Program-made: the position numbers and the translations under genes | Part shown: one piece after another, positions 1 through 64,000 of the stretch | Layout of the letters: each line of letters starts with the position of its first letter | How positions within the stretch are numbered: position 1 is the first letter of the stretch | DNA from: Bacteroidota bacterium | GTDB taxonomy: Bacteria; Bacteroidota; Bacteroidia; 2-12-FULL-35-15 | Length of the DNA stretch: 64,000 bases | NCBI GenBank assembly: GCA_947479085.1 | Contig: CANJYB010000011.1 | Location: 1-64,000, forward strand | Direction of reading: 5' to 3' | The notes under the pieces: model-generated | What the model saw: only the letters and a program-made list of their open reading frames with translations | What the model was told of the DNA's origin: nothing | The model's database searches: none

Positions 1-522
1 CCTGATGCTTATTACTACATAGACGATGTAAGTATATCTGAAATACCAAGTGGAAATGCAGGAAATGATACTACTATATGCACAAATGATACTGCTCAGT
101 TAGGAGTAAATAACTATGAAGGGGTAGGTTATGAATGGCAACCAACAATAGGGTTAAGTAATGCCGCAATTGGTAATCCTACTGCCACACCAACGCATAC
201 CACTACTTATATTTTAACACAAACCACCCCATGCAGTATAACCACAGATACAGTAACAGTTACTGTTTGTTTGGATGTAGGGTTAAATCAATTGGGAGTA
301 ATTAATGAGGAATTAGGAATTTACCCAAACCCTAGTAGTGGTGAGTTTAGCATAGCTACAAAGTACAAAGTGTTAAGTGTTAAGATAAAAAATATATTAG
401 GTGTAGAAATAAAGATTATTAATAGCACCGCATTTGATTTAACAGATGTTTCAAAGGGAATTTATTTTGCAGAAATAAAAACAAACAAGGGAATAGTAAA
501 CAGAAAAATAATAAAGGAATGA
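1..522 (+). CDS. C-terminal part of a T9SS-secreted surface protein (truncated by window edge)
   Basis: Reading frame 1 is open from the first base to the TGA at 520-522, so this is the 3' end of a longer gene (173 codons visible). The visible part starts YYYIDDVSISE, the usual end of a jelly-roll or MAM-like repeat domain. A PKD/Ig-like segment with two Cys follows (GNDTTIC...ATPTHTTTYIL). The protein ends in a type A T9SS sorting domain (YPNPSSGEFSI, then GIYFAEIKT and a basic end, NRKIIKE). By family knowledge it crosses the outer membrane by the type IX system and is anchored or released at the surface. The catalytic or binding part lies upstream of the window. Its stop overlaps the next start (ATGA), so the two may be co-translated. 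Confidence 0.85.
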   Translation, partial: PDAYYYIDDVSISEIPSGNAGNDTTICTNDTAQLGVNNYEGVGYEWQPTIGLSNAAIGNPTATPTHTTTYILTQTTPCSITTDTVTVTVCLDVGLNQLGVINEELGIYPNPSSGEFSIATKYKVLSVKIKNILGVEIKIINSTAFDLTDVSKGIYFAEIKTNKGIVNRKIIKE

Positions 523-947
523 TACAATTCCATGCTCAAGACATACCTTTTACTATAAAAAACAAATCCGTTCTTAAGCGCTGGGTTTCTTCCTCGATTG
601 AAAAAAAGAAAAGAACTGTGGGGCAACTCAATTTTATCTTTTGTTCTGATGCGTTTTTGTTGGATATGAACAAACAATACCTTCAGCACGATACCTATAC
701 TGACATTATTACATTTGACTATTCTTCGGAGGATAAAACTCTTCCTGTTTCAGGAGATATTTATATAAGTATAGACAGGGTAAAAGAAAATGCAATAAAA
801 TTTTCTAAAGCATTTGAAAACGAACTACACAGGGTAATAATTCACGGCACCTTGCATTTGCTTGGATATAAAGACAAAACAAAAGCGGCTAAAGAGGAAA
901 TGAGGAAGCAGGAAGATAGCTGTTTGAAGGAATTAGGGCTTAGCTAA
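519..947 (+). CDS. ybeY: Endoribonuclease YbeY, 16S rRNA maturation factor
   Basis: 142 aa. The family is a zinc-dependent single-strand endoribonuclease acting in 16S rRNA 3' processing and 70S quality control. The signature is visible as DIITFDY, GDIYIS, then the metal motif HGTLHLLGYKD at residues 109-119. The first two histidines (109, 113) are present, but the third metal ligand, His in the HGxxHxxGYDH form, is replaced here by Asp119 or Lys118. I recall this as common in Bacteroidota YbeY. The start ATG overlaps the upstream T9SS gene's stop by 4 nt. Length is normal for the phylum. Function assigned with high confidence. Confidence 0.93.
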   Translation: MIQFHAQDIPFTIKNKSVLKRWVSSSIEKKKRTVGQLNFIFCSDAFLLDMNKQYLQHDTYTDIITFDYSSEDKTLPVSGDIYISIDRVKENAIKFSKAFENELHRVIIHGTLHLLGYKDKTKAAKEEMRKQEDSCLKELGLS

Positions 948-1180
948 AGGGTGTCTCGCAAAGACGCAGGGATCGCAAAGAAAAGAGAATTAAAAAACCT
1001 TCGCGACCTTTGAGTGAAACAAATAAGTTAATCTTAAAACAAAACGATATTATTAATGCTAAGCTAAAAGGTGTCACGCAAAGGCGCAAGGAGCGGCAAG
1101 AAACAACTTATATGACAATCCCCTTGCGAACTCTGCGTCTTTGCGTGAAATAATTAAAACAAAACGATATTATCTATCAG
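941..1180. repeat. 120-bp tandem duplication containing a REP-like inverted repeat and a copy of the panC 3' end
   Basis: Two copies offset by exactly 120 bp (941-1060 and 1061-1180). Both begin AGCTAAA(A)GGTGTC, carry the inverted repeat CGCAAAGRCGCA...TTTGCG(T/A)GA, and end in AAACAAAACGATATTAT. In the right copy the last segment encodes the panC C-terminus (LIDNIVLF); in the left copy it is a non-coding relic at 1034-1052. The duplication therefore included the end of panC and the adjacent dispersed repeat. Confidence 0.85.
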
Positions 1181-2044
1181 CCTTACTGATTCTAACTTAA
1201 CAGCAATACAGGCAACAGCAGATTTGGCAGAACCGAAAGAGTCGATAGTTTGGATAGAGGAAGAATCAACAATATCAAAATATTCAAGGGTCATACAAGG
1301 GTCGTTTTTAAATAAATCTTCCACCTGTTGTATTAATTCAGAAACGGGTTTGTTTTTGTATTCTTCTTTTACTGAAAAAAGAGTTCCGGATATTTTGGTA
1401 ACATTTTTTCTTTCTTCAACAGATAACCGGGTATTCCTGGAGCTCATTGCCAGGCCGTCTGCTTCGCGAACGATGGGACAGGCGACAATTTCCAGAGGCA
1501 TCTCCAATTGTTTTACCATGCTTCTGATAACAGATAATTGCTGGAAATCCTTTTGACCAAAAAAAGCTTTGTGGGGCTCTACTATCCGGAAAAGCTTGCT
1601 TACCACCTGTGCAACACCGTTAAAATGTCCCGGACGATGTGCCCCCTCCATTACTTTATCCAATAATCCAAAATCAACATTTTTTCCAAGCATCCAGCTT
1701 TTGTCTTCTTTGTGTTGCCTTTTTAGCTCCAGCTCTTCAGCAGAATAAATTTCGTTTATTTCAGGAGCAAATAAAATGTCGCAACCGGCAGAAACAAGAA
1801 GAGCCTTATCCGCTTCCAGCGTTCGCGGGTATTTATCCAAATCGCTTAAATCATTAAATTGGGTAGGATTAACAAATATGCTGCAAACAACCACATCGCA
1901 CAGCTTTTTTGCTGCAGCAACCAATGAAACATGGCCCTGGTGCAAAGCGCCCATGGTAGGAGCAAACCCGATGGTTTTTTGCCCGCTCAGAACACTATTT
2001 AAGTGATTTTTAAGCTTTTCTGAAGAATAAAAAATAATCATCAA
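1154..2044 (-). CDS. panC: Pantoate--beta-alanine ligase (pantothenate synthetase)
   Basis: 296 aa. It joins pantoate and beta-alanine with ATP to give pantothenate, the CoA precursor, in the cytoplasm. Motifs: PTMGALHQGH at 29-38 (the HIGH-like ATP site), FVNPTQF at 57-63, GHFNGVA at 139-145 (pantoate site), GQKD at 163-166 and MSSRN at 200-204 (KMSKS-like loop). Length is slightly above the usual 280 because of a short insertion around residues 104-120, seen in Bacteroidota enzymes. Transcribed divergently from the glycogen-synthase-like gene. Its last codons lie inside a 120-bp tandem duplication. A CAAATCTA box (TAGATTTG on this strand) at 2110-2117 could be its -7 element. Confidence 0.96.
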   Translation of the reverse strand: MMIIFYSSEKLKNHLNSVLSGQKTIGFAPTMGALHQGHVSLVAAAKKLCDVVVCSIFVNPTQFNDLSDLDKYPRTLEADKALLVSAGCDILFAPEINEIYSAEELELKRQHKEDKSWMLGKNVDFGLLDKVMEGAHRPGHFNGVAQVVSKLFRIVEPHKAFFGQKDFQQLSVIRSMVKQLEMPLEIVACPIVREADGLAMSSRNTRLSVEERKNVTKISGTLFSVKEEYKNKPVSELIQQVEDLFKNDPCMTLEYFDIVDSSSIQTIDSFGSAKSAVACIAVKLESVRLIDNIVLF

Positions 2045-2127
2045 CCGAAATAATTGTTGAAAAGTAGCAAAATCAACACAAACAGAGCCCTCTTTTCGAT
2101 GAAATTGGGCAAATCTAATATTAATAC

Positions 2128-2159
2128 TTTGAAAATTCGAAAAAAATTGCTTACTTTTG
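2128..2159 (+). promoter_or_regulatory. Bacteroidota-type promoter for the glycogen-synthase-like gene
   Basis: TTTG at 2128-2131, a 20-nt spacer and TACTTTTG at 2152-2159 match the phylum consensus TTTG-N19..21-TAnnTTTG exactly. Transcription would start near 2166. This rules out the in-frame TTG at 2157 as a start codon and supports ATG 2193. Confidence 0.75.
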
Positions 2160-2192
2160 TGGACTTTTTATAAACCTAACCTAATTAACCAC

Positions 2193-3023
2193 ATGAAGAA
2201 GAAAGCTAGAGTTCTGTTTGTTTCACAAGAAATCACCCCTTATTTAGATGAAACCCCAATGGGGAAAATAGGCAGACACCTGCCACAGGGTATACAAGAA
2301 AAAGGCAGAGAAATCCGAACATTCATGCCCCGTTTCGGGAATATTAATGAAAGACGAAATCAATTGCATGAAGTGATTCGTTTGTCGGGTATGAATTTAA
2401 TTATTGATAACAATGACCACCCGTTAATTATAAAAGTTGCATCTATCCAGGCAGCAAGAATGCAAGTTTACTTTATTGATAACCAAGAGTACTTTGAAAG
2501 AAAATTTGCTTTAACCGATAAAAAGGGAGAACATTTTGCAGATAATGACGAAAGGGCCATATTTTTCTGCAGAGGAGTTATTGAAACAGTAAAAAAATTA
2601 GGATGGGCACCTCATGTTGTTCACCTTCAGGGATGGATGACCGGCTTAATAGCTTTGTACTTAAAAAAATCATTTAAAGATAATCCTTTGTTTGCAGAAA
2701 CCAAAATAGTTTACTCTATTTATAATGACGATTTCACAACGCCACTAAATAAAGATTTTGCAAAAAAATTAATGCACGAAGGAATTGAAAAGTCGGACTT
2801 GGAGTATTACAAAAACCCAACTTATGTAAACTTAAGCAAACAGGCAATTGATTTGGCTGACGGAGTTATTAAAGGAAGTCCGAAAATTAATGCAGAAGTA
2901 GAAAAGTATTTGAAGAAATCAGGTAAACTGGTATTGGATTACGTTTCGGAAGAAGAGTATGTAAGTGCTTATTCAGATTTTTATGATGAAGTAATGGATA
3001 CAGTAGAAGAACTGGTTGACTAA
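2193..3023 (+). CDS. Short glycogen/starch-synthase-like protein (GT5 N-terminal domain)
   Basis: 276 aa from ATG 2193 (MKKKARVLFVSQEITPYL). The opening matches the N-terminal Rossmann domain of GlgA-type glycosyltransferases, including a region equivalent to the ADP-glucose site (GKIGRHLPQGIQEKGREIRTF) and HVVHLQGWMTGLIALYLK. The second (C-terminal) GT-B domain is missing, so length is about half of a normal glycogen synthase. This short form next to panC is a recurrent conserved Bacteroidota gene, and whether it is enzymatic is unclear. The gene has a well-matched promoter just upstream. A perfect terminator hairpin follows its stop, inside the start of the next gene. Confidence 0.8.
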   Translation: MKKKARVLFVSQEITPYLDETPMGKIGRHLPQGIQEKGREIRTFMPRFGNINERRNQLHEVIRLSGMNLIIDNNDHPLIIKVASIQAARMQVYFIDNQEYFERKFALTDKKGEHFADNDERAIFFCRGVIETVKKLGWAPHVVHLQGWMTGLIALYLKKSFKDNPLFAETKIVYSIYNDDFTTPLNKDFAKKLMHEGIEKSDLEYYKNPTYVNLSKQAIDLADGVIKGSPKINAEVEKYLKKSGKLVLDYVSEEEYVSAYSDFYDEVMDTVEELVD

Positions 3024-3032
3024 AAACGATAT

Positions 3033-4490
3033 ATGATTTTATTTATAAAAAGAATACCCAAAACTTTGCTCCAGCTTACTGGAGCAAAGTTTTTTTTGTT
3101 CCCATTTGCAATAGCTTTTTTAATTAGTTTTTCTTCCTGTGACAAATCAAGCCCAATTGGTTTAGATGTTCAGCCTGCGAATGATTTATTAAATGTAGGC
3201 TTTGACGACACCACAAAACTAATAACAAAAACAGTAAGAGAAACCCACCTAAGGACAGACCAGGGTTTAAATACTACAGGCTTTGGATTAATCGGGAAAT
3301 ACATTGACCCGGTTTTTGGAGAAACAGAGGCGTCTTTGTATACGCAACTAAGACAACCAACAGGTATTGTTTATAATTCTTTTGGAACAAACCCTGTTTG
3401 TGATTCGGTTGTTTTGTCTTTGGCTTATGCAAAAACGTGGTACGGAGAGGCGGTGAGCAGAAGACCGATTAAGAATCAAAAAATAAATGTATATGAAGTT
3501 TTGGAGGACATTAGTTCTGCAGTTTCATATTATTCAGATACATTGCGGCCGAACTATTCGACCAGAGATTTAGTACAAAGCAACCATTTGTTTAATCCGG
3601 ACATTGCAAGTAATGTTTATATCAATGGTGTAAACCAGGGCCCGGAATTAAGGTTGCCGCTTGATAATATGTTTGGTCAAACCCTTCTTAATAATCAAAC
3701 TACAGGAAACATTGCTTCAGATGCAACATTCCGGAATTTCTTTAAAGGCCTGTACATTACCGCCACAAACACAACAGGGCTCGCTCCGGGAGAGGGTCGT
3801 ATATTATCTTATGATTTGCAAAGCTCCAGCTCAAAAGTGGAATTGTATTTCCATAATGATACCTCTCAACACCAAGCAAACATGAAATATTCATTTAATT
3901 TATCATCAGCCAATCATTTTTCGCATTTTGACAGAGATACAGTGAATCGCGACCTTGATATTAAAACACAGGTTGCTGACACTTTCAGAACACATAATTA
4001 CGAGCGAGTGTATGTTCAGTCGATGGCAGGGTTAAAAACAAAAATAACCATGCCTAAACTATCAGAAAGAGTTAAGTCGGGCCCGGTTTCAATTAATCAA
4101 GCAGAGCTAATAGTGAAGGTAGACGTTTCAAAGACAACCTACAATCAGGATTCGTTTAGCCCTCCACAACTGCTTTATCTTTTTGGTATTACCGATAACG
4201 GATCAAGTTATTTAATATCTGACCTGTTTGAACAGTCCGGCACACCCGGTTACTACAGCGGTACTTATGATGGTTCTATACATGAATACCACCTTAAATT
4301 GTCAAGGTATATTCAACAGGTATTGGATAAAAAAATCAACAACAATGGTTTATATCTGGTGGTGCCACATGCGGGATCTTATGGAGCAGTGGTAAACGCC
4401 AACCGTGTTGTAATTGGAGGAGGGGATAACACTTCAGGAACAAACAACCTGCAAATGAAATTAAATATAACTTATACAAAACTTCATTAA
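3033..4490 (+). CDS. DUF4270 family lipoprotein
   Basis: 485 aa. The N-terminus has a basic stretch, a hydrophobic core (residues 20-33) and a lipobox ending at Cys36 (SFSSC), so export and lipidation are predicted. The body (GLDVQPANDLLNVGFDDTT near the mature N-terminus, then beta-rich sequence) fits DUF4270, found in Bacteroidota between the short GlgA-like gene and glmS. Function is unknown and an outer-membrane location is likely. The start is uncertain: ATG 3033 is the only ATG before the lipobox, but codons 10-22 coincide with a perfect terminator-like hairpin (3061-3097). A TTG at 3096 would leave no basic n-region, so ATG 3033 is kept. Confidence 0.85.
   Translation: MILFIKRIPKTLLQLTGAKFFLFPFAIAFLISFSSCDKSSPIGLDVQPANDLLNVGFDDTTKLITKTVRETHLRTDQGLNTTGFGLIGKYIDPVFGETEASLYTQLRQPTGIVYNSFGTNPVCDSVVLSLAYAKTWYGEAVSRRPIKNQKINVYEVLEDISSAVSYYSDTLRPNYSTRDLVQSNHLFNPDIASNVYINGVNQGPELRLPLDNMFGQTLLNNQTTGNIASDATFRNFFKGLYITATNTTGLAPGEGRILSYDLQSSSSKVELYFHNDTSQHQANMKYSFNLSSANHFSHFDRDTVNRDLDIKTQVADTFRTHNYERVYVQSMAGLKTKITMPKLSERVKSGPVSINQAELIVKVDVSKTTYNQDSFSPPQLLYLFGITDNGSSYLISDLFEQSGTPGYYSGTYDGSIHEYHLKLSRYIQQVLDKKINNNGLYLVVPHAGSYGAVVNANRVVIGGGDNTSGTNNLQMKLNITYTKLH
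3061..3097 (+). terminator. Intrinsic terminator hairpin inside the 5' coding part of the DUF4270 gene
   Basis: A 14-bp perfect stem (AAACTTTGCTCCAG / CTGGAGCAAAGTTT), a CTTA loop and eight T residues. It sits 38 nt after the stop of the glycogen-synthase-like gene and within codons 10-22 of the following frame. It would end most transcripts of the upstream gene, or attenuate the lipoprotein gene. Confidence 0.8.
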
Positions 4491-4491
4491 T

Positions 4492-6333
4492 ATGTGTGGA
4501 ATAGTAGCATACATTGGTAAAAAACAAGCGTACCCGATTATTATAAACGGGTTAAAACGTCTTGAATACAGAGGATATGATAGTGCCGGTGTTGCGCTTA
4601 TTGACAATAACGAACTGAACGTATATAAGTGCAAGGGGAAAGTAGCGGATCTGGTAACTTTTATAGGGGATAAAAATATAAAGGGAACTATCGGGATAGG
4701 ACATACCCGCTGGGCAACCCATGGCGTTCCTAATGACGTGAACGCACACCCGCAATATTCAGCATCTAAAAACATGGTGATGATTCACAATGGAATCATT
4801 GAAAACTATTCTCCTTTAAAAGAAGAATTAAAGAAACGAGGACATGTTTTTTTGAGTGATACCGACACAGAAGTGTTGATTCATTTGATAGAAGACATTA
4901 AAGAAAAAGAAAACGTACGATTAGGCGATGCTGTGCGAATAGCCTTAAACCAGGTTGTTGGTGCTTATTCAATCGTAATTCTTTCCAAAGAAAATCCTGA
5001 TGAGCTATTTGCAGCAAAAAAGGGAAGCCCTATGGTTATTGGTATTGGTGAAGATGAGTTTTTTATTGCTTCGGACGCTACGCCCATTGTGGAATTCACC
5101 AAAAACGTGGTGTATATGGAAGACGAAGAGATAGCTTACATAGAACGCGGAAAAGAATTAAAAATAAAAACAATTAAGAACAAGGCAAAAACGCCTTATG
5201 TTCAGGAATTGGAAATGAAACTGGAAGCATTGGAAAAGGGCGGATACGACCATTTTATGCTGAAAGAAATCTATGAACAACCTCGCTCGATAAAAGACAG
5301 TATGCGCGGAAGGTTGAGTGCAGAAAAGGGAATTGTAAATCTTGGAGGAATTGCAGAGTATGAGCAAAAGTTTATTCATGCAAAACGTATTATATTTATT
5401 GCCTGTGGAACATCATGGCATGCAGGATTGGTAGGAGAATATTTATTTGAAGATCTTGCCAGAATACCTGTTGAGGTGGAATATGCATCAGAGTTTCGTT
5501 ATCGGAACCCTATAATTTATGAAGACGATGTAGTTATTGCTATTTCTCAATCTGGAGAAACAGCGGATACATTAGCAGCCATTGAACTTGCAAAATCGAA
5601 AGGAGCAACGATTATTGGAATTTGTAATGTAGTTGGTTCATCCATTGCCCGCGCTACCCATGCCGGGTCATACACTCATGCCGGACCAGAAATAGGAGTT
5701 GCATCAACCAAAGCGTTTACTGCGCAGGTTACGGTGCTTACTTTAATGGCTTTGCGCGTGGCCTTTTTAAAAGGAACGATATCTTCTTCCCGTTTTCATG
5801 AATTACTGAGCGAACTGGAAGCAATACCATCAAAAATAGAAAGAGTTTTATTGAAAAACGATAAGATAAAATTCATTGCTGATATTTATAAAAATTCAAC
5901 CAACGCTTTATATCTTGGTCGTGGTTATAGTTTCCCTGTTGCCCTGGAAGGCGCTTTAAAACTAAAAGAAATTTCTTACATACATGCAGAAGGATACCCT
6001 GCTGCAGAAATGAAGCATGGTCCGATAGCGTTAATTGATGAAGAAATGCCAGTATTTGTTATTGCTACCAAAGGAACGTCTTACGAAAAGGTAGTAAGCA
6101 ATATACAAGAAGTAAAGGCCCGAAAAGGAAAGATAATAGCCATAGTAACCGAAGGAGATACACAGGTTACTGAAATGGCGGACTATACCATTGAAATTCC
6201 GGAGACAGACGAAATATTAGTACCTCTGGTTTCTGTTGTTCCTCTTCAGTTATTGTCTTATCATGTGGCAGTAATGAGAGGCTGTAATGTGGATCAACCA
6301 AGGAATTTGGCGAAGTCGGTAACGGTGGAATAG
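4492..6333 (+). CDS. glmS: Glutamine--fructose-6-phosphate aminotransferase (isomerizing)
   Basis: 613 aa, normal family length. It makes glucosamine-6-phosphate from fructose-6-phosphate and glutamine, the first step to UDP-GlcNAc for peptidoglycan and LPS. Cys2 (MCGIVAYIG) is the glutaminase nucleophile of the class II amidotransferase domain (residues 1-230). Two SIS domains follow, with the sugar-phosphate loop ISQSGETADT and STKAFTAQ, and the protein ends in the conserved KSVTVE. The start lies one base after the DUF4270 stop, so tight coupling is expected. No glmS ribozyme-like leader is possible with this spacing. A strong terminator follows. Confidence 0.98.
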   Translation: MCGIVAYIGKKQAYPIIINGLKRLEYRGYDSAGVALIDNNELNVYKCKGKVADLVTFIGDKNIKGTIGIGHTRWATHGVPNDVNAHPQYSASKNMVMIHNGIIENYSPLKEELKKRGHVFLSDTDTEVLIHLIEDIKEKENVRLGDAVRIALNQVVGAYSIVILSKENPDELFAAKKGSPMVIGIGEDEFFIASDATPIVEFTKNVVYMEDEEIAYIERGKELKIKTIKNKAKTPYVQELEMKLEALEKGGYDHFMLKEIYEQPRSIKDSMRGRLSAEKGIVNLGGIAEYEQKFIHAKRIIFIACGTSWHAGLVGEYLFEDLARIPVEVEYASEFRYRNPIIYEDDVVIAISQSGETADTLAAIELAKSKGATIIGICNVVGSSIARATHAGSYTHAGPEIGVASTKAFTAQVTVLTLMALRVAFLKGTISSSRFHELLSELEAIPSKIERVLLKNDKIKFIADIYKNSTNALYLGRGYSFPVALEGALKLKEISYIHAEGYPAAEMKHGPIALIDEEMPVFVIATKGTSYEKVVSNIQEVKARKGKIIAIVTEGDTQVTEMADYTIEIPETDEILVPLVSVVPLQLLSYHVAVMRGCNVDQPRNLAKSVTVE

Positions 6334-6354
6334 AACCAAATAATATTAAAAAGA

Positions 6355-6386
6355 AAAGCAACACTTAATTTAAGTGTTGCTTTTTT
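6355..6386 (+). terminator. Intrinsic terminator after glmS
   Basis: Stem AAAGCAACACTTAA / TTAAGTGTTGCTTT followed by six T residues, 22 nt after the glmS stop. Confidence 0.85.
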
Positions 6387-6405
6387 GTTTCTGGTTATCC
6401 ATGTA

Positions 6406-6436
6406 CCCCTGTCAGGGTTCTAAACCCTGACAGGGG
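6406..6436. repeat. Dispersed palindrome, CCCCTGTCAGGGTT family, copy 1
   Basis: Perfect 14-bp inverted repeat with a 3-nt loop (CTA), without a T tract. The same sequence occurs at 25159-25187 and 32274-32304, so it is a dispersed REP-like element rather than a gene-specific terminator. It lies between convergent glmS and the dioxygenase gene. Confidence 0.85.
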
Positions 6437-6445
6437 CGATATGTT

Positions 6446-6985
6446 TTAAGTTGTTTCCTGTTTGGCGGCAACCACCGGAGGAATCATTACATACCCACAG
6501 TTTTTGCAGGTTCTTAATGCTTCGTTTCCATAAAATTCAGCAAAGGTGGCCTGAAACTCGGTAACAATATTGGTTAATGGAAAGTACTTTTCAAATAATT
6601 TGGTATTGCATTTTTCACAAAACCAAAGTAATCCATCGCGTTCGTTATCTCTTCTTTTGCGTTCCATCACCAGGCCAATGGTGTTGGGTCCTCTTTTGGG
6701 ATTGTGTGGAACTTTTGGTGGCAATAAAAAAATATCGCCTTCGTTTATGGGCACATCCACCGCTTTTCCATCTTCCTGAATGTTGACAACAATGTTTCCT
6801 TCCAACTGATAAAAAAACTCCTCGCTTTCGTTGTAATGATAATCTTTTCGGGCATTAGGACCGCCAACGACCATAACAATAAATTCCGTGTTTTCATACA
6901 CTACTTTATTGCCTACAGGAGGTTTTAGGAGATGACGATTTTCGTCAATCCATTTTTTGAAACTAAAAGGACGCTGTATTGACAT
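6446..6985 (-). CDS. nbaC: 3-hydroxyanthranilate 3,4-dioxygenase
   Basis: 179 aa. It opens the ring of 3-hydroxyanthranilate to 2-amino-3-carboxymuconate semialdehyde (ACMS), the branch point between quinolinate/NAD synthesis and full catabolism. A single cupin carries His50, Glu56 and His94 as predicted Fe(II) ligands and Arg46/Arg98 as substrate arginines. The C-terminus has two CxxC pairs (C123/C126 and C160/C163), the rubredoxin-like second iron site of bacterial forms. Length is typical. The next enzyme, ACMS decarboxylase, is encoded at 19793. Other kynurenine-pathway genes are not in the window. Confidence 0.94.
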   Translation of the reverse strand: MSIQRPFSFKKWIDENRHLLKPPVGNKVVYENTEFIVMVVGGPNARKDYHYNESEEFFYQLEGNIVVNIQEDGKAVDVPINEGDIFLLPPKVPHNPKRGPNTIGLVMERKRRDNERDGLLWFCEKCNTKLFEKYFPLTNIVTEFQATFAEFYGNEALRTCKNCGYVMIPPVVAAKQETT

Positions 6986-7112
6986 GATAAAAAAGTTTTA
7001 AATAAATATTAATAAGAAAAAGAGAAGACATTATTTTATTATAAATTTGTCTGATTAATGCGCAAGTTACAAATTATTTTAGTTCGCAAAAAAATGGATT
7101 AAAAGAAGTTTA

Positions 7113-8213
7113 ATGGAAGAAAACTTAAAATATAAAATTGCAATTTCTTTAATCCCAAGTATAGGCGACATACTTGCCAAACGGCTGGTTGCCTATTGCG
7201 GAAGCGCAGAAATGGTATTTAAAGAAAAGAAAACCGCTCTTGAGAAAATTCCCGGGATAGGAAGTGTTAATGCAAAGTCGGTTATTAATCAAAACATTTT
7301 TGAACGGGCAGAAGAAGAGGTAAGGTTTATTCAAAAGAATAATATTGTTCCTGTTTTTTATTTAGACAGCAGCTATCCGAAAAGACTTACACATTGTTAT
7401 GATAGTCCGGTAATGCTTTATTTCAAAGGTCACACCAATCTTAATGCAGAAAAGATGATTAGCATTGTTGGAACACGGGACGCAACAGAATATGGAAAAA
7501 AGATATGTGAGAAACTTATTTCTGATTTGGCACCTTATAATGTTACCATAGTTAGCGGGCTTGCCTATGGTGTTGATATCTGTGCACATAAATCAGCAAT
7601 AGAAAACAACCTGCCGACCATTTGTACCCTTGCACATGGATTGGATAAAATATATCCTTCTGTTCATTCGTCCACAGCCAATAAAATGCTGGAGAATGGT
7701 GGCTGGCTTACCGACTTTATAAGTAATACAAAGCCGGACAAAGAAAATTTCCCGAAAAGAAACAGGATAGTGGCCGGAATATCAGACGCAACTATTGTTA
7801 TTGAATCTAAAATAAATGGCGGCTCATTAATTACTGCTGAGCTTGCGAATGGTTATGGGAGGGATGTTTTTGCTTTCCCGGGAAGAGTGGATGATATTTG
7901 TTCTGCCGGGTGTAATGCTTTTATTAAACAAAATAAAGCATCATTAATTCAATCGGGAGAGGATGTAATAAAAGCGCTGGGATGGGAAGAAAACACAACT
8001 AAAAAAGCACCCAAGCAGCAAAAACTATTTGTTGAACTAAACCCTGAAGAAGAAAAACTGGTGAATGTAATCAAGGAAAAAGAGGCCATTGCCATAGATG
8101 ATTTATGCCTTTTCTGCAACCTGCCGATGAGCAAGGTTTCGGCAATGCTGCTTACCCTTGAGTTTTCGGGTGTTGTAAAATCATTACCCGGGAAAATGTA
8201 CCGGTTGAATTAA
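7113..8213 (+). CDS. dprA: DNA-processing protein DprA
   Basis: 366 aa. DprA loads RecA onto incoming single-stranded DNA during natural transformation. Domains in order: an N-terminal helix-hairpin-helix region (about 5-60, IPGIGSVNAKS); a Rossmann-like core (about 80-290) with the SIVGTRDATEYG and VSGLAYGVDICAH signatures and GGSLITAELAN; and a C-terminal winged-helix domain (about 300-366). Divergent from the dioxygenase gene. A TAAATTTG box at 7042-7049 could be its -7 element, although no clear -33 is seen. A CT-rich dispersed repeat follows the stop. Confidence 0.96.
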   Translation: MEENLKYKIAISLIPSIGDILAKRLVAYCGSAEMVFKEKKTALEKIPGIGSVNAKSVINQNIFERAEEEVRFIQKNNIVPVFYLDSSYPKRLTHCYDSPVMLYFKGHTNLNAEKMISIVGTRDATEYGKKICEKLISDLAPYNVTIVSGLAYGVDICAHKSAIENNLPTICTLAHGLDKIYPSVHSSTANKMLENGGWLTDFISNTKPDKENFPKRNRIVAGISDATIVIESKINGGSLITAELANGYGRDVFAFPGRVDDICSAGCNAFIKQNKASLIQSGEDVIKALGWEENTTKKAPKQQKLFVELNPEEEKLVNVIKEKEAIAIDDLCLFCNLPMSKVSAMLLTLEFSGVVKSLPGKMYRLN

Positions 8214-8216
8214 ATA

Positions 8217-8252
8217 CCCCTCTCCTTAATCCTCTCCCCGAAAGGGAGAGGG
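8217..8252. repeat. Dispersed CCTCTCC/GGAGAGG inverted repeat, copy 1
   Basis: CCTCTCCCC-GAAA-GGGAGAGG style hairpin between convergent dprA and the DUF502 gene. A related element (CCCCTCTCC AAA GGAGAGGGG) lies at 16794-16830. There is no T tract. Confidence 0.65.
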
Positions 8253-8297
8253 TAGCAGGTGAGAAGTTTGAGAATAGTTTTTTAAGAACGGATTTGT

Positions 8298-8879
8298 TTA
8301 GTCTTCGTCCAGATCAGTAACTCCTCCCGAAACGATAAACTTCATTACTTCAGAAGAAGAGGCATCAACTACCGTTATATGGTCAGAAGGGACAATTAAC
8401 AGGTTACCGGAAAGGGAATACGACATGGGAACATATACTGCTACTGTTCCTTTTTTTATGTGAAGTTCACTTAAATCTTCCTGGGTGACAAACCCCAGCT
8501 GCTGAATGTTGTTTTCTTTGTTAATGGTAATTAATACGGGTTTATTAAAACGCTTTTTGCTGCCCACAAATGCAGAAATCAAATCCTTGATGGAACCATA
8601 AATGATTTTAACAAAAGGGGTGTGTTCCAATGCTGAATCAAACAGCTTGAACATGGGCCGAAGGATGATGGACGAGCCAAGTAATCCCATAAAAAAGATT
8701 AAAAGGACTGCACTTACAAGGATTATAATGGGGTCGACCACAGGGCTTACAATGGTACCAAAAAGGGAAAACAAAGAGCCCACCCAGGAAATAACTTTGT
8801 AAAAAACAATAATGGTAATGGATACAGGAACGGTTATGACCAATCCCTGGATAAAATACCGTACAACTTTTGTCAACAT
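8298..8879 (-). CDS. DUF502 family inner-membrane protein
   Basis: 193 aa. Two hydrophobic segments (about residues 8-30 and 50-74) are followed by a soluble domain with PxVKxIYGSIKDLI (HTPFVKIIYGSIKDL) and VYVPMSYSLSGNLLIVP, the hallmark of DUF502 proteins. The family is widespread in bacteria and of unknown function. The acidic tail (DLDED) is typical. Convergent with dprA and separated by a dispersed repeat. The assignment to the family is strong; no function is claimed. Confidence 0.88.
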   Translation of the reverse strand: MLTKVVRYFIQGLVITVPVSITIIVFYKVISWVGSLFSLFGTIVSPVVDPIIILVSAVLLIFFMGLLGSSIILRPMFKLFDSALEHTPFVKIIYGSIKDLISAFVGSKKRFNKPVLITINKENNIQQLGFVTQEDLSELHIKKGTVAVYVPMSYSLSGNLLIVPSDHITVVDASSSEVMKFIVSGGVTDLDED

Positions 8880-9021
8880 AATTTAAACATTTATTTGCTG
8901 CGAAATTACTTAAATAAATCTTCGTGTTTGATTAAACTATTTTTTAATAATCTCGTCAAACAAATACAAAACCACCTAACTACCCTATTCATTGTGTTTA
9001 TGTGTTTTGATTGAGTGCGGA

Positions 9022-9055
9022 ACACCTCTCTTTAAAAAGGGAGGTGTTTTTTTTA
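9022..9055 (+). terminator. Terminator-like hairpin with T tract
   Basis: AACACCTC(T)CTTT / AAAGGGAGGTGTT stem followed by eight T residues. It lies upstream of the carbonic anhydrase and is not directly after any + strand gene. It may insulate the divergent region. Confidence 0.55.
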
Positions 9056-9085
9056 TTTTATTAATAAGCATTATAGATTGATTGG

Positions 9086-9130
9086 TTACACAGAGAAAAA
9101 GGAGAAGACACAGAGAACCACAGAGGAAAG
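9086..9130. repeat. CACAGAG dispersed repeat, copy 1 (partial)
   Basis: Matches half of the complete element at 15261-15349 and the partial copies at 26586-26630 and 49681-49723 (ACACAGAGAA, GGAGAAGACACAGAG, AACCACAGAG). Confidence 0.7.
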
Positions 9131-9237
9131 AAAGGTTTTAGAAACATAAAGGATTGTTATTATTAAAGCAATGGAATTAATTTATAGTTTTGTGATGTTA
9201 TAAATGAACTTAATTTTCTGATTAATCATTTTACAAT

Positions 9238-9870
9238 ATGCGAAGACTCTACGAAAGACTATTGACAGGTAATAAACAATGGGCAGCAGAAAAGCTAAAA
9301 GACAATCCTGATTTTTTTAAAAAACTGAGCTTAGGTCAAAACCCGGAATACCTCTGGATTGGCTGTTCGGACAGCCGTGTGCCGGCCAACGAAATAACCA
9401 ATACCGAGTCAGGAGAAATATTTGTGCATCGCAATATTGCAAATATGGTGGTGCATACGGATATGAATTTGCTTAGTGTATTATACTATGCGGTGGAAAC
9501 ATTGAAAGTAAAACATGTTATTGTTTGTGGGCATTACGGTTGCGGAGGGATAATGGCAGCCATGGAAAACAAAGACCAAGGATTTGTAAACAACTGGCTG
9601 AGAAATATAAAAGAAGTGTATAACAAAAATAGCGAGGAGTTGGATGCTATAACCGATATAAAAACAAGGGGAAACCGGCTGGTGGAACTAAATGTTATAG
9701 AACAGGTACATAACCTTGCAAAAACAAAGATAGTACAGCAACACTGGAAAAGCAGGGAACTCGAAATACACGGCTGGGTTTATGGTTTTGACAACGGACT
9801 GATAAAAGACCTGGAAGTAAGCTATAGCGACATTCAAAATGTGGAGCCGATTTTCAGGTACGATATTTAA
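9238..9870 (+). CDS. can: Beta-class carbonic anhydrase
   Basis: 210 aa. It interconverts CO2 and bicarbonate in the cytoplasm. Zinc ligands are Cys43, Asp45 or water, His99 and Cys102, in GCSDSRVPAN (42-51) and GHYGCGG (98-104), and Asp45/Arg47 form the catalytic dyad. VHRNIANMV (63-71) is also conserved. Length and motifs fit the plant-type/type II beta enzymes of many bacteria. The last four bases overlap the convergent MmcQ/YjbR gene. Bicarbonate for the acyl-CoA carboxylase encoded nearby is a possible use, but that is inference. Confidence 0.95.
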   Translation: MRRLYERLLTGNKQWAAEKLKDNPDFFKKLSLGQNPEYLWIGCSDSRVPANEITNTESGEIFVHRNIANMVVHTDMNLLSVLYYAVETLKVKHVIVCGHYGCGGIMAAMENKDQGFVNNWLRNIKEVYNKNSEELDAITDIKTRGNRLVELNVIEQVHNLAKTKIVQQHWKSRELEIHGWVYGFDNGLIKDLEVSYSDIQNVEPIFRYDI

Positions 9871-10229
9871 GATTTCAAGGCTTTCAGTTTTTCCTTTTCT
9901 TTCTTTGTAAGTCCTTCTGCCACCAGGTTATACGAATCGGTTATCCATTCCTTTAATAATTTGTTGGTTGCTGTTCCATCTGCAATTATGGTATTCCAAT
10001 GTTTTTTATTCATGTGAAAGCCGGGCAATACGCAGGAATAATGTTCCCTTAGTTCTATTGCTTTTTCGGGGTCGCACTTTACGTTAAACCGGACAGGGTT
10101 GTTTTCAAAACCTGTTAACAGGAACGCTTTTCCCATTACCTTAAAAACAAGTGTTTCCGGACCGAATGGCAAGGTTTCTTCTACCCCTTTCATTGAAATG
10201 CAATATTCGCGAAGTTCTTCTAAGTTCAT
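9867..10229 (-). CDS. MmcQ/YjbR family protein
   Basis: 120 aa. MNLEELREYCISMKGVEETLPFGPETLVFKVMGK fits the YjbR/CyaY-like fold family (often annotated as DNA-binding), and the later GFHMNKKHWNTI is the conserved YjbR core. Function in the cell is unclear. The C-terminus is Lys/Glu-rich. Its stop overlaps the carbonic anhydrase stop tail to tail by 4 nt. Confidence 0.85.
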   Translation of the reverse strand: MNLEELREYCISMKGVEETLPFGPETLVFKVMGKAFLLTGFENNPVRFNVKCDPEKAIELREHYSCVLPGFHMNKKHWNTIIADGTATNKLLKEWITDSYNLVAEGLTKKEKEKLKALKS

Positions 10230-10463
10230 TGTTGTTTATTAAAAAAAATTGGTACGCAGATGCTAATGATTGGTAAAGATAAAAAATGATTTATGATTGC
10301 AGTTAGGATAAATGCGTTAGTACAAGACTAAAACCTATAAATCAGCGTACTGAAATTCTTTCAAAAATAAATAATTAATCTGCAATCCATTATTTTATAA
10401 TTTTGACAACATCAATCCCGCAAAAGCGGATGAAAAAAACAATACATATTTATATTTATCAGG

Positions 10464-12008
10464 ATGGAAAATAAAATAAAGGAACTGGAGAAGAAAATAG
10501 CCGAAGCGCAACTGGGTGGTGGGCAAAAGAGAATAGACTCGCAACATAAAAAAGGAAAGCTGACGGCAAGAGAACGTATTCATTTTTTGATGGACGAAGG
10601 AAGTTTCGAAGAAATAGGAATGATGGTGACCCACCGTTCCACACAGTTTGGGCTGGAAAGAGAAAAATATTTAGGAGATGGAGTAATTACAGGATACGGT
10701 ACCATTAACGGAAGAATGGTGTATGTGTATTCCCAGGATTTTACGGTATTTGGAGGTTCTTTGTCGGAAACACATGCGGAAAAGATTTGCAAAATAATGG
10801 ACCTTGCCATGAAAAATGGCGCCCCGGTTATCGGGCTGAACGATAGCGGAGGTGCCCGTATACAGGAAGGAGTAGTTTCGTTAGGCGGATATGCGGATAT
10901 ATTTTATCGCAATACATTGGCTTCTGGAGTGGTGCCACAGCTGTCGGCTATTATGGGTCCCTGTGCTGGTGGTGCGGTGTATTCTCCGGCCATTACCGAC
11001 TTTATTATGATGGTGGAAAACACTTCGTATATGTTTGTAACCGGTCCTAATGTGGTAAAAACAGTAACTCACGAAGAGGTAACTTCAGAGGAACTTGGTG
11101 GAGCATCCACCCATAGTACCAAATCCGGTGTTACCCATTTTTCATGCGCCAACGAAATAGAATGCATTAACAATATTAAAGCATTGCTGAGCTATATGCC
11201 TCAGAACTGTGAAGACACAGCCCCTTCGGTGGCTTATGAAAATAACGGCAACGAAAAACGCCCGGAACTAAACACGCTTATCCCTGAAAACCCAAATCAG
11301 CCATACGATATCAGAGATGTTATTAACGGGGTGATTGACAGGGAAACGTTCCTTGAAGTACATAAAAACTTTGCAGAAAACATAGTGGTGGGCTTTGCCC
11401 GTTTGGCAGGCAAAAGCATTGGTATTGTTGCCAACCAGCCGGCATTTTTGGCAGGTGTGCTGGATATTAATTCTTCTACCAAGGCGGCCCGTTTTGTTCG
11501 TTTCTGCGATTGTTTTAATATTCCTTTGCTGGTGTTCGAAGATGTTCCGGGTTTTCTTCCGGGTACAGACCAGGAATGGCATGGCATTATTACTAATGGT
11601 GCAAAACTATTGTACGCATTTTGCGAAGCAACGGTGCCAAGGGTTACGGTAATTATCCGTAAGGCTTACGGTGGTGCTTATGATGTAATGAACAGCAAGC
11701 ATATAGGTGCGGATATGAATTATGCCTGGCCTTCGGCAGAGATTGCAGTGATGGGAGCAAAAGGTGCGGCAGAAATAATATTTAAGGCAGAAATAGCAGC
11801 CGACAAAGACCCGGTGGCCAAGCTTGCTGAAAAGGAAAAGGAATACATTGAGCATTTTGCCAACCCTTACCGTGCAGCCGAAAGAGGCTATGTGGATGAG
11901 GTTATAAAACCCGAAGACACACGCGAGAAACTAATCAGGGCTTTTGCAATGCTTAAAAACAAGGTGGCTAAATTGCCGAAGAAAAAACACGGGAATATAC
12001 CGTTGTAG
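10464..12008 (+). CDS. pccB: Acyl-CoA (propionyl-CoA) carboxylase, carboxyltransferase beta subunit
   Basis: 514 aa. It carries the twin crotonase-fold carboxyltransferase with oxyanion-hole glycines in [15 protein letters not shown] and [13 protein letters not shown] (N half) and [15 protein letters not shown] and [11 protein letters not shown] (C half). It transfers CO2 from biotin-carrier protein to propionyl-CoA or a related acyl-CoA. Length and motifs fit PccB/MmdA proteins; acetyl-CoA carboxylase AccD is much shorter. The biotin carboxylase and biotin-carrier subunits are not adjacent, so the partner is encoded elsewhere. A TAATTTTG box at 10398-10405 is a possible -7 promoter element. 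Confidence 0.93.
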
Positions 12009-12032
12009 TAAGAAGCTATTGAGTTAAGACTT

Positions 12033-13649
12033 TTACTGGATAATTATTTTCTTGTTTGTAATGTTTTTCTGTTGGTCTGTTATCTGGACAAAGTAAACAC
12101 CAGCACCCATTTCGCCTTTTTCTATTATTAGTTGGGTGCCTGTAAAGTTTATTGTTCTTATTTCTTTGCCAAGTAAGTTCATTATTTTGACAGTTGTGTT
12201 TTTTTGTTCGGTATTGAATTTAATATAGGTATGATAACTAAACGGGTTTGGATAAATACTTATTCCATTCGCTTCATTAGTAATTGAATTGATGCCAACT
12301 GTTGGGTTATGGCAGGGTGGACAACCATTATCCATAGTATATTTCCATAGGTCACCATAAATATAATGGATGTTATCATTTAAACCACCGTATAACCAAA
12401 GGTTTCCACTATTATCTTTAAATGGAAGCGCACCACACCTTGACCTAGGTTTATTTAGGGGGCTAGAAACACCTAAAGTTCCGAATGATGAAGTATAATT
12501 TTGAATTGTATCATTAGCAGCCCAAATCCATTTTAAGATATTAGTATCGAAATATACCAAATCGTTAAAATCAAAGTAATTATTTACACCGCCCATCATC
12601 CATAAATTGTCGCATGCATCTATCCAGCACGCTCTCGTTTCAACCCTAGAATGTGGAATTACATTATCACTTTGTCCATTAAATGTATAATCACAAGTAG
12701 TATCGCTATAAACAGCGTTATTCATGACTGTATTTGTTGTATCTCCCCATACCCAAGTCCACATATTACTGTTAATTTCGTATTTAAAAATTCCTTTAAG
12801 ATGATTGCTAACAGCGTGATACAACCAAAGGTTATTATTTGAATCTATCCATCTGGTATAAGCAAAGAAATCATTTCCTGGCGTATTATTTACCGAAGGA
12901 ATACCCTTTTGTCCATAAACTGGAGCTCCTGAAATATTACCATTTACCCAAATCCAATTGTTTGTAGCTATTCTATATTTCCAAAGGCAACCTCGTAAAT
13001 CAAGCAACCATAAATTATCATTATTATCCGCCCAAGTTAAACCCATCTCTTCTTGAGGAGGAGGTTCATTTGTTGAGCTTTCAATTCCTTTTGTACCATA
13101 AACGCCTTGATAACCACCGCAAGAAGGTATTGTATCACCCTTCATCCAAGTCCACATATTAGTTGAAATATTGTACTTCCATAAATCATTTCGATCACAT
13201 AACAAACCAGTTTGATAATAACTAGTACCTCCAAACAACCAGAGGTTTCCTTGATTATCTGTCCAAGATTCACTTTCTGCTCTTTCTCCAGGGGTATTAG
13301 CAGGTGAAGCAATTCCCATTATTCCAAAGATTGGTCTTACATCATTTAACCCTCCAGAACCTTTTATCCAAGTCCATTGATTAATACTAACATCATATTT
13401 CCATAAATCATCAATAGTTCCAGTATGACTAACTCCACCATACAACCAAAAATTACCTTGATTATCTGTCCATTCAGTTGCCTCATAAAGTCCGCGAGGT
13501 TTATTGGTTGGGCTTGAAACGCCCATCGTTCCATAATTTCCAATATAATTAGTTGTTTGTGTTCCACCCATCCAAGTCCATTCACCTGTCTGTGCAAGTG
13601 TTTGTAATGTCAGCCCTAACAACAGTAAAAGAGTTTTTATTTTTTTCAT
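12033..13649 (-). CDS. Kelch-like repeat T9SS-secreted protein
   Basis: 538 aa. A signal peptide (about 1-19, ending LQTLAQ) is followed by about six repeats of 60-90 aa, each with W-W or WTW, YG(TM)G(V/I)xSP.N(T/K)P, a tryptophan and D-NLWL(F/Y)GG, then DLWKY. These are Kelch/galactose-oxidase-type beta-propeller blades. A T9SS type A sorting domain ends the protein (ISIYPNPFSYHTYI, then GVYFVQITD and NKKIIIQ). By family knowledge it is a secreted or cell-surface protein; the ligand is unknown. Repeats are conserved at protein level but degenerate at DNA level. Convergent with the carboxylase gene. Confidence 0.88.
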   Translation of the reverse strand: MKKIKTLLLLLGLTLQTLAQTGEWTWMGGTQTTNYIGNYGTMGVSSPTNKPRGLYEATEWTDNQGNFWLYGGVSHTGTIDDLWKYDVSINQWTWIKGSGGLNDVRPIFGIMGIASPANTPGERAESESWTDNQGNLWLFGGTSYYQTGLLCDRNDLWKYNISTNMWTWMKGDTIPSCGGYQGVYGTKGIESSTNEPPPQEEMGLTWADNNDNLWLLDLRGCLWKYRIATNNWIWVNGNISGAPVYGQKGIPSVNNTPGNDFFAYTRWIDSNNNLWLYHAVSNHLKGIFKYEINSNMWTWVWGDTTNTVMNNAVYSDTTCDYTFNGQSDNVIPHSRVETRACWIDACDNLWMMGGVNNYFDFNDLVYFDTNILKWIWAANDTIQNYTSSFGTLGVSSPLNKPRSRCGALPFKDNSGNLWLYGGLNDNIHYIYGDLWKYTMDNGCPPCHNPTVGINSITNEANGISIYPNPFSYHTYIKFNTEQKNTTVKIMNLLGKEIRTINFTGTQLIIEKGEMGAGVYFVQITDQQKNITNKKIIIQ

Positions 13650-13856
13650 TGCGTTTTTGTTTAATTATTTCTTAAAGTTTCGTTCGTGGAGCAAGTTTCG
13701 TTGAAACGATCTTAAATTACGCCTAACATATTAATATTTGAAGTTCTAAAAATACTAATTAAAGCTTTAGCCAAAGATTTCTTTTGGCGTTTGTTTCTTG
13801 AAACACAAACAGGGGCAAAAAAACAAGTTCCCGTAGGGAGCTAAAAAGGGTAAAAA

Positions 13857-14108
13857 CCTCCATTTCTACTTTTCCTTTAAGAAAAAGTATTTTTTATTAC
13901 AGGAAGAATTGTTTTTCTTGAAGAGAGACAAGGTTTTCTTTAAGAAAAAACACATTTCTTAAAGAATAAGTAGTTTTTCTTAAAGAATGTTTTCTTTTTC
14001 TTAAAGCGAAAACAGGTTTTCTTGTAAACAGGTGTGGTTCTTCTTAAAGAAAAAATACATTTCTTAAAGAAAACCTATCTTTTCTTAAAGAAAAAGTAGA
14101 AATGGAGG
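13857..14108. repeat. Phased array of TTTCTTAAAGAAA palindromes flanked by inverted terminal repeats
   Basis: About ten copies of a core TTCTTAAAGAA (variants CTTTAAG, CTTGAAG). The C of CTT falls at 13875, 13917, 13938, 13958, 13979, 14000, 14021, 14043, 14063 and 14084, that is a step of 20-22 bp with one skipped unit. The ends are a near-perfect inverted repeat of about 29 bp (CCTCCATTTCTACTTTT at 13857 and its complement ending at 14108). Confidence 0.85.
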
Positions 14109-14358
14109 AAAAGCGAAAACCTGGGGCGTTTTTATAATCAAAAATTGACTTTAAGGGTGTTTTTAAGGAGTAGAAAAATCCGCCCCATATATTATAATTT
14201 TTATAAAACGAGACATGTTTTTTAGAAAAACGTTCGATTTTACAGTTTTAACAAAAAACGAAAAAAGACTATTCTGTTAAAAACAATGCATTTAAACGCG
14301 TAAAAAGGCCATAAAATTATGGTGAGGATGGTTTTTTTTGGCGCCCGAGTGAATTTAA

Positions 14359-14610
14359 GCGTAATCATTTACTATTTGAGTGTAATCATCTACTATCTGA
14401 ACGCAGTCGTTTACCATATGAGCGTTGTCATTTACCATTTGAGAACACACGTTTACTATATGAGCATACTCATTTACCATTTGACCGTTGTCATTTACCG
14501 TTTGAGTGAAGTCGTTTACCAAATGAACGCATTCATTTACTATATGAGCGTAGTCATTTACCATCTGACGGTATTCGTTTGGCAAAAAACGGTTGTCGTT
14601 TCGCTTTTCA
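14359..14610. repeat. 21-bp tandem repeat array (12 units)
   Basis: Head-to-tail units with consensus about GCGTWGTCATTTACCATWTGA. The first ten are well conserved and the last two degenerate. Because 21 is a multiple of 3, both strands stay open and spell heptads such as MVNDYAH on the minus strand. No signal peptide or non-repeat domain accompanies them, so a protein is doubtful. Confidence 0.88.
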
Positions 14611-14660
14611 CGAAGTTGTTTAATTCTTTATTTATGTACTTTTGCCGAAATAATAAAAGG

Positions 14661-14759
14661 GTCACGCAAAGACGCAAAGGACGCAAAGATGTTTTTAAAA
14701 TTAAAAATGTTTTTTTATTCCTCTTTTATCTTTGCGCTCTCTGCGCCTTTGCGAGAAAC
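14661..14759. repeat. CGCAAAGACGC dispersed inverted-repeat element, complete copy
   Basis: Begins TCACGCAAAGACGCAAAGG and ends CTGCGCCTTTGCGAGA, the imperfect complement. Related copies occur at 951-1016, 1071-1149 and 17203-17273. The T-rich middle and size of about 100 bp suggest a MITE or REP-pair-like element, five bases upstream of the start of the next gene. Confidence 0.75.
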
Positions 14760-14763
14760 AAAC

Positions 14764-15255
14764 ATGGCAAAACACACGTTAGAAATATCTTACGATTATG
14801 ATTTCCTCTTAATCGGAATTTCCTCTCACGAGAAAGATTACCGCATTTGCTGGGCATTGAATAAAAAGCTGGGAATAGACCTGGTAAAACAGGATTCGCT
14901 GGAAATAAAAGGTAAAAAACAAACCACGCCTTCGTACTTTTCTTTTTTTATTTTTGATAAAGAAGAAGATTTCCTGGAGTATTCGGTGATTGCTAATTTC
15001 AGCGAAAACAAAGCGCTGGTGACAAAAGAAAACACCTTGTTCAACGAGGATGATAAATCGAAAAAGGATCAATCGGAAAACGAATTGCTTATCCCGGAAC
15101 AAAAGCAAATGAATTACTTTTTTATGGTAAGAGGAGAAGTGGATGATGATGAAGCAGAAGAATTAGTAAAAAACATAAAGGAAATAGATGTGGTGCAAAC
15201 GGCAGTTCGCATTGATGTTACCCAATTAAAATCGAAACAAAATTTAATATTTTAA
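14764..15255 (+). CDS. IPExxxVDY family protein
   Basis: 163 aa from ATG 14764 (MAKHTLEISYDYDFLLIG). The family's name-giving motif appears as IPEQKQMNY at 110-118 (Met-Asn in place of Val-Asp). Function is unknown; in Bacteroidota it is commonly found next to pyruvate kinase, as here. The upstream in-frame extension to 14593 runs through a dispersed repeat and is rejected. No signal peptide or membrane segment is present. The acidic stretch DDDEAEE is at 127-133. Confidence 0.85.
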   Translation: MAKHTLEISYDYDFLLIGISSHEKDYRICWALNKKLGIDLVKQDSLEIKGKKQTTPSYFSFFIFDKEEDFLEYSVIANFSENKALVTKENTLFNEDDKSKKDQSENELLIPEQKQMNYFFMVRGEVDDDEAEELVKNIKEIDVVQTAVRIDVTQLKSKQNLIF

Positions 15256-15260
15256 AATAT

Positions 15261-15349
15261 TCAACACAGAGAAAAAGGAGAAAACAGAGTTTCACAGAGA
15301 TAAAACCCTCCTCCGTGAAACTCTTTACCCTTTGTGTACTCTGTGTTGA
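15261..15349. repeat. CACAGAG dispersed element, complete copy with terminal inverted repeats
   Basis: Ends TCAACACAGAG (15261-15271) and CTCTGTGTTGA (15339-15349) are perfect complements; inside, TTTCACAGAG pairs with CCGTGAAACTC. About 89 bp in all. Half-copies lie at 9086, 26586 and 49681. It sits between the IPExxxVDY gene and pyk, so any co-transcript must run through it. Confidence 0.8.
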
Positions 15350-15370
15350 AAAGACAAAAACAAAAACAAA

Positions 15371-16789
15371 ATGAAAAGAACAAAAATAGTTGCAACACTT
15401 GGCCCGGCATCCACCACGAGTGATGTATTGGAAGCCATGATAAAAGCAGGGGTGAATGTGTGCAGGATAAATTTTTCGCATGGCTCGTACGACAATGTGT
15501 TGGTGCAGATTAACAATGTAAGAGAACTCAATAAAAAACTAAATACACATGTGGCCATTCTTGCCGATTTGCAAGGACCAAAGCTTCGAATTGGTGTGGT
15601 GGAAAATAACGGGGTGGAACTGATAGTGGGAAGAGAAATAGTTATTACAACTAAAGAGTGTGTAGGCACAGCAGAGCGTGTATATATTACCTATCCGCAA
15701 TTTCCGAAAGATGTAAAAGCAGGAGAAAACATTTTGATTGATGATGGAAAGCTGTTGCTGAAGGTGCTGGAAACAAACGGCATTGATGAGGTGAAGTCGG
15801 TGGTGGTATATGGTGGAATTCTTTCATCAAAAAAAGGAGTGAACCTGCCGAACACCAAAGTGTCGTTACCTTGTTTAACAGAGAAAGACCTGAAAGACCT
15901 TGATTTTGCATTGGAACAGAATGTGGAATGGATTGGGTTATCATTTGTTCGGTCGGTTACGGATATCGTGGACTTAAAGGCAATTATTAAAAAGAAAAAC
16001 AAACATGCACGGGTAATTGCAAAAATAGAAAAACCGGAAGCGCTGGAAGGGATTGATAATATTATTGATATGTCGGACGGGATAATGGTAGCAAGAGGAG
16101 ACCTTGGGGTGGAATTGCCTATGGAACAAGTGCCGCTTGTGCAAAAGATGCTGGTAAGAAAATGCCTTGCAGCCTCCACACCCATCATCATTGCCACACA
16201 AATGATGGAGAGCATGATAGTTAATTTTGCGCCTACCAGGGCAGAGGTGAACGATGTAGCAAATGCTGTATTGGACGGGGCAGATGCTGTAATGCTGAGC
16301 GGGGAAACCTCAGTAGGAAAGTATCCGGTAAAGGTGATTGAAGCCATGACCCGGATAATTATGAATGTGGAACAGGAGGAAACCATCTATTACAAAGAGC
16401 ACGAACCGATGACCAAGAATCAGAGTTTTGTTGCAGATTCTATTTGTTTTAATGCCTGCGTAATGGCCAAACAGGCGGATGTTAAGGCAATCGTTTCGAT
16501 GACCAATTCCGGTTATACAGCCTTTAAACTGGCCAGCCAGCGCCCGCAGGCAAAGATTTATATATTTACTGATAACGAATCGTTACTCACCACGCTTAAC
16601 CTGGTATGGGGAGTTAAAGGGTTTTACTATAACAAATACGAAAGTACAGATCAAACTATTTCAGACATATTGGAAGTTTTAAAATCAAGGCATTTGGTTG
16701 ATACGGATGACCTTGTTATTAATATTGTTTCGATGCCAATGAAAGAAAGAGGAAGGACAAATATGTTAAAGCTTTCGCAGATTAAATAA
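15371..16789 (+). CDS. pyk: Pyruvate kinase
   Basis: 472 aa. It converts phosphoenolpyruvate and ADP to pyruvate and ATP, the last glycolytic step. The N-terminus KRTKIVATLGPAS, NFSHGSYDN, LADLQGPKLRIG and the signature around IAKIEKPEALEGIDNIID / GIMVARGDLGVELP / IATQMMESM mark the TIM-barrel active site. The C-terminal allosteric-like domain (about 340-472) is present. Length is normal. It probably shares a transcript with the IPExxxVDY gene. Confidence 0.98.
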   Translation: MKRTKIVATLGPASTTSDVLEAMIKAGVNVCRINFSHGSYDNVLVQINNVRELNKKLNTHVAILADLQGPKLRIGVVENNGVELIVGREIVITTKECVGTAERVYITYPQFPKDVKAGENILIDDGKLLLKVLETNGIDEVKSVVVYGGILSSKKGVNLPNTKVSLPCLTEKDLKDLDFALEQNVEWIGLSFVRSVTDIVDLKAIIKKKNKHARVIAKIEKPEALEGIDNIIDMSDGIMVARGDLGVELPMEQVPLVQKMLVRKCLAASTPIIIATQMMESMIVNFAPTRAEVNDVANAVLDGADAVMLSGETSVGKYPVKVIEAMTRIIMNVEQEETIYYKEHEPMTKNQSFVADSICFNACVMAKQADVKAIVSMTNSGYTAFKLASQRPQAKIYIFTDNESLLTTLNLVWGVKGFYYNKYESTDQTISDILEVLKSRHLVDTDDLVINIVSMPMKERGRTNMLKLSQIK

Positions 16790-16793
16790 ACGC

Positions 16794-16830
16794 CTCACCC
16801 CCTTCCCCTCTCCAAAGGAGAGGGGGGAAG
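16794..16830. repeat. Dispersed CCTCTCC/GGAGAGG inverted repeat, copy 2
   Basis: CCCCTCTCC-AAA-GGAGAGGGG hairpin without a T tract, directly after pyk. Related to 8217-8252. Confidence 0.6.
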
Positions 16831-16846
16831 CAAGAACTATAAAACC

Positions 16847-17197
16847 ATGAAAAAAATCTATTACCTCTCTTCCTGCTCTACATGTGCACGGATAATAACT
16901 GACCTGGGTTTGAAAGAAAAGAAATTTGTTTTCCAGGACATCAAAACGGAAAAGATAACGCCATCACAATTAGCTGAAATGAAAAAGATGGCAGGTAGTT
17001 ACGAAGCGCTATTCAGTCGTGTTGCGCTAAAGTACAGGGCGCTGGGGTTAGATAAAAAGAAACTGACAGAAGACGATTACAAAAACTATATTCTGGAAGA
17101 ATACACTTTTTTAAAGCGACCGGTGATTATTATTGGAAGCAAGATATTTGTTGGAAACGCTAAAAGTAATGTAGCTGCCGCAAAAGCGGAATTATAA
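16847..17197 (+). CDS. ArsC/Spx-like thioredoxin-fold protein
   Basis: 116 aa. The N-terminal MKKIYYLSSCSTCARI carries Cys10 and Cys13 in a CxxC arrangement, followed by the ArsC-family pattern (KxFVFQDIKTEKIT; LKRPVIIIGSKIFVG). Family members are glutaredoxin-dependent arsenate reductases or Spx-type redox regulators. No arsenic genes are nearby, so the role is open. Length is typical. A CGCAAAGACGC dispersed repeat follows. Confidence 0.82.
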   Translation: MKKIYYLSSCSTCARIITDLGLKEKKFVFQDIKTEKITPSQLAEMKKMAGSYEALFSRVALKYRALGLDKKKLTEDDYKNYILEEYTFLKRPVIIIGSKIFVGNAKSNVAAAKAEL

Positions 17198-17202
17198 AAA
17201 TG

Positions 17203-17273
17203 TTTCACGCAAAGACGCGAAGAACGCAAAGACAATTATGGTTCAACTCTTCCCTTTGCGCCTTTGCGAGACC
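17203..17273. repeat. CGCAAAGACGC dispersed inverted-repeat element, short copy
   Basis: TTTCACGCAAAGACGCG...TTTGCGCCTTTGCGAGA. It reaches to 12 nt before the EamA start and explains the spurious upstream TTG start at 17264. Confidence 0.75.
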
Positions 17274-17284
17274 TATTAACACAC

Positions 17285-18181
17285 ATGAGTAAAACCCTTC
17301 AGGCGCATTTAGCACTATTAATTGTCAACCTTATTTATGGTGCTAATTATTCCATAGCCAAAGAAGTAATGCCTGCATACGTTCAGCCATTTGCATTTGT
17401 GCTGATGAGGGTAGGAGGGGCGTTGGTTTTATTCTGGATAGTGAGTGCCATCTTTATTAAAGAAAAGGTGGACAAAAAAGACTTGCCAAGGATGGCCCTC
17501 CTAGCAGTATGCGGAGTGGCCTGCAACCAATTACTTTTTCTGAAAGGGTTAAGCATTACTACCCCTATTAATGCTTCCATCATTATGATTTCCAACCCCA
17601 TTATTGTGCTACTGATAGCTGCAGTGGTTTTGAAAGAGAAAATATCGTTTGGGAAAATAGCAGGAATAGCCTGCGGAATAGCAGGTGCAGCATTCATGCT
17701 ATTGTATAATAAAAACTTTTCCTTTGGTTCGGAAACCATTGGAGGAGATGTAATGATATTGATGAACTCCATTTCCTGGGCCTGTTATGTAGTATTGGTA
17801 AAGCCATTAATGAAAAAGTACAATACGTTTACCATAGTTAAGTGGGTGTTCCTCTTTGGGTTTATTTACGTGTTGCCGTTTGGGTATAACCAGTTTACCC
17901 AGGTTAACTGGGCCACCATGCCTGCCACCGTTTGGCGCGATGTTATATTTGTGGTATTGGGCGTTACCTTTGTCGCTTATGTTTTAAACACCTATGCTTT
18001 GCGGGCGTTAAGCCCTTCTGTGGTGAGTATCTATATTTATCTTCAGCCGTTTTTTGCGACCTTGATAGCCGTGTATTATTACCGTAACGACACCCTTGAT
18101 GCCCATAAAATAATTTCGGCAATACTTATTATTATTGGTGTAGCATTGGTAAGCCAACCGTTTGCCCGCGCAAAGAAATAA
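17285..18181 (+). CDS. EamA/DMT-superfamily transporter
   Basis: 298 aa from ATG 17285. Ten hydrophobic segments form two five-helix EamA repeats (first about 8-130, second about 150-292). Each ends in the characteristic small-residue-rich helices (GLSITTPINASIIMISNPIIVLLIA; ALSPSVVSIYIYLQPFFATLIAV). DMT exporters move amino acids or other small metabolites across the inner membrane; the substrate cannot be read from sequence. Upstream in-frame codons belong to a dispersed repeat, so the ATG is preferred. Confidence 0.9.
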   Translation: MSKTLQAHLALLIVNLIYGANYSIAKEVMPAYVQPFAFVLMRVGGALVLFWIVSAIFIKEKVDKKDLPRMALLAVCGVACNQLLFLKGLSITTPINASIIMISNPIIVLLIAAVVLKEKISFGKIAGIACGIAGAAFMLLYNKNFSFGSETIGGDVMILMNSISWACYVVLVKPLMKKYNTFTIVKWVFLFGFIYVLPFGYNQFTQVNWATMPATVWRDVIFVVLGVTFVAYVLNTYALRALSPSVVSIYIYLQPFFATLIAVYYYRNDTLDAHKIISAILIIIGVALVSQPFARAKK

Positions 18182-18223
18182 AGGCCTGTTTTTATTCTGA
18201 AATTTTACAAATCTATTTTTGCA

Positions 18224-18256
18224 TTTGTGTAACAAAAACATATTTGTTTACATTTG
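18224..18256 (+). promoter_or_regulatory. Bacteroidota-type promoter upstream of yicC
   Basis: TTTG at 18224-18227, a 21-nt spacer and TACATTTG at 18249-18256 match the consensus. The predicted start of transcription is near 18263, giving a leader of about 16 nt. Confidence 0.75.
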
Positions 18257-18278
18257 TTTTCTAATTTAAAAAGCATCC

Positions 18279-19154
18279 ATGATTAAATCAATGACGGGTT
18301 TCGGGAAAGCCACCAATGAATTTTCCGCTAAAAAGATTACTGTTGAAGTACGTTCATTGAATAGCAGGCAACTGGATTTAAACCTGAGAATGCCTTATTC
18401 TTACAAGGAAAAGGAACTGGAACTGCGGGCTGAAATATCAAAACAAATAGAACGGGGGAAGGTAGATATTACTATTTACACAGAGTTTCTACAGGAAGCT
18501 TTACCTCTTGCCATTAATAAAACATTAGCCAAAAGCTATCATAAAGAATTAAAGGCGCTTGCTGAAGAACTGAACGAAGACACCACCGATTTACTTGCCC
18601 TTACCATGAAAATGCCGGATGTGTTAAAGGCAGAAAAGGAGATTGTGGAACTGGACATGGAAGAATGGAAACAGGTAAAAGCAACAACAGATAAAGCCAT
18701 TGAAGCTTTTCAGAAGTTCAGGGACGATGAAGGAAAAACACTGTCGGATGAATTCGAGATGCGAATTGGCATTATAGATAAATTACTGGCAGAGGTTGTT
18801 TCCATGGATGCTTCGAGAGTAGAGAACATCAGAAACAGGATAAAAAGCAATATAGCAGAGGTAATAGAAAAGGAAAAGATAGACGAAAACCGTTTTGAAC
18901 AGGAACTTATTTACTACATCGAAAAGCTGGACATAACAGAAGAGAAATTACGATTGAAAACCCATCTTGATTATTTTTCAGAAGCAATGAAAGAGCTGGG
19001 TAGCGGAAGAAAACTGGGATTCATTGCCCAGGAAATAGGGAGGGAGATAAATACCATTGGCTCCAAAGCAAATGATGCAACGGTGCAAAAGATGGTAGTT
19101 CAAATGAAAGATGAACTGGAAAAAATAAAGGAACAATTACTAAATGTACTTTAA
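18279..19154 (+). CDS. yicC: YicC family endoribonuclease
   Basis: 291 aa. MIKSMTGFGKA is the hallmark YicC N-terminus, and the acidic C-terminal DUF1732 part (EKLDITEEKLRLKTHLDYF; GRKLGFIAQEIGREINTIGSKAND) holds the conserved residues. YicC proteins are hexameric RNases that affect sRNA turnover. It heads a probable yicC-gmk-ACMSD transcript from a well-matched promoter, although a dispersed repeat separates it from gmk. Confidence 0.95.
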   Translation: MIKSMTGFGKATNEFSAKKITVEVRSLNSRQLDLNLRMPYSYKEKELELRAEISKQIERGKVDITIYTEFLQEALPLAINKTLAKSYHKELKALAEELNEDTTDLLALTMKMPDVLKAEKEIVELDMEEWKQVKATTDKAIEAFQKFRDDEGKTLSDEFEMRIGIIDKLLAEVVSMDASRVENIRNRIKSNIAEVIEKEKIDENRFEQELIYYIEKLDITEEKLRLKTHLDYFSEAMKELGSGRKLGFIAQEIGREINTIGSKANDATVQKMVVQMKDELEKIKEQLLNVL

Positions 19155-19155
19155 G

Positions 19156-19222
19156 TTTAAAGTTGGAAAGTCCAAAGTTGCACGGACTTTAAACTATCTA
19201 ACTTTGGACATTGGACTAAAAT
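19156..19222. repeat. AAAGTT/AACTTT dispersed inverted repeat between yicC and gmk
   Basis: AGTTTAAAGTTGGAAAGTCC...GGACTTTAAACT with an inner TAACTTTGGAC, forming an imperfect hairpin of about 65 nt just before the gmk start. Its position inside a conserved operon suggests a recent insertion. Confidence 0.6.
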
Positions 19223-19225
19223 AAA

Positions 19226-19789
19226 ATGAAAGGCAAAGTCATCATATTTTCAGCACCTTCCGGTGCAGGTAAAACAACCATCGTGCAGCACTTATTAAAA
19301 GTGTATCCACAGCTGGAGTTTTCGGTGTCTGCCTGCAGTCGCGAGAAGCGAAATGGCGAAACCAACGGGGTGGATTATTATTTTATTTCTGTTGAAGAGT
19401 TCAAGCAGAAAATTGCGAATGGAGAATTTGCAGAATATGAAGAAGTGTATAAGGACAATTTTTACGGAACATTAAAATCGGAAATAGAACGCATCTGGAA
19501 GAAAGGGAAGCATATTATATTTGATATGGATGTGATGGGAGGATTAAACTTACGGCTTCAGTTTGGAGATAATGCATTGGCTATTTTTGTAATGCCACCA
19601 TCTGTTGACCACCTTGAATTGCGTTTAAAATCAAGAGAAACAGAAACACCGGAAAGCATTGCAAGGAGGATAGGAAAAGCAGGACAGGAGATTAAAAAGG
19701 CAAGCCTGTTTGATAATATAATATTGAACGACCACCTGGAAACCGCCCTGGCAGAAGCAGAAAAATTAGTGGGAGATTTTTTAAAATAG
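19226..19789 (+). CDS. gmk: Guanylate kinase
   Basis: 187 aa. It phosphorylates GMP to GDP with ATP. The P-loop APSGAGKT is at 10-17, the GMP-binding SACSREKRNGETNGVDYYF region follows, with EYEEVYKDNFYGT and the lid SRETETPESIARRIGKAG. Length is normal. It follows yicC as in many bacteria. The downstream start is 3 nt after its stop. Confidence 0.97.
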   Translation: MKGKVIIFSAPSGAGKTTIVQHLLKVYPQLEFSVSACSREKRNGETNGVDYYFISVEEFKQKIANGEFAEYEEVYKDNFYGTLKSEIERIWKKGKHIIFDMDVMGGLNLRLQFGDNALAIFVMPPSVDHLELRLKSRETETPESIARRIGKAGQEIKKASLFDNIILNDHLETALAEAEKLVGDFLK

Positions 19790-19792
19790 AAG

Positions 19793-20815
19793 ATGACAAA
19801 CACGCTTACCATAGATATTCACACCCACATTCTGCCTGAAAACATTCCCAACTGGAAAGAGAAATTCGGTTATGGAGGATTTATACATTTGGAACATCAT
19901 AAGCCCTGCTGTGCAAAAATGCTGAAAGATGATGGGCATCTTTTCCGTGAAATAGAAAGCAATTGCTGGGATGCAGAAAAGCGAATGGAAGAATGTGATC
20001 ATCATAATGTGCATGTACAGGTATTGTCTACGGTGCCGGTAATGTTTAATTACTGGGCCAAACCGAACGATTGCCTGGAGATATCCATGTTTCTGAACGA
20101 CCATATTGCAGACATTGTAAAAAGGCATCCAAAACGGTTTGTTGGTTTAGGAACCATACCCTTGCAGGCGCCCGAACTTGCTGTAAAGGAGCTGGAGCGA
20201 TGTATGAAAATCGGGTTACGGGGAGTTCAGATAGGTTCGCATGTTATTAAAGACTGGAACCTTGGCTCTCCTGCTTTGTTCCCGATATTTGAGAAAGCGC
20301 AGGAACTTGGAGCTGCTGTATTTGTTCATCCCTGGCAAATGATGGGAGAAGAACACATTCAGCGTTACTGGTTGCCGTGGCTGGTGGGTATGCCCGCAGA
20401 AACATCAAGAGCAATATGTTCATTAATATTTGGCGGAGTGCTGGAAAAGTTTCCTAACCTTAAAGTTGCATTTGCCCATGGCGGGGGTAGTTTCCCTTCC
20501 ACCATAGGCCGTATTGAGCATGGTTTTCATTGCCGTCCCGATTTGGTAGCTATTCATAATAATAAGAACCCACGTGATTATATAGGCAAATTCTGGATTG
20601 ACAGCCTCGTACATGATTCCCTTATGTTGGATTATATTGTAAAAATGTTCGGTCCGCAACGGGTGGCACTTGGTAGCGATTACCCTTTTCCCCTTGGCGA
20701 AAACGAACCGGGAAGCCTTATTAAATCAATGCCCTATGATGATGCCACCAAGGAATTGCTGTTAAATGGTTCAGCTTTGGAATGGCTGGGGTTGAAGAAA
20801 GAAATGTTCCTGTAG
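19793..20815 (+). CDS. nbaD: 2-amino-3-carboxymuconate-6-semialdehyde decarboxylase (ACMSD)
   Basis: 340 aa amidohydrolase-fold decarboxylase. It removes CO2 from ACMS, steering kynurenine breakdown away from quinolinate/NAD toward 2-aminomuconate. Predicted zinc ligands are His10 and His12 (DIHTH), His179 (VHPW) and Asp296 (GSDYPFP), with His229 (AHGGGSFP) as catalytic base and Arg52/Arg247 as substrate arginines. Its substrate is made by the dioxygenase encoded at 6446. It sits 3 nt after gmk, in the slot that I recall being taken by nadD in many Bacteroidota. Confidence 0.94.
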   Translation: MTNTLTIDIHTHILPENIPNWKEKFGYGGFIHLEHHKPCCAKMLKDDGHLFREIESNCWDAEKRMEECDHHNVHVQVLSTVPVMFNYWAKPNDCLEISMFLNDHIADIVKRHPKRFVGLGTIPLQAPELAVKELERCMKIGLRGVQIGSHVIKDWNLGSPALFPIFEKAQELGAAVFVHPWQMMGEEHIQRYWLPWLVGMPAETSRAICSLIFGGVLEKFPNLKVAFAHGGGSFPSTIGRIEHGFHCRPDLVAIHNNKNPRDYIGKFWIDSLVHDSLMLDYIVKMFGPQRVALGSDYPFPLGENEPGSLIKSMPYDDATKELLLNGSALEWLGLKKEMFL

Positions 20816-20947
20816 CTCTTTCTTTCTTCTGGCTTTTCTTCTTTCAGGCCAATACCAACTTTTTATTTTCACCTTCCATCACAATATAATTTGAAAAGAG
20901 GTTTTTTTTCCCAACCTTTGGCGAACCAAATTTATACTTTCAAAAAA

Positions 20948-23677
20948 ATGAATTCAAAAAAACACATAGCAGTATTTTTTATTGCGGTCACTCTTGTGTC
21001 CTGTAACCTGTTTAAAAGACAGCAGGAAACGGCCAAAGAAGACCTTCCTGAAATTCATCTCGACACTGTAAAAGTAACCGCACAGGCTCCCGAACCTTTA
21101 AAATACCAACCTTCTGCCACAAGATTAACAGATCTTATTCATACCCGGCTGGAAGTAAGCTTTGACTGGGCAAAACAATATATGTATGGTAAAGCAACAA
21201 TAACAGCGAAACCATATTTCTATCCTTCATCCACCATTGTGCTCGATGCAAGGGGAATGGAAATAAAGCAGGTGTCGCTGGTAAAAAAGGAAGTAGTTAC
21301 TACTGTAAATCAAAATGTAAAGCAGGATAATGCTTCGAAAGGCTCTTCAACCAAAAACAAGAAAACAGAAGAACCATTAACCACATTTGATACTGTACTT
21401 AATAAAGTCCCTCTTCAGTTTAAATACGAAAACGATTTGCTTACCATTCAATTGGACAAGGAGTATAAGAACACTGAAAAGTACACCGTTTTTATTGATT
21501 ATGTTTCTAAACCTAACGAGTTAAAAAAAGAAGGAGGAAGTGCCGCCATCAATGATGACAAAGGGTTATATTTCATTAACCCAGACGGGAAGGAAAAAGA
21601 TAAACCCCAACAAATATGGACACAAGGAGAAACACAATCCAACTCTGTATGGTTTCCTACCATTGATAGGCCCAACGAAAGAATGACGGAAGAAATATTT
21701 ATCACAGTTGATAAAAAGTATGTAACGCTTTCTAATGGCGAACTTATTTCAACCACCGACAATGAAGACAATACCCGCACCGACTACTGGAAAATGGATT
21801 TACCTCACGCCCCTTACCTTGTAATGATGGCCATAGGAGAGTTTTCGGTGGTGAAGGATAAGTGGAAAGATATGGAAGTAAATTATTACGTGGAAAAAGA
21901 ATACGAACCTTATGCCAAAGCCATATTTGGAAACACTCCGCAGATGATAGAATTCTTCTCTAACAAGCTTGGTGTTCCTTTTCCATGGATAAAATATTCC
22001 CAGGTGGTGGTTCGTGATTATGTTTCCGGGGCGATGGAAAACACCACTGCCACATTACATTCTCAGGTGTTGCAGCAAACGGACAGAGAAATGCTGGACA
22101 GAAATCATGAAGATGTGATTTCACATGAATTGTTCCATTCCTGGTTTGGAGATTATGTTACAACGGAATCCTGGAGCAACACTCCTCTTAACGAATCATT
22201 TGCTACTTATGGTGAATACCTGTGGGATGAATATAAATATGGAAAGGATATGGCAGATTATCATAGTGCCGAATCGAGGGCAGGGTATTTATCGGAAGCC
22301 AAAAGAAAAGAGGAGCCTTTGATTCGATATAAATATGATGACAGGGAAGACATGTTTGATGCACATAGCTATAACAAAGGAGGACAGGTGCTGCACATGC
22401 TGCGTAAATATGTGGGAGATGATGCCTTTTTTGCTTCGCTGAAATTGTACCTGGAAACAAACAAATTCAATTCTGTTGAAATTCATAATTTGCGTTTGGC
22501 ATTCGAACAGGTAACAGGGGAAGATATGAACTGGTTCTTTAATCAATGGTTCCTGTCTCCCGGCCATCCTTTATTGGATATAAAAACAGAGTATGACGAA
22601 GTAAATAAAAAAGAACGGATAGAAATAAAACAAACACAGAATTTCGAGAAGGTGCCCCTTTATACTATTCCCATGTATGTTGACATATATGTTAACGGTA
22701 AAGTGGATAGAAAAAAAATCACCCTTACAAAAGCCGATGAGGTGATGGTATTTGATGTTGCCGGTTTGCCGGACCTGGTGAATGTGGATGCTGAAAAACA
22801 ATTGCTTTGCGAAAAAACCGAAACCAAAACAATAAGGGAATTGGCCTATCAGTATAAGCACGCACCAGAGTATTTGGATAGAGAAGAAGCTCTTTCCGAA
22901 TTAGCGCACAAACCGAAAGACAGCATTGCCACAGCAATAATACTTTCAGCATTAAACGATAAATTTTTTGCGCTGCGCGAAGAAGCCATTGTTGCGCTAA
23001 AAGATATTCCACCCGGGCACGAAACGGAAATAAAGAACAAGCTGGTAAATATTGCCAAAACGGATGAAAAGGCAGAAGTACGTGCAACGGCATTAGAGTT
23101 TTTATCTCTTAAATATAAAGACGAAGACTTACAGGCTGTTTATAAAAACGCACTGAACGACAAAGCTTACAGTGTACTTGGTATTGCATTGGAAGCTTAC
23201 GCTAAAGCCAATCCGCAGGAAGGAATGAAGATAGCCGGACAGTTTGAAAACGAAAAAAGCAAGGACATATTAAGTGCTGTGGCGGAATTATATTCAGCTT
23301 ATGGCACTGACGATAACAATGAGTTTTTTCTGAAGGCTCAGGATAAATACAAAGGTTTTTCAGCCATTGAATTCATCACGCAATATGTTTCCTTTCTGAA
23401 GAATGCAAAGAAGGATGAAACCGTTAATTCGGGAGTTGCTTTGTTAGCGAGCATTGCAAAAGATGATACCGCTATTAAATGGGTGGCTTATTATGCAAAG
23501 AAGTCCATCAGCGACTTGGCCATAATGTATGAAGAGCGCGAAAAGAAAGCCACACAACAACTTGATAATTTAAAGGCTGCAAATGTGAACGCATCTACAA
23601 CAGAACTGGAGTTCCAGATAGGCGCGGCAAAAGACCAGAAGTTAAAAATAACGGAGATTTACCTTGGGCTGAAATAA
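20948..23677 (+). CDS. M1 family metallopeptidase (aminopeptidase N-like), lipoprotein
   Basis: 909 aa from ATG 20948. The N-terminus MNSKKHIAVFFIAVTLVSC has a lipobox (LVSC), so it is probably a lipoprotein facing the periplasm or surface. The exopeptidase motif GAMEN is near residue 361, and HELFH...18 aa...E (zinc site HExxHx18E) near 392-415. The C-terminal third (about 640-909) is made of HEAT/ARM-like helical repeats, as in family M1. An earlier TTG-start extension lacks a signal-like sequence and is rejected. It cleaves N-terminal residues from peptides. It is followed immediately by a convergent TPR gene. Confidence 0.93.
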   Translation: MNSKKHIAVFFIAVTLVSCNLFKRQQETAKEDLPEIHLDTVKVTAQAPEPLKYQPSATRLTDLIHTRLEVSFDWAKQYMYGKATITAKPYFYPSSTIVLDARGMEIKQVSLVKKEVVTTVNQNVKQDNASKGSSTKNKKTEEPLTTFDTVLNKVPLQFKYENDLLTIQLDKEYKNTEKYTVFIDYVSKPNELKKEGGSAAINDDKGLYFINPDGKEKDKPQQIWTQGETQSNSVWFPTIDRPNERMTEEIFITVDKKYVTLSNGELISTTDNEDNTRTDYWKMDLPHAPYLVMMAIGEFSVVKDKWKDMEVNYYVEKEYEPYAKAIFGNTPQMIEFFSNKLGVPFPWIKYSQVVVRDYVSGAMENTTATLHSQVLQQTDREMLDRNHEDVISHELFHSWFGDYVTTESWSNTPLNESFATYGEYLWDEYKYGKDMADYHSAESRAGYLSEAKRKEEPLIRYKYDDREDMFDAHSYNKGGQVLHMLRKYVGDDAFFASLKLYLETNKFNSVEIHNLRLAFEQVTGEDMNWFFNQWFLSPGHPLLDIKTEYDEVNKKERIEIKQTQNFEKVPLYTIPMYVDIYVNGKVDRKKITLTKADEVMVFDVAGLPDLVNVDAEKQLLCEKTETKTIRELAYQYKHAPEYLDREEALSELAHKPKDSIATAIILSALNDKFFALREEAIVALKDIPPGHETEIKNKLVNIAKTDEKAEVRATALEFLSLKYKDEDLQAVYKNALNDKAYSVLGIALEAYAKANPQEGMKIAGQFENEKSKDILSAVAELYSAYGTDDNNEFFLKAQDKYKGFSAIEFITQYVSFLKNAKKDETVNSGVALLASIAKDDTAIKWVAYYAKKSISDLAIMYEEREKKATQQLDNLKAANVNASTTELEFQIGAAKDQKLKITEIYLGLK

Positions 23678-23681
23678 TAGC

Positions 23682-23996
23682 TTAATCTTCCAGCATCATC
23701 AGGGCTTCATTCAGCTCTCCCTGTGCCTTGCGGTTGTTTTGTGTTTTTGCTATGGCAATACCTTTTGTATACGTATCTGTTGCTTTTTCTATAGCCCCTG
23801 TTTGCTCATAGTATTTACCTAACTGATAATAGGCACCAAGGTAATTTTCATCTCTCTTCAGCAATGCTTCTGTAAGTTCTATAGCTGTTGGAACATCATT
23901 GTTTTTAGCATACTCCAATGCCAATGCATAATTTAAGAATGAATCATTAGGTTCATCCTTTAACATTTCAATAAGTTGTTGGAGGCGGGTGGACAT
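23682..23996 (-). CDS. Small TPR-repeat protein
   Basis: 104 aa. Two to three tetratricopeptide units are visible (FLNYALALEYAKNNDVPTAI; LGAYYQLGKYYEQTGAIEKA; TYTKGIAIAKTQNNRKAQGEL), with no signal peptide. This is a protein-protein interaction scaffold; the partner is unknown. It ends 4 nt from the convergent M1 peptidase gene and lies downstream of pheS on the same strand, but a dispersed repeat (24001-24112) separates them. Confidence 0.82.
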   Translation of the reverse strand: MSTRLQQLIEMLKDEPNDSFLNYALALEYAKNNDVPTAIELTEALLKRDENYLGAYYQLGKYYEQTGAIEKATDTYTKGIAIAKTQNNRKAQGELNEALMMLED

Positions 23997-24000
23997 ATTT

Positions 24001-24112
24001 TATACTACGAATTACGAATGATTTCGAATTACATATCCTGAAATTACAAATTAAACGTGAGCCCGAAATGACCTCATATTCGTTATTCGTTGAGATTCGT
24101 AATTCGCAGGAA
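24001..24112. repeat. Dispersed GAATTACGAAT inverted repeat
   Basis: TACGAATTACGAATGATTTCGAATTA on the left and TTCGTTATTCGTTGAGATTCGTAATTCG on the right can pair into an imperfect long hairpin. It fills the gap between the TPR gene and pheS. Confidence 0.6.
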
Positions 24113-24115
24113 TAT

Positions 24116-25138
24116 CTATATTACTGACTTAAATTGTTTCAAGAACCTAACATCATTTTCGAAGAACAAACGCAAATCGTTTACCTGGTATTTAAGCATG
24201 GTAATACGTTCTATCCCCATACCGAAAGCAAAGCCACTGTATTGGGATGAATCTATTTTACAATTATCGAGCACGGCAGGGTCTACCATCCCGCAACCTA
24301 AAATCTCTACCCAGCCGGCACCTTTGCAAATGTTACATCCTTTGCCCTGACAAAAAGGGCAGGAAATATCCATCTCTGCACTGATTTCGGTAAACGGAAA
24401 GAAAGATGGACGCAAACGAATCTGTGTTTCCTCACCAAACATTTCTTTGGAGAAATATAAAAGTGTTTGTTTCAAATCAGCAAACGAAACCTTTTTATCA
24501 ATGTATAATCCTTCCACCTGGTGAAACTGGCAATGCGCACGTGCCGAAATGGCTTCGTTGCGATACACTCTTCCGGGAGATATCGTCCGGATAGGTGGTT
24601 GAGAACCTTCCATAATATGTACCTGTACAGAAGACGTTTGTGTTCTTAATACCATATCAGGGTTTTCGCTGATGTAGAACGTATCCTGCATGTCTCTTGC
24701 AGGATGATCATGCGGAGTATTTAAAGCTGTAAAGTTATGCCAGTCGTCTTCTATTTCCGGACCATCGGATACCGTAAACCCTATGCGGGCAAAGATGTCT
24801 TCTATCTGGTTACGAACCAATGACAAGGGATGACGAGAGCCAACGGCAACCGTTTCGCCAGGAAGGGTTAAGTCGAGGCCTGAAGTTTTTTCATCATCTT
24901 TATGTTCATACTTTTCTTTCAGGTGATTGATTTTATCCTGGGCTTTGGCTTTCAGTTCGTTTAATAGCAGACCTGTTTCCTTTTTCAGTTCGTGCGGAAC
25001 GTTTTTAAAATCGTCAAACAGTTCGGTTACTTTTCCTTTCTTGCTTAATATCTTAATCCGGAATTCTTCCACATGCTCCTTGCTGCTGGCGGTGAACTCT
25101 TCTATTTCCGTTAATAATTTATCTATTCTGTCTCTCAT
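24116..25138 (-). CDS. pheS: Phenylalanine--tRNA ligase alpha subunit
   Basis: 340 aa class II aminoacyl-tRNA synthetase subunit. An N-terminal coiled coil (1-85, tRNA contact) precedes the catalytic core with motif 2 (FHQVEGLYIDK), a CPFCQGKGCNICKGAGW stretch with four Cys, and motif 3 (GFAFGMGIERITML). The beta subunit (pheT) is not adjacent. Length and motifs are normal for the bacterial alpha subunit. It starts beside a dispersed CCCTGTCAGGG palindrome. Confidence 0.97.
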   Translation of the reverse strand: MRDRIDKLLTEIEEFTASSKEHVEEFRIKILSKKGKVTELFDDFKNVPHELKKETGLLLNELKAKAQDKINHLKEKYEHKDDEKTSGLDLTLPGETVAVGSRHPLSLVRNQIEDIFARIGFTVSDGPEIEDDWHNFTALNTPHDHPARDMQDTFYISENPDMVLRTQTSSVQVHIMEGSQPPIRTISPGRVYRNEAISARAHCQFHQVEGLYIDKKVSFADLKQTLLYFSKEMFGEETQIRLRPSFFPFTEISAEMDISCPFCQGKGCNICKGAGWVEILGCGMVDPAVLDNCKIDSSQYSGFAFGMGIERITMLKYQVNDLRLFFENDVRFLKQFKSVI

Positions 25139-25158
25139 CTTTATTTACTAGTTGTTAA

Positions 25159-25187
25159 CCCTGTCAGGGTTCCAAACCCTGACAGGG
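25159..25187. repeat. Dispersed palindrome, CCCCTGTCAGGGTT family, copy 2
   Basis: CCCTGTCAGGGTT-CCA-AACCCTGACAGGG, perfect 13-bp arms, between pheS and the upstream cyclophilin gene on the same strand. Same element as at 6406 and 32274. Confidence 0.85.
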
Positions 25188-25228
25188 GTAGTGCGGAACA
25201 TTGACTCGGTAAAAATTATTCCGCGAAG

Positions 25229-26077
25229 TTACTGAATTATTGAAACACTGATAATCCTTATGTCTTTCTTTGGCCGTGATGTTTTTCTTTCCACATCCTG
25301 TTTGGCAATGTCATCAATTACTTCAAAGCCTTCGTAGACTTCGCCAAACACGGTATAGCTTCCATCCAGGTGAGGTGTTCCGCCTGTGGTGGTATATGTT
25401 TTTGTTTGTTCTTCCGAAAAAGCATAAGGTGCAACACCCGGAAGTTCTGTGTCCAGTTGCTTGTTAATAATATCATTTATATATTTCAGACTATCCGGAA
25501 TAGCCGCTTTTGCATACCGGGTGTATTGTTCCAATAGTGTTTTGTTTTCCGGGCGATTAATAATCTGGTTGAAGAGTTTCATTTTTGTGATCCGTTTTGC
25601 CTGTACTTTTAATAAGGAATCGGTAAACACTTTTCCCTGTACAATATAAAACTGCGAACCCGAAGACGCCTGCGAAGGGTTATCCAAATCACTTTCGCGG
25701 GCTGCTGCCAATGCTCCTTTTTTATGAAACAGCTTAGGGTTAAACTCGGCAGGAATGGTATAAGGGGGACCTCCGTCACCCAATGTTTTATCAGGCAAAG
25801 CTCTTTTCGAATCAGGGTCTCCGCCCTGTATCATAAAGTTTTGAATCACGCGGTGAAACAATAAACTATCGTAATAATGGTCTTTCACCAGCTTCAGAAA
25901 GTTATCCCTGTGCAGTGGTGTTTCGTTGTACAGCCTTATTTTTATCACCCCCATGTCGGTCAGTATCATCACTTTTGTTTGCCCGGAACCTCCATCCATC
26001 AGGGGTTTGAACGAAACCGAAAGAATACAAACAAAGGCAACAGTAAACAGGGAAATAAATTTATTTTTGCAGTTCAT
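25229..26077 (-). CDS. Exported cyclophilin-type peptidyl-prolyl isomerase
   Basis: 282 aa. A signal peptide (about 1-22) precedes the cyclophilin core: MGVIKIRLYNETPLHRDNFLKLV, FHRVIQNFMIQGGDP, ASSGSQFYIVQGK and FGEVYEGFEVIDDIA. It contains the catalytic Arg (FHR) and Gln/Phe residues. An insertion of about 70 aa (KAQRITKMKLFNQI... to SEEQTKTY) interrupts the core, as in many Bacteroidota homologues. It catalyses proline cis-trans isomerisation in the periplasm during protein folding. It precedes pheS on the same strand. Confidence 0.93.
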   Translation of the reverse strand: MNCKNKFISLFTVAFVCILSVSFKPLMDGGSGQTKVMILTDMGVIKIRLYNETPLHRDNFLKLVKDHYYDSLLFHRVIQNFMIQGGDPDSKRALPDKTLGDGGPPYTIPAEFNPKLFHKKGALAAARESDLDNPSQASSGSQFYIVQGKVFTDSLLKVQAKRITKMKLFNQIINRPENKTLLEQYTRYAKAAIPDSLKYINDIINKQLDTELPGVAPYAFSEEQTKTYTTTGGTPHLDGSYTVFGEVYEGFEVIDDIAKQDVERKTSRPKKDIRIISVSIIQ

Positions 26078-26168
26078 TAATAAAGTATTAAATTTGTTGT
26101 CCGTAAAGATAATTAAGACTGTTATAAATACTATAAAAAAATCAAACTTTAATAAAACGAATCATTAG

Positions 26169-26543
26169 ATGAAGACTCTTATTTCAAAATTATTTGCTGT
26201 TGCAGGCGTTGTGTTTTTAATAGGTGCAGCGACCTCCATTTCTTCGTGCAAGAAAGATCAGACCTGCCACGGACACGTGAATGTGTACGATTCGATAGCA
26301 CAAAAAGTAGCAGGAGCAACCGTTAGAATAGATGCTTACAGTATTAATGGAGATATAACATACACGGCAATAACTGACGGACAGGGAGAAGCTTCCTTTG
26401 ATGTGGCATTACCTGCTATTTTTGATGTTTATGTTTTTAAGGATGATATCCCGGGACCAATTTCAAGAAGAGAAGGAAAAGGGTCGTTGAACCTGGATGA
26501 ACCAAGAAAAGACAATTGGACCACCATTACCATTAAGCAATAA
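26169..26543 (+). CDS. Small lipoprotein with carboxypeptidase-regulatory-like fold
   Basis: 124 aa. The signal peptide ends in a lipobox at Cys27 (SISSC), so the mature protein starts CKKDQTC. The remaining ~95 aa have the beta-sandwich pattern of carboxypeptidase regulatory-like/Ig domains (GHVNVYDSIAQKVAGATVRID; DGQGEASFDVALPAIFDVYV). Function is unknown. Divergent from the cyclophilin gene. No operon partner; a dispersed repeat follows. Confidence 0.78.
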   Translation: MKTLISKLFAVAGVVFLIGAATSISSCKKDQTCHGHVNVYDSIAQKVAGATVRIDAYSINGDITYTAITDGQGEASFDVALPAIFDVYVFKDDIPGPISRREGKGSLNLDEPRKDNWTTITIKQ

Positions 26544-26585
26544 GAGTTTCCTGTTTATTGTTTTCTTTGTGACAAATTTTTTTTA

Positions 26586-26630
26586 TTACACAGAGAAATA
26601 AAAGGAGGAGACACAGAGAACCACAGAGAA
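26586..26630. repeat. CACAGAG dispersed repeat, partial copy
   Basis: ACACAGAGAAATAAAAGGAG then ACACAGAGAACCACAGAG; half of the element at 15261-15349. Confidence 0.7.
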
Positions 26631-26689
26631 TTTATTTCTTCTAAGAGTGAAAAGTACTTAGTACTTAATACTTTCTTCTCAATACTTCC

Positions 26690-27031
26690 TTAGACCAATT
26701 CGTTTCTTTTAAAATAATCTACAATGGCCTGTTTCATTACCAGTTGCTGTTGTGCGGGTTTCAGTGGTGGAAGTTTTTCACTGGCTTTCCAGTGTGGCCA
26801 GCCGTCCCTGTCCAGCCCTTCGTACTCATAATATCCATAAGGAGTAAGCAATGTACAAATGGCAATGTGCATCACATCCAGCTTTTCGTTTTTACTAAGT
26901 TTCACATTTCCTTTGCCAAGTTCCTGAACCCCTATTAAAAACAGCAACGCCTGTAAATCCAAGTCATCGCCAAACTGTTCCGACATTCGTTTCAGCACTT
27001 CTTTAAAGTTATCTTCTAATTCTACATCCAT
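26690..27031 (-). CDS. Conserved hypothetical protein
   Basis: 113 aa, no signal peptide or membrane segment. Mostly helical and acidic at the N-terminus (MDVELEDNFKEVLKRMSEQFG), with YGYYEYEGLDRDGWPHWK in the middle. I recall similar small proteins as conserved single genes in Bacteroidota but know no function. It lies downstream of the toxin gene's terminator, so it is probably transcribed separately. Confidence 0.75.
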   Translation of the reverse strand: MDVELEDNFKEVLKRMSEQFGDDLDLQALLFLIGVQELGKGNVKLSKNEKLDVMHIAICTLLTPYGYYEYEGLDRDGWPHWKASEKLPPLKPAQQQLVMKQAIVDYFKRNELV

Positions 27032-27044
27032 GGAGCAAAGGTAA

Positions 27045-27083
27045 ATAAAAAAACTCCCTGCATTTCTGCAAGGAGTTTTTTAT
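27045..27083 (-). terminator. Terminator of the toxin-antitoxin operon
   Basis: AACTCCYTGCA...TGCARGGAGTT hairpin with A/T tracts on both sides (usable on either strand), 9 nt after the toxin stop. Its stem is nearly the same as that of the hairpin at 27671-27704. Confidence 0.8.
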
Positions 27084-27091
27084 ATATAAAA

Positions 27092-27391
27092 CTAACGTTT
27101 CATTTTCTTAGGATTTTGTCTACAATCAAATACATCTGTTATATACACTGTGTCCTTAACTACTTTATAAATAATTTTATAATTTCCTTCTACTATATAT
27201 CTATGGCTTTGATTTAGCTCTTTTAGATTTTCTTCTATCTGACCTATCAGCGGTTGTTCGGATAAATTTCGAGTGGATTCAAAAATTTTAGATTTGATTT
27301 TTTGAGCTATGGTAGTATTTACATGTGTTTTATAATACTCATAAATAGTTTTAAGTTCATTTATTGCAAATTCTGTTCAAATTATTTCCAT
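27092..27391 (-). pseudogene. RelE/ParE-type toxin gene with a TGA at codon 5
   Basis: From ATG 27391 the minus strand reads MEII, TGA, then TEFAINELKTIYEYYK and on to TAG at 27092-27094, 99 codons with no other stop. The product has the RelE/ParE shape: IWTEFA-type start, helices with LSEQPLIGQIEENLKEL, and the C-terminal beta strands SHRYIVEGNYKIIYKV and YITDVFDCRQNPKKM. Family members have Trp where the TGA (27377-27379) stands, so TGG to TGA is the simplest change. The start codon overlaps the antitoxin stop (TAATG), the classic coupled arrangement. A working toxin would need read-through or re-initiation, or there is a sequencing error. Confidence 0.8.
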
Positions 27392-27627
27392 TACCACAAT
27401 TCAGATGTTTTTTCAAGTTTACTTTGTTTTACTACTTTGCCCGAATCAATATTTTTATTTGATTTATTAGCTCTGCTTATTAATTCTTTTTTGGTAAATG
27501 GCTTTTTGTTTTCAACCGTAACAGCCAACTTACTTTTTAAATAAGTTTCTATTTCAGCAAGAACATTTTTATCGTTCAATTGAAGCAAAGATTCAATGAT
27601 ATTAAGTTTTTGAGTTTGTAAGTTCAT
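27391..27627 (-). CDS. Antitoxin partner of the RelE/ParE-type toxin
   Basis: 78 aa from ATG 27627 (MNLQTQKLNIIESLLQLND). Early helices match the addiction-module component family (TIGR02574-like): VLAEIETYLKS, then a disordered charged tail KKPFTKKELISRANKSNKNID that would wrap the toxin. The stop TAA shares its last base with the toxin ATG. Start choice: a promoter with TATCTTTG at 27644-27651 (minus strand) overlaps the earlier in-frame codons, so MLQKEKEYLC... is not translated. It is expected to neutralise the toxin and autoregulate. Confidence 0.8.
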   Translation of the reverse strand: MNLQTQKLNIIESLLQLNDKNVLAEIETYLKSKLAVTVENKKPFTKKELISRANKSNKNIDSGKVVKQSKLEKTSELW

Positions 27628-27643
27628 AGTTTTTATTTTTTTG

Positions 27644-27673
27644 CAAAGATACTCCTTTTCTTTTTGCAACAAA
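27644..27673 (-). promoter_or_regulatory. Promoter of the toxin-antitoxin operon
   Basis: On the minus strand TTTG (27673-27670), 18 nt, then TATCTTTG (27651-27644). It is followed after about 16 nt by the ATG at 27627. Close to the Bacteroidota consensus, with a spacer one base short. Confidence 0.65.
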
Positions 27674-27704
27674 AAACTCCCTGCGGTTTGCAGGGAGTTT
27701 TTTT
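27671..27704 (-). terminator. Bidirectional terminator after the YVTN gene
   Basis: AACTCCCTGC-GGTTT-GCAGGGAGTT, a perfect 10-bp stem, with six A before and seven T after. It terminates the YVTN gene on the minus strand. Its stem is nearly identical to that of 27045-27083, so the TA pair is bracketed by two matching hairpins. Confidence 0.85.
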
Positions 27705-27761
27705 ATGTTGCGATACAATTGCAATTATCAACCGCACACGTTACAAACGCGGGTTTGGGAA

Positions 27762-29798
27762 TTATTCTTTAATTACCCTTTGAGTATAAAGTACAGTATT
27801 ATCCATATCTAATAATCTTACAAAATACATTCCTGCTTGGTATTGTTGAACATTTGTTTTTAAAGATGATTGACCGATACCAACAGTATGTTTTTGTTGA
27901 ATTATTTTATTTCCTAAAACATCATATATCTCTACTATCACCTCTTTTTCTACATCAGAAGTTAAATCTATTGTAAATTCTGATTGTGCAGGGTTTGGAT
28001 AAATGGATGAAATAGTATTTTGCTCTCCCTCTGCTCCATTCATAGAAATACCAGACTTGCAGTAACTAACTGTTAATGTTTTATCAGCACTGTTTCCGCA
28101 TGTATTTACAGAGTGCACTCGTACCACTCCTGAAAAAGTAACGTTATTAATATTTGCTGGCATTGTTGCAATTATGGTGTTTGTTCCTTGTCCGGTAAAC
28201 GTCCACGATGCAGGTACCTGCCATCCGTAACTTACTGCATTCACTACTGTGTTACAAGTATAAGTTGCCGTTGTCATACTGCAAACATTGGTTGGTCCTG
28301 TAATGGTGGATGGAGGCGTTTTACCATACACAGCTAATGTTGTTCCCGGAACACTTCCGCAGGCGTTTACTGCCATTACTTTTACTGCTCCAAGTGTAAA
28401 TGTGGAAGCAATGGTAACGGTTACCGATGTTGTTCCTGCTCCTGCTGTTAATGTCATTCCGGCAGGTATTGTCCATGTATAGGAAGTTGCTCCGAAAGTA
28501 GCAGGTATAGAATAAGTAGCAGACGTGATTCCGCAAACATCTGTTGGTCCGGTAATGCTGGTAGGTGTTTGTGGTTTTTTGGTTACCATATACGAAGCAG
28601 CAGCAGTAGTACCGCAACTATTGTTAGCAGTACACATAACATTTCCTGAAAGGTTACTTCCTGTTACTGATGTAGTGATGGAAGAAGTTCCTTGTCCTGA
28701 ATTAATAACCATATTGCTGGTTGGCAAGTTGGATGGTGTTGTCCAGGTATAAGAAGTAGCACCTGTGCTTGAAGCAGCATATACTGGATGTGTAATACCG
28801 CATATTACCGAAGGACCTGAAATAACAGGCACTGAAGGCAATGGGCAACCGCCTGATGGCGGTGTAGCAATAAAATTACCAAATGTAAACGGACCGTTAC
28901 CTACTGCAACAGTAGCGGTTACGGTGTTGGTAGCGGTATTGATTACACTTACGTTATTGGTAACGAAATTAGCAACATATACTTTGCTTCCATCGGGGCT
29001 TACACTTACTCCAATAGGACCGTTACCTACTGCAAGAGTAGCGGTTACGATGTTGGTAGCGGTATTGATTACACTTACGTTATTGGTACCGTTATTGGCA
29101 ACATATACTTTGCTTCCATCGGGGCTTACACTTACTTCAAACGGATTGGTACCTACTGCAACAGTAGCGGTTACGGTGTTGGTAGCGGTGTTTATTACAC
29201 TTACGCTATTGGCCAAGATATTGGCAACATATACTTTGCTTCCATCGGGGCTTACACTTAATCCATACGGATCGTTACCTGCTGCAACAGTAGCGGTTAC
29301 GGTGTTGGTAGCGGTGTTTATTACACTTACGTCATTGGAACCTGCATTGCCAACATATACTTTGCTTCCATCGGGGCTTACACTTACTCCATACGGATTG
29401 GTACCTACTGCAACAGTAGCGGTTACGGTGTTGGTAGCGGTGTTGATTACACTTACGTTATTGGTAATGTAATTGGCAACATATACTTTGCTTCCATCGG
29501 GGCTTACACTTACTCCACGCGGATTGGTACCTACTGCAACAGTAGCGGTTACGGTGTTGGTAGTTGTATTGATTACGCTTACATTTCCTGAAAGTTGATT
29601 GGAAACATATACTTTGCTTCCATCGGGGCTTACACTTACTCCAAACGGATGGCTACCTACTGCAACAGTAGCGGTTACGGTGTTGGTAGCAAGGTTAATT
29701 ACACTTACGTTATCGTCATAATAATTTGTAATGTAGGCATTTTGTGCAAAGCTATTTAGCGATGCCATTGTTATGAATATACCTAATAGGTATTTCAT
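27762..29798 (-). CDS. YVTN beta-propeller T9SS-secreted protein with PKD-like domains
   Basis: 678 aa from MKYLLGIFITMASLNSFA, a signal peptide. Seven 42-aa YVTN blades follow (unit about NVSVINTATNTVTATVAVG then SVSPDGSKVYVANY). Next come three Cys-containing PKD/Ig-like domains (ITGPTDVCG...YTWTIPAG pattern, about 330-590). The C-terminus is a T9SS type A domain (SIYPNPAQSEFTI, GMYFVRLLD, TQRVIKE). YVTN propellers occur in surface-layer and adhesive proteins. Exported to the surface by T9SS is inferred; the ligand is unknown. Longer upstream starts (to 29867) would place charged residues before the signal peptide and are rejected. Confidence 0.88.
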   Translation of the reverse strand: MKYLLGIFITMASLNSFAQNAYITNYYDDNVSVINLATNTVTATVAVGSHPFGVSVSPDGSKVYVSNQLSGNVSVINTTTNTVTATVAVGTNPRGVSVSPDGSKVYVANYITNNVSVINTATNTVTATVAVGTNPYGVSVSPDGSKVYVGNAGSNDVSVINTATNTVTATVAAGNDPYGLSVSPDGSKVYVANILANSVSVINTATNTVTATVAVGTNPFEVSVSPDGSKVYVANNGTNNVSVINTATNIVTATLAVGNGPIGVSVSPDGSKVYVANFVTNNVSVINTATNTVTATVAVGNGPFTFGNFIATPPSGGCPLPSVPVISGPSVICGITHPVYAASSTGATSYTWTTPSNLPTSNMVINSGQGTSSITTSVTGSNLSGNVMCTANNSCGTTAAASYMVTKKPQTPTSITGPTDVCGITSATYSIPATFGATSYTWTIPAGMTLTAGAGTTSVTVTIASTFTLGAVKVMAVNACGSVPGTTLAVYGKTPPSTITGPTNVCSMTTATYTCNTVVNAVSYGWQVPASWTFTGQGTNTIIATMPANINNVTFSGVVRVHSVNTCGNSADKTLTVSYCKSGISMNGAEGEQNTISSIYPNPAQSEFTIDLTSDVEKEVIVEIYDVLGNKIIQQKHTVGIGQSSLKTNVQQYQAGMYFVRLLDMDNTVLYTQRVIKE
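28880..29740. repeat. 126-bp tandem coding repeats (YVTN blades)
   Basis: About seven near-identical 126-bp units inside the propeller gene, with long shared stretches such as CATATACTTTGCTTCCATCG and ACAGTAGCGGTTACGGTGTT. High DNA identity points to recent expansion or homogenisation. It also creates a long antisense open frame (28765-29472) that is an artefact. Confidence 0.85.
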
Positions 29799-29921
29799 TG
29801 TTTTTCCCCGTAGGGTGCTGATTGTTGTGTTTGATTTCATTTTGTTTTTTTTGCGTAGTCGCCACATTGGTTTTAGTATTCACCGTTTTTTTAAGTGGTT
29901 TCTGGTCTCCACTATTTTATT

Positions 29922-29954
29922 AAACCTTCAAGGTTTTTAAAACCTTGAAGGTTT
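29922..29954. repeat. AAACCTTCAAGGTTTT palindrome
   Basis: Perfect 16-bp arms with a 1-nt centre. Resembles the CCCTGTCAGGG palindromes in design but not in sequence. It lies between the unknown 308-aa gene and the YVTN gene, both on the minus strand, and may act as a terminator for the former. Confidence 0.8.
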
Positions 29955-29971
29955 GGAATATTGGAATTGGT

Positions 29972-30898
29972 TTATACTGCTGCCATTACGAAATCGAGAT
30001 GGAATGTGCCACGGTAAACGGGATGGAAGAGGATGGTTTGGGTGACGAATCCGGAGGCGATGGCGACTGCATAGAAGTCCTGATTTGGGCAGATGAATTC
30101 GGCTAAGCCGTTTGCATCTGTGAAAATGGTTTTTGTGACTTCGCCTGTGACTGTGTCGCGGATTTCGATTGCTACTCTGTTGATTCCTGTTCCGTCTGCT
30201 TTTTTGACTGATATGTCAACAGTATTGTGGCGAACGCCAACGGTTGTTTGTTTTGCTGTGGCAAGGAATGCTGTTACATCGTTGTGGTTGGTTTCGTCAA
30301 AGGCATCGATAACGAGTGCGTCCATTTGTTCGTAAGCTGTATCGGTGGATGCGATGTATTGGTTTATTTGGCGGTCGCCTGCGTATTCGCTTTGAACCGC
30401 ACTTGTTGGTGCGGGGAGAGAATCAATCATGGATTGGATGAGGAGGTCGAGTGCTGTGAAATAGGCTGTGTCGACTCCGTAAGGTGCTAGGGCAGTTGCA
30501 TTGTCGAATAGGATTGTTCTTACGTTTGCCATTGTAGCTGGAATGTTTTCGGCAGATTTGTGGTCGTAATAGGATTTAGGTTTTTTGAGTGTGGCAGCGA
30601 TGGCTATATCGAGATGTGCTGGTTCCTGGAAATAAACAGCACAGGCACGGGCTTTGTTGCCAAGTTTTTTTGTTGCTTTGTCGCGAGCTAATGTTTGCGC
30701 AGGTTTGACACCTGATGAATCGGCTATTTTTTTGGCAACAGCTTTATCGAGCAGGACGCGGATGTCGATGATTTGGTTGTTTTTGTTTTTTACGTTAATG
30801 TTTCCATAAAATAGTGTGTGGATTGGTTCGGCAGCAACGAAGTCTTTACGTTGGTTGAACATTGCGATTTTTTCGTTTTGGTGGTTTGATAGTTCCAT
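29972..30898 (-). CDS. Unknown cytosolic protein: helical domain plus C-terminal regulatory-like beta domain
   Basis: 308 aa, no signal peptide, no membrane segment. Residues 1-225 look all-helical (MELSNHQNEKIAMFNQRKDFV; LDKAVAKKIADSSGVK; RDKATKKLGNKARACAVYF; alanine-rich helices). Residues 226-308 have a carboxypeptidase-regulatory-like beta pattern (VDISVKKADGTGINRVAIEI; TDANGLAEFICP). I do not know a function. Codons favour C endings (AAC, ATC, GAC, TTC) unlike its AT-rich neighbours, which may mean high expression or a different origin. A similar architecture occurs at 48619-49557. It follows the antitoxin-like gene on the same strand. Confidence 0.75.
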   Translation of the reverse strand: MELSNHQNEKIAMFNQRKDFVAAEPIHTLFYGNINVKNKNNQIIDIRVLLDKAVAKKIADSSGVKPAQTLARDKATKKLGNKARACAVYFQEPAHLDIAIAATLKKPKSYYDHKSAENIPATMANVRTILFDNATALAPYGVDTAYFTALDLLIQSMIDSLPAPTSAVQSEYAGDRQINQYIASTDTAYEQMDALVIDAFDETNHNDVTAFLATAKQTTVGVRHNTVDISVKKADGTGINRVAIEIRDTVTGEVTKTIFTDANGLAEFICPNQDFYAVAIASGFVTQTILFHPVYRGTFHLDFVMAAV

Positions 30899-30904
30899 GT
30901 TTGT

Positions 30905-31141
30905 TTAGTTATTAGTTATTAGTTCGATGAATTGTTTTTTATTGTCGATGTATTTATTGACGTCAACATTTTTCCATATTTCTTTACCAAGGCCATTCAA
31001 ATCGGTAATAGAAATTTTAGCTTTTGGTTTCTGCTCTGTTTTAATAAGAGCAATAATTCGTTCCACTAAATTTAATTTAGCGGCATCATCCAAAAGCTTA
31101 ACTTCTGCTAGTAATTGATTCAGATTTATTGTTTTTGCCAT
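30905..31141 (-). CDS. Solitary antitoxin-like protein
   Basis: 78 aa from ATG 31141 (MAKTINLNQLLAEVKLLDDA). The C-terminal part ISITDLNGLGKEIWKNVDVNKYID resembles antitoxins paired with PIN-domain (VapC) toxins in Bacteroidota, where the strand contacting the toxin is LxGLGKEIWxxxDxxxYI. The next gene downstream is not a PIN toxin but the unknown 308-aa gene, so the partner is missing. The promoter at 31175-31206 fits this start and excludes the longer frame to 31237. Family call is from motif memory, moderate confidence. Confidence 0.65.
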   Translation of the reverse strand: MAKTINLNQLLAEVKLLDDAAKLNLVERIIALIKTEQKPKAKISITDLNGLGKEIWKNVDVNKYIDNKKQFIELITNN

Positions 31142-31174
31142 TTCAAAAAGAGCTACGGACGTTAATTTGATATA

Positions 31175-31206
31175 CAAAAGTATAAAAAACATTTTAATAA
31201 AACCAA
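31175..31206 (-). promoter_or_regulatory. Promoter of the antitoxin-like gene
   Basis: On the minus strand TTG (31206-31204), 21 nt, TACTTTTG (31182-31175), with ATG 31141 about 34 nt downstream. Confidence 0.65.
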
Positions 31207-31360
31207 CAGCCCAACAATATTTTACTATCCTTTCCATACCCCAATATTTAGAAATAGTCTAAATTTTAACTTTTAACACCCCTGTTAGCTAAATTATTGG
31301 TAAAATTGCAGTCGATTTGAGAATACAACAGCCAGCTATGGCAACAAATCAACAAAAAAA

Positions 31361-32263
31361 GTGCAGACACAGGAAATAAATACAGCAGAAAAACAGGTGG
31401 AATCGGTAAGTAAAATACGCGATTATGCAGCTTTTATAAAGCTTCGCCTGGCTTCGTTGGTAGTTCTTTCGGCTGCCATTTGTTTTGTTATCGGGTCGCA
31501 TGAGGTCAACTGGAGCAAAATGTTGTTGCTCGTATTGGGAGGCTTTTTAGTTACAGGTGCATCTAACGGGTTTAACCAGATAATAGAACGCAACCTTGAT
31601 AAACTGATGAACCGCACACTGAACCGCCCTTTGCCAAAAGAAAGGATGGGGGTAAATGAATCGTATATACTGGCAAGCATAATGGGCATAGCCGGGATAG
31701 CCATCCTTTGGGTGTTCATGAATCCGCTGAGTGGTATTTTAGGTTTACTTGCATTGATATTATATACTGTGGTTTATACCCCTTTAAAGAGAATAACCCC
31801 TTTTGCCGTATTTGTAGGAGCCATTCCGGGAGCCATACCACCATTGCTGGGCCATGTGGCAAGCACATCGGGCTTTGGCGAAATACAGTTTCAGGCATGG
31901 ATATTATTTGCCATTCAGTTCATGTGGCAGTTCCCTCATTTCTGGGCCATAGCCTGGGTGCTGGACGATGATTATAAAAAGGCTGGGTTCCGTATGTTGC
32001 CTTCATTGGGCGGAAGAGATAAAAGCAGTGCCTTCCAGGTATTGGTGTACACCTTGTTTTTATTGCCCATTAGTTTGTTGCCAATAGCATTTCAGATGTC
32101 AGGCATTGTGTCGGCCATAGTTATAATGATATGCGGAGTGTTTTTTACTTACCAGGCCTACAACTTATATAAGGAATGTACGGTGGAAGCCGCAAGGAAG
32201 TTAATGTTTGGTTCGTTTATCTATTTGCCGGTAGTGCAGATAGCCATTATGATAGGGTACTAG
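31361..32263 (+). CDS. ctaB: Protoheme IX farnesyltransferase (heme O synthase)
   Basis: 300 aa UbiA-family membrane enzyme with about nine hydrophobic segments. It farnesylates heme b to heme O for the terminal oxidase. The prenyl-diphosphate motif is visible as NGFNQIIERNLDKLMNRT, with a second near DDDYKKAGFRMLP. The only in-frame start before the conserved core is GTG 31361, directly after an A7 tract (31354-31360). An ATG at 31338 would be in frame if the tract held eight A. It is the first gene of the cytochrome oxidase cluster. Confidence 0.95.
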   Translation: MQTQEINTAEKQVESVSKIRDYAAFIKLRLASLVVLSAAICFVIGSHEVNWSKMLLLVLGGFLVTGASNGFNQIIERNLDKLMNRTLNRPLPKERMGVNESYILASIMGIAGIAILWVFMNPLSGILGLLALILYTVVYTPLKRITPFAVFVGAIPGAIPPLLGHVASTSGFGEIQFQAWILFAIQFMWQFPHFWAIAWVLDDDYKKAGFRMLPSLGGRDKSSAFQVLVYTLFLLPISLLPIAFQMSGIVSAIVIMICGVFFTYQAYNLYKECTVEAARKLMFGSFIYLPVVQIAIMIGY

Positions 32264-32273
32264 TTGGGTTTTA

Positions 32274-32304
32274 CCCCTGTTAGGGTTCTAAACCCTGACA
32301 GGGG
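32274..32304. repeat. Dispersed palindrome, CCCCTGTCAGGGTT family, copy 3
   Basis: CCCCTGTTAGGGTT-CTA-AACCCTGACAGGGG; one arm differs by C to T, which still allows a G-T pair. It sits between ctaB and the first subunit III gene within the same gene cluster. Confidence 0.85.
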
Positions 32305-32354
32305 TAGCATCTGACAAGAGATTGGAAAAGAGAGTTGAATTAAAGAGTATAGTT

Positions 32355-32936
32355 ATGAGTGCAATTACATTAGAAGAAAAACGCGAAACCCGCGAAAAAG
32401 TAGCCAAGCCGCTGCTTTGGATTGGTATGATAAGCATGTCGATGGTGTTTGCCGGTTTAACCAGTGCTTATGTGGTAAGACAAGGAAAGGGAGACTGGTT
32501 GCAGTTTGACCTGCCACGCATGTTTTACATCAGCACAGCCTTTATCCTGCTGAGCAGTGTTACCATGAACTGGGTATTGGCATCCGCAAAAAAGAATGAT
32601 TATAAAAAAGTAAGGCTGGCAGCCATGTTAACATTGGTGCTTGGTTTTGCTTTTGTGGTTAGCCAGGTAAATGGCTGGGCAACATTGTACGAACAGAAAG
32701 TATATTTTGCAGGCAAGTTCAGTAATGCTGCTGGTTCGTTTCTTTACATGCTTACATTTTTGCATTTGGTCCATCTTGCCGGGGGAATTATTTCTCTTTC
32801 GGTTGTTTTAGTAAAATCGATGGGAAACAAGTATAATTCCGAAAACCTATTAGGCATAAAGCTTTGCGCCATATTTTGGCATTTTTTAGATATCCTGTGG
32901 ATATATTTGTTTTTATTTTTGTTGTTTGTTCGTTAA
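32355..32936 (+). CDS. Cytochrome c oxidase subunit III-like protein (first copy)
   Basis: 193 aa from ATG 32355 (MSAITLEEKRETREK). Five hydrophobic segments, with the heme-copper oxidase subunit III pattern including FLHLVHLAGGIISL and the terminal WHFLDILWIYLFLFL. It belongs to the caa3/ba3-type oxidase of Bacteroidota, where two subunit III genes follow ctaB. TTG at 32322 is an unlikely start. Confidence 0.9.
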   Translation: MSAITLEEKRETREKVAKPLLWIGMISMSMVFAGLTSAYVVRQGKGDWLQFDLPRMFYISTAFILLSSVTMNWVLASAKKNDYKKVRLAAMLTLVLGFAFVVSQVNGWATLYEQKVYFAGKFSNAAGSFLYMLTFLHLVHLAGGIISLSVVLVKSMGNKYNSENLLGIKLCAIFWHFLDILWIYLFLFLLFVR

Positions 32937-33005
32937 AAGGTAAACGAAAAAGTTGCATATTAGCACCCGAAAAAATCAGTAATAAATTATAATTAAGTAA
33001 AAAGT

Positions 33006-33731
33006 ATGTCAAGTCATTCAGTTGCAGAAACAGATTCAGGCTCCGCCTGGAGTGGTGGTAAGTCTCCGTTTGGAGTTAGTTACGGAAAAGTTTTTATGTG
33101 GTTTTTCCTTGTATCCGATGCGTTAACATTCTCCGGATTATTATGTGCATACGGTTTTATGCGTCACAAACACCCTGAGGTATGGCCTAACCCTGCCGAT
33201 GTGTTTACTCACTTCCCGGGTTATTCAGGACACATTCCTTTGGCGTATGTGGGGTTAATGACACTTATTTTGATTATGTCTTCCGTTACCATGGTATTGG
33301 CGGTGGAAGCAGGACATAGAAACGACAAAAAGAAAGTAACCATGTGGTTGTTCTTAACCATCATTGGTGGGGCAATGTTCGTTGGTTCACAGGCTTGGGA
33401 GTGGTATCACTTCATTGTTGGAACTGAGCACGGAGCTTTACGTAGTGTGTTTATAGATGGACAATGGGTACAAAAAACAATATATGGTGCCAACATGACC
33501 GTGAACGAATATGGTTTACCGGTATTTGCCAATTTCTTTTTCTTCATTACAGGTTTCCACGGTTTCCACGTATTCAGTGGAGTTATTATTAACCTTGTTA
33601 TATTTATAAATGTGGTAAGAGGAACGTACGAGCGCAGAGGACATTATGAAATGATAGAAAAAACAGGATTGTACTGGCACTTTGTGGATTTGGTATGGGT
33701 GTTCGTATTTACCTTTTTCTACCTATTATAA
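33006..33731 (+). CDS. Cytochrome c oxidase subunit III
   Basis: 241 aa. Hydrophobic helices, with FFFFITGFHGFHVFSGV and the terminal WHFVDLVWVFVFTFFYLL as subunit III signatures. Part of the inner-membrane terminal oxidase that reduces O2 to water. It lies between the shorter subunit III paralogue and the subunit IV-like gene, all on one strand with gaps of 60-70 nt. Subunits I and II are outside the window. Confidence 0.94.
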   Translation: MSSHSVAETDSGSAWSGGKSPFGVSYGKVFMWFFLVSDALTFSGLLCAYGFMRHKHPEVWPNPADVFTHFPGYSGHIPLAYVGLMTLILIMSSVTMVLAVEAGHRNDKKKVTMWLFLTIIGGAMFVGSQAWEWYHFIVGTEHGALRSVFIDGQWVQKTIYGANMTVNEYGLPVFANFFFFITGFHGFHVFSGVIINLVIFINVVRGTYERRGHYEMIEKTGLYWHFVDLVWVFVFTFFYLL

Positions 33732-33794
33732 TAGAAACAATACGATTTCAATAAACAAAAGATTACAGTTATTAAATATTAAATTAAAAAAGTT

Positions 33795-34280
33795 ATGTCA
33801 GAATTTCACGATGATTACCCACAGTATGAGTTTATGGCTCACCACAGTGAAGAAGCAGGAGTAGCAAAACGCAGAAAGCTATGGAATGTTTTCTGGATTA
33901 TGTTAGCAGTTACTATTGTCGAGTTGATAATAGGTTCATATGCACTTAAGTGGGGCTTGCTTGATGGAGAAAGACACTCATCAACTACCTTAAAGATAAT
34001 TTTCATAGGGCTAACAATTGCTAAAGCATATTATATTGTAATGAGTTTTATGCACCTTGGTGAAGAAAGGAGATTATTAAAATGGAGTGTACTGGCACCG
34101 TATATAGTATTCATATTATATCTTGTGTTTATAAGTGTTACAGAAGCCAATTACTGCAGAGACCATAAACAAAAAATGGATGAGTTGATTGTAATTCAAA
34201 AGAAAGACCTGAATGAAAAAGCGCTTTCCGGAGATCACGAAGAACATCATGCAGAAGGAGCAGGAGCAAAACACGAATAG
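33795..34280 (+). CDS. Cytochrome c oxidase subunit IV family protein
   Basis: 161 aa with three hydrophobic segments (about 31-52, 66-88, 97-115). LWNVFWIMLAVTIVELIIG and KAYYIVMSFMHLGEERR are the family's characteristic helices. The C-terminus is charged and His/Glu-rich (DHEEHHAEGAGAKHE). It probably helps assembly or stability of the oxidase. It ends the cluster; a terminator follows. Confidence 0.9.
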   Translation: MSEFHDDYPQYEFMAHHSEEAGVAKRRKLWNVFWIMLAVTIVELIIGSYALKWGLLDGERHSSTTLKIIFIGLTIAKAYYIVMSFMHLGEERRLLKWSVLAPYIVFILYLVFISVTEANYCRDHKQKMDELIVIQKKDLNEKALSGDHEEHHAEGAGAKHE

Positions 34281-34285
34281 TTTAT

Positions 34286-34321
34286 TAGTCATTGGTCATT
34301 AGCCAATAGTCATTAGTTAAT
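34286..34321. repeat. GTCATTGGTCATTAG short repeat
   Basis: Tandem/inverted copies of (A/G)TCATT(A/G)G(T/C) words (TTAGTCATTGGTCATTAG then CCAATAGTCATTAG), a type of low-complexity dispersed repeat common between Bacteroidota genes. Confidence 0.5.
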
Positions 34322-34322
34322 A

Positions 34323-34355
34323 AAAACGACTTTCCAATTTTGGAAAGTCGTTTTT
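34323..34355 (+). terminator. Terminator of the cytochrome oxidase cluster
   Basis: AAAACGACTTTCCAA-TT-TTGGAAAGTCGTTTTT stem with T tail, 43 nt after the subunit IV stop. Confidence 0.85.
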
Positions 34356-34424
34356 GTTTTCAATCCATTCCTCAAGGTATGTTGGCTCACGGGAAGAATT
34401 AATTAATAGCTTTGTAAGCAATAA

Positions 34425-35867
34425 ATGATAAAGAATTCAAAGTCGTTTCCTTTCTGGATATTCACCTTTGCCGTTATGGTTGGAATTGTTGTTTCCCAGC
34501 TCATACAGGACGGAGTGTTTATGGATGGAATGCTTTACATCAGTGTAAGCAAAAATCTTGCAGATGGTCTTGGTACCTTCTGGAATCCTCATTTCAGTCA
34601 GACCAGCATGGCCTCCTTTCACGAACAACCCCCGCTTTATTTTGGATTGCTGGCCCTGTTTTATAAGGTATTCGGGACAAGCATGTATGTCGAACGGCTG
34701 TTTTGTTTTGTATGCTATGTAATTACGTCTGTTTACATTCATAAATTATGGAAAAAGATATTTGTAAACAACAGGGACATTGTCATACATAGCTGGCTTC
34801 CTGTTCTCTTTTGGACCACCATACCGGTTTGTTTCTGGGCTTATACCAATCATGTGGAAGAAACGGTAATGGCTGTTTTTACCACTGCATCGGTGTATTA
34901 TATTTACTGTGCATTATTTCTTAAAGAAAAAACGATTTACAACCTTGTGCTTGGTGGTGTTTTTGTTTTTCTGTCCAGCCTTACCAAAGGCGTACAGGGA
35001 ACGTTCCCAATTGTAGCAGCCGGTTTATATTGGATAGTGATTCGTAATCTTTCCTTCCGGAAAATGATTTACTATTCATTGGTTTTGATTGGTGTTCCAG
35101 CCCTTATCTATGGTTTTTTATTAATTACCAACCCGGCTGTATACGAGAGTTTCAAAAAGTATTTTGAAATACGCCTGGTTGGAACCTTTAATAATAAAGG
35201 AGCAACCACCGACAATCATTTTGATTTGCTGATACGGCTTTTCTGGGAACTACTACCAATAGTTGCCCTTAGCGGATTGATTTTGCTGTTCACTCGAAAA
35301 AAGAAAACAGGAGATATAACCAGTTCTATGCATTGCAGAACCATTGTCTGGCTGTTACTCATTGGGTTCTCCGGTTCATTACCATTAATGGTAACCCTGG
35401 AGCAGCGAGGTTTTTACCTGGTAACCGTTTTGCCCTTTTTTGCTATTGCTGTTGCTATGTGGCTTGCTCCAAGAGTAGCAACATTAATAAATAGCATAAA
35501 CATATCTTCGGCAGGTTTTAATGCATTTAAAATAGCAACCATAGCTTTATTGGGGGGAGCAATTATTTTTACAGTTTCACAAACAGGCAATACCAAACGC
35601 GATAATGATTTACTGTCGGATATTTATGATATTGGCAAAACAGTTCCTAAAGGAGACGTTGTTACTATCCCTGAAGAAATGTGGAACGACTGGAGCTTGC
35701 GCGAATATTTAATACGAAACTTCTATATCAGTTCCGAAAAGTGTTGCGACAAGGAACACACCTATTTCATCATCAGAAAAGATTTACCCCACAATCTTGT
35801 TCCGCAGAACTATAGTCTGTTTCCTATAAAAACTAAAGAGGTGGATTTGTATAAGCTGTCCCGTTAG
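34425..35867 (+). CDS. GT39/ArnT-like membrane glycosyltransferase
   Basis: 480 aa with about ten hydrophobic segments. The first periplasmic loop carries the GT-C acidic motif (QDGVFMDGMLYISVSKNLADG, Asp34) and the second the HEQPPLYFGLLALFYKVFG signature of PMT_2/ArnT-like enzymes. These transfer sugars from polyprenyl-phosphate donors to lipid A, glycans or proteins at the outer face of the inner membrane. The acceptor is unknown. A single gene, apparently unlinked to the preceding oxidase cluster by the terminator. Confidence 0.85.
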   Translation: MIKNSKSFPFWIFTFAVMVGIVVSQLIQDGVFMDGMLYISVSKNLADGLGTFWNPHFSQTSMASFHEQPPLYFGLLALFYKVFGTSMYVERLFCFVCYVITSVYIHKLWKKIFVNNRDIVIHSWLPVLFWTTIPVCFWAYTNHVEETVMAVFTTASVYYIYCALFLKEKTIYNLVLGGVFVFLSSLTKGVQGTFPIVAAGLYWIVIRNLSFRKMIYYSLVLIGVPALIYGFLLITNPAVYESFKKYFEIRLVGTFNNKGATTDNHFDLLIRLFWELLPIVALSGLILLFTRKKKTGDITSSMHCRTIVWLLLIGFSGSLPLMVTLEQRGFYLVTVLPFFAIAVAMWLAPRVATLINSINISSAGFNAFKIATIALLGGAIIFTVSQTGNTKRDNDLLSDIYDIGKTVPKGDVVTIPEEMWNDWSLREYLIRNFYISSEKCCDKEHTYFIIRKDLPHNLVPQNYSLFPIKTKEVDLYKLSR

Positions 35868-36000
35868 CTTTTATAACCCTTTATTTAAGAGCAGGAACCC
35901 CAAAACAGTAAATAATACAACTTTACAGGAAAGTTCTGTAACACTTCTTAATACTAAAGTAGCCACCTTTGTCGTGAAAATAATTATTAAAAAAAGTCAG

Positions 36001-36495
36001 ATGGAAACACAACCAACCAACCTATTTATTGTTGACGATAACAAGCTGATGGTTTTAGCACTCGAGCAACACATTAAAAATAAGTTCGGAGTTAGTATTA
36101 ATATTTCCACATTTTATGATGGAGAAAGCTGCCTTGAAAAAGTAGACACCACTACCGATATTGTAATTCTGGATTATAACCTGGATGGCATAGACGGCTT
36201 GGAGATACTAAAACTAATCAAGGAGATTAACCCAAAAACAGAAGTAATAATGCTGTCAAGCAACGAAAGCATCGTGCTGGCAATTGAATCGTTCAGAGAA
36301 GGAGCAAGAGATTTTGTGATAAAGAAACCCGGTTCATGGCAAAAAGTAACACGGTTGGTAAATTATATTATCACAGAACCTATCCGGTATATGGTAAGAG
36401 AGTTTGGTGTTTCTAAGTTTGTTGCCATTTTTCTGCTCACGTTTGTCACCATGGGAGTGGTGGTATCTGCCGTTTTATTTGCCATGAGGCATTAA
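36001..36495 (+). CDS. Receiver-domain protein with C-terminal membrane anchor
   Basis: 164 aa from ATG 36001 (METQPTNLFIVDDNK). A complete response-regulator receiver: acidic pair Asp12/Asp13, phospho-acceptor Asp58 (VILDYNLDGIDG), Ser86-Ser87 and Lys108/Lys109. No DNA-binding or enzyme domain follows; instead a hydrophobic segment (about 138-161, KFVAIFLLTFVTMGVVVSAVLF) ends the protein. The receiver would be held on the cytoplasmic face of the inner membrane. Its kinase is not adjacent; the next signalling genes are at 51.4 kb. GTG 35974 is a possible but less likely start. Confidence 0.85.
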   Translation: METQPTNLFIVDDNKLMVLALEQHIKNKFGVSINISTFYDGESCLEKVDTTTDIVILDYNLDGIDGLEILKLIKEINPKTEVIMLSSNESIVLAIESFREGARDFVIKKPGSWQKVTRLVNYIITEPIRYMVREFGVSKFVAIFLLTFVTMGVVVSAVLFAMRH

Positions 36496-36540
36496 ATTAT
36501 TGCCATTAAATTTTAAAACAAACAAAAAAAAAGAGATAAA

Positions 36541-36765
36541 ATGAAAAAGGGAATTGTATTTTGTTTCTTTTTGATGTGCGGGTTCGTGGTTTCATTTGCA
36601 CAGGAAACAGAAACCACCACCAATAAAAGCGGATTGTTTCACCGTAAAAGCCAACAGAATAATAAACCCCGTGCACAAAAATCCCACTTTGAAAAAGCCG
36701 GAGAAGACAAAGCCATAAAACATAATGGTACCCGTTTTTACAACAAACGAAAAGAAAACGGATGA
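36541..36765 (+). CDS. Small secreted basic protein
   Basis: 74 aa. Clear signal peptide (MKKGIVFCFFLMCGFVVSFAQ, cleavage after SFA). The mature part is 53 aa, rich in Lys, Asn, Gln and His (SGLFHRKSQQNNKPRAQKSHFEKAG). No family recognised. It lies 45 nt after the receiver gene on the same strand and may share its transcript. Confidence 0.65.
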   Translation: MKKGIVFCFFLMCGFVVSFAQETETTTNKSGLFHRKSQQNNKPRAQKSHFEKAGEDKAIKHNGTRFYNKRKENG

Positions 36766-36817
36766 ACAAAAGGAGGAAGAAAAAAAGAATAAATAAGAAA
36801 CAGCGATTCTAAGAATA

Positions 36818-37687
36818 TTAAAAATGGTATCCTTTGTAATTTTTAGTAAATTCTTCAGGAGCAATGGGCACGTTCACTTTTAAATCATGATATTCATAGG
36901 TTTCATAAACACCCTTGTCGTCAAACACTTTATTATTTACAGGTAGCAAATATTCTTTATCAATTAACAATAGAGTAAGTTTTGCATAAGCATTAGGCAC
37001 CTGAATTACCTGTCCTTCTTTAACATCATTAAAACTGGCAATCTTTGGATTGTTTTCCATCACCATATATTCACTGACTCTTAATCGTCTTGCAATGGTA
37101 GTAAGATTTTCTCCTTTTTTAACTGTATAAGGTCCCCAGGCAAAATCAGGAAAGGAGATAGCCAGTTTATAACAAGGCCTTCCCTCATAATCCTCTTCAC
37201 CAAAAACAGAAAAATACTTATCCAGTTTATCCCCGGCTTTTTTCATACCATCTCTCAAAATATCGGCAAGATAATGAAAGCCCATTTCATGAATAGTATG
37301 ATGTTGGTCTTTGCGCATTAATGAACCATAAGGATCGAGAGAAAGGTCGATATAAGGAAATGAACCGGGATTTACCAGGGCATCTCCTTTGTTCCATCCC
37401 TGTAACCAAAGCACTTCTATTCCTTTAATATAAAGATAAATTTTCCTGGGAGATATTTGCAGTTTTACGTGCGATTCGGTATGCTGCATTCTTCCTTTAA
37501 TCCTTTCGTTGCATTGCAAACTATAGCGCAAGGTCTTCACATTGTCAACAGCCGCAAAAATCTTTTCAATTAAATCCCGGTTACTTAAAGTTGGTTCCGG
37601 TTTCCTGAAAATATTAAATGACAACAATGCACCACAAATGATAAAAAGGGAAGCAAATAAAGTAAGGCGAAGTGTTTTGTGTTTCAT
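36818..37687 (-). CDS. DUF1571 protein with embedded LysM domain (copy A)
   Basis: 289 aa from MKHKTLRLTLFASLF. A signal anchor or signal peptide precedes DUF1571 (KTLRYSLQCNERIKG; KIYLYIKGIEVLWLQGWNKGDALVNP; MRKDQHHTIHEMG). A LysM-like segment (about 180-230, YTVKKGENLTTIARRLRVSEYMVMENNP) is inserted before the C-terminal conserved YEYHDLKVNVPIAPEEFTKNYKGY. LysM binds N-acetylglucosamine polymers such as peptidoglycan, so an envelope role is inferred. A TATCTTTG box at 37713-37706 favours this start over the one 7 codons earlier. Paralogue of the next gene. Confidence 0.85.
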   Translation of the reverse strand: MKHKTLRLTLFASLFIICGALLSFNIFRKPEPTLSNRDLIEKIFAAVDNVKTLRYSLQCNERIKGRMQHTESHVKLQISPRKIYLYIKGIEVLWLQGWNKGDALVNPGSFPYIDLSLDPYGSLMRKDQHHTIHEMGFHYLADILRDGMKKAGDKLDKYFSVFGEEDYEGRPCYKLAISFPDFAWGPYTVKKGENLTTIARRLRVSEYMVMENNPKIASFNDVKEGQVIQVPNAYAKLTLLLIDKEYLLPVNNKVFDDKGVYETYEYHDLKVNVPIAPEEFTKNYKGYHF

Positions 37688-37764
37688 TTTTATTTTAAAA
37701 GTCTGCAAAGATAGGTTTTTATTGATTGTTGAGATTCAGGATGTTTAAGTTGATTGTTAAATAA

Positions 37765-38616
37765 TTAAAAACCATAACCTTTAAAGTTTTTTGAAAACTC
37801 GTCACTTGCAAAAGGAGTATTGATTCTGATATTGTAAAATTCATACTCTTCGTATATTCCTCCTTCATCGTATACCATCACTTTTATAGGCAGGAACATT
37901 TTTTTATCAATGTAAATAATTACCTTATTTGAATAAGGAATTGGAATTAATAATTTTTTGCCTTCCTTAATTGCACCGAAATAACTGGACAAGTCATTTT
38001 TATACCTTATTTTAAAATCAGAAGTACTGAATTTATGTGAAATACTTGTAACCGTTTCCCCTTTCAGCGTTGTGTATTCAATGTACTTATACTCCGGGTA
38101 ATCAATAATCAACTGATAACATTCGGTATTGTTCCATTTTATAACTCCTGCATATTTAAAATGTTTATCAAAATCTTTAGGCGCCTTAATAATAGTGTTT
38201 GCAATAATAGAGCCAATATATGGCGTTCCCAGTTCAAAAATAGTATGATGCTGGTCTTTTCTCATGATACTTCCGTAAGGGTCTAAATCCAGGTTCATAA
38301 AAGGCAATGAGCGGGAATGCGCTAAGGCATTTCCCTTATTAGTACCTTCCACCCATAATATTTCAATTCCTTTAAGAGGACTGTTAAAATATATTTTCTT
38401 TGGATTGAAATTAATTTTGATGCGTGATTCAGCAAAATGGAGCGTATTATTTACTCTTTCGGTAGCCTTTACATCCAATCGTTCATTTTTAATTATTTTA
38501 ATGCTATCTAACATTTGATTAATAATGGTACGGCACGATAAATTTTCCTTTGGAAGGGTTGCCCCCCAAAACAAATAAAGTAAAAACAGATATGGAATAA
38601 TGCGTAACGTTTTCAT
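37765..38616 (-). CDS. DUF1571 protein with embedded LysM-like domain (copy B)
   Basis: 283 aa. Signal peptide (MKTLRIIPYLFLLYLFWGA). Same layout as the adjacent copy A: KIYFNSPLKGIEILWVEGTNKGNAL, MRKDQHHTIFELG, a LysM-like stretch (YTTLKGETVTSISHKFSTSDFKI) and YEFYNIRINTPFASDEFSKNFKGYGF. The two genes are tandem paralogues at roughly 40% apparent identity, so the duplication is old. Copy B's LysM is more diverged. A TATGTTTG box at 38629-38622 is a possible promoter element just upstream. Confidence 0.85.
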   Translation of the reverse strand: MKTLRIIPYLFLLYLFWGATLPKENLSCRTIINQMLDSIKIIKNERLDVKATERVNNTLHFAESRIKINFNPKKIYFNSPLKGIEILWVEGTNKGNALAHSRSLPFMNLDLDPYGSIMRKDQHHTIFELGTPYIGSIIANTIIKAPKDFDKHFKYAGVIKWNNTECYQLIIDYPEYKYIEYTTLKGETVTSISHKFSTSDFKIRYKNDLSSYFGAIKEGKKLLIPIPYSNKVIIYIDKKMFLPIKVMVYDEGGIYEEYEFYNIRINTPFASDEFSKNFKGYGF

Positions 38617-38973
38617 TTATGCAAACATAGTAAAAAAGCAGTTCTTGTAGGGTTTTGAAAAGGAAAAAATGAAAACTACTTTACATTACCGAAGTGAGGA
38701 ATCTAAAAACAGGCAAAAGAGTTAAATTCGTTTCTCTTAACCTCTTTCTTTCTTCCCTTCAGGGAATGATTATTCTTAATTTTCGGTCTCTTTCATGACT
38801 TTCCGACTTGTTCTTTACACTCTCCGACTTGTTCTCTACACTTCCCGACTGATTCTCTTATATTCTACCTTTTTCATTCTTAAAATGTTTACCTTTTTTC
38901 AAACAATTTGTGCATAATTTCTGTGAACAAGTGACATTTTATTAAGTATTTTCGTAACAAATAAATTGTGATG
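38617..38973. other. Divergent intergenic region between DUF1571 copy B and kdsB
   Basis: No gene. It contains a short 21-bp-period array (38780-38860) of TTCCGACTTGTTCT units. A TATTTTCG box at 38949-38956 resembles a -7 element for kdsB with one mismatch. Confidence 0.6.
38780..38860. repeat. 21-bp tandem repeat, about 3.5 units
   Basis: Units at 38794, 38815 and 38836 (each 21 bp, shared core TTCCGACTTGTTCT / CTCCGACTTGTTCT / TCCCGACTGATTCT), plus a partial unit to the left (TTTTCGGTCTCTTT). Confidence 0.75.
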
Positions 38974-39711
38974 ATGAACATTGTAGGTATAATTCCTTCC
39001 AGATACGCTTCTACCCGGTTTCCGGGAAAACCTTTAATAGATATTCATGGTAAGTCGATGATACAGCGGGTGTATGAACAATCTAAAAAAGCAAAGTCTT
39101 TGTCGGAAGTATATGTGGCTACCGATGATAAGCGGATAGAAGAACATATTCATTCTTTTGGAGGAAAGGTGGTGATGACCAGCGAAACTCATCAAAGCGG
39201 TACAGACAGATGTTTTGAAGCGGTAAATGAAATTCAGGGATTAACGGATGTGGTTATAAATATACAGGGAGACGAACCCTTTATTCATCCGGAACAAATA
39301 GACCTGGTGGCTTCCTGCTTTAACTCACCGGAAGTAGAAATTGCAACATTGGCAATGAAAATGAAAACAAGCACCGATTTGTTCAACCCCAATATCCCGA
39401 AAGTAATTATTAATAAAAATAAGGAAGCCATCTATTTCAGTCGTCAGGCAATACCTCATATAAGAGGAGTGGAACAGAGTGAATGGATGAATAGGTTTAC
39501 CTTTTATAAGCATGTGGGTATTTATGCCTATACAGTTAAGGTATTAAAGGAAATAACGTTACTTAAACAATCTTCCCTGGAGCTTGCCGAAGCTTTGGAA
39601 CAGCTCCGGTGGATAGAAAATGGTTATAAAATTAAAGTTGAGATTACTGATTTTGAGAGTGTTGCTGTTGATGCACCGGAAGACTTAAAAAAATTGATTA
39701 ATTTCTTGTAA
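38974..39711 (+). CDS. kdsB: 3-deoxy-manno-octulosonate cytidylyltransferase
   Basis: 245 aa from ATG 38974 (38971 equally possible). It activates Kdo to CMP-Kdo for lipid A-core synthesis. Motifs: IIPSRYASTRFPGKPL (CTP-binding loop), DVVINIQGDEPFI (metal Asp), YFSRQAIPHIR, YKHVGIYAYT and LEQLRWIENGYKI. Length matches the family. It shows the organism makes Kdo-containing LPS. The following HU/SPOR gene starts 33 nt downstream. Confidence 0.97.
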   Translation: MNIVGIIPSRYASTRFPGKPLIDIHGKSMIQRVYEQSKKAKSLSEVYVATDDKRIEEHIHSFGGKVVMTSETHQSGTDRCFEAVNEIQGLTDVVINIQGDEPFIHPEQIDLVASCFNSPEVEIATLAMKMKTSTDLFNPNIPKVIINKNKEAIYFSRQAIPHIRGVEQSEWMNRFTFYKHVGIYAYTVKVLKEITLLKQSSLELAEALEQLRWIENGYKIKVEITDFESVAVDAPEDLKKLINFL

Positions 39712-39744
39712 AAATGTAGTACTTTCACGTCCCCAAAAAAAGAA

Positions 39745-40758
39745 ATGGAAAAGGTAGAGAAACATATAAGCGAACTGTTATACGAACACGACTGTGTTAT
39801 TGTACCTGAGCTTGGAGGTTTTGTTACCAATTATGCTTCTGCAAAAATCCATCCTACACAACATACTTTTACTCCACCATCAAAGAATATTGTTTTTAAT
39901 AAAAACTTAAAAAACAATGATGGATTATTAGCTAACCGTATTGTAACTTTCGAAAACACAAACTATCCGGAAGCATTGAAATACATTAACCGTTTTGTGG
40001 AAAATACCAATGCGGAATTGAAGAAAGGAGCCAAAGTAAAGATAGACGAGGTGGGTGTTTTGTTCCTGGATGTGGAGCGCAATATCCAATTTGAGCCATC
40101 GACCCATAATTATTTATTGCAGGCTTTCGGATTATCATCTTTCCAGTCTCCAGCTATTAAGCGCGACAACATCAGTAAACGGATAGAAAAAGAATTTAAA
40201 GACAGGGGAGCTATTCCGGCAGAGAAAAAGAAAATAAATGTAAAGCGAATAGTGGCTTTGGCCATTGCCGTACCTTTAGTTTTCGGTATGATTTGGGTTC
40301 CTTTAAAAACCGATTTATTAAAGAATACCAATTACTCTAATTTGAATCCGTTTGCAAAACACGAGATGAAGGTGGAGGCCCCGAAGTCTAAAGTAGCAGT
40401 ACCATTAAAAGAAATTAAAAAGGATACTGTTGTATTGCCTGTAATTACCGAGACTCAAACTCCTGCCGCCACACTGGTGGAGCCTGTAAAGGCTGATTCA
40501 ACTTCTGTTTCTAAGAACAATGATGTTAACCTCGATTTTAAATATCATGTGGTTGCAGGTTGTTTTGCTATTGAAAACAATGCTATTAAATTTGTAACCT
40601 CCCTTCAGCAGCAAAACATAGATGCTGCCATTATTGGAAAAAACAATAAAAACCTGTTTGTGGTGAGTTGTGGTAATTTTGCTACCTATAAAGAAGCAAA
40701 CAATGGATTGGCTGGTTTAAGAAAACAATTGCCTAACGTTTGGTTGTATAAAAACTAA
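39745..40758 (+). CDS. HU-CCDC81 and SPOR domain protein
   Basis: 337 aa. The N-terminal ~150 residues hold the tandem CCDC81-like HU domains of Bacteroidota (VEKHISELLYEHDCVIVPELGGFV). A lysine-rich linker leads to a single hydrophobic segment (about 168-187, RIVALAIAVPLVFGMIWVPL), a Pro/Val/Lys-rich periplasmic linker, and a SPOR domain (about 266-337, KYHVVAGCFAIENNAIKF...VVSCGNFATYKEA). SPOR domains bind denuded peptidoglycan at division sites. The HU part lies in the cytoplasm and may bind DNA or polymerise. A role linking the cell wall and division is inferred. Confidence 0.88.
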   Translation: MEKVEKHISELLYEHDCVIVPELGGFVTNYASAKIHPTQHTFTPPSKNIVFNKNLKNNDGLLANRIVTFENTNYPEALKYINRFVENTNAELKKGAKVKIDEVGVLFLDVERNIQFEPSTHNYLLQAFGLSSFQSPAIKRDNISKRIEKEFKDRGAIPAEKKKINVKRIVALAIAVPLVFGMIWVPLKTDLLKNTNYSNLNPFAKHEMKVEAPKSKVAVPLKEIKKDTVVLPVITETQTPAATLVEPVKADSTSVSKNNDVNLDFKYHVVAGCFAIENNAIKFVTSLQQQNIDAAIIGKNNKNLFVVSCGNFATYKEANNGLAGLRKQLPNVWLYKN

Positions 40759-40766
40759 TTTCCTTA

Positions 40767-41306
40767 TTACTCCTTTTTTTCGCGGCTTTTCTTATAGAGT
40801 TTAATTGCAAGCAGCATGGTTCCCGAAAATATTACCAATCCAAGTATTCCATAAATAAAGCCGGTATTGCTTTTTAATACAATTAAAAAAACAATAGAAA
40901 CTAAAAACAGTGTGGCCACTTCATTCCACATTCTGAGTTTGAAAGAAGAATGTTTCACCTCATCATTTTTCAGCTGGCGAAACATAACATGACATTGGAA
41001 ATGATACAATACCAATCCTGCCACAAAACAAAGTTTTACTATAAAATAGGCTTCTTTCAGAATGTAGGGATTAAGAACCACCATCCAAACACCAAAAATA
41101 ATGGTAAGAAACATGGATGGCCAGGTAATACCGTACCATAAACGTTTTTCCATTAATTTATATTGAGTCTGTAAAATACTTTTTGCAGGCTCTTCCATTG
41201 TTTCTGCTTCGGTATGATAAATAAATAAGCGGACAATGTAGAACAGGCCGGCAAACCAGGTAACTATAAATATAATGTGTAATGCTAAAACGTATAAAAA
41301 GGTCAT
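40767..41306 (-). CDS. hemJ: HemJ-type protoporphyrinogen IX oxidase / CopD family membrane protein
   Basis: 179 aa. Four to five membrane segments. The N-terminus LALHIIFIVTWFAGLFYIVRLFIYH contains His10 and the WFAGLFYxxRLFxYH signature of HemJ, and LWYGITWPSMFLTIIFGVWM and KLCFVAGLVLYHFQCHVM carry further conserved residues. HemJ oxidises protoporphyrinogen IX to protoporphyrin IX, the heme precursor used by CtaB and the oxidase cluster. Convergent with the HU/SPOR gene (8 nt apart). Confidence 0.85.
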   Translation of the reverse strand: MTFLYVLALHIIFIVTWFAGLFYIVRLFIYHTEAETMEEPAKSILQTQYKLMEKRLWYGITWPSMFLTIIFGVWMVVLNPYILKEAYFIVKLCFVAGLVLYHFQCHVMFRQLKNDEVKHSSFKLRMWNEVATLFLVSIVFLIVLKSNTGFIYGILGLVIFSGTMLLAIKLYKKSREKKE

Positions 41307-41429
41307 TTAATAAATTTATTTTCGGTAAAAGTACAAAGGATTTTTGATTGGATTGCTTATTAGCGGTGAGAATGGAAAAGTTCAATTTTAGCTCTCTCAA
41401 TTTATTTACCTTTGTCAAAAATTTAACCA

Positions 41430-41948
41430 ATGAAATCTAAAACACCTAAAGAATCACTAACTATACAAACACAAATTGTTTTACCAAACGATACCAATAC
41501 ACTTGGAAATTTATTTGGAGGACAGTTATTACAATGGATGGATATGGTGGCTTCCATTTCTGCACATCGTCATTGTAAGCGGGTAGTGGTAACAGCTTCA
41601 GTAAATAATGTTTCTTTTAACAATCCGATAAAACATGCGAGCCTTGTAACCCTGGAGGCAAAAGTTTCAAGGGCATTTAATTCTTCTATGGAAGTTTTTA
41701 TTGATGTCTGGGTGGAAGACCCTGTGAGCGGAGAGAAAGTAAAATGCAATGAAGCCATTTATACTTTTGTGGCTGTCGATCAGAATGGTTCCCCTCTGCC
41801 TGTGCCACCACTGGTGCCGGAAACCGAAGAAGAGAAAAAACGCTTTGAGGCAGCCTTACGAAGAAAACAACTGAGCCTGATACTTGCCGGCAAAATGAAA
41901 CCGGGAGAAGCAAGTGAGCTGAAAGCCCTTTTTATTGGAGAGAAATAA
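41430..41948 (+). CDS. Hotdog-fold acyl-CoA thioesterase
   Basis: 172 aa. The YciA/BFIT-like hotdog core is seen in NTLGNLFGGQLLQWMDMVASISAHRH and the later SFNNPIKHASLVTLEAKVSRAFNSSMEVFIDVW. The C-terminus is charged (EEEKKRFEAALRRKQL). It hydrolyses acyl-CoA thioesters; the chain length preferred is not known from sequence. Its stop abuts the convergent heptosyltransferase gene without a gap. Confidence 0.9.
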   Translation: MKSKTPKESLTIQTQIVLPNDTNTLGNLFGGQLLQWMDMVASISAHRHCKRVVVTASVNNVSFNNPIKHASLVTLEAKVSRAFNSSMEVFIDVWVEDPVSGEKVKCNEAIYTFVAVDQNGSPLPVPPLVPETEEEKKRFEAALRRKQLSLILAGKMKPGEASELKALFIGEK

Positions 41949-42911
41949 TCAGTTTACAATTTCATTTTCATCAATCTCTTTCATGCATTTAAAATGTCCT
42001 TTAGGGCATTTTTCATATCCTATTTTGGAGCAAGGGCGACAGGAAAGATTTTTTACTTCAACTATTTTTGATGTTGGAGCGGGGAGATAAGGTGTAAAAC
42101 CAAATGCAGGAACGGTGTTTCCCCAGATGGAAATGATTTCCTTTTTAAATGCTGCTGCAATATGCATCAGGCCGGTATCGTGAGTAATTATTTTTGTTGC
42201 CTGCTTTACCAATGATGCTGATTGATTAAGGTTACATTTTCCACAGGCATTGTAAATAGTTGCTCCCACAGCTTTTTCTATTTCATTTGCGCGGTTAATG
42301 TCTTCTTTTCCCCCCAATAATACAATGGGTTGATTTAATTTTTTGCAGATAGAAATTATTTTTTCTGTTGGCAATTGTTTGGTATAATGCCTTGCACCTA
42401 TTACAAAACCTATATACCCCTGTTGATGAGAAGGAGGAAGAGAAGCTAAACTCACTTCATCTTTTTCAGGAATAAAATAATCTATTCCTTTGTTATCGTT
42501 TTTTATTCCAAGGGGGGTTGCTGTTTGCATATACCTATCCACAATATGCAGGATAGGCATTTTGTTTATCTTGAATTTAACCAATATCCATTTTTTGAAA
42601 TTTAGTTTCTTAAAAGAAGAAGACGGCTTTCCAAGTGCAGCCTTTGTTTGCATGGAGCGAATATTATTATGCAAATCAATAATGAAATCGAAGTTTTCCT
42701 GCTTTAATTGCTTTGTTATCTCTTTTACATCCTTTTCAATGGTATGGATTTTTGTGAGATAAGGATTGTTTTCTAAAATCCCTTTAAATACTTTTTTAGT
42801 AAGAAAATGAATTTCAACTCCAGGTTTTTGTTGCTTTAAACAACGGATAACAGGAGTGGTGAGAACAATATCGCCAATGGAACTGAAACGTATGATGAGT
42901 ATTTTTTTCAA
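41949..42911 (-). CDS. Family 9 glycosyltransferase (heptosyltransferase-like)
   Basis: 320 aa GT-B protein. MKKILIIRFSSIGDIVLTTPVIRCLK is the ADP-heptose:LPS heptosyltransferase-type N-terminus; IDLHNNIRS and ITHDTGLMHIAAAFKKEIISIWG (nucleotide-sugar binding) follow. The C-terminal stretch has four Cys in CRPC...KCPKGHFKCM, frequent in Bacteroidota homologues. It probably adds heptose or a related sugar to the LPS core on the cytoplasmic face of the inner membrane. It is 10 nt downstream of the M28 peptidase gene on the same strand. Confidence 0.9.
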   Translation of the reverse strand: MKKILIIRFSSIGDIVLTTPVIRCLKQQKPGVEIHFLTKKVFKGILENNPYLTKIHTIEKDVKEITKQLKQENFDFIIDLHNNIRSMQTKAALGKPSSSFKKLNFKKWILVKFKINKMPILHIVDRYMQTATPLGIKNDNKGIDYFIPEKDEVSLASLPPSHQQGYIGFVIGARHYTKQLPTEKIISICKKLNQPIVLLGGKEDINRANEIEKAVGATIYNACGKCNLNQSASLVKQATKIITHDTGLMHIAAAFKKEIISIWGNTVPAFGFTPYLPAPTSKIVEVKNLSCRPCSKIGYEKCPKGHFKCMKEIDENEIVN

Positions 42912-42921
42912 GTTGAAAAAT

Positions 42922-43929
42922 TTACTTTTCTGTAAAAAGCACTTCCAGTAAAAGCTGACCTACCATTTTCAAGGTGTTTTTGTCAATCACATCCATATTG
43001 TCGGAGTGAGCATGATGGAAATAAGGATAGTTACGTTTTGCCACTTCGTAATGAACAATGTCAATGCATTTCAAATTAGCAAGTGTGTTTATATACAAAT
43101 GGTCGTCAGTAGTTTCGCCAGTAATGTCATTGGTAAAGAATTTTCCATAACCCATTTGTGCAGCCACGCCCCAAACTTTATCCACAATTCCTGATGCATA
43201 GGCAACTGAAGTTCCTTCTTTGGGGAACACAGCATTTTTTCCACCTACCATATCCAACAGGATTCCATAATTAGCAAAGTAACCGGGTTTATGTGGATTC
43301 CTTGCCCAGTATTGCGAACCAAGGCACCAGGTATCTTCCTGTTGAGGTTCTGTTCTGGATGATTGCTGGCCATAATCTTCAATATCAAATAATATAATAT
43401 CTATACCTTTTTCAATTTTAGAAATCCCTAATTGTCTTGCAAGTTCTACCAATACAGCAACACCACTTCCTCCATCATTGGCACCATCAAAAGGTTTGTC
43501 TTTTTTGATTGAATCCAAATCAGCCCATGGACGCGTATCCCAATGGGCAGTAAGCAAAGTACGGTTACTCAAATCAGGTTTGTATTCTGCAATAATGTTT
43601 TTCAAAACAAATTGTTTTCCATCATATGTTTTCACCGTTCCGTTTTGAACTGTTACCTGAAGACCATAGGATTTCAATTTAGCTACCAGGTAGTCGGCAC
43701 ATTTTGCATGCGCTTTTGTTCCTGGTATCCTTGGACCAAAATCTACCTGTGCCTTTATGCAGGCATACGCTGAATCGGCATTAAAATCAGGAGTTGGAAG
43801 CCTGGGCGCTTCCACTACTTTTGGCAACTCTTTTGGTTGTTGCGTTTCGTTATTGCAGGAAGCAAAAACAAAAACAATTACACCAAGCGCTGCTATTATT
43901 CTATTCTGTAATCGACCAGACAGGACCAT
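42922..43929 (-). CDS. M28 family metallopeptidase / glutaminyl cyclase-like lipoprotein
   Basis: 335 aa. The lipobox VFVFASC (Cys25) predicts a lipoprotein. The zinc-peptidase core shows LTAHWDTRPWAD (His/Asp ligands), FDGANDGGSGVAVLVELARQL, LFDIEDYGQQ, LDMVGG and a late H. Members of this M28 branch in Bacteroidota are often annotated as glutaminyl-peptide cyclotransferases that form N-terminal pyroglutamate on exported proteins. The ATG overlaps the end of cysS by 29 nt, so translation is probably coupled. Confidence 0.9.
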   Translation of the reverse strand: MVLSGRLQNRIIAALGVIVFVFASCNNETQQPKELPKVVEAPRLPTPDFNADSAYACIKAQVDFGPRIPGTKAHAKCADYLVAKLKSYGLQVTVQNGTVKTYDGKQFVLKNIIAEYKPDLSNRTLLTAHWDTRPWADLDSIKKDKPFDGANDGGSGVAVLVELARQLGISKIEKGIDIILFDIEDYGQQSSRTEPQQEDTWCLGSQYWARNPHKPGYFANYGILLDMVGGKNAVFPKEGTSVAYASGIVDKVWGVAAQMGYGKFFTNDITGETTDDHLYINTLANLKCIDIVHYEVAKRNYPYFHHAHSDNMDVIDKNTLKMVGQLLLEVLFTEK

Positions 43930-45373
43930 CTTTAGTATCTTTAATTAATATATTATGTATATTCAAATCGTCTCTTAATTTATCGGACGCCACAAAATCT
44001 TTTTTTGCCTTTATGTCTTTTCTTATTTCTAGGATAACTTCCATTGCTCCCTGCAGCGCTTTGTCAGAAGAAGAATTTGATGTTTCCGATTTTAATCCCA
44101 ATACATCAATTACAAAGGAGTGCATAAATTTCTTTAGCAAATTCAAATCATTCAGAGAGATGGTTTCTTTCCCATCATTCGCCGAATTAATAATTCTTGC
44201 TCCTTCAAATAAATTGGCAACTAAAATAGGGGCATTAAAATCATCATTCATTGCATCGTAACATTTTTTCTCCAAAGCCACAATGTCAGAGGTAGAAGAG
44301 GAAGCATGTTTAAGATTAGCTAACAGTTTTATTGCCGCCATTAGTCTTGCATACCCCTTTTCAGACGCCTGCAATGCCTCGTTAGAAAAATCAAGCGTAC
44401 TCCTGTAATGAGTCTGCATCATAAAAAATCGGACCGCCATTGGGCTATATCCTTTTTCAAGCAAAGGGTGATTTCCGGTAAACAATTCTCCGGGTAAAAA
44501 ACCATTGCCTGCACTCTTGCTCATGCGCACGTTATTTACAGTAAGCATATTGGTATGCATCCAGTAGTTTACTGGTGACTTGTGGTTACAAGCCTGTGAT
44601 TGGGCAATTTCATTGGTATGGTGAGTTGCCTGCAAATCCATTCCCCCTCCATGAATATCGAATGTTTCTCCCAGATATTTACTGCTCATGGCCGAACATT
44701 CAATATGCCAGCCAGGGAAACCCCATCCCCATGGAGAATTCCATTTCATCAACGTTTCAGGCTTTGAAGCAATCCATAAAGCAAAATCAAGTCGACCTCT
44801 TTTTTCATCCTGACCGCTTAATTCTCGTGTCCCTTCCAAGAGGTCTTCCAGCTTGCGGTTGGTTAATTGCCCGTAAGGAAATTCCTTATTGTATTTTTCC
44901 ACATCAAAATAAACGGTTCCGTTTATTTCATAGGCATATTCATTAGCAATAATTTCCTTAATCATTTCTATCTGCTCGCCAATATGCCCGGTGGCTGTAG
45001 GTTCTATACCCGGTGGTAAAGTATTAAACTCACGCATTACATCGTGAAAACCAAGGGTGTACTTCTGCACTATTTCCATAGGCTCGAGCTGTTCCAGCTT
45101 TGCCTTTTTTGCAAATTTGTCATCTCCCTCGTCTCTGTCACCTTCCAGGTGGCCGGCATCAGTAATATTACGCACGTAACGAACTTTAAATCCTAAGTGC
45201 AACAGGTAGCGATAAATCAAATCGAAAGAAATAAAAGTACGGCAATTGCCTAAATGAACATCACTATATACAGTAGGTCCGCAAACATATAACCCAACAC
45301 GACCCGGATGAATGGGAGTAAACTTTTCTTTTGTTTTGGTAAGCGTATTAAAAATAAATAATTCGTTTTGCAT
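43901..45373 (-). CDS. cysS: Cysteine--tRNA ligase
   Basis: 490 aa class I synthetase. HLGN at residues 40-43 (HIGH variant), Cys31 and later Cys/His zinc ligands (GWHIECSAM; GGGMDLQATHHTNE), and the KMSKS-loop variant MSKSAGN. It charges tRNA-Cys. Normal length and domain order, with the C-terminal anticodon-binding helix bundle. The last 29 nt overlap the M28 peptidase start. The upstream gene's terminator separates it from the MORN gene. Confidence 0.97.
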   Translation of the reverse strand: MQNELFIFNTLTKTKEKFTPIHPGRVGLYVCGPTVYSDVHLGNCRTFISFDLIYRYLLHLGFKVRYVRNITDAGHLEGDRDEGDDKFAKKAKLEQLEPMEIVQKYTLGFHDVMREFNTLPPGIEPTATGHIGEQIEMIKEIIANEYAYEINGTVYFDVEKYNKEFPYGQLTNRKLEDLLEGTRELSGQDEKRGRLDFALWIASKPETLMKWNSPWGWGFPGWHIECSAMSSKYLGETFDIHGGGMDLQATHHTNEIAQSQACNHKSPVNYWMHTNMLTVNNVRMSKSAGNGFLPGELFTGNHPLLEKGYSPMAVRFFMMQTHYRSTLDFSNEALQASEKGYARLMAAIKLLANLKHASSSTSDIVALEKKCYDAMNDDFNAPILVANLFEGARIINSANDGKETISLNDLNLLKKFMHSFVIDVLGLKSETSNSSSDKALQGAMEVILEIRKDIKAKKDFVASDKLRDDLNIHNILIKDTKDGPVWSITE

Positions 45374-45451
45374 TTTAAAATTTATGTTTCTTACTTTATG
45401 TGTTCATTATCTTTAAACCTCCAACTGCGCCCAAAGCGCAGTCGGAGTAAA

Positions 45452-45481
45452 AAAAAGACTTATGAATTTTTCATAAGTCCA
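45452..45481 (-). terminator. Terminator of the MORN-repeat gene
   Basis: On the minus strand GACTTATGAAAAATTCATAAGTC followed by nine T residues, between the MORN gene stop and cysS. Confidence 0.85.
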
Positions 45482-45514
45482 AAGGTATTAAGTTTTTAAT
45501 GATGGACGATTCAG

Positions 45515-46390
45515 TTATTTCTGGTCTTCAATAATGGCATCTCCTACATATCTGCTTCCTTTATAAATGGCGATACGCGTTAATAAACCATCTGAATTAT
45601 AAAAATAAACTTTTCCATCTACTAGTTTATAATCATGAAAGGTACCATCTTTAGAAACCTGGCGGTCTGAATTGTATAACTTCCAAACTCCTTCGCCATT
45701 AAACATTTTGCCCATGTTATCCTTTTCTGTTTTTTTAGGAATAACAGGTGGCGACACTTCCTTTTCTTCAGGTGTTTTTACTACTACTGGCTTTTTAGGT
45801 TCATACGATTTGGAAGTAGCGGCATCAAAATTCCCATCATTAAAGTTCTTTTCTTCTCTGATATCACCGTTTTCGTAATATTCTTTTATAATGCCTGATT
45901 CCTTGCCACCAGCCCAGTTTCCTTCTATCATTACCTGGCCGTTTTCATAATAATATTTTTGTTCCCCTTCGCGTTTTCCTCCTGCCGTAAATTTAAACTC
46001 CTGCTGTACCTGACCGTTGTCGTAATACAATTTATAGTCGCCTACCCAACGGGCCATTTGCCATAAACCTTCTTCTTTTATTTTACCATTATCATGGTAC
46101 ATGATGGCATAGCCATTTGGCCGACCGTTTTCGTAAGTAATTTTACTTTTGAGGGCATTGTTAGGATAATACTCTTTCCATATTCCTGTTTTTTTTCCAT
46201 CCACATATATTCCTTCTTCCTCTTTCTGGTCATCAGTAAATCCGGGTTTGTGATTTGTTTTGCCGTAGATAATCCATTTGCCTTGTTTTTTATCATTGGC
46301 ATCTGTAAAATTGAGCGAATCTTTTTGCTGTGCGTGAAAAACGGAAACTTTAAAAAGGAAGAGTAAGGAAATAAACAGTATTTTTTTCAT
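45515..46390 (-). CDS. Secreted MORN-repeat protein (YwqK-like)
   Basis: 291 aa. The signal peptide (MKKILFISLLFLFKVSVFHA) is followed by about eight MORN variant repeats (GxWxxYYxNGxxxxE pattern: GIWKEYYPNNALKSK; GYAIMYHDNGKIKEEG; YKLYYDNGQVQQEF). A proline/lysine linker (EPKKPVVVKTPEEKEVSPP) interrupts the repeats near residue 205. Databases often call this family YwqK antitoxin, but an exported MORN protein without a linked toxin gives no support for that. Likely a secreted or surface protein of unknown role. Confidence 0.85.
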   Translation of the reverse strand: MKKILFISLLFLFKVSVFHAQQKDSLNFTDANDKKQGKWIIYGKTNHKPGFTDDQKEEEGIYVDGKKTGIWKEYYPNNALKSKITYENGRPNGYAIMYHDNGKIKEEGLWQMARWVGDYKLYYDNGQVQQEFKFTAGGKREGEQKYYYENGQVMIEGNWAGGKESGIIKEYYENGDIREEKNFNDGNFDAATSKSYEPKKPVVVKTPEEKEVSPPVIPKKTEKDNMGKMFNGEGVWKLYNSDRQVSKDGTFHDYKLVDGKVYFYNSDGLLTRIAIYKGSRYVGDAIIEDQK

Positions 46391-46472
46391 TCTTAATTAA
46401 AAACAGTTCTGTAATTATCGGGTTAAAGGTAAAATAATTTTTTCTTGTATAAACATTTGGAATTATTATACG

Positions 46473-47438
46473 TTAAGAACCAATTAAGGTTTCCTTTTTT
46501 ATTCTTTTTAAATTCATCATCATGTCATCCGTCATTTGCTTTAAATCAAAATCGGGTTTCCAGCCCCAATCTTTGGCCGCCTCGGAGGCATCAATACTTT
46601 GCGGCCAGCTGTCTGCTATTTGCTGGCGAGAATCGGGTTTGAAGGTAATTGTAAATTCCGGAACATGTTTTTTGATTTCTTCTGCAATATCCTTTGGCGA
46701 AAAACTAAATCCCGCAAGGTTATAGCTCGACCGTATTTTTACTTTATCAGCATCTGCCTGCATAATACCAATAGTAGCTTTCAGCGCATCGGGCATATAC
46801 ATCATTGGCAAAATAGTGTCTTCTGATAAAAAACATTCGTAAGTGCCGGTTTTTAATGCTTCGTGAAAAATATGAACCGCATAATCGGTTGTTCCTCCTC
46901 CCGGAGCAGACTGCCAACCTATCAAGCCGGGATAACGCAAACTGCGAACATCCACATTAAACTTTTTAAAATAATATTCGCACCAGCGTTCTCCTGCCTG
47001 TTTGCTTATTCCGTAAACCGTGGAAGGCTCCATAATGGTATACTGTGGCGTGTTTTGTCTTGGAGTATTAGGTCCGAAAACAGCTATTGAACTTGGCCAA
47101 TACACGCGCTCAATTATCTTTTCCTTAGCCAGGTCAAGCACATTGAACAGCCCTTGCATATTCAGGTCCCAGCCCAGTTTTGGCATTTTTTCGGCCGTGG
47201 CCGAAAGTAATGCTGCCAGCAGATACACTTGCGTTACCCCATGGCGCTTCACTATTTCATGAACCTGGGTGGTATTCATCACGTCTATTACTTCGAAAGG
47301 TCCTTCTTTTGCCTGATCGGTAAGTTTGAGGTCCGATGCAATGACATTTTCCACCCCGTAAATCGCCCGAAGGCTATGTACCAATTCTGTTCCTATTTGT
47401 CCGGACGAACCGATTACCAATATTTTATCTTTTGACAT
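46473..47438 (-). CDS. SDR-type L-threonine 3-dehydrogenase
   Basis: 321 aa. NAD-binding Rossmann motif VIGSSGQIGTEL at the N-terminus, catalytic Tyr/Lys in YGISKQAGE, and the family pattern RSLRYPGLIGWQSAPGGGTTDYAV. This epimerase-like short-chain threonine dehydrogenase oxidises L-threonine to 2-amino-3-ketobutyrate. The next pathway enzyme (kbl) is not in the window. The enzyme type is inferred from motifs shared with cold-adapted Flavobacterium TDH and is preferred over a sugar epimerase. Confidence 0.87.
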   Translation of the reverse strand: MSKDKILVIGSSGQIGTELVHSLRAIYGVENVIASDLKLTDQAKEGPFEVIDVMNTTQVHEIVKRHGVTQVYLLAALLSATAEKMPKLGWDLNMQGLFNVLDLAKEKIIERVYWPSSIAVFGPNTPRQNTPQYTIMEPSTVYGISKQAGERWCEYYFKKFNVDVRSLRYPGLIGWQSAPGGGTTDYAVHIFHEALKTGTYECFLSEDTILPMMYMPDALKATIGIMQADADKVKIRSSYNLAGFSFSPKDIAEEIKKHVPEFTITFKPDSRQQIADSWPQSIDASEAAKDWGWKPDFDLKQMTDDMMMNLKRIKKETLIGS

Positions 47439-48618
47439 AAATGAAGATATTCTTTGAATATTAAATTCTAATTGCCTTTCTTATAGTTTACCTAAGGCTG
47501 AAAATTAAAAGCCTAAAATTAGTTTTTTATTGGGAGATGGAATAAAAATGTTTTGGGAATTTATGAATAAGTGTTATAGTAGAAAAGGAGGTTGTAAATC
47601 AAGGATATTAAAGCGTAGAATATTTTCAAGAAAAGTGATAAAATAAGAGGTAAATTAAACAGGGCAAAAACAAGTGCTTTGAATATCTGGAAATGCAATT
47701 TTGAAATATTAGGAATTTTTTACAAAAGTTTGGAATTTTATTGAAGGGAAACTACTTTTTATTACAAAAGTTGGGAATTTTATCCAAACGAAAGAACATT
47801 AGAATACAAAAGTTAGGAATTTTATTAAAGGCAAAGTCTTTTTATTACAAAAGTTGAGAATTTTATTTGATGAAGAGTTGGTTGATTTATAAAAGTTATG
47901 AATTTTATTGAAGCTAAAGTACTTTTTAGTACATAAAATTCCCAACTTTTCAAAAAGAATTCCCAAATCGGCAAAACAACCTGAAATACAATGTTAAAAG
48001 ACTGTTTTAATTTTCATATTGCCTTATCAGGGTTCGTATAAAAAGGAAATAAAGAGTACTTCACTTTCCACCTAAACCGGATTTTCGTTTTAATTGGGTT
48101 TTATGGAAAATTTTCTTTCCGGATTTTAAAAACTTAGTTAGCAATTATGTGCTAAATGAGTGAAGAATATGTAGGTTCGGTTTGTATTGTATGATTGTTG
48201 GAATTATTATGTATGAAAGTGTTGGTTATGTAGTGTTTGGGTTGGATTGCTATGGTAGGATGAATGGATTTATATTGTTAATTAGATTAGATAATATTGT
48301 ATATTAGATAATACTATAGTGTATAATTTATATTGGTTTATTGTTAATGAGCGGGTATAATGATGTGTGATTATATATATTATAGTGTATTAATGTAGGT
48401 GTATTGTTGTGCGATGGGTGTTTTTATATTGTATTTTGATTATACTGTTAGCGTATTTATATTCGGGTGATATGTTAAGAGGACAATGGTGAGGTGTGAA
48501 ATGGATTAAATGAATGCTTTATAGCATGTTGGGAAGATACTTTTGATATTATGTGGTAATTTTATATTTTTGTGGAGCGAATTGAATTGATTATTTGCGA
48601 AGCGAAAAAAAAGAGAGA
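47439..48618. other. 1.2-kb gene-free divergent intergenic region with a phased array and a C-depleted segment
   Basis: Between threonine dehydrogenase (-) and the unknown 312-aa gene (+). It holds a 42/21-bp-period array (47700-47980) and then a segment at 48181-48600 containing 13 C in 420 nt on the + strand. No coding frame, tRNA or known ncRNA is recognised. Confidence 0.75.
47700..47980. repeat. 42-bp (2 x 21) direct-repeat array closed by inverted copies
   Basis: Five copies of TACAAAAGTTNGGAATTTTAT start at 47721, 47763, 47805, 47846 and 47889, a step of 41-43 bp. The intervening 21 bp (TGAAGGGAAACTACTTTTTAT type) is a weaker version of the same unit. On the right, ATAAAATTCCCAACTTTT (47933-47951) and AAAAAGAATTCCCAA are inverted copies; on the left, TTAGGAATTTTTT is a partial unit. 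Confidence 0.8.
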
Positions 48619-49557
48619 ATGAAAAAACTACGACCTAATTATAAGATGCCGCAGATTATATTGTATTCGGTAGCGGATGATATTTACAGGAACCTGGAGC
48701 GTTACCTGGAGGATTTTAATGCACTGAAACCGGGAAAGTATACGGTGGGGTTTTTGGAGGGTTTGAGGGGGAGGAGGGATGAGGCTATGGAGCTTCCGGA
48801 TGCTGTGGCTCTGAGGTTAAAAATAGAGCAGCTGAGGATAGATTTGAAAGAGATGCGGAAGGATTGCGGGGAGAATTTTCAGGTGCTGAAGGGTTATATC
48901 AGGGATGGTTGGGGTAAGGAGTTTTGGAAAATAGAGTTTGGAGCTGCTGGTGGTGCAGCGTTTAAAAAATCGGAGAAGGATAACTGGGCGAGTACGCTGG
49001 ATATGAATAAGAAGATGAAGGATTTTATAGCAAAGTATCCGACTGAGTTGGAGAATGGGTATATGCCTGATGAATTTGTGAGCAAGGTGGATGAAGATGT
49101 GGAGGGGTTTGCATTGAAGTATGGTGAGTTTATAAAATCGAAACAAAAGGGGACGATACGGGGAAAGAAGATAACTGCGGATAATGTGGTGTATGCGGAT
49201 TTGCAAGGTGTGCAGAATGATGCTCATGCAGTGTTTAGGAGTGATGAGGCTAAGCTTGGTTTGTTTATGGTGTATGATGTGAAGCGGATGATTGCAAGGG
49301 CTGGTCATGCACGATTAAGTGTGGTGCTGAAGGAAAAGGGTACGAATGAGAAGGTGAGTAATGGTAAGGTGACGATACAGAGTGAGAAGGGGGTGGCACA
49401 GGTGCTGGTAACGGATGATACTGGTGAGGTTGTGTTTTTGCATTTGCACCCGGATGTGTATAATGTGAAGATAGAGATGGAAGGCCGGGCGGTGATACAT
49501 ATTGTGAAGAAGGTGGGTGTGGGGAAACATGCGAGGATGAAGGTGATGGTGGGGTAA
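48619..49557 (+). CDS. Unknown cytosolic protein: helical domain plus C-terminal regulatory-like beta domain (second type)
   Basis: 312 aa from ATG 48619 (MKKLRPNYKMPQIILYSVAD). No signal peptide or membrane segment. Residues 1-230 are helical and charged (IEQLRIDLKEMRKDCGENF; DMNKKMKDFIAKYPTELENG; DEFVSKVDEDVEGFALKYGEF). Residues 233-312 form a carboxypeptidase-regulatory-like beta domain (LSVVLKEKGTNEKVSNGKVTI; TDDTGEVVFLHLHPDVYNV). I recognise no function. The architecture parallels 29972-30898, though the helical parts do not align by eye. Codons are G-ending and the + strand has far more G than C, unlike the neighbours. The frame upstream of the ATG (to TTG 48595) lies in AT-rich leader. 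Confidence 0.75.
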   Translation: MKKLRPNYKMPQIILYSVADDIYRNLERYLEDFNALKPGKYTVGFLEGLRGRRDEAMELPDAVALRLKIEQLRIDLKEMRKDCGENFQVLKGYIRDGWGKEFWKIEFGAAGGAAFKKSEKDNWASTLDMNKKMKDFIAKYPTELENGYMPDEFVSKVDEDVEGFALKYGEFIKSKQKGTIRGKKITADNVVYADLQGVQNDAHAVFRSDEAKLGLFMVYDVKRMIARAGHARLSVVLKEKGTNEKVSNGKVTIQSEKGVAQVLVTDDTGEVVFLHLHPDVYNVKIEMEGRAVIHIVKKVGVGKHARMKVMVG

Positions 49558-49649
49558 TTTTGGATTTTGGATTTTAGATTTTGGATCAGGAAAAAATGTC
49601 GAATGGTGAAGGAGAAATAATTTTGGATCTGAGATTTATGATTTTAAAA

Positions 49650-49681
49650 AAATCCTGCTTGAGAGAGCGGGATTTTTTTTG
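49650..49681 (+). terminator. Terminator after the unknown 312-aa gene
   Basis: AATCCTGCT-TGAGAG-AGCGGGATT with one G-T pair, followed by eight T residues. Just before it lies a low-complexity TTTTGGATTTTGGATTTTAG run. Confidence 0.75.
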
Positions 49682-49723
49682 TAACACAGAGAAAAAATGG
49701 AGAAGACACAGAGAACCACGGAG
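49681..49723. repeat. CACAGAG dispersed repeat, partial copy
   Basis: AACACAGAGAAAAAATGGAG then ACACAGAGAACCACGGAG; same half-element as at 9086 and 26586. Confidence 0.7.
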
Positions 49724-49759
49724 TTTTTTTTATTGAGCAAGGCAGAATTTTTTTTGCTG

Positions 49760-49788
49760 TTGGAGGTTAAAGGAAAAGGTTAACTTTG
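49760..49788 (+). promoter_or_regulatory. Bacteroidota-type promoter upstream of the T9SS protein gene
   Basis: TTG at 49760-49762, 18 nt, TAACTTTG at 49781-49788. It overlaps the early TTG/ATG codons (49786, 49789), which supports ATG 49810 as the start. Confidence 0.65.
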
Positions 49789-49809
49789 ATGAACAAAATA
49801 TTTATTGCG

Positions 49810-51288
49810 ATGAAAAAAATACTATTGTTTGTTTTGGTGGTTTGTAGTTCGGTTTGTATGGGGCAGAACTACCGGCTTTTTAATTCTTCTTCAAAGAAAT
49901 TGTTCTCTGAATATCCAATTAATCAAAATGGATATAGTATTTCTTTTGATTCGGTAAGGTTTAATGGAAATGATTCTGTGTATTATAATTTTGGCAAATT
50001 AAATAGTTCAACAATTAATGGAGACACTTGTCATTTTTGGGTGGGACCCCAGTGTAATCAGCTTGACCAAGCCACCTGGATTGGGAAACAAATTAATACA
50101 GATACTTCATTCAGTAAATTTTATACTCTTAATAATGATTCTTTGAGTTTTAATTTTACTACTAATCCAATTGATACAATCACTTTTTATTCTGACTTAA
50201 CTCAAAATTTTTTAATGGTATATGAAAACGATGATACGCTTTCTATCCTTAACAATATTGATTCTGCAAGGTCGTATAAAATTATCCATACCGATTTGTC
50301 AGGGAACATTATTAATTCGAACTTAAACAATCAAAAGATTATACTTTCAAAAAATTATGGACTTGTAAGGTTTTTTCAGGTTGATTCATTTCCTCAAATT
50401 TTAAAACCGCTTACTATAGTTGGCAATACTAACCCAACTGGAGGTCTGTTTCAAATAACAAATGAAATGCTTTATGATTATCAGCCGGGTGATGAAATAC
50501 AATATCACGAATATTATTTATACGCCAATTTTTCATATTACTATTATGATCGTTATAGGAAATACACGATTTTAAACAGAACAACAACTTCGGATTCTTT
50601 AATCTACCAGGTTCAGCAAGATTTATTTTATGTTGATTCAACACCAACCTTCACAAGTACGATAGTATTAAGATATTATCGTTCAACCTTAGTTGCAAAT
50701 ATTCCTTTTGAGTTATTTAATGGTCATAAGAATTCATTATGGCTTCAGGATTTTTGCGGAACTAAACGGTGGAGATTTAATTCAAATGCTTATGACAATG
50801 ATTGGGGATATTGTTTATTAGACAATTGCTGGGGACATTATGATGTGGGAGGATGGCCTTATGATGAAGATATAAACTATGTGCCCGGATTAGGTATTTA
50901 TAGTTATTGGCACTATCATAATTTCAATCCAGGAGGTTATGAACAGGGTTCTAATTCAATAGTTTATTATAAAAAGAATGGTATTCTATGTGGTCCAGAA
51001 GTGATGGTTGGCATAAATGAGCAAGGCAATAACATTCCTCATTTTTCTGTTTACCCTAACCCAACCACCTCCAGCTTTACTATCAATTTAAACAATCATT
51101 ATACTAATGTAACTGTAGAAATAACGAATGTGATTGGGCAGGTGGTTTATACTTTGAATCAGAAAGAAGTGAGTCAACTAACTATTAATTTGAATGAGCC
51201 AAAGGGTTTGTATTTTGTGAGGGTGATGGCAGAGGGTTCTGATGGATTAACAGAAGTGAAGCAGGTAATGAAACTGGTGAAGGAGTAA
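49810..51288 (+). CDS. T9SS-secreted protein of unknown function
   Basis: 492 aa from ATG 49810 (MKKILLFVLVVCSSVCMGQ signal peptide). The body (about 25-400) is Asn/Asp/Tyr-rich and beta-like, with no family recognised; it contains CWGHYDVGGWPYDEDINYVPGLGIYSYWHYH. A T9SS type A sorting domain closes it (FSVYPNPTTSSFTI; GLYFVRVMA; VMKLVKE). It is a single gene between a promoter and a terminator. Surface or secreted location is inferred. Confidence 0.85.
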   Translation: MKKILLFVLVVCSSVCMGQNYRLFNSSSKKLFSEYPINQNGYSISFDSVRFNGNDSVYYNFGKLNSSTINGDTCHFWVGPQCNQLDQATWIGKQINTDTSFSKFYTLNNDSLSFNFTTNPIDTITFYSDLTQNFLMVYENDDTLSILNNIDSARSYKIIHTDLSGNIINSNLNNQKIILSKNYGLVRFFQVDSFPQILKPLTIVGNTNPTGGLFQITNEMLYDYQPGDEIQYHEYYLYANFSYYYYDRYRKYTILNRTTTSDSLIYQVQQDLFYVDSTPTFTSTIVLRYYRSTLVANIPFELFNGHKNSLWLQDFCGTKRWRFNSNAYDNDWGYCLLDNCWGHYDVGGWPYDEDINYVPGLGIYSYWHYHNFNPGGYEQGSNSIVYYKKNGILCGPEVMVGINEQGNNIPHFSVYPNPTTSSFTINLNNHYTNVTVEITNVIGQVVYTLNQKEVSQLTINLNEPKGLYFVRVMAEGSDGLTEVKQVMKLVKE

Positions 51289-51305
51289 ATTTTTAACCTT
51301 AAAAT

Positions 51306-51343
51306 AAAAAAAGGCAACCGATTTATCATCAGTTGCCTTTTTA
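51306..51343 (+). terminator. Terminator after the T9SS protein gene
   Basis: AAAAAAAGGCAACYGAT...ATCAGTTGCCTTTTT imperfect stem with T tail, 18 nt after the stop. Confidence 0.8.
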
Positions 51344-51466
51344 AGTAGCCCCTTTCAGACCAAATATGAACGACATCCTTGAAGATACAAGGAATCTTGC
51401 TGGGATTTGGGACTTGTAAGGTCATCTTTTAAAAGAGGCTTAAATTTTTTTGATTTGCGCTTTAAA

Positions 51467-52684
51467 TTATTTTTTGAATGGAATTGAAAAAGCAAACGTA
51501 GAGCCTTCATTTAATTTACTTTCAACAGTCATAGCACCGCCCTGAATGTCAACTAATCGTTTTGCGATAGCTAACCCGAGCCCTAAACCACCATGTTTTC
51601 TATTGTTATGATCTTCAACCTGTTTAAATCGGTTAAAAATGGTGTCCAGATTATCTGCAGATATTCCTATTCCGGTATCTGTCACCGAAAACTCTAATAA
51701 AGAATTTTCATTTTTAAAAACCCGGACACGCACATTTATTGTTCCTTTTTCCGTGAACTTAATAGCATTGCTAATAAGATTATTTATAATTTGTATAAGT
51801 CGTGTTTGGTCGCCAACCAAAATATCTTGGACATCTTTATCAATGGTAAATAGTAAAGCAAGATTTTTTTCTTCGGCCTTTTCTTCGAACATTATATTAA
51901 TCTTTTGAAAAATTTCCCGAATACTGAAATTGTTTTCTGTAAAGGTCATTGTTCCCGCTTCGATCATTGACATATCAATTGTATCGTTAATAATGGTCAA
52001 TAGATTTTCTCCGGCTGTTTTCACTATGCCCACATATTCTTTTTCTGTTGCGCCTAATTTCCCTTTTAATAAAACATTCGAAAACCCCAAAATTGCATTT
52101 AATGGCGTACGTATTTCGTGGCTTATAATAGAAAGAAACGCATCTTTTAAATTAGCTGACTCTTCGGCTTTTTGAGTGGCTTTTTCCGCAATATTTTTTC
52201 TTTCAATCAATTCATTTTCTATTCGCTTTTGGTTTGTTAAATCGCGAATAAGCCTTTCCATTTCTTCCTTTTGACGCAATAATTCATAATTTTTTTTATA
52301 TAGTTCCGCAAAAACAGCCACTTTTGCTTTTAGTATTTCAGGAGAAAATGGTTTAATCATATAATCAACTGCACCCGCTTTATATCCTTTGAAGATATGT
52401 ACATGACTATCCATACTCGCTGTTAAAAAAATTATCGGAATATGTTTAAGTGTTTCGATTCCGCGAATTAATTCTGCTGTTTCAAATCCATCCATCTCAG
52501 GCATTTGCACGTCCATCAAAATGATGGAAAAATCTTGCTGTTGAAGAAGAATCTTTAATGCTTCAGTGCCTGAATTTGCTTTCACACATATATAATGCTC
52601 GCTGGAAAGAATTACTTCTAAAGCAAATAAATTTTCCGCCTTATCGTCTACCAATAAAATTTTACCAGGGTTATTTGTTTTCAT
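51467..52684 (-). CDS. Hybrid response regulator / histidine kinase
   Basis: 405 aa. An N-terminal receiver domain (ILLVDDKAENLFALEVIL; phospho-Asp in ILMDVQMPEMDG; Lys in DYMIKPF) is followed by a coiled linker, HisKA with SIISHEIRTPLNAILGFS, and an HATPase domain (NLISNAIKFTEKG; DTGIGISADN; GGLGLGLAIAKRL; GSTFAFSIP). No membrane segment, so a soluble kinase that can both receive and send phosphate. It is 121 nt downstream of the large hybrid kinase on the same strand and probably works in the same relay; a dispersed repeat separates them. Confidence 0.93.
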   Translation of the reverse strand: MKTNNPGKILLVDDKAENLFALEVILSSEHYICVKANSGTEALKILLQQQDFSIILMDVQMPEMDGFETAELIRGIETLKHIPIIFLTASMDSHVHIFKGYKAGAVDYMIKPFSPEILKAKVAVFAELYKKNYELLRQKEEMERLIRDLTNQKRIENELIERKNIAEKATQKAEESANLKDAFLSIISHEIRTPLNAILGFSNVLLKGKLGATEKEYVGIVKTAGENLLTIINDTIDMSMIEAGTMTFTENNFSIREIFQKINIMFEEKAEEKNLALLFTIDKDVQDILVGDQTRLIQIINNLISNAIKFTEKGTINVRVRVFKNENSLLEFSVTDTGIGISADNLDTIFNRFKQVEDHNNRKHGGLGLGLAIAKRLVDIQGGAMTVESKLNEGSTFAFSIPFKK

Positions 52685-52705
52685 TTTTAATTTAAATTAT
52701 TGTTC

Positions 52706-52802
52706 TTATTGTTACGTCATTACGAGGGTTTTTCGCCCGAAGCAATCTCATTCTCGTAAGTGAGATTGCTTCACTCCACTGCGTTACGTTCGCAATGACG
52801 TT
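52706..52802. repeat. CGTCATTGCGAA dispersed inverted repeat
   Basis: ACGTCATTACGAGGGTTTTTCGC...GCGTTACGTTCGCAATGACGT, ends complementary, with an inner CAATCTCATTCTCG-TAAGTGAGATTG stem. Elements with the CGTCATTGCGA and AAGCAATCTCA words are familiar dispersed repeats in Bacteroidota genomes. Confidence 0.75.
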
Positions 52803-52805
52803 ATC

Positions 52806-55800
52806 TTATTTACTCAACCACACACGCATCAAGGACAAGAAGCGTTCTATATCAATAGGTTTAGTAATGTAATCGTTGGCTCCCGCATCAATACATTTCT
52901 GTTTGTCTTCTTTCATCGCTTTTGCTGTGAGTGCAATTACAGGTAAGTTCTTGAATTTCGCCTGCGATCTTATTTTTCGCATAGCCTCGTAACCATCCAT
53001 TTCGGGCATCATAATATCCATCAATACCATGTCAATGTCAGGATGTGTATCTAACAGTTCCAGCGCGTTTTTCCCATTTTCCGCTTTTATTATTTCCATT
53101 CCGCGTTCAGTTAATATTTTTGATAATGCAAATAAATTGCGCATATCATCATCTACCAATAATATTTTTTTAGAATGAAACACGGTTTCTTTATCATACA
53201 AATTATGTATAATCATTTGTTTTGATTTCGGTAAATTACTTATTGTCCTATGAAGGAAGAGTGCGGTTTCATCCAGTAATCGCTCTTCCGATTTTATACC
53301 CTTAATAATAATTGTTTCGGCATATTTCTGAAGTTCATTGTTTTCTTCTTTTGTAAGCTCTTTGCCGGTGTACACAATAATAGGAGGAATGCTTTGACCT
53401 TTTAGTTTTTCCAGTTTATGGATGAGGTCAAATCCACTCATATCGGGCAACCCAATATCCAGTATAATACAGTCGATATGGTTCTGTTCAAACAGAATCA
53501 ATGCTTCTTTGCCGGTTCCTGCTTCCAAACATTTTACATCACCATTGCCAATGATTATGCGCATGGCTTTTCTGGAATTTTCACTATCCTCAATAATCAG
53601 CAAATTCTTAATTTTCCTGCTGAGAAAATTTTCAATTTTTGTAAACGTTTCTTCAAGATCTTTTTTCTTTATTGGTTTCATGAGATACTCAACTGCACCT
53701 TCTTTGATTGGTTTCAGTGAACGTTCAATTGCCGAAATAATATGCACTGGTATATGCCTTAGGTTTGGATTTGCTTTTAATTCAAGTAATACACTATGCC
53801 CGTTAATACCCGGCAAGCCAATATCAAGAATGATTGCCTGCGGTTTGTATTTGGAGGCAAGCAATAAACCATCTTCCCCGCTTGCAGCGGACAAACATTT
53901 GAATCCTTTATTGTTGGCTTGCTTTAAAAGTACAGAAGCAAATTCAAGATCGTCTTCAATAATGAGAACGACTTTATCATCCTTGATAATTGTACTCCTG
54001 TCATCTGCCAGGCACGGATAATCCAGAAATTCGGCCTCATTTGCAGTACGGAGTTTATGCGAAACAGGTTTCAAGGTATCTGTTCTGATAGCTTGTTCTT
54101 CAGGATGAATTTCCAATGGAATAATGAGAGAAAAAGTAGAGCCCTCGTTTAATTTACTACTCAATTTAATTTCAGCTCCCAATAATTTTGCGAGTTCCCG
54201 TGAAATGGAGAGACCTAAACCTGTACCACCATACTTTCTGGAAGTGCCTCCTTCCGCCTGTTGAAAGGCTTCGAATACCGCCATTTGTTTATCCTCTTTT
54301 ATTCCTATACCGGTATCGGTAACAGAAATGATTAACGTAGTTTCCGAATTTCGGTTAATACTTAAACTTACACTTCCTTTTTCTGTAAATTTTATGGCGT
54401 TGGAGATAAGATTTTTCAATATCTGATTCAAACGTTGTGAATCAGTGCGAATGGATTGGGGTAGTCCTTTATCCAATGTACAAGTCAGCTTCAATCTCTT
54501 TTGTTCAGCTTGATGTTTGAAATCGCGCATCAGATTATCTGTAAAACCTTTCAATGATACGCTTTCAATATTTATTGCCATTTTCCCGGCTTCAATTTTA
54601 GAGAGATCAAGCACTTCATTAATTAACACAAGCAAATCATGACCACTTTTATAAATTATCTCTGCACTTTCAACCTGAATGAAATCCAGATTATTTTTTC
54701 TGTTTTCCGATAAATCTTTTGACAAAATAAGTAAGCTGTTAAGCGGTGTTCTTAATTCATGCGACATATTTGCAAGAAATTCTGATTTATACTTGCTGCT
54801 TATTTCAAGCTGTTTTGTTTTTTGTTCAATGTCATTTTTTGAAGCTTCCACCTCTTTGTTTTTCTCTTCCAGCGATTGCGTCTGTTCTTCCAGTTCTTCG
54901 TTTGACATCTGTAATTCTTCTTGTTGGGCTTTCAGATTTTGCGCCTGTTCTTCCAACTCTTCATTCATTTGTTTCAACTCTTCCTGCTGCGATTGAAGTT
55001 CTTCAGTCTGAACCTGCGTTTCTTCGAGCAATTCCTGTATTCGTTTTCTTGAAACTGCTGAATTAACACTAATAGCGATACTGTCCATAGAAGCATTTAT
55101 AAATTCTTTTTCCGTTTCACTGAAATCATTAAGACTTCCTATTTCTATTACACCTACTGTTTTACCTTCAAAAATAAATGGAGTAATGAGCAAATGCTTT
55201 GGTTTGGCGTTCATAACGGATGATGTGATGCGGATTTGATTTTCGGTTAAATCTGTTAAAGAAATTTGTTTTTGTTCCCGTGCAGACTGACCAATCAAGC
55301 CTTCATTTAGTGTAAATTTTCGTATGATTTCTTCAGGAGACAAAAAAGCATATTGTCCACTTAGTATCAATGCACTTTCGTTATCATTAAACTGATATAT
55401 AGCCCCTATGTTCGCTTTTAAGTAGGTGCATAAAAAACTAATGGTATTGCTTGCAAGCTCTTCAATACTTTGGTCACCTTTTAATGTTGAATTGAGTTGG
55501 TTTTGCCCGGCAGTTAACCAATTATGTTTTTCATTGGCGGCTGTTGTTTCACGCAATGAGCGTGTCATCTTCTTTAAAGAATTACCTAACATATCCTTAT
55601 CTGAACGAGGTGTCAGGTCATTGGCATAATATCCCGAAGCAACTTTGTTGGCATTTTCGGTTATTTCCCGAAAACTTTCATTCACACTTACCAATGAATT
55701 AAATAAAGGTTTTAATTCATCATTTGTAGAATCTTCCATTTTGTCATTTGTAAATTCACGGCTGGCAATTTTTTCAGCTTCTTTGGCTATCACCGAAATT

Positions 55801-56447
55801 CGATTTGTAATACTCCGAATAATCCAGTAAGAAATTATAATTGCAATTAGGATGCTTGCAATAATTAAACCGATAATTAAACTAATGGCCGCAGTATAAT
55901 TCGCATTATTTTCTTTTTTAGCATTCTCCATGCTCAATTGATTCTTATCAACGAGCCTCTGTAGCTGACTTCTTGCCTCATCTCTTACTTTCAACCCATT
56001 CTCATTAGAAATTTTTGTTGCTTCCTCATATTCATTCTTCATTACCAATGAAATGATGTTCCTGAGATCGGGTTGATAACTGGCCCAAGTGGTTTCAAAT
56101 TCTTTCAGAATGACTTTTCATTTATCATCAACCAATTCCTTCAACTCTTTTGATTTTTTATCAATAGTTTCTATTTGACGATAAATTTTATCTTTAAAAT
56201 AGTCCTTTTGAGTAAGATCTTTGTTCAGAATAATATTCTTTTCATGGCGGGCAGCTTCCAGCATAGCGATCATTACTTCATTGGAAAGATTTACTTTTTT
56301 TGAATATACATCTACAATATTTTGCATCCGATTATTGGATTCAGACAATTTATTAGTCATAAAAACTGCTATAGAAATGAGCAACACTAAAATGATAGTG
56401 AAGCCTCCAATTAATTTACTCTTGATTGTTAAATTCATAAGGCTCAT
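52806..56447 (-). pseudogene. Large hybrid sensor histidine kinase split by an in-frame TGA
   Basis: From ATG 56447 to the stop at 52806 one frame of 1213 codons is open except for TGA at 56120-56118 (codon 110). Domains: TM1 (about 12-32), a four-helix extracytoplasmic sensor (interrupted by the TGA), TM2 (about 187-208, LIIGLIIASILIAIIISYWII), HAMP, GAF (about 310-450), a Glu/Gln coiled coil (ELQSQQEELKQMNEELEEQ), HisKA with the phospho-His at 54759-54761 (NMSHELRTPLNSL), HATPase, and three receivers (ILDIGLPGINGHS; ILDIGLPDMSGFD; LMDIMMPEMDGYE). Downstream of the TGA translation could restart (ATG 56048), giving a kinase without TM1 and the first half of the sensor. Its start overlaps cheB by 4 nt. 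Confidence 0.85.
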
Positions 56448-57016
56448 TGTTTTTGTTTATCTAATTTTATTAATAACTTAAGTATATCCTCCAACGATAA
56501 AATATAATCCGGTTTAATAGCAGCCATAGCAGATGTTGGCATATAAGCAGCTTCTGCTGTTTTCGGATCTTGCACAATCGCCAAGCCACCCCATTCTTGT
56601 ATTCTCTTTATTCCATTTGTTCCGTCACTATTTGAACCTGTAAGTATTATTTCAATCAACTTGTTTTTATACATTTCGGCAGCCGATTCAAATAATACAT
56701 CGATTGATGGTCTTGCATAATTTACCGGTTCATCAATTGTAAGTGAAAAAGTTTTATTTTTTTCGATCAACAAATGATAATTAGGTGGCGCGAAATAAAC
56801 TTTTCCGTTTTCAATTTTTTCTTTTTCATCTGCTTCTTTTATATCAATAGTATAAGTGCCATTTAACAGTTGTATCCATTGGCTATCTGAATGTGCACTA
56901 ATATGCTGCACAATAATTATCGGAGTTTTGAAACCCTTTGGTAAAAGTGAAAACATGATTTTCATCGCTTTCATTCCTCCCGATGAAACTCCTATTACAA
57001 TTGCTTCGTAACTCAT
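56444..57016 (-). CDS. CheB-type methylesterase domain protein
   Basis: 190 aa, only the catalytic methylesterase domain; the usual N-terminal receiver is absent. The catalytic triad is visible as Ser in VSSGGMKA (residues 10-17), His in IIVQHISAHSD and Asp in TGSNSDGTNGI. It would demethylate or deamidate receptor glutamates. Overlaps both neighbours by 4 nt (ATGA): cheR upstream and the hybrid kinase downstream, so the three are translationally coupled. Targets are unknown, as no chemoreceptor lies in the window. Confidence 0.9.
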   Translation of the reverse strand: MSYEAIVIGVSSGGMKAMKIMFSLLPKGFKTPIIIVQHISAHSDSQWIQLLNGTYTIDIKEADEKEKIENGKVYFAPPNYHLLIEKNKTFSLTIDEPVNYARPSIDVLFESAAEMYKNKLIEIILTGSNSDGTNGIKRIQEWGGLAIVQDPKTAEAAYMPTSAMAAIKPDYILSLEDILKLLIKLDKQKQ

Positions 57017-57888
57017 CCTTCCAAAGCATAAGCTAATTGATATTTCTTTTTAAATATTTTTTGTTTTTTATCTACGTCCTTGTATTCCTCATAAAAATCT
57101 GTAAAGCGTAAACCTTCTTTTGAACCCAAACATAAAATACCGCCATTAATAAGACTATTGTAAAAAAGTTTTTGCACTTTATTTTGTAAATCTTTATCAA
57201 AATAAATTAATACATTTCTGCATAATATCAAGTGTACTTCTGCAAATACACTATCGGTAACTAAATTATGATTTGCCCAGACAATATTTTTTTTCAAAGA
57301 TTGATTCATAATCACATTGCCATAATTGGAAGTATAATAACTTGATAAAGATTCTTTTCCTCCTGATAATTGATAATTAATGGTATATTCTTTTATCATT
57401 TTATTCGAAAAAATTCCTTCTTTCGCTTTGTTCAAGGCTTGTTGATTAAAATCTGTTGCATAGATTGTGGTTCTGTCATACAAACCCTCTTCCTGCATAA
57501 TAATGGCCATTGAATATGCTTCTTCGCCTGTAGCACACCCGGCATGCCATATTTTTATAAACGGATAGGTTTTTAAAATTGGTATTACGTGGTCTCGTAA
57601 TGATTTATAAAAACCGGAATCACGAAACATTTCGGTTACCGTTATTGATAAATCCTGTAAAAGTTGTGAAGCAAATGTTTCATCCTTTAGCACCATAGAT
57701 TGTATTTGAGAAACATCTTTTAATCCCGACATTGACATCCTATTCATAATCCTACGCCTGATGTGTGCTTCGGAATACTGCCTGAAATCATAACCATATT
57801 TCTGATAAATGGCTTCTAATAACGATGAAATTTCAAGATCTGATGTGTCGTTAAATTGTAGAGGATTCAATTGTTTTTTTTCGCTCAT
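57013..57888 (-). CDS. CheR-type methyltransferase
   Basis: 291 aa. An N-terminal helical domain (RQYSEAHIRRRIMNRMSMSGL) precedes the SAM-binding fold with IKIWHAGCATGEEAYSMAI (motif I) and LILCRNVLIYFDKDLQ (motif II). It methylates receptor glutamates with S-adenosylmethionine. First gene of a cheR-cheB-hybrid kinase operon. The pattern of a stand-alone CheB plus hybrid kinase with coiled-coil linker recurs in environmental Bacteroidota and may control processes other than swimming. Confidence 0.92.
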   Translation of the reverse strand: MSEKKQLNPLQFNDTSDLEISSLLEAIYQKYGYDFRQYSEAHIRRRIMNRMSMSGLKDVSQIQSMVLKDETFASQLLQDLSITVTEMFRDSGFYKSLRDHVIPILKTYPFIKIWHAGCATGEEAYSMAIIMQEEGLYDRTTIYATDFNQQALNKAKEGIFSNKMIKEYTINYQLSGGKESLSSYYTSNYGNVIMNQSLKKNIVWANHNLVTDSVFAEVHLILCRNVLIYFDKDLQNKVQKLFYNSLINGGILCLGSKEGLRFTDFYEEYKDVDKKQKIFKKKYQLAYALEG

Positions 57889-58283
57889 AGCTTAATTATT
57901 GAGCCTTAAAAAAATGACTACAAAGGAACTATGAACCATATAAGTGTTTTTAGATTGTTTCAATATAGTACCCAACAATCTCCGCCTAGACACTGCCTTT
58001 GTCAACGGTCGTTTGAAAAATATATTCGAGCGAAAGTAATAGATCTCAAACCCATGATTGTTACACAGCTTTTGTTAAAAGTTACATAATTCACACATTT
58101 AAGTATTACCATTTATATTTTACGCATCTAAGAGGTAGAAGAGTAAAAATGTTTTTTCATGAAATCCCTTGCAGGACTCGAACAAGTAATTACTTGAAAA
58201 TAAACTGTTGTGTTTTTAGAAGCGACTTTATCGAACCAAAAACCCCTGATAAATAAGACTTTATCAGGGGTTTTGCGGTTAAG
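57889..58283. other. Gene-free region between cheR and tRNA-Leu, with a tRNA T-arm-like fragment
   Basis: No coding frame is supported. At 58163-58186 the minus strand reads GTTCGAGTCCTGCAAGGGAT, which looks like the 3' quarter of a tRNA or an integrase attachment site. The tRNA-Leu terminator occupies 58239-58275. Confidence 0.5.
58239..58275 (-). terminator. Terminator of tRNA-Leu
   Basis: AACCCCTGATAAA...TTTATCAGGGGTT hairpin (13-bp arms), followed on the minus strand by five T residues, 9 nt after the tRNA 3' end. Confidence 0.85.
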
Positions 58284-58363
58284 TACCCAGTGCCGGAGTC
58301 GAACCGGCACGATTTCTCACTGGTGTTTGAGACCAGCGCGTCTACCAATTCCGCCAACTGGGC
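58284..58363 (-). tRNA. tRNA-Leu (anticodon CAA)
   Basis: 80-nt class II tRNA on the minus strand. Acceptor GCCCAGT pairs with ACTGGGT (G1-U72 wobble), discriminator A. D-loop GGTAGAC. Anticodon stem CTGGT/ACCAG with loop CTCAAAC, anticodon CAA. A short variable arm (TGAGAAATCGT) and T-arm GCCGG TTCGACT CCGGC follow. CCA is not encoded. It reads UUG codons. Confidence 0.95.
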
Positions 58364-58533
58364 ATTTGGTTGTTTTGGTTAATTGGTAATTGAGGTAATT
58401 TAGTTGTTTTTTAAAATCATCACCTGAATTATTTATTTGGCTCAATTACCTGATTAACTTTTTAAATCGGGTGCAAAACTATTCAAATCATTTGGATTGG
58501 CAAAAAAATCTTTCGCAGTAAGCCATTTTTAAT

Positions 58534-58541
58534 TACATTTG
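58534..58541 (+). promoter_or_regulatory. -7 promoter element of prs
   Basis: TACATTTG fits TAnnTTTG exactly, 19 nt before the prs ATG. The -33 region is degenerate (TTTCG at 58511-58515, about 19 nt upstream). Confidence 0.6.
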
Positions 58542-58560
58542 CATCCCTTTTAAAAAAAAC

Positions 58561-59496
58561 ATGGATAATAAGGTAAAAATATTCTCAGGTTCATGCACCC
58601 GTCATTTGGCAGAGCAAATTGCCAAGGGGTATGGTCAGGAATTAGGAAAGGTTTCGTTACTTAAGTTCAGTGACGGGGAGTTTCAAACTTCTTATGAAGA
58701 AACCGTTCGTGGAAGTGATGTGTTTATTATACAATCTACTATCCCTCCAACGGATAATTTATTTGAGTTATTATTGATGATAGATGCTGCTAAGAGGGCT
58801 TCTGCACATCAGATTATTGCAGTGTTGCCTTATTTTGGCTTTGCCCGTCAGGACAGAAAAGACCAACCAAGAGTGGCAATAGGAGCAAAAATGGTGGCTA
58901 ATCTGCTTTCGGCAGCAGGCGCAACCCGCATCATTACTATGGATTTGCATGCAGACCAGATACAGGGATTCTTTGATTTCCCGGTTGACCATTTATACGC
59001 ATCTTCTATATTTCTTCCTTATATTCAAGGATTGAATTTGCCTAATTTAACAATGGCAGCACCGGATATGGGAGGAACAAAAAGGGCTAATGCTTATGCT
59101 AAGTACCTGAAATCGGAAATAGTAATTTGTTATAAACAGCGTACCAAAGCCAATGTGGTGGACAGTATGACAGTGATAGGAGAAGTGGAAGGAAGGGATA
59201 TTATCCTTGTGGATGACCTGGTTGACACAGGAGGAACGCTTACCAAGGCAGCAGACATGATGCTGGACAGAGGAGCAAGAAGCGTAAGAGCGGTATGTAC
59301 CCATGCTGTATTATCAGGTAAGGCGTACGAGAACATTGAAAAATCGGGAATTACGGAATTGGTTGTAACAGATACCATTCCATTGAAACAGGAAAGCAGT
59401 AAAATAAGAGTGTTGACGGTTGCCAATTTGTTCGCTAAAGTATTACATAGCGTGCATAATTACGAATCGATTGCATCTAATTTTATAGTATCATAA
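58561..59496 (+). CDS. prs: Ribose-phosphate pyrophosphokinase
   Basis: 311 aa. It makes PRPP from ribose-5-phosphate and ATP for nucleotide, His, Trp and NAD synthesis. Signatures: KFSDGEFQTSYEETVRGSDVFIIQST, YFGFARQDRKDQPRVAIGAK (ATP flexible loop), TMDLHADQIQGFFDFPVDHLYAS, and the PRPP loop ILVDDLVDTGGTL. Normal length. It probably shares a transcript with rplY, 79 nt downstream. Confidence 0.97.
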   Translation: MDNKVKIFSGSCTRHLAEQIAKGYGQELGKVSLLKFSDGEFQTSYEETVRGSDVFIIQSTIPPTDNLFELLLMIDAAKRASAHQIIAVLPYFGFARQDRKDQPRVAIGAKMVANLLSAAGATRIITMDLHADQIQGFFDFPVDHLYASSIFLPYIQGLNLPNLTMAAPDMGGTKRANAYAKYLKSEIVICYKQRTKANVVDSMTVIGEVEGRDIILVDDLVDTGGTLTKAADMMLDRGARSVRAVCTHAVLSGKAYENIEKSGITELVVTDTIPLKQESSKIRVLTVANLFAKVLHSVHNYESIASNFIVS

Positions 59497-59575
59497 AAAG
59501 ACATTGCACCAATAAATTTTAAATTAACCGTTGATTGTAAGGTGCATCAATTGACAATAAATAAAACAAAACAAA

Positions 59576-60226
59576 ATGAAATCAGTATCTATTAGCGGTT
59601 CGCCAAGAGCGAACGTAGGGAAAACAGATGCAACAGCATTGAGAAATGCAAAGCGGGTACCATGTGTACTTTATGGTGGTAAAGAACAAGTTCACTTTTC
59701 AGTTCTTTCAGCCGATTTTAAAAACTTAATCTACACGCCACATGTGCACACTGTAGATTTGGACATTGCAGGAAATAAATACCATGCAATTGTTCAGGAA
59801 ACACAATTTCATGCCTTAAAAGACCATTTGGTGCATGTTGATTTTTTAGAAATCGTGGAAGGAAAACCAGTTGTTATGGAATTGCCAATAAAAACATCGG
59901 GTACATCTCCTGGGGTTAGAAACGGTGGAAAATTATCTAAGAAATTAAAAACATTGAGAGCAAAAGGGTTGGTACAACACATGCCTGATGCGGTTATTGT
60001 TCCTATTGATACAATGGAAATAGGTCATTTTGTTAGAGTTGCAGATATTAAAGTAGAAGGACTTACTTTTTTGAATGCGCCCAATGTAACGGTGGTGGCT
60101 GTTCAGGTAACACGTGCGTCTGTAGAAGAGCCTAAGGCAGCAGCAACTACTGCAGCAGCACCTGCAGCAGCAAAAGCAGCAGCACCTGCAGCAGCAGCTG
60201 CAAAAGCACCAGCAGCTAAAAAATAA
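59576..60226 (+). CDS. rplY: 50S ribosomal protein L25 (general stress protein Ctc form)
   Basis: 216 aa. N-terminal 5S rRNA-binding domain (about 1-90, with RVPCVLYGGKEQVHFSV) and the C-terminal TL5/Ctc beta domain (about 95-185: VDFLEIVEGKPVVMELPI; PDAVIVPIDTMEIGHFVRV). The last ~30 residues are an Ala/Pro/Lys-rich tail encoded by GCA/GCT repeats (60137-60224), likely unstructured and prone to length variation. Follows prs, precedes pth, the usual order in Bacteroidota. Confidence 0.96.
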   Translation: MKSVSISGSPRANVGKTDATALRNAKRVPCVLYGGKEQVHFSVLSADFKNLIYTPHVHTVDLDIAGNKYHAIVQETQFHALKDHLVHVDFLEIVEGKPVVMELPIKTSGTSPGVRNGGKLSKKLKTLRAKGLVQHMPDAVIVPIDTMEIGHFVRVADIKVEGLTFLNAPNVTVVAVQVTRASVEEPKAAATTAAAPAAAKAAAPAAAAAKAPAAKK

Positions 60227-60275
60227 TTAACTCCTTTTCCCTTTCAGGGATGTAAGTTTAATTAAGTATTATTTT

Positions 60276-60313
60276 AAAGTTGGCAGAACATTTTGTTCTG
60301 CCAACTTTTTTTA
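60276..60313 (+). terminator. Terminator after rplY
   Basis: AAAGTTGGCAGAACA-TTT-TGTTCTGCCAACTTT perfect 15-bp stem and T tail. Confidence 0.9.
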
Positions 60314-60337
60314 TGTCAATAACATGGTAAGTTTTAT

Positions 60338-60345
60338 TATTTTTG
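60338..60345 (+). promoter_or_regulatory. -7 promoter element of pth
   Basis: TATTTTTG fits TAnnTTTG and lies 20 nt before the pth ATG, after the rplY terminator. No clear -33 element. Confidence 0.5.
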
Positions 60346-60365
60346 GAAAAACTTTTTGAAGCCAA

Positions 60366-60932
60366 ATGAGCAAATTTTTAATTGTTGGATTAGGAAACAT
60401 TGGTGAAGAATATGAAAATACTCGTCACAATATTGGTTTTACAATTGTTGATGCTATTGCCAAAGAGCATGGAATAAAATTTATTAACGGCAGACTGGCT
60501 ACGGTTGCAGAATATAAATGGAAGGGTAAGGTTATTATTTTAATCAAGCCCACCACTTTTATGAACCTGAGTGGAAAGGCAGTGAACTATTGGTTGCAGG
60601 CCGAAAGTATAAAAAAAGAAAATTTGTTGGTGGTTACCGATGATATCGCCTTGCCCTTCGGGACAGTTAGAATGAAAGGAAAGGGAAGCGATGGGGGGCA
60701 TAATGGGTTGAGAAATATTCAGGAAATATTAAATACAACCGAATATGCCCGATTAAGATTTGGAGTGGGGAGCGAATTTGCTGTGGGCAGGCAGGTGGAT
60801 TATGTGCTCGGAAAATGGAATGCGGACGAACAAAAAGCATTGTTGCCTCGGGTGGAGCTGGCAAAAGAAATGGCACAATCATTTGCTACTATTGGATTAC
60901 AATTGACAATGACTAACTTTAATAATAAATAA
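60366..60932 (+). CDS. pth: Peptidyl-tRNA hydrolase
   Basis: 188 aa. It releases peptides from peptidyl-tRNA that drops off ribosomes. Asn11 and catalytic His21 lie in GLGNIGEEYENTRHNIGF; KPTTFMNLSG (Asn), VTDDIALPFG (Asp) and GSDGGHNGLRNI complete the active site. Normal length. Transcribed from its own -7 box after the rplY terminator. Confidence 0.97.
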   Translation: MSKFLIVGLGNIGEEYENTRHNIGFTIVDAIAKEHGIKFINGRLATVAEYKWKGKVIILIKPTTFMNLSGKAVNYWLQAESIKKENLLVVTDDIALPFGTVRMKGKGSDGGHNGLRNIQEILNTTEYARLRFGVGSEFAVGRQVDYVLGKWNADEQKALLPRVELAKEMAQSFATIGLQLTMTNFNNK

Positions 60933-60955
60933 ATAATTAGTTAAACTTATATTCC

Positions 60956-60963
60956 TATTTTTG
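60956..60963 (+). promoter_or_regulatory. -7 promoter element of the T9SS gene at 60991
   Basis: TATTTTTG fits TAnnTTTG. It spans the TTG start of the longer open frame (60961) and so favours ATG 60991. Confidence 0.5.
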
Positions 60964-60990
60964 CAATCATTAATTTTAAAAAATAAAAAC

Positions 60991-61938
60991 ATGAAAAAAA
61001 TTACATTATTAGTTTCTTTAACTATTCTTTCACTTGGAGCAATAGCACAACCTTTTATGGCTCTTTACGATTTTGCTGGTGTTACCGACACCACAGGAAC
61101 AACCGACCCTAGTGCAGTGCCCGTGATAACGGGAGTTACGTTCGGGAGTTTTTCGGCAACGGGCACACCAGCTAATCCGGCAACAGGCACATTGGCTCGT
61201 TTTAATTTTACAGGCTGGTCAACCGGCTCTGTGGGTGGTATGGCAGATACACTGTATTCGGGAATGACGGGAGCTGTGGCAGATACTGAATATTATGAAG
61301 TAACCATTGGTCCTGCTGCGGGATATACTTTAAATATAGATTCTATAAAATTTGCTTTCGAACGATCAGCAACGGGAGTTCGCACGTATGCCGTTCGTTC
61401 TAGTGTTGACGGGTTTGTTTCTAATTTATCTGCAAATTATGTTTTTCTTACCCAAATGAATACCAATGTTTTTGTTCAGCCGGGAAATGAGTTTTTTCTA
61501 AAAAAAGATATTACCACTATTCAAAACAGAAACCAAATTATTCTTGGCGGAATGAACTTTTCTCTTCTTTCTGCTCCGGTTACTTTCCGTTTTTACGGAT
61601 GGAATTCGGAAGGAGGAACTGGAACATTTAGTATTGACAACGTAAGATTTATAGGAAGCAGAGCTTTGGCAGTTGGAATAAAAGAGAATGCAACTGACGC
61701 AATTTCTGTTTCTCCTAATCCTTCTTCAAACGGGTTATTCAATTTAGATTTAGGAAAAACAACAGGAAAAACAATTGTTTCTGTAAATGATATTATAGGA
61801 AATGTGGTGGTCACAAAAGAAATAAACGCTAACGGTAAACAAACCCTTGATTTGTCGAATGTGGCAAATGGCAGTTATTTTATCAATTTTAAAAATGATA
61901 GTAGCATCAGCACAAAAAAAATTACAATAAATAAATAA
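60991..61938 (+). CDS. T9SS-secreted jelly-roll-like protein
   Basis: 315 aa from ATG 60991. Signal peptide (MKKITLLVSLTILSLGAIA, cleavage before QPF). The body is one Gly/Thr-rich beta domain ending TFRFYGWNSEGGTGTFSIDNVRFIG, the pattern of the PEP-CTERM/T9SS 'IDNVxF' jelly-roll or DUF-type lectin-like domains. A T9SS type A tail follows (ISVSPNPSSNGLFNLDL; GSYFINFKN; TKKITINK). No enzymatic motif seen. Followed by a terminator. Confidence 0.85.
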   Translation: MKKITLLVSLTILSLGAIAQPFMALYDFAGVTDTTGTTDPSAVPVITGVTFGSFSATGTPANPATGTLARFNFTGWSTGSVGGMADTLYSGMTGAVADTEYYEVTIGPAAGYTLNIDSIKFAFERSATGVRTYAVRSSVDGFVSNLSANYVFLTQMNTNVFVQPGNEFFLKKDITTIQNRNQIILGGMNFSLLSAPVTFRFYGWNSEGGTGTFSIDNVRFIGSRALAVGIKENATDAISVSPNPSSNGLFNLDLGKTTGKTIVSVNDIIGNVVVTKEINANGKQTLDLSNVANGSYFINFKNDSSISTKKITINK

Positions 61939-61961
61939 AACTTATTCAAGCTATTTAAAGA

Positions 61962-61992
61962 ACGTCTCGCAAAAATATGCGGGACGTTTTTG
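61962..61992 (+). terminator. Terminator after the T9SS gene
   Basis: AACGTC(T)CGC...GCG(G)GACGTT stem and TTTTT tail. It covers the ATG of a longer uvrC frame (61977), which is therefore not the start. Confidence 0.8.
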
Positions 61993-61995
61993 TTT

Positions 61996-62003
61996 TATCT
62001 TTG
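61996..62003 (+). promoter_or_regulatory. -7 promoter element of uvrC
   Basis: TATCTTTG fits TAnnTTTG, 12 nt before ATG 62016, so the leader would be very short. No -33 TTG at the expected spacing. Confidence 0.5.
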
Positions 62004-62015
62004 TTGAACTTGCCA

Positions 62016-63818
62016 ATGGAAAAATCGGAACATTTAAATAACATCATTCGTGCATTGCCAGACAATCCAGGTGTTTACCAGTATTTCGATAATGATGAAA
62101 AAATTATTTATGTAGGTAAGGCAAAGAATTTAAAGAAACGAGTTTCGTCTTATTTCAATAAAGAACAACAGGAAAACGGTAAGACACAAATATTGGTTCG
62201 CAAGATTGCCGATATTAAATATATCATTGTTGACACAGAATTGGATGCGCTGTTATTAGAGAATAACCTGATAAAAAAGTATCAACCCCGCTACAATGTT
62301 TTATTGAAAGATGATAAAACCTACCCCTGGATTTGTATTAAAAACGAACGTTTCCCAAGAGTTTTTTCTACCAGAATTATTATTAAAGATGGCTCATCGT
62401 ATTTTGGTCCTTATGCTTCCGGCAAATTAATGCACACGGTTTTGGATTTAATCAGGCAGTTGTTCAAATTGCGGAATTGTAATTTTAATTTAACTGAATC
62501 AAATATTCAAGCGCATAAATTTAAAGTGTGTTTGGAATATCATATAGGTAATTGCAAAGCACCATGTGTGGGCAAAGAAACTGAAGATGAATACAACGAA
62601 ACGATAGCCAACATAAAAGAAATAACCAAAGGAAATATAAATACGGTTGCCAAACATTTAAAAGGACTGTTGCACGAAAGTGTGGAAAATATGGAGTTTG
62701 AAAAAGCACAACTGATAAAAGAGAAAATAGATTTACTTGATAGTTATCAAAGTAAATCAACGGTAGTGAGCCCTGCTATTACTAATGTGGATGTGTTTTC
62801 TATTTTAACGGATGAAAAAAGTGGGTATGTCAATTTTCTTAAAGTAGTCAATGGTTCCATCATTCAGGGACATACCATCGAATTGAAAAAGAAACTGGAC
62901 GAAAGCGATGAAGAGTTACTCACATTATCAATAGCCGAATTGCGAGAACGATTCAGCAGCGATTCGAAAGAAATTATTGTTCCATTTAAAATAGAAACTG
63001 AATTTCCGAATGTGGAATTTGTGATTCCGCAACGGGGAGATAAAAAACAATTGCTTGAACTATCACAACGCAATGTGGAATATTATAGAAGAGAAAAAAT
63101 AAAACAAGAAAATTTGGTTGACCCGGAACGCCATACAAAGCGTATTCTTGAGCAAATGAAAAAGGATTTGCATTTGAAAGAAGAACCCAGACATATTGAG
63201 TGTTTTGATAATTCTAATTTTCAGGGGGCATATCCTGTGGCAGCAATGACGGTGTTTAAAGATGCTAAACCTAGTAAAAAAGATTATCGCCATTTTAATA
63301 TTAAAACAGTGGAAGGCCCTGATGATTTTGCTTCGATGGAAGAAATTATTTTTAGAAGATACAAACGTGTGTTGGAAGAAAAACAATCCATGCCGCAACT
63401 AATTGTAATTGATGGAGGGAAAGGGCAATTGAGTTCGGCTTTGGAAAGTTTAGATAAATTAGGGTTAAGAGGTAAGGTGGCAATAATTGGTATTGCAAAG
63501 CGGCTAGAAGAAATTTATTTTCCAGGAGATTCTATTCCTATTTATTTAGATAAACGTAGTGAAACATTAAAGATAATTCAGCAAATAAGGGATGAAGCGC
63601 ATCGATTTGGTATTACACATCACCGGAACAAACGAGATAAAGGAACCCTAAAAACCGAACTCACAGAAATAAAAGGAATAAGTGATACTACTGCAAATAA
63701 ATTGTTGTCACATTTTAAATCGGTAAAGAAAATAAAAGAGGCGAAAGAAGAGGAACTGGTAGAGGTGATTGGAAAAGCAAAAGGTAAATTGGTTTCGGAA
63801 TATTATAAAAGCAAATAA
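62016..63818 (+). CDS. uvrC: Excinuclease ABC subunit C
   Basis: 600 aa from ATG 62016 (MEKSEHLNNIIRALPDNPGVYQYF). Nucleotide-excision-repair nuclease that makes both incisions around a lesion bound by UvrB. The N-terminal GIY-YIG domain (about 14-95, GVYQYFDNDEKIIYVGKA) is followed by a Cys cluster region, a UVR motif (VENMEFEKAQLIKEKIDLL, about 220-245), the RNase H-like endonuclease (HIECFDNSNFQGAYPVAAM; LIVIDGGKGQLSSA) and a C-terminal helix-hairpin-helix (LTEIKGISDTTANKLLSHFKSV). Normal length. Confidence 0.97.
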   Translation: MEKSEHLNNIIRALPDNPGVYQYFDNDEKIIYVGKAKNLKKRVSSYFNKEQQENGKTQILVRKIADIKYIIVDTELDALLLENNLIKKYQPRYNVLLKDDKTYPWICIKNERFPRVFSTRIIIKDGSSYFGPYASGKLMHTVLDLIRQLFKLRNCNFNLTESNIQAHKFKVCLEYHIGNCKAPCVGKETEDEYNETIANIKEITKGNINTVAKHLKGLLHESVENMEFEKAQLIKEKIDLLDSYQSKSTVVSPAITNVDVFSILTDEKSGYVNFLKVVNGSIIQGHTIELKKKLDESDEELLTLSIAELRERFSSDSKEIIVPFKIETEFPNVEFVIPQRGDKKQLLELSQRNVEYYRREKIKQENLVDPERHTKRILEQMKKDLHLKEEPRHIECFDNSNFQGAYPVAAMTVFKDAKPSKKDYRHFNIKTVEGPDDFASMEEIIFRRYKRVLEEKQSMPQLIVIDGGKGQLSSALESLDKLGLRGKVAIIGIAKRLEEIYFPGDSIPIYLDKRSETLKIIQQIRDEAHRFGITHHRNKRDKGTLKTELTEIKGISDTTANKLLSHFKSVKKIKEAKEEELVEVIGKAKGKLVSEYYKSK

Positions 63819-63878
63819 AGTTACCCAAAATGCGGAGTTAAAAGATAAGATATTAAACTTGAAAATTTCGAAAGGAAA

Positions 63879-64000
63879 CTACTTATAAACCACAAATTCC
63901 AAATTGTCATAATAGACAGTTTCCTTCTTCTTATTCCACAAATACACCCCGAAATTGGTACCGGCCAAAATGTTTTCCGGCAATACAAATTGCAATTCAA
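63879..64000 (-). CDS. C-terminal end of a protein cut by the window edge
   Basis: On the minus strand a frame enters from beyond the right edge and ends at TAG 63881-63879; 39 residues are visible (ELQFVLPENILAGTNFGVYL, then WNKKKETVYYDNLEFVVYK). It is convergent with uvrC. The pattern NFGVYLWNKKKE..YYDNL resembles the end of beta-sandwich exported proteins, but the piece is too short for a family call. Confidence 0.65.
   Translation of the reverse strand, partial: ELQFVLPENILAGTNFGVYLWNKKKETVYYDNLEFVVYK

Follow-up and report, generated by a model that had tools for sequence, protein, structure and literature searches.

Plasmid iterons are tandem sites of about 20 bp which are phased on the DNA helix. 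The arrays described here are likewise made of tandem, helix-phased sites of about 20 bp; unlike iterons, they occupy many chromosomal loci, and the genes next to the arrays that were read include none recognised as a replication gene.

In Porphyromonas gingivalis, BrickBuilt is built from one 23-nt unit with a leader and a tail, and is found at 19 loci with 1 to 22.8 copies (PMC4596501). BrickBuilt and the present arrays have in common intergenic tandem units on the scale of the helix, many loci per Bacteroidota genome, inverted ends and predicted long stem-loops. By contrast, the lag is here 21 bp, the units are mostly different from locus to locus, the copies number about 12, inverted ends are not general and a conserved gene family often stands behind the array.

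LytTR binding sites are mostly 9-bp repeats with 12 bp between them, i.e., a period of 21 bp, and the repeat sequence is poorly conserved (PMC6193735); for LytTR-like operons of Bacteroides a spacing of 11+11 = 22 bp is reported. The arrays resemble LytTR Regulatory Systems by the 21-bp period, the low conservation of the repeat and a regulator gene close by. They differ from them since these systems have two repeats near the promoter and a membrane partner, whereas about twelve repeats and a helical-FN3 gene are found here. RemA of Bacillus has a LytTR-related domain in a ring, around which repetitive DNA of low conservation, lying upstream of promoters, is proposed to be wrapped; its footprints comprise at least six 7-bp regions with 3 bp between them (PMC8481266). 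The wrapping of repetitive DNA could be likened to what is proposed for the present arrays, but the spacing of RemA is 7 bp + 3 bp and the units are here of 21 bp.

No description of such arrays was found among the papers listed from an open-access collection, which omits most subscription papers. The results below point to an undescribed type of control region.

The palindromic array and its orthologous sites

The window, i.e., the whole stretch of DNA analysed (64,000 nucleotides, contig CANJYB010000011.1 of the Bacteroidota bacterium assembly GCA_947479085.1, hereafter G000), contains array 1 at 13857..14108 (no strand assigned), in which a palindromic 21-bp unit, with the core TTCTTAAAGAA, recurs at about 11 sites. 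Core-like sites (at least 8 of 11 positions matching) start at 13873, 13894, 13915, 13936, 13956, 13977, 13998, 14041, 14061 and 14082; a further, weaker site is seen at 14019, and the steps from site to site are of 20 to 22 bp. The first-pass annotation had counted ten copies at about 21-bp spacing: the 21-bp grid is real, but the ten include degenerate copies, the exact palindrome being present on one strand at 6 sites. The whole window has 21 matches to the core (at most one mismatch, both strands), whereas 100 shuffles average 5.06 and never exceed 10. The lag-21 self-match of array 1 is 0.52, a value reached by none of 1000 dinucleotide shuffles at any of 54 lags (best 0.435). The bracketing inverted repeat of about 29 bp that had been announced is confirmed: the left arm (13857..13885, + strand), which begins with CCTCCATTTCTACTTTT, a motif recurring at other arrays, pairs over 29 bp and with one mismatch with the right arm (14080..14108, − strand), i.e., terminal inverted repeats are present.

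Other readings were rejected or found unsupported, namely, for array 1, (i) a protein-coding repeat, as no ORF of at least 80 aa spans the array and the 20- and 22-bp steps break the frame; (ii) a CRISPR, as the 21-bp units are head-to-tail, without unique spacers between repeats; (iii) a known structured RNA, as Rfam gives only MIR2934 for region 12000-15500, at 39.3 and 28.2 bits vs. a cut-off of 100; and, for the region, sigma-70-type promoters, of which 3 are found vs. 3.8 expected.

Two more 21-bp arrays of the window had been missed by the first-pass annotation. Array 2 (14347..14613, no strand assigned), about 240 bp to the right of array 1, has about 11 copies of a 21-bp unit of type ATTTGAGCGTAGTCATTTACC, different from that of array 1; its lag-21 match of 0.67 is reached by none of 1000 shuffles. 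A related array exists in the congener G015 and a remnant in G005. Array 3 (about 47661..47982, listed as 47696..47982, no strand assigned) is made of a 42-bp double unit, AAAAGTTGGGAATTTTATT / AAAGTACTTTTTATT, and looks similar, on visual inspection, to arrays of contigs 1 and 4 (L095, L010) and to array L112 of G004.

Array 1 is divergent from a kelch-repeat protein gene with a type IX secretion tail (12033..13649, − strand). Array 2 is followed by a small conserved gene (14764..15255, + strand), which we take to be of the IPExxxVDY type and for which a Pfam scan gave no match. At the orthologous site of G004, only about 93 bp, devoid of any array, separate the carboxylase gene (upstream) from the IPExxxVDY-type gene. 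In G005, homology to the window extends on the carboxylase side up to 12068 and resumes at 14533, the kelch gene being within the segment that does not align. In G015, homology starts at 14216, so that array 2 is common to this genome and array 1 is not. Array 1 is thus absent at the orthologous site of G004, G005 and G015. The site in G005 cannot be taken as a clean empty site, because what G000 has in addition comprises, besides array 1, the kelch gene and the greater part of array 2. In G014 the IPExxxVDY-type gene has an array made of other units.

A DNA search of 41 genomes gave one full second copy of array 1, in the same genome, on contig 20 (G000:C20:54119-54380, 93% identical); contig 4 gave a more diverged array, and other matches were weaker; the short matches in G003, G013, G017, G021 and on contig 13 were inspected and no array was seen at these loci. 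Array 1 therefore does not have the single-copy status which the first-pass annotation had named as counting against its own proposal. The block common to contig 20 begins about 37 bp to the left of the inverted repeat (left extension 13820..13856 according to the alignment, no strand assigned) and ends within a few bases of the right end; the flanks of the two arrays are unrelated. The contig-20 copy stands between a 161-aa regulator gene with a weak LytTR match (20.1 bits, below the cut-off of 22.6) and a gene for a 224-aa protein. In G015 and G004, genes similar to the latter (68-69% identical) are likewise preceded by arrays, whose ends are related.

Survey of periodic segments

The window and 20 stretches of 20 kb of G000 (464 kb) were scanned at lags 12-60, segments within ORFs of more than 220 aa being set aside as coding. 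Among 39 noncoding periodic segments, 27 are at lag 21/42, 2 at 22/44 and 10 at other lags. The congeners G010 and G009, where no gene of the 224-aa family was detected, have only one such segment out of 10 (280 kb), i.e., 0 of 6 for G010 (160 kb) and 1 of 4 for G009 (120 kb), the latter weak, in a single scan window and at lag 42. In G015 (120 kb), 7 of 12 periodic segments are at lag 21/42, some of them weak. The segments at lag 21/42 classed as coding number 7 in G000, 3 in G010, 2 in G009 and 7 in G015; at least one of those of G015 is possibly an array which an over-long ORF happens to cover. A stricter list contains 21 arrays for the 20 stretches of G000, two of them at lag 22/44. By extrapolation the genome probably holds about 225 arrays, i.e., about two hundred intergenic arrays.

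A larger collection (at least 6 scan windows, no ORF of more than 220 aa, lag 20-22 or 41-44) yields 93 segments from several genomes (91 distinct extents): 62 at lag 21, 27 at lag 42 and four at lags 22, 41 and 44. It must be noticed that the period of this collection is set by its filter, the unbiased evidence being that of the survey of G000 and its congeners. The median extent is 252 bp (quartiles 205 and 284), and 26 of 35 well-kept arrays have 9.6 to 13.9 copies. The unit sequences are mostly different between loci. For the 30 survey arrays (24 from G000 and 6 from G015), 27 have both neighbours in view, the genes being in tandem (15), divergent (7) or convergent (5). Arrays of 22-bp units (L165:14462-14793 and L161:12257-12535) were also seen as exceptions to the 21-bp rule.

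Neither a single repeat family that has spread nor accidental slippage easily accounts for what are probably about two hundred arrays of the same period and length and of mostly different sequence; they suggest selection on helical phasing itself.

The gene family behind the arrays

Sixteen matches to the 224-aa protein were obtained from G000. Matches are found in 8 of 36 genomes of the genus, at 69 places in all, and in 21 of 295 genomes of the class. Its AlphaFold2 model (pLDDT 92) shows a predicted helical bundle followed by a beta domain, and the 50 fold matches listed for that domain (PDB) are largely of FN3 type; according to the model, the family is thus a helical-bundle plus FN3-fold protein. 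Sequence searches gave no match in Pfam or PADLOC, only blaVEB in NCBIfam (at 0.0034, for 2 of 50 members), two weak families of unknown function in PHROGs and only licT among PDB sequences (at 0.044).

Fifty members from the genus were aligned and three with less than 500 bp upstream left out. Among the 47 examined, three of which were first found via their arrays, 44 have an array within 1 kb upstream, ending at a median of 99 bp before the start codon; the exceptions are L093, L096 and L123. In genomes of other families, an array, sometimes weak, is present within 1 kb upstream of 19 of 22 homologues (fetched out of 53 places; L206 and L222 are nearly identical loci). Control genes have an upstream array in 11 of 61 cases in the G000 stretches and in 0 of 28 in G010 and G009, a comparison which is not exactly alike as intergenic gaps of at least 250 bp were used for controls and 1 kb upstream for the family. 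Within the class, arrays thus stand before members of one and the same unstudied gene family in several bacterial families. Proteins of 216-320 aa are also encoded right behind arrays (L158:3543-4442, L170:2876-3694, L171:17008-17655, L191:10941-11900, L194:9410-10360 and L195:6048-7004); a Pfam scan of five of them (all but L195) gave no match, and they are possibly remote relatives of the 224-aa family.

The similarity of arrays rises only weakly with the identity of their genes (Spearman 0.17, 820 pairs, 41 loci). The five strongest array pairs (L044-L051, L095-L112, L046-L110, L091-L124 and L039-L040) are clearly related and belong to genes that are 59-80% identical, in different genomes. 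Three gene pairs at 82% identity, two within G004 and the pair L048 (G005)-L094 (G000), have unrelated arrays. Units are therefore conserved in some cases and exchanged in others. The proposal that arrays follow orthologous genes was weakened by this recheck, related units being found in some pairs only.

Regulator genes beside the arrays

G000 has 19 LytTR genes. An array lies within about 320 bp of 6 of the 7 genes shorter than 200 aa vs. 2 of the 12 longer ones (Fisher 0.006); these two have a receiver domain match, one of them below cut-off, and the other ten were classed by length alone. For the gene family, 46 upstream gaps were considered and 42 neighbours obtained, which comprise LytTR (10), GerE (3), HTH_28 (3), HTH_23 (3, possibly the same three), HxlR (1) and HTH_3 (1); the automatic choice overlooked an HxlR gene in G015. 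Among 46 control neighbours, LytTR and GerE are absent from the 25 families listed out of 120, i.e., at most one each, and the Fisher comparison for LytTR sets control hits to 1; the control pool included some genes that also adjoin arrays. Two of the 10 survey-array neighbours scanned are HTH proteins.

The 21-bp period is also found beside non-LytTR regulators (HxlR in G004 and G015, GerE elsewhere), thus LytTR geometry alone fails to explain it. Moreover, the upstream regulator types differ between related arrays (contig 20 of G000 vs. G004 and G015). For array 1, neither adjacent gene is a LytTR or another recognised regulator.

Phased multi-site operators as a tentative explanation

From the observed arrays, with their period, their length, their mostly different units and their location close to regulator genes and to members of the gene family, we infer that a regulator binds the units, cooperatively, and controls transcription. 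We tentatively propose that the arrays are helically phased multi-site operators, array 1 being an orphan copy of this class. In the canonical module, a small DNA-binding gene would adjoin an array of about twelve 21-bp sites, with the helical-FN3 gene about 100 bp further on. The regulator would most often be a LytTR domain without receiver, and otherwise a LuxR/GerE, XRE, HxlR or other HTH protein. Since 21 bp corresponds to two helical turns of DNA, the sites would lie on one face, and the regulator could coat or wrap about 250 bp cooperatively; this coating would switch the adjacent promoter. Units that mostly differ from locus to locus would limit cross-talk. As no recognised regulator or family gene stands beside array 1, it would be an orphan read in trans, presumably by the regulator beside its contig-20 twin. 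By analogy, the 21-bp period of LytTR sites and the LytTR-related ring of RemA make such a mechanism plausible.

The first-pass annotation had seen an operator array in the inside of array 1; this part is favoured by the strict two-turn phasing, the frequent dyad symmetry of units and the position of arrays between small DNA-binding genes and the gene family. The location of 5 of 27 survey arrays between convergent genes and the lack of an array at 3 of 47 family members count against the model. Our confidence in it is slightly less than even, lowered since similar genes have similar array units in some pairs but not in others; the non-LytTR neighbours, the convergent locations, the replacement of units and the block copies in two genomes also keep it at this level. 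A more specific version, in which an undescribed control module, recurring many times in a genome and spread over several families, has its own regulator wrapping each array as a nucleoprotein ring or filament while some process homogenises the arrays at about 21 bp and about 250 bp and lets the sequence change, is possible, if doubtful. If neighbouring regulators do read the arrays, these genomes would offer a ready-made collection of multi-site operators, in which one could study how repeat arrays stay homogeneous amid sequence change.

Copies of array blocks and the end motif

The arrays could instead be mobile or self-spreading (MITE-like or minisatellite), array 1 being a recent orphan insertion and regulation a side effect. 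BrickBuilt of P. gingivalis, a 23-bp minisatellite within a MITE, is a precedent (PMC4596501). The 93% identity of array 1 and the contig-20 array amid unrelated flanks, as well as the absence of array 1 at its orthologous site in three genomes, argue for this explanation. In the same manner, a block of 377 columns of G004 located beside a family gene on contig 1 recurs, 90% identical, on contig 36; other G004 arrays have shorter or weaker mutual similarity. All five sites of the end motif AAACCTCCATTTYY in G004 fall at array loci. Nevertheless, we consider mobility somewhat unlikely: the units are mostly locus-specific, unlike those of one spreading family, and arrays precede homologues of the gene in other families. 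Moreover, only 7 of the 30 motif loci that were fetched have a 21/42-bp array within 450 bp (6 belong to genomes that carry the gene family; the seventh, of G048, was missed by a stricter scan), so that the motif marks at best a subgroup of arrays and is not general. The motif loci that were read showed no transposase with the end motif; in G005, a DDE transposase was found as the neighbour of one array.

The ends of array 1 had also been taken for those of a mobile unit, with a sequence search proposed for an empty site and target duplications. The search did find the second copy, but no clean empty site, and visual inspection of the junctions of both copies in G000 showed no target site duplication beyond A-runs. 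In both the G000 and the G004 pairs, the copied block overruns the CCTCCATTT end by about 40 bp, hence this end is not an exact element boundary. Inverted ends are strong (score of at least 14) in 3 of 93 array segments vs. 0.7% of mismatched pairs in a narrow test which missed known inverted-end arrays, e.g., those of contigs 20 and 4; a wider test, which also counts palindromic units, gives 23 of 85 vs. 1%.

Two minor observations may be added. The G004 block pair (L106:2716-3087 and L115:2085-2456) shows the same pairing of a gene-linked copy with a second copy as contigs 20 and 11 here. In two genomes, genes which look rlmN-like on visual inspection are found at no more than about 3 kb from arrays whose ends are related (L010 and L014).

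Symmetry, folding and curvature

The unit consensus is dyad-symmetric at p<0.05 in 33 of 92 arrays. Another explanation is a DNA- or RNA-structure element, i.e., curvature, wrapping by general nucleoid proteins, cruciforms or long hairpin RNA, with no dedicated regulator. It would account for a period that matters more than the sequence. The single-strand fold has a z below −3 in 58 of 92 arrays (25 shuffles each) and falls in the lowest 5% of 30 column-permuted controls, which phase drift makes imperfect, in 52 of 85. Array 1 forms one long predicted hairpin (z −9.0); the fold of array 2 is not unusual (z −1.0), thus hairpins are not general. Repetition every two turns adds up local bends, the mean end-to-end ratio being 0.815 vs. 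0.915 for shuffles (82 arrays). However, unit-scrambled, phase-kept controls give 0.845, and the median percentile of the arrays among them is 0.42; curvature beyond the effect of phasing itself is unsupported, and array 1 is little curved (0.925). Nor would this explanation lead one to expect small regulator genes beside the arrays, and a purely structural role is unlikely.

Neutral tandem duplication by slippage, with 21 bp as an accident of the mechanism, would fit the likeness of copies within an array, the seemingly arbitrary units, the common 42-bp double units and the replaceable units of close genes, but is very improbable given the minority of other periods (10 of 39 segments), the narrow range of copy number in 26 of 35 well-kept arrays and the near absence of arrays from the two sampled congeners without the gene family.

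Sequences beside arrays 2 and 3

Just after array 2, the octamer TACTTTTG (14637..14644, + strand) resembles a −7 box, and fits what we take to be the Bacteroidota consensus, TAnnTTTG. It is identical in G015 and differs by one base in G005 (TATTTTTG). Beside array 3, positions 47985-48590 of the window are AT-rich, with no obvious gene. Finally, two intergenic inverted repeats of types GCAAAGACGCAAAG and ACACAGAGAAAA (14661-14760 and 15262-15352) flank the IPExxxVDY-type gene.
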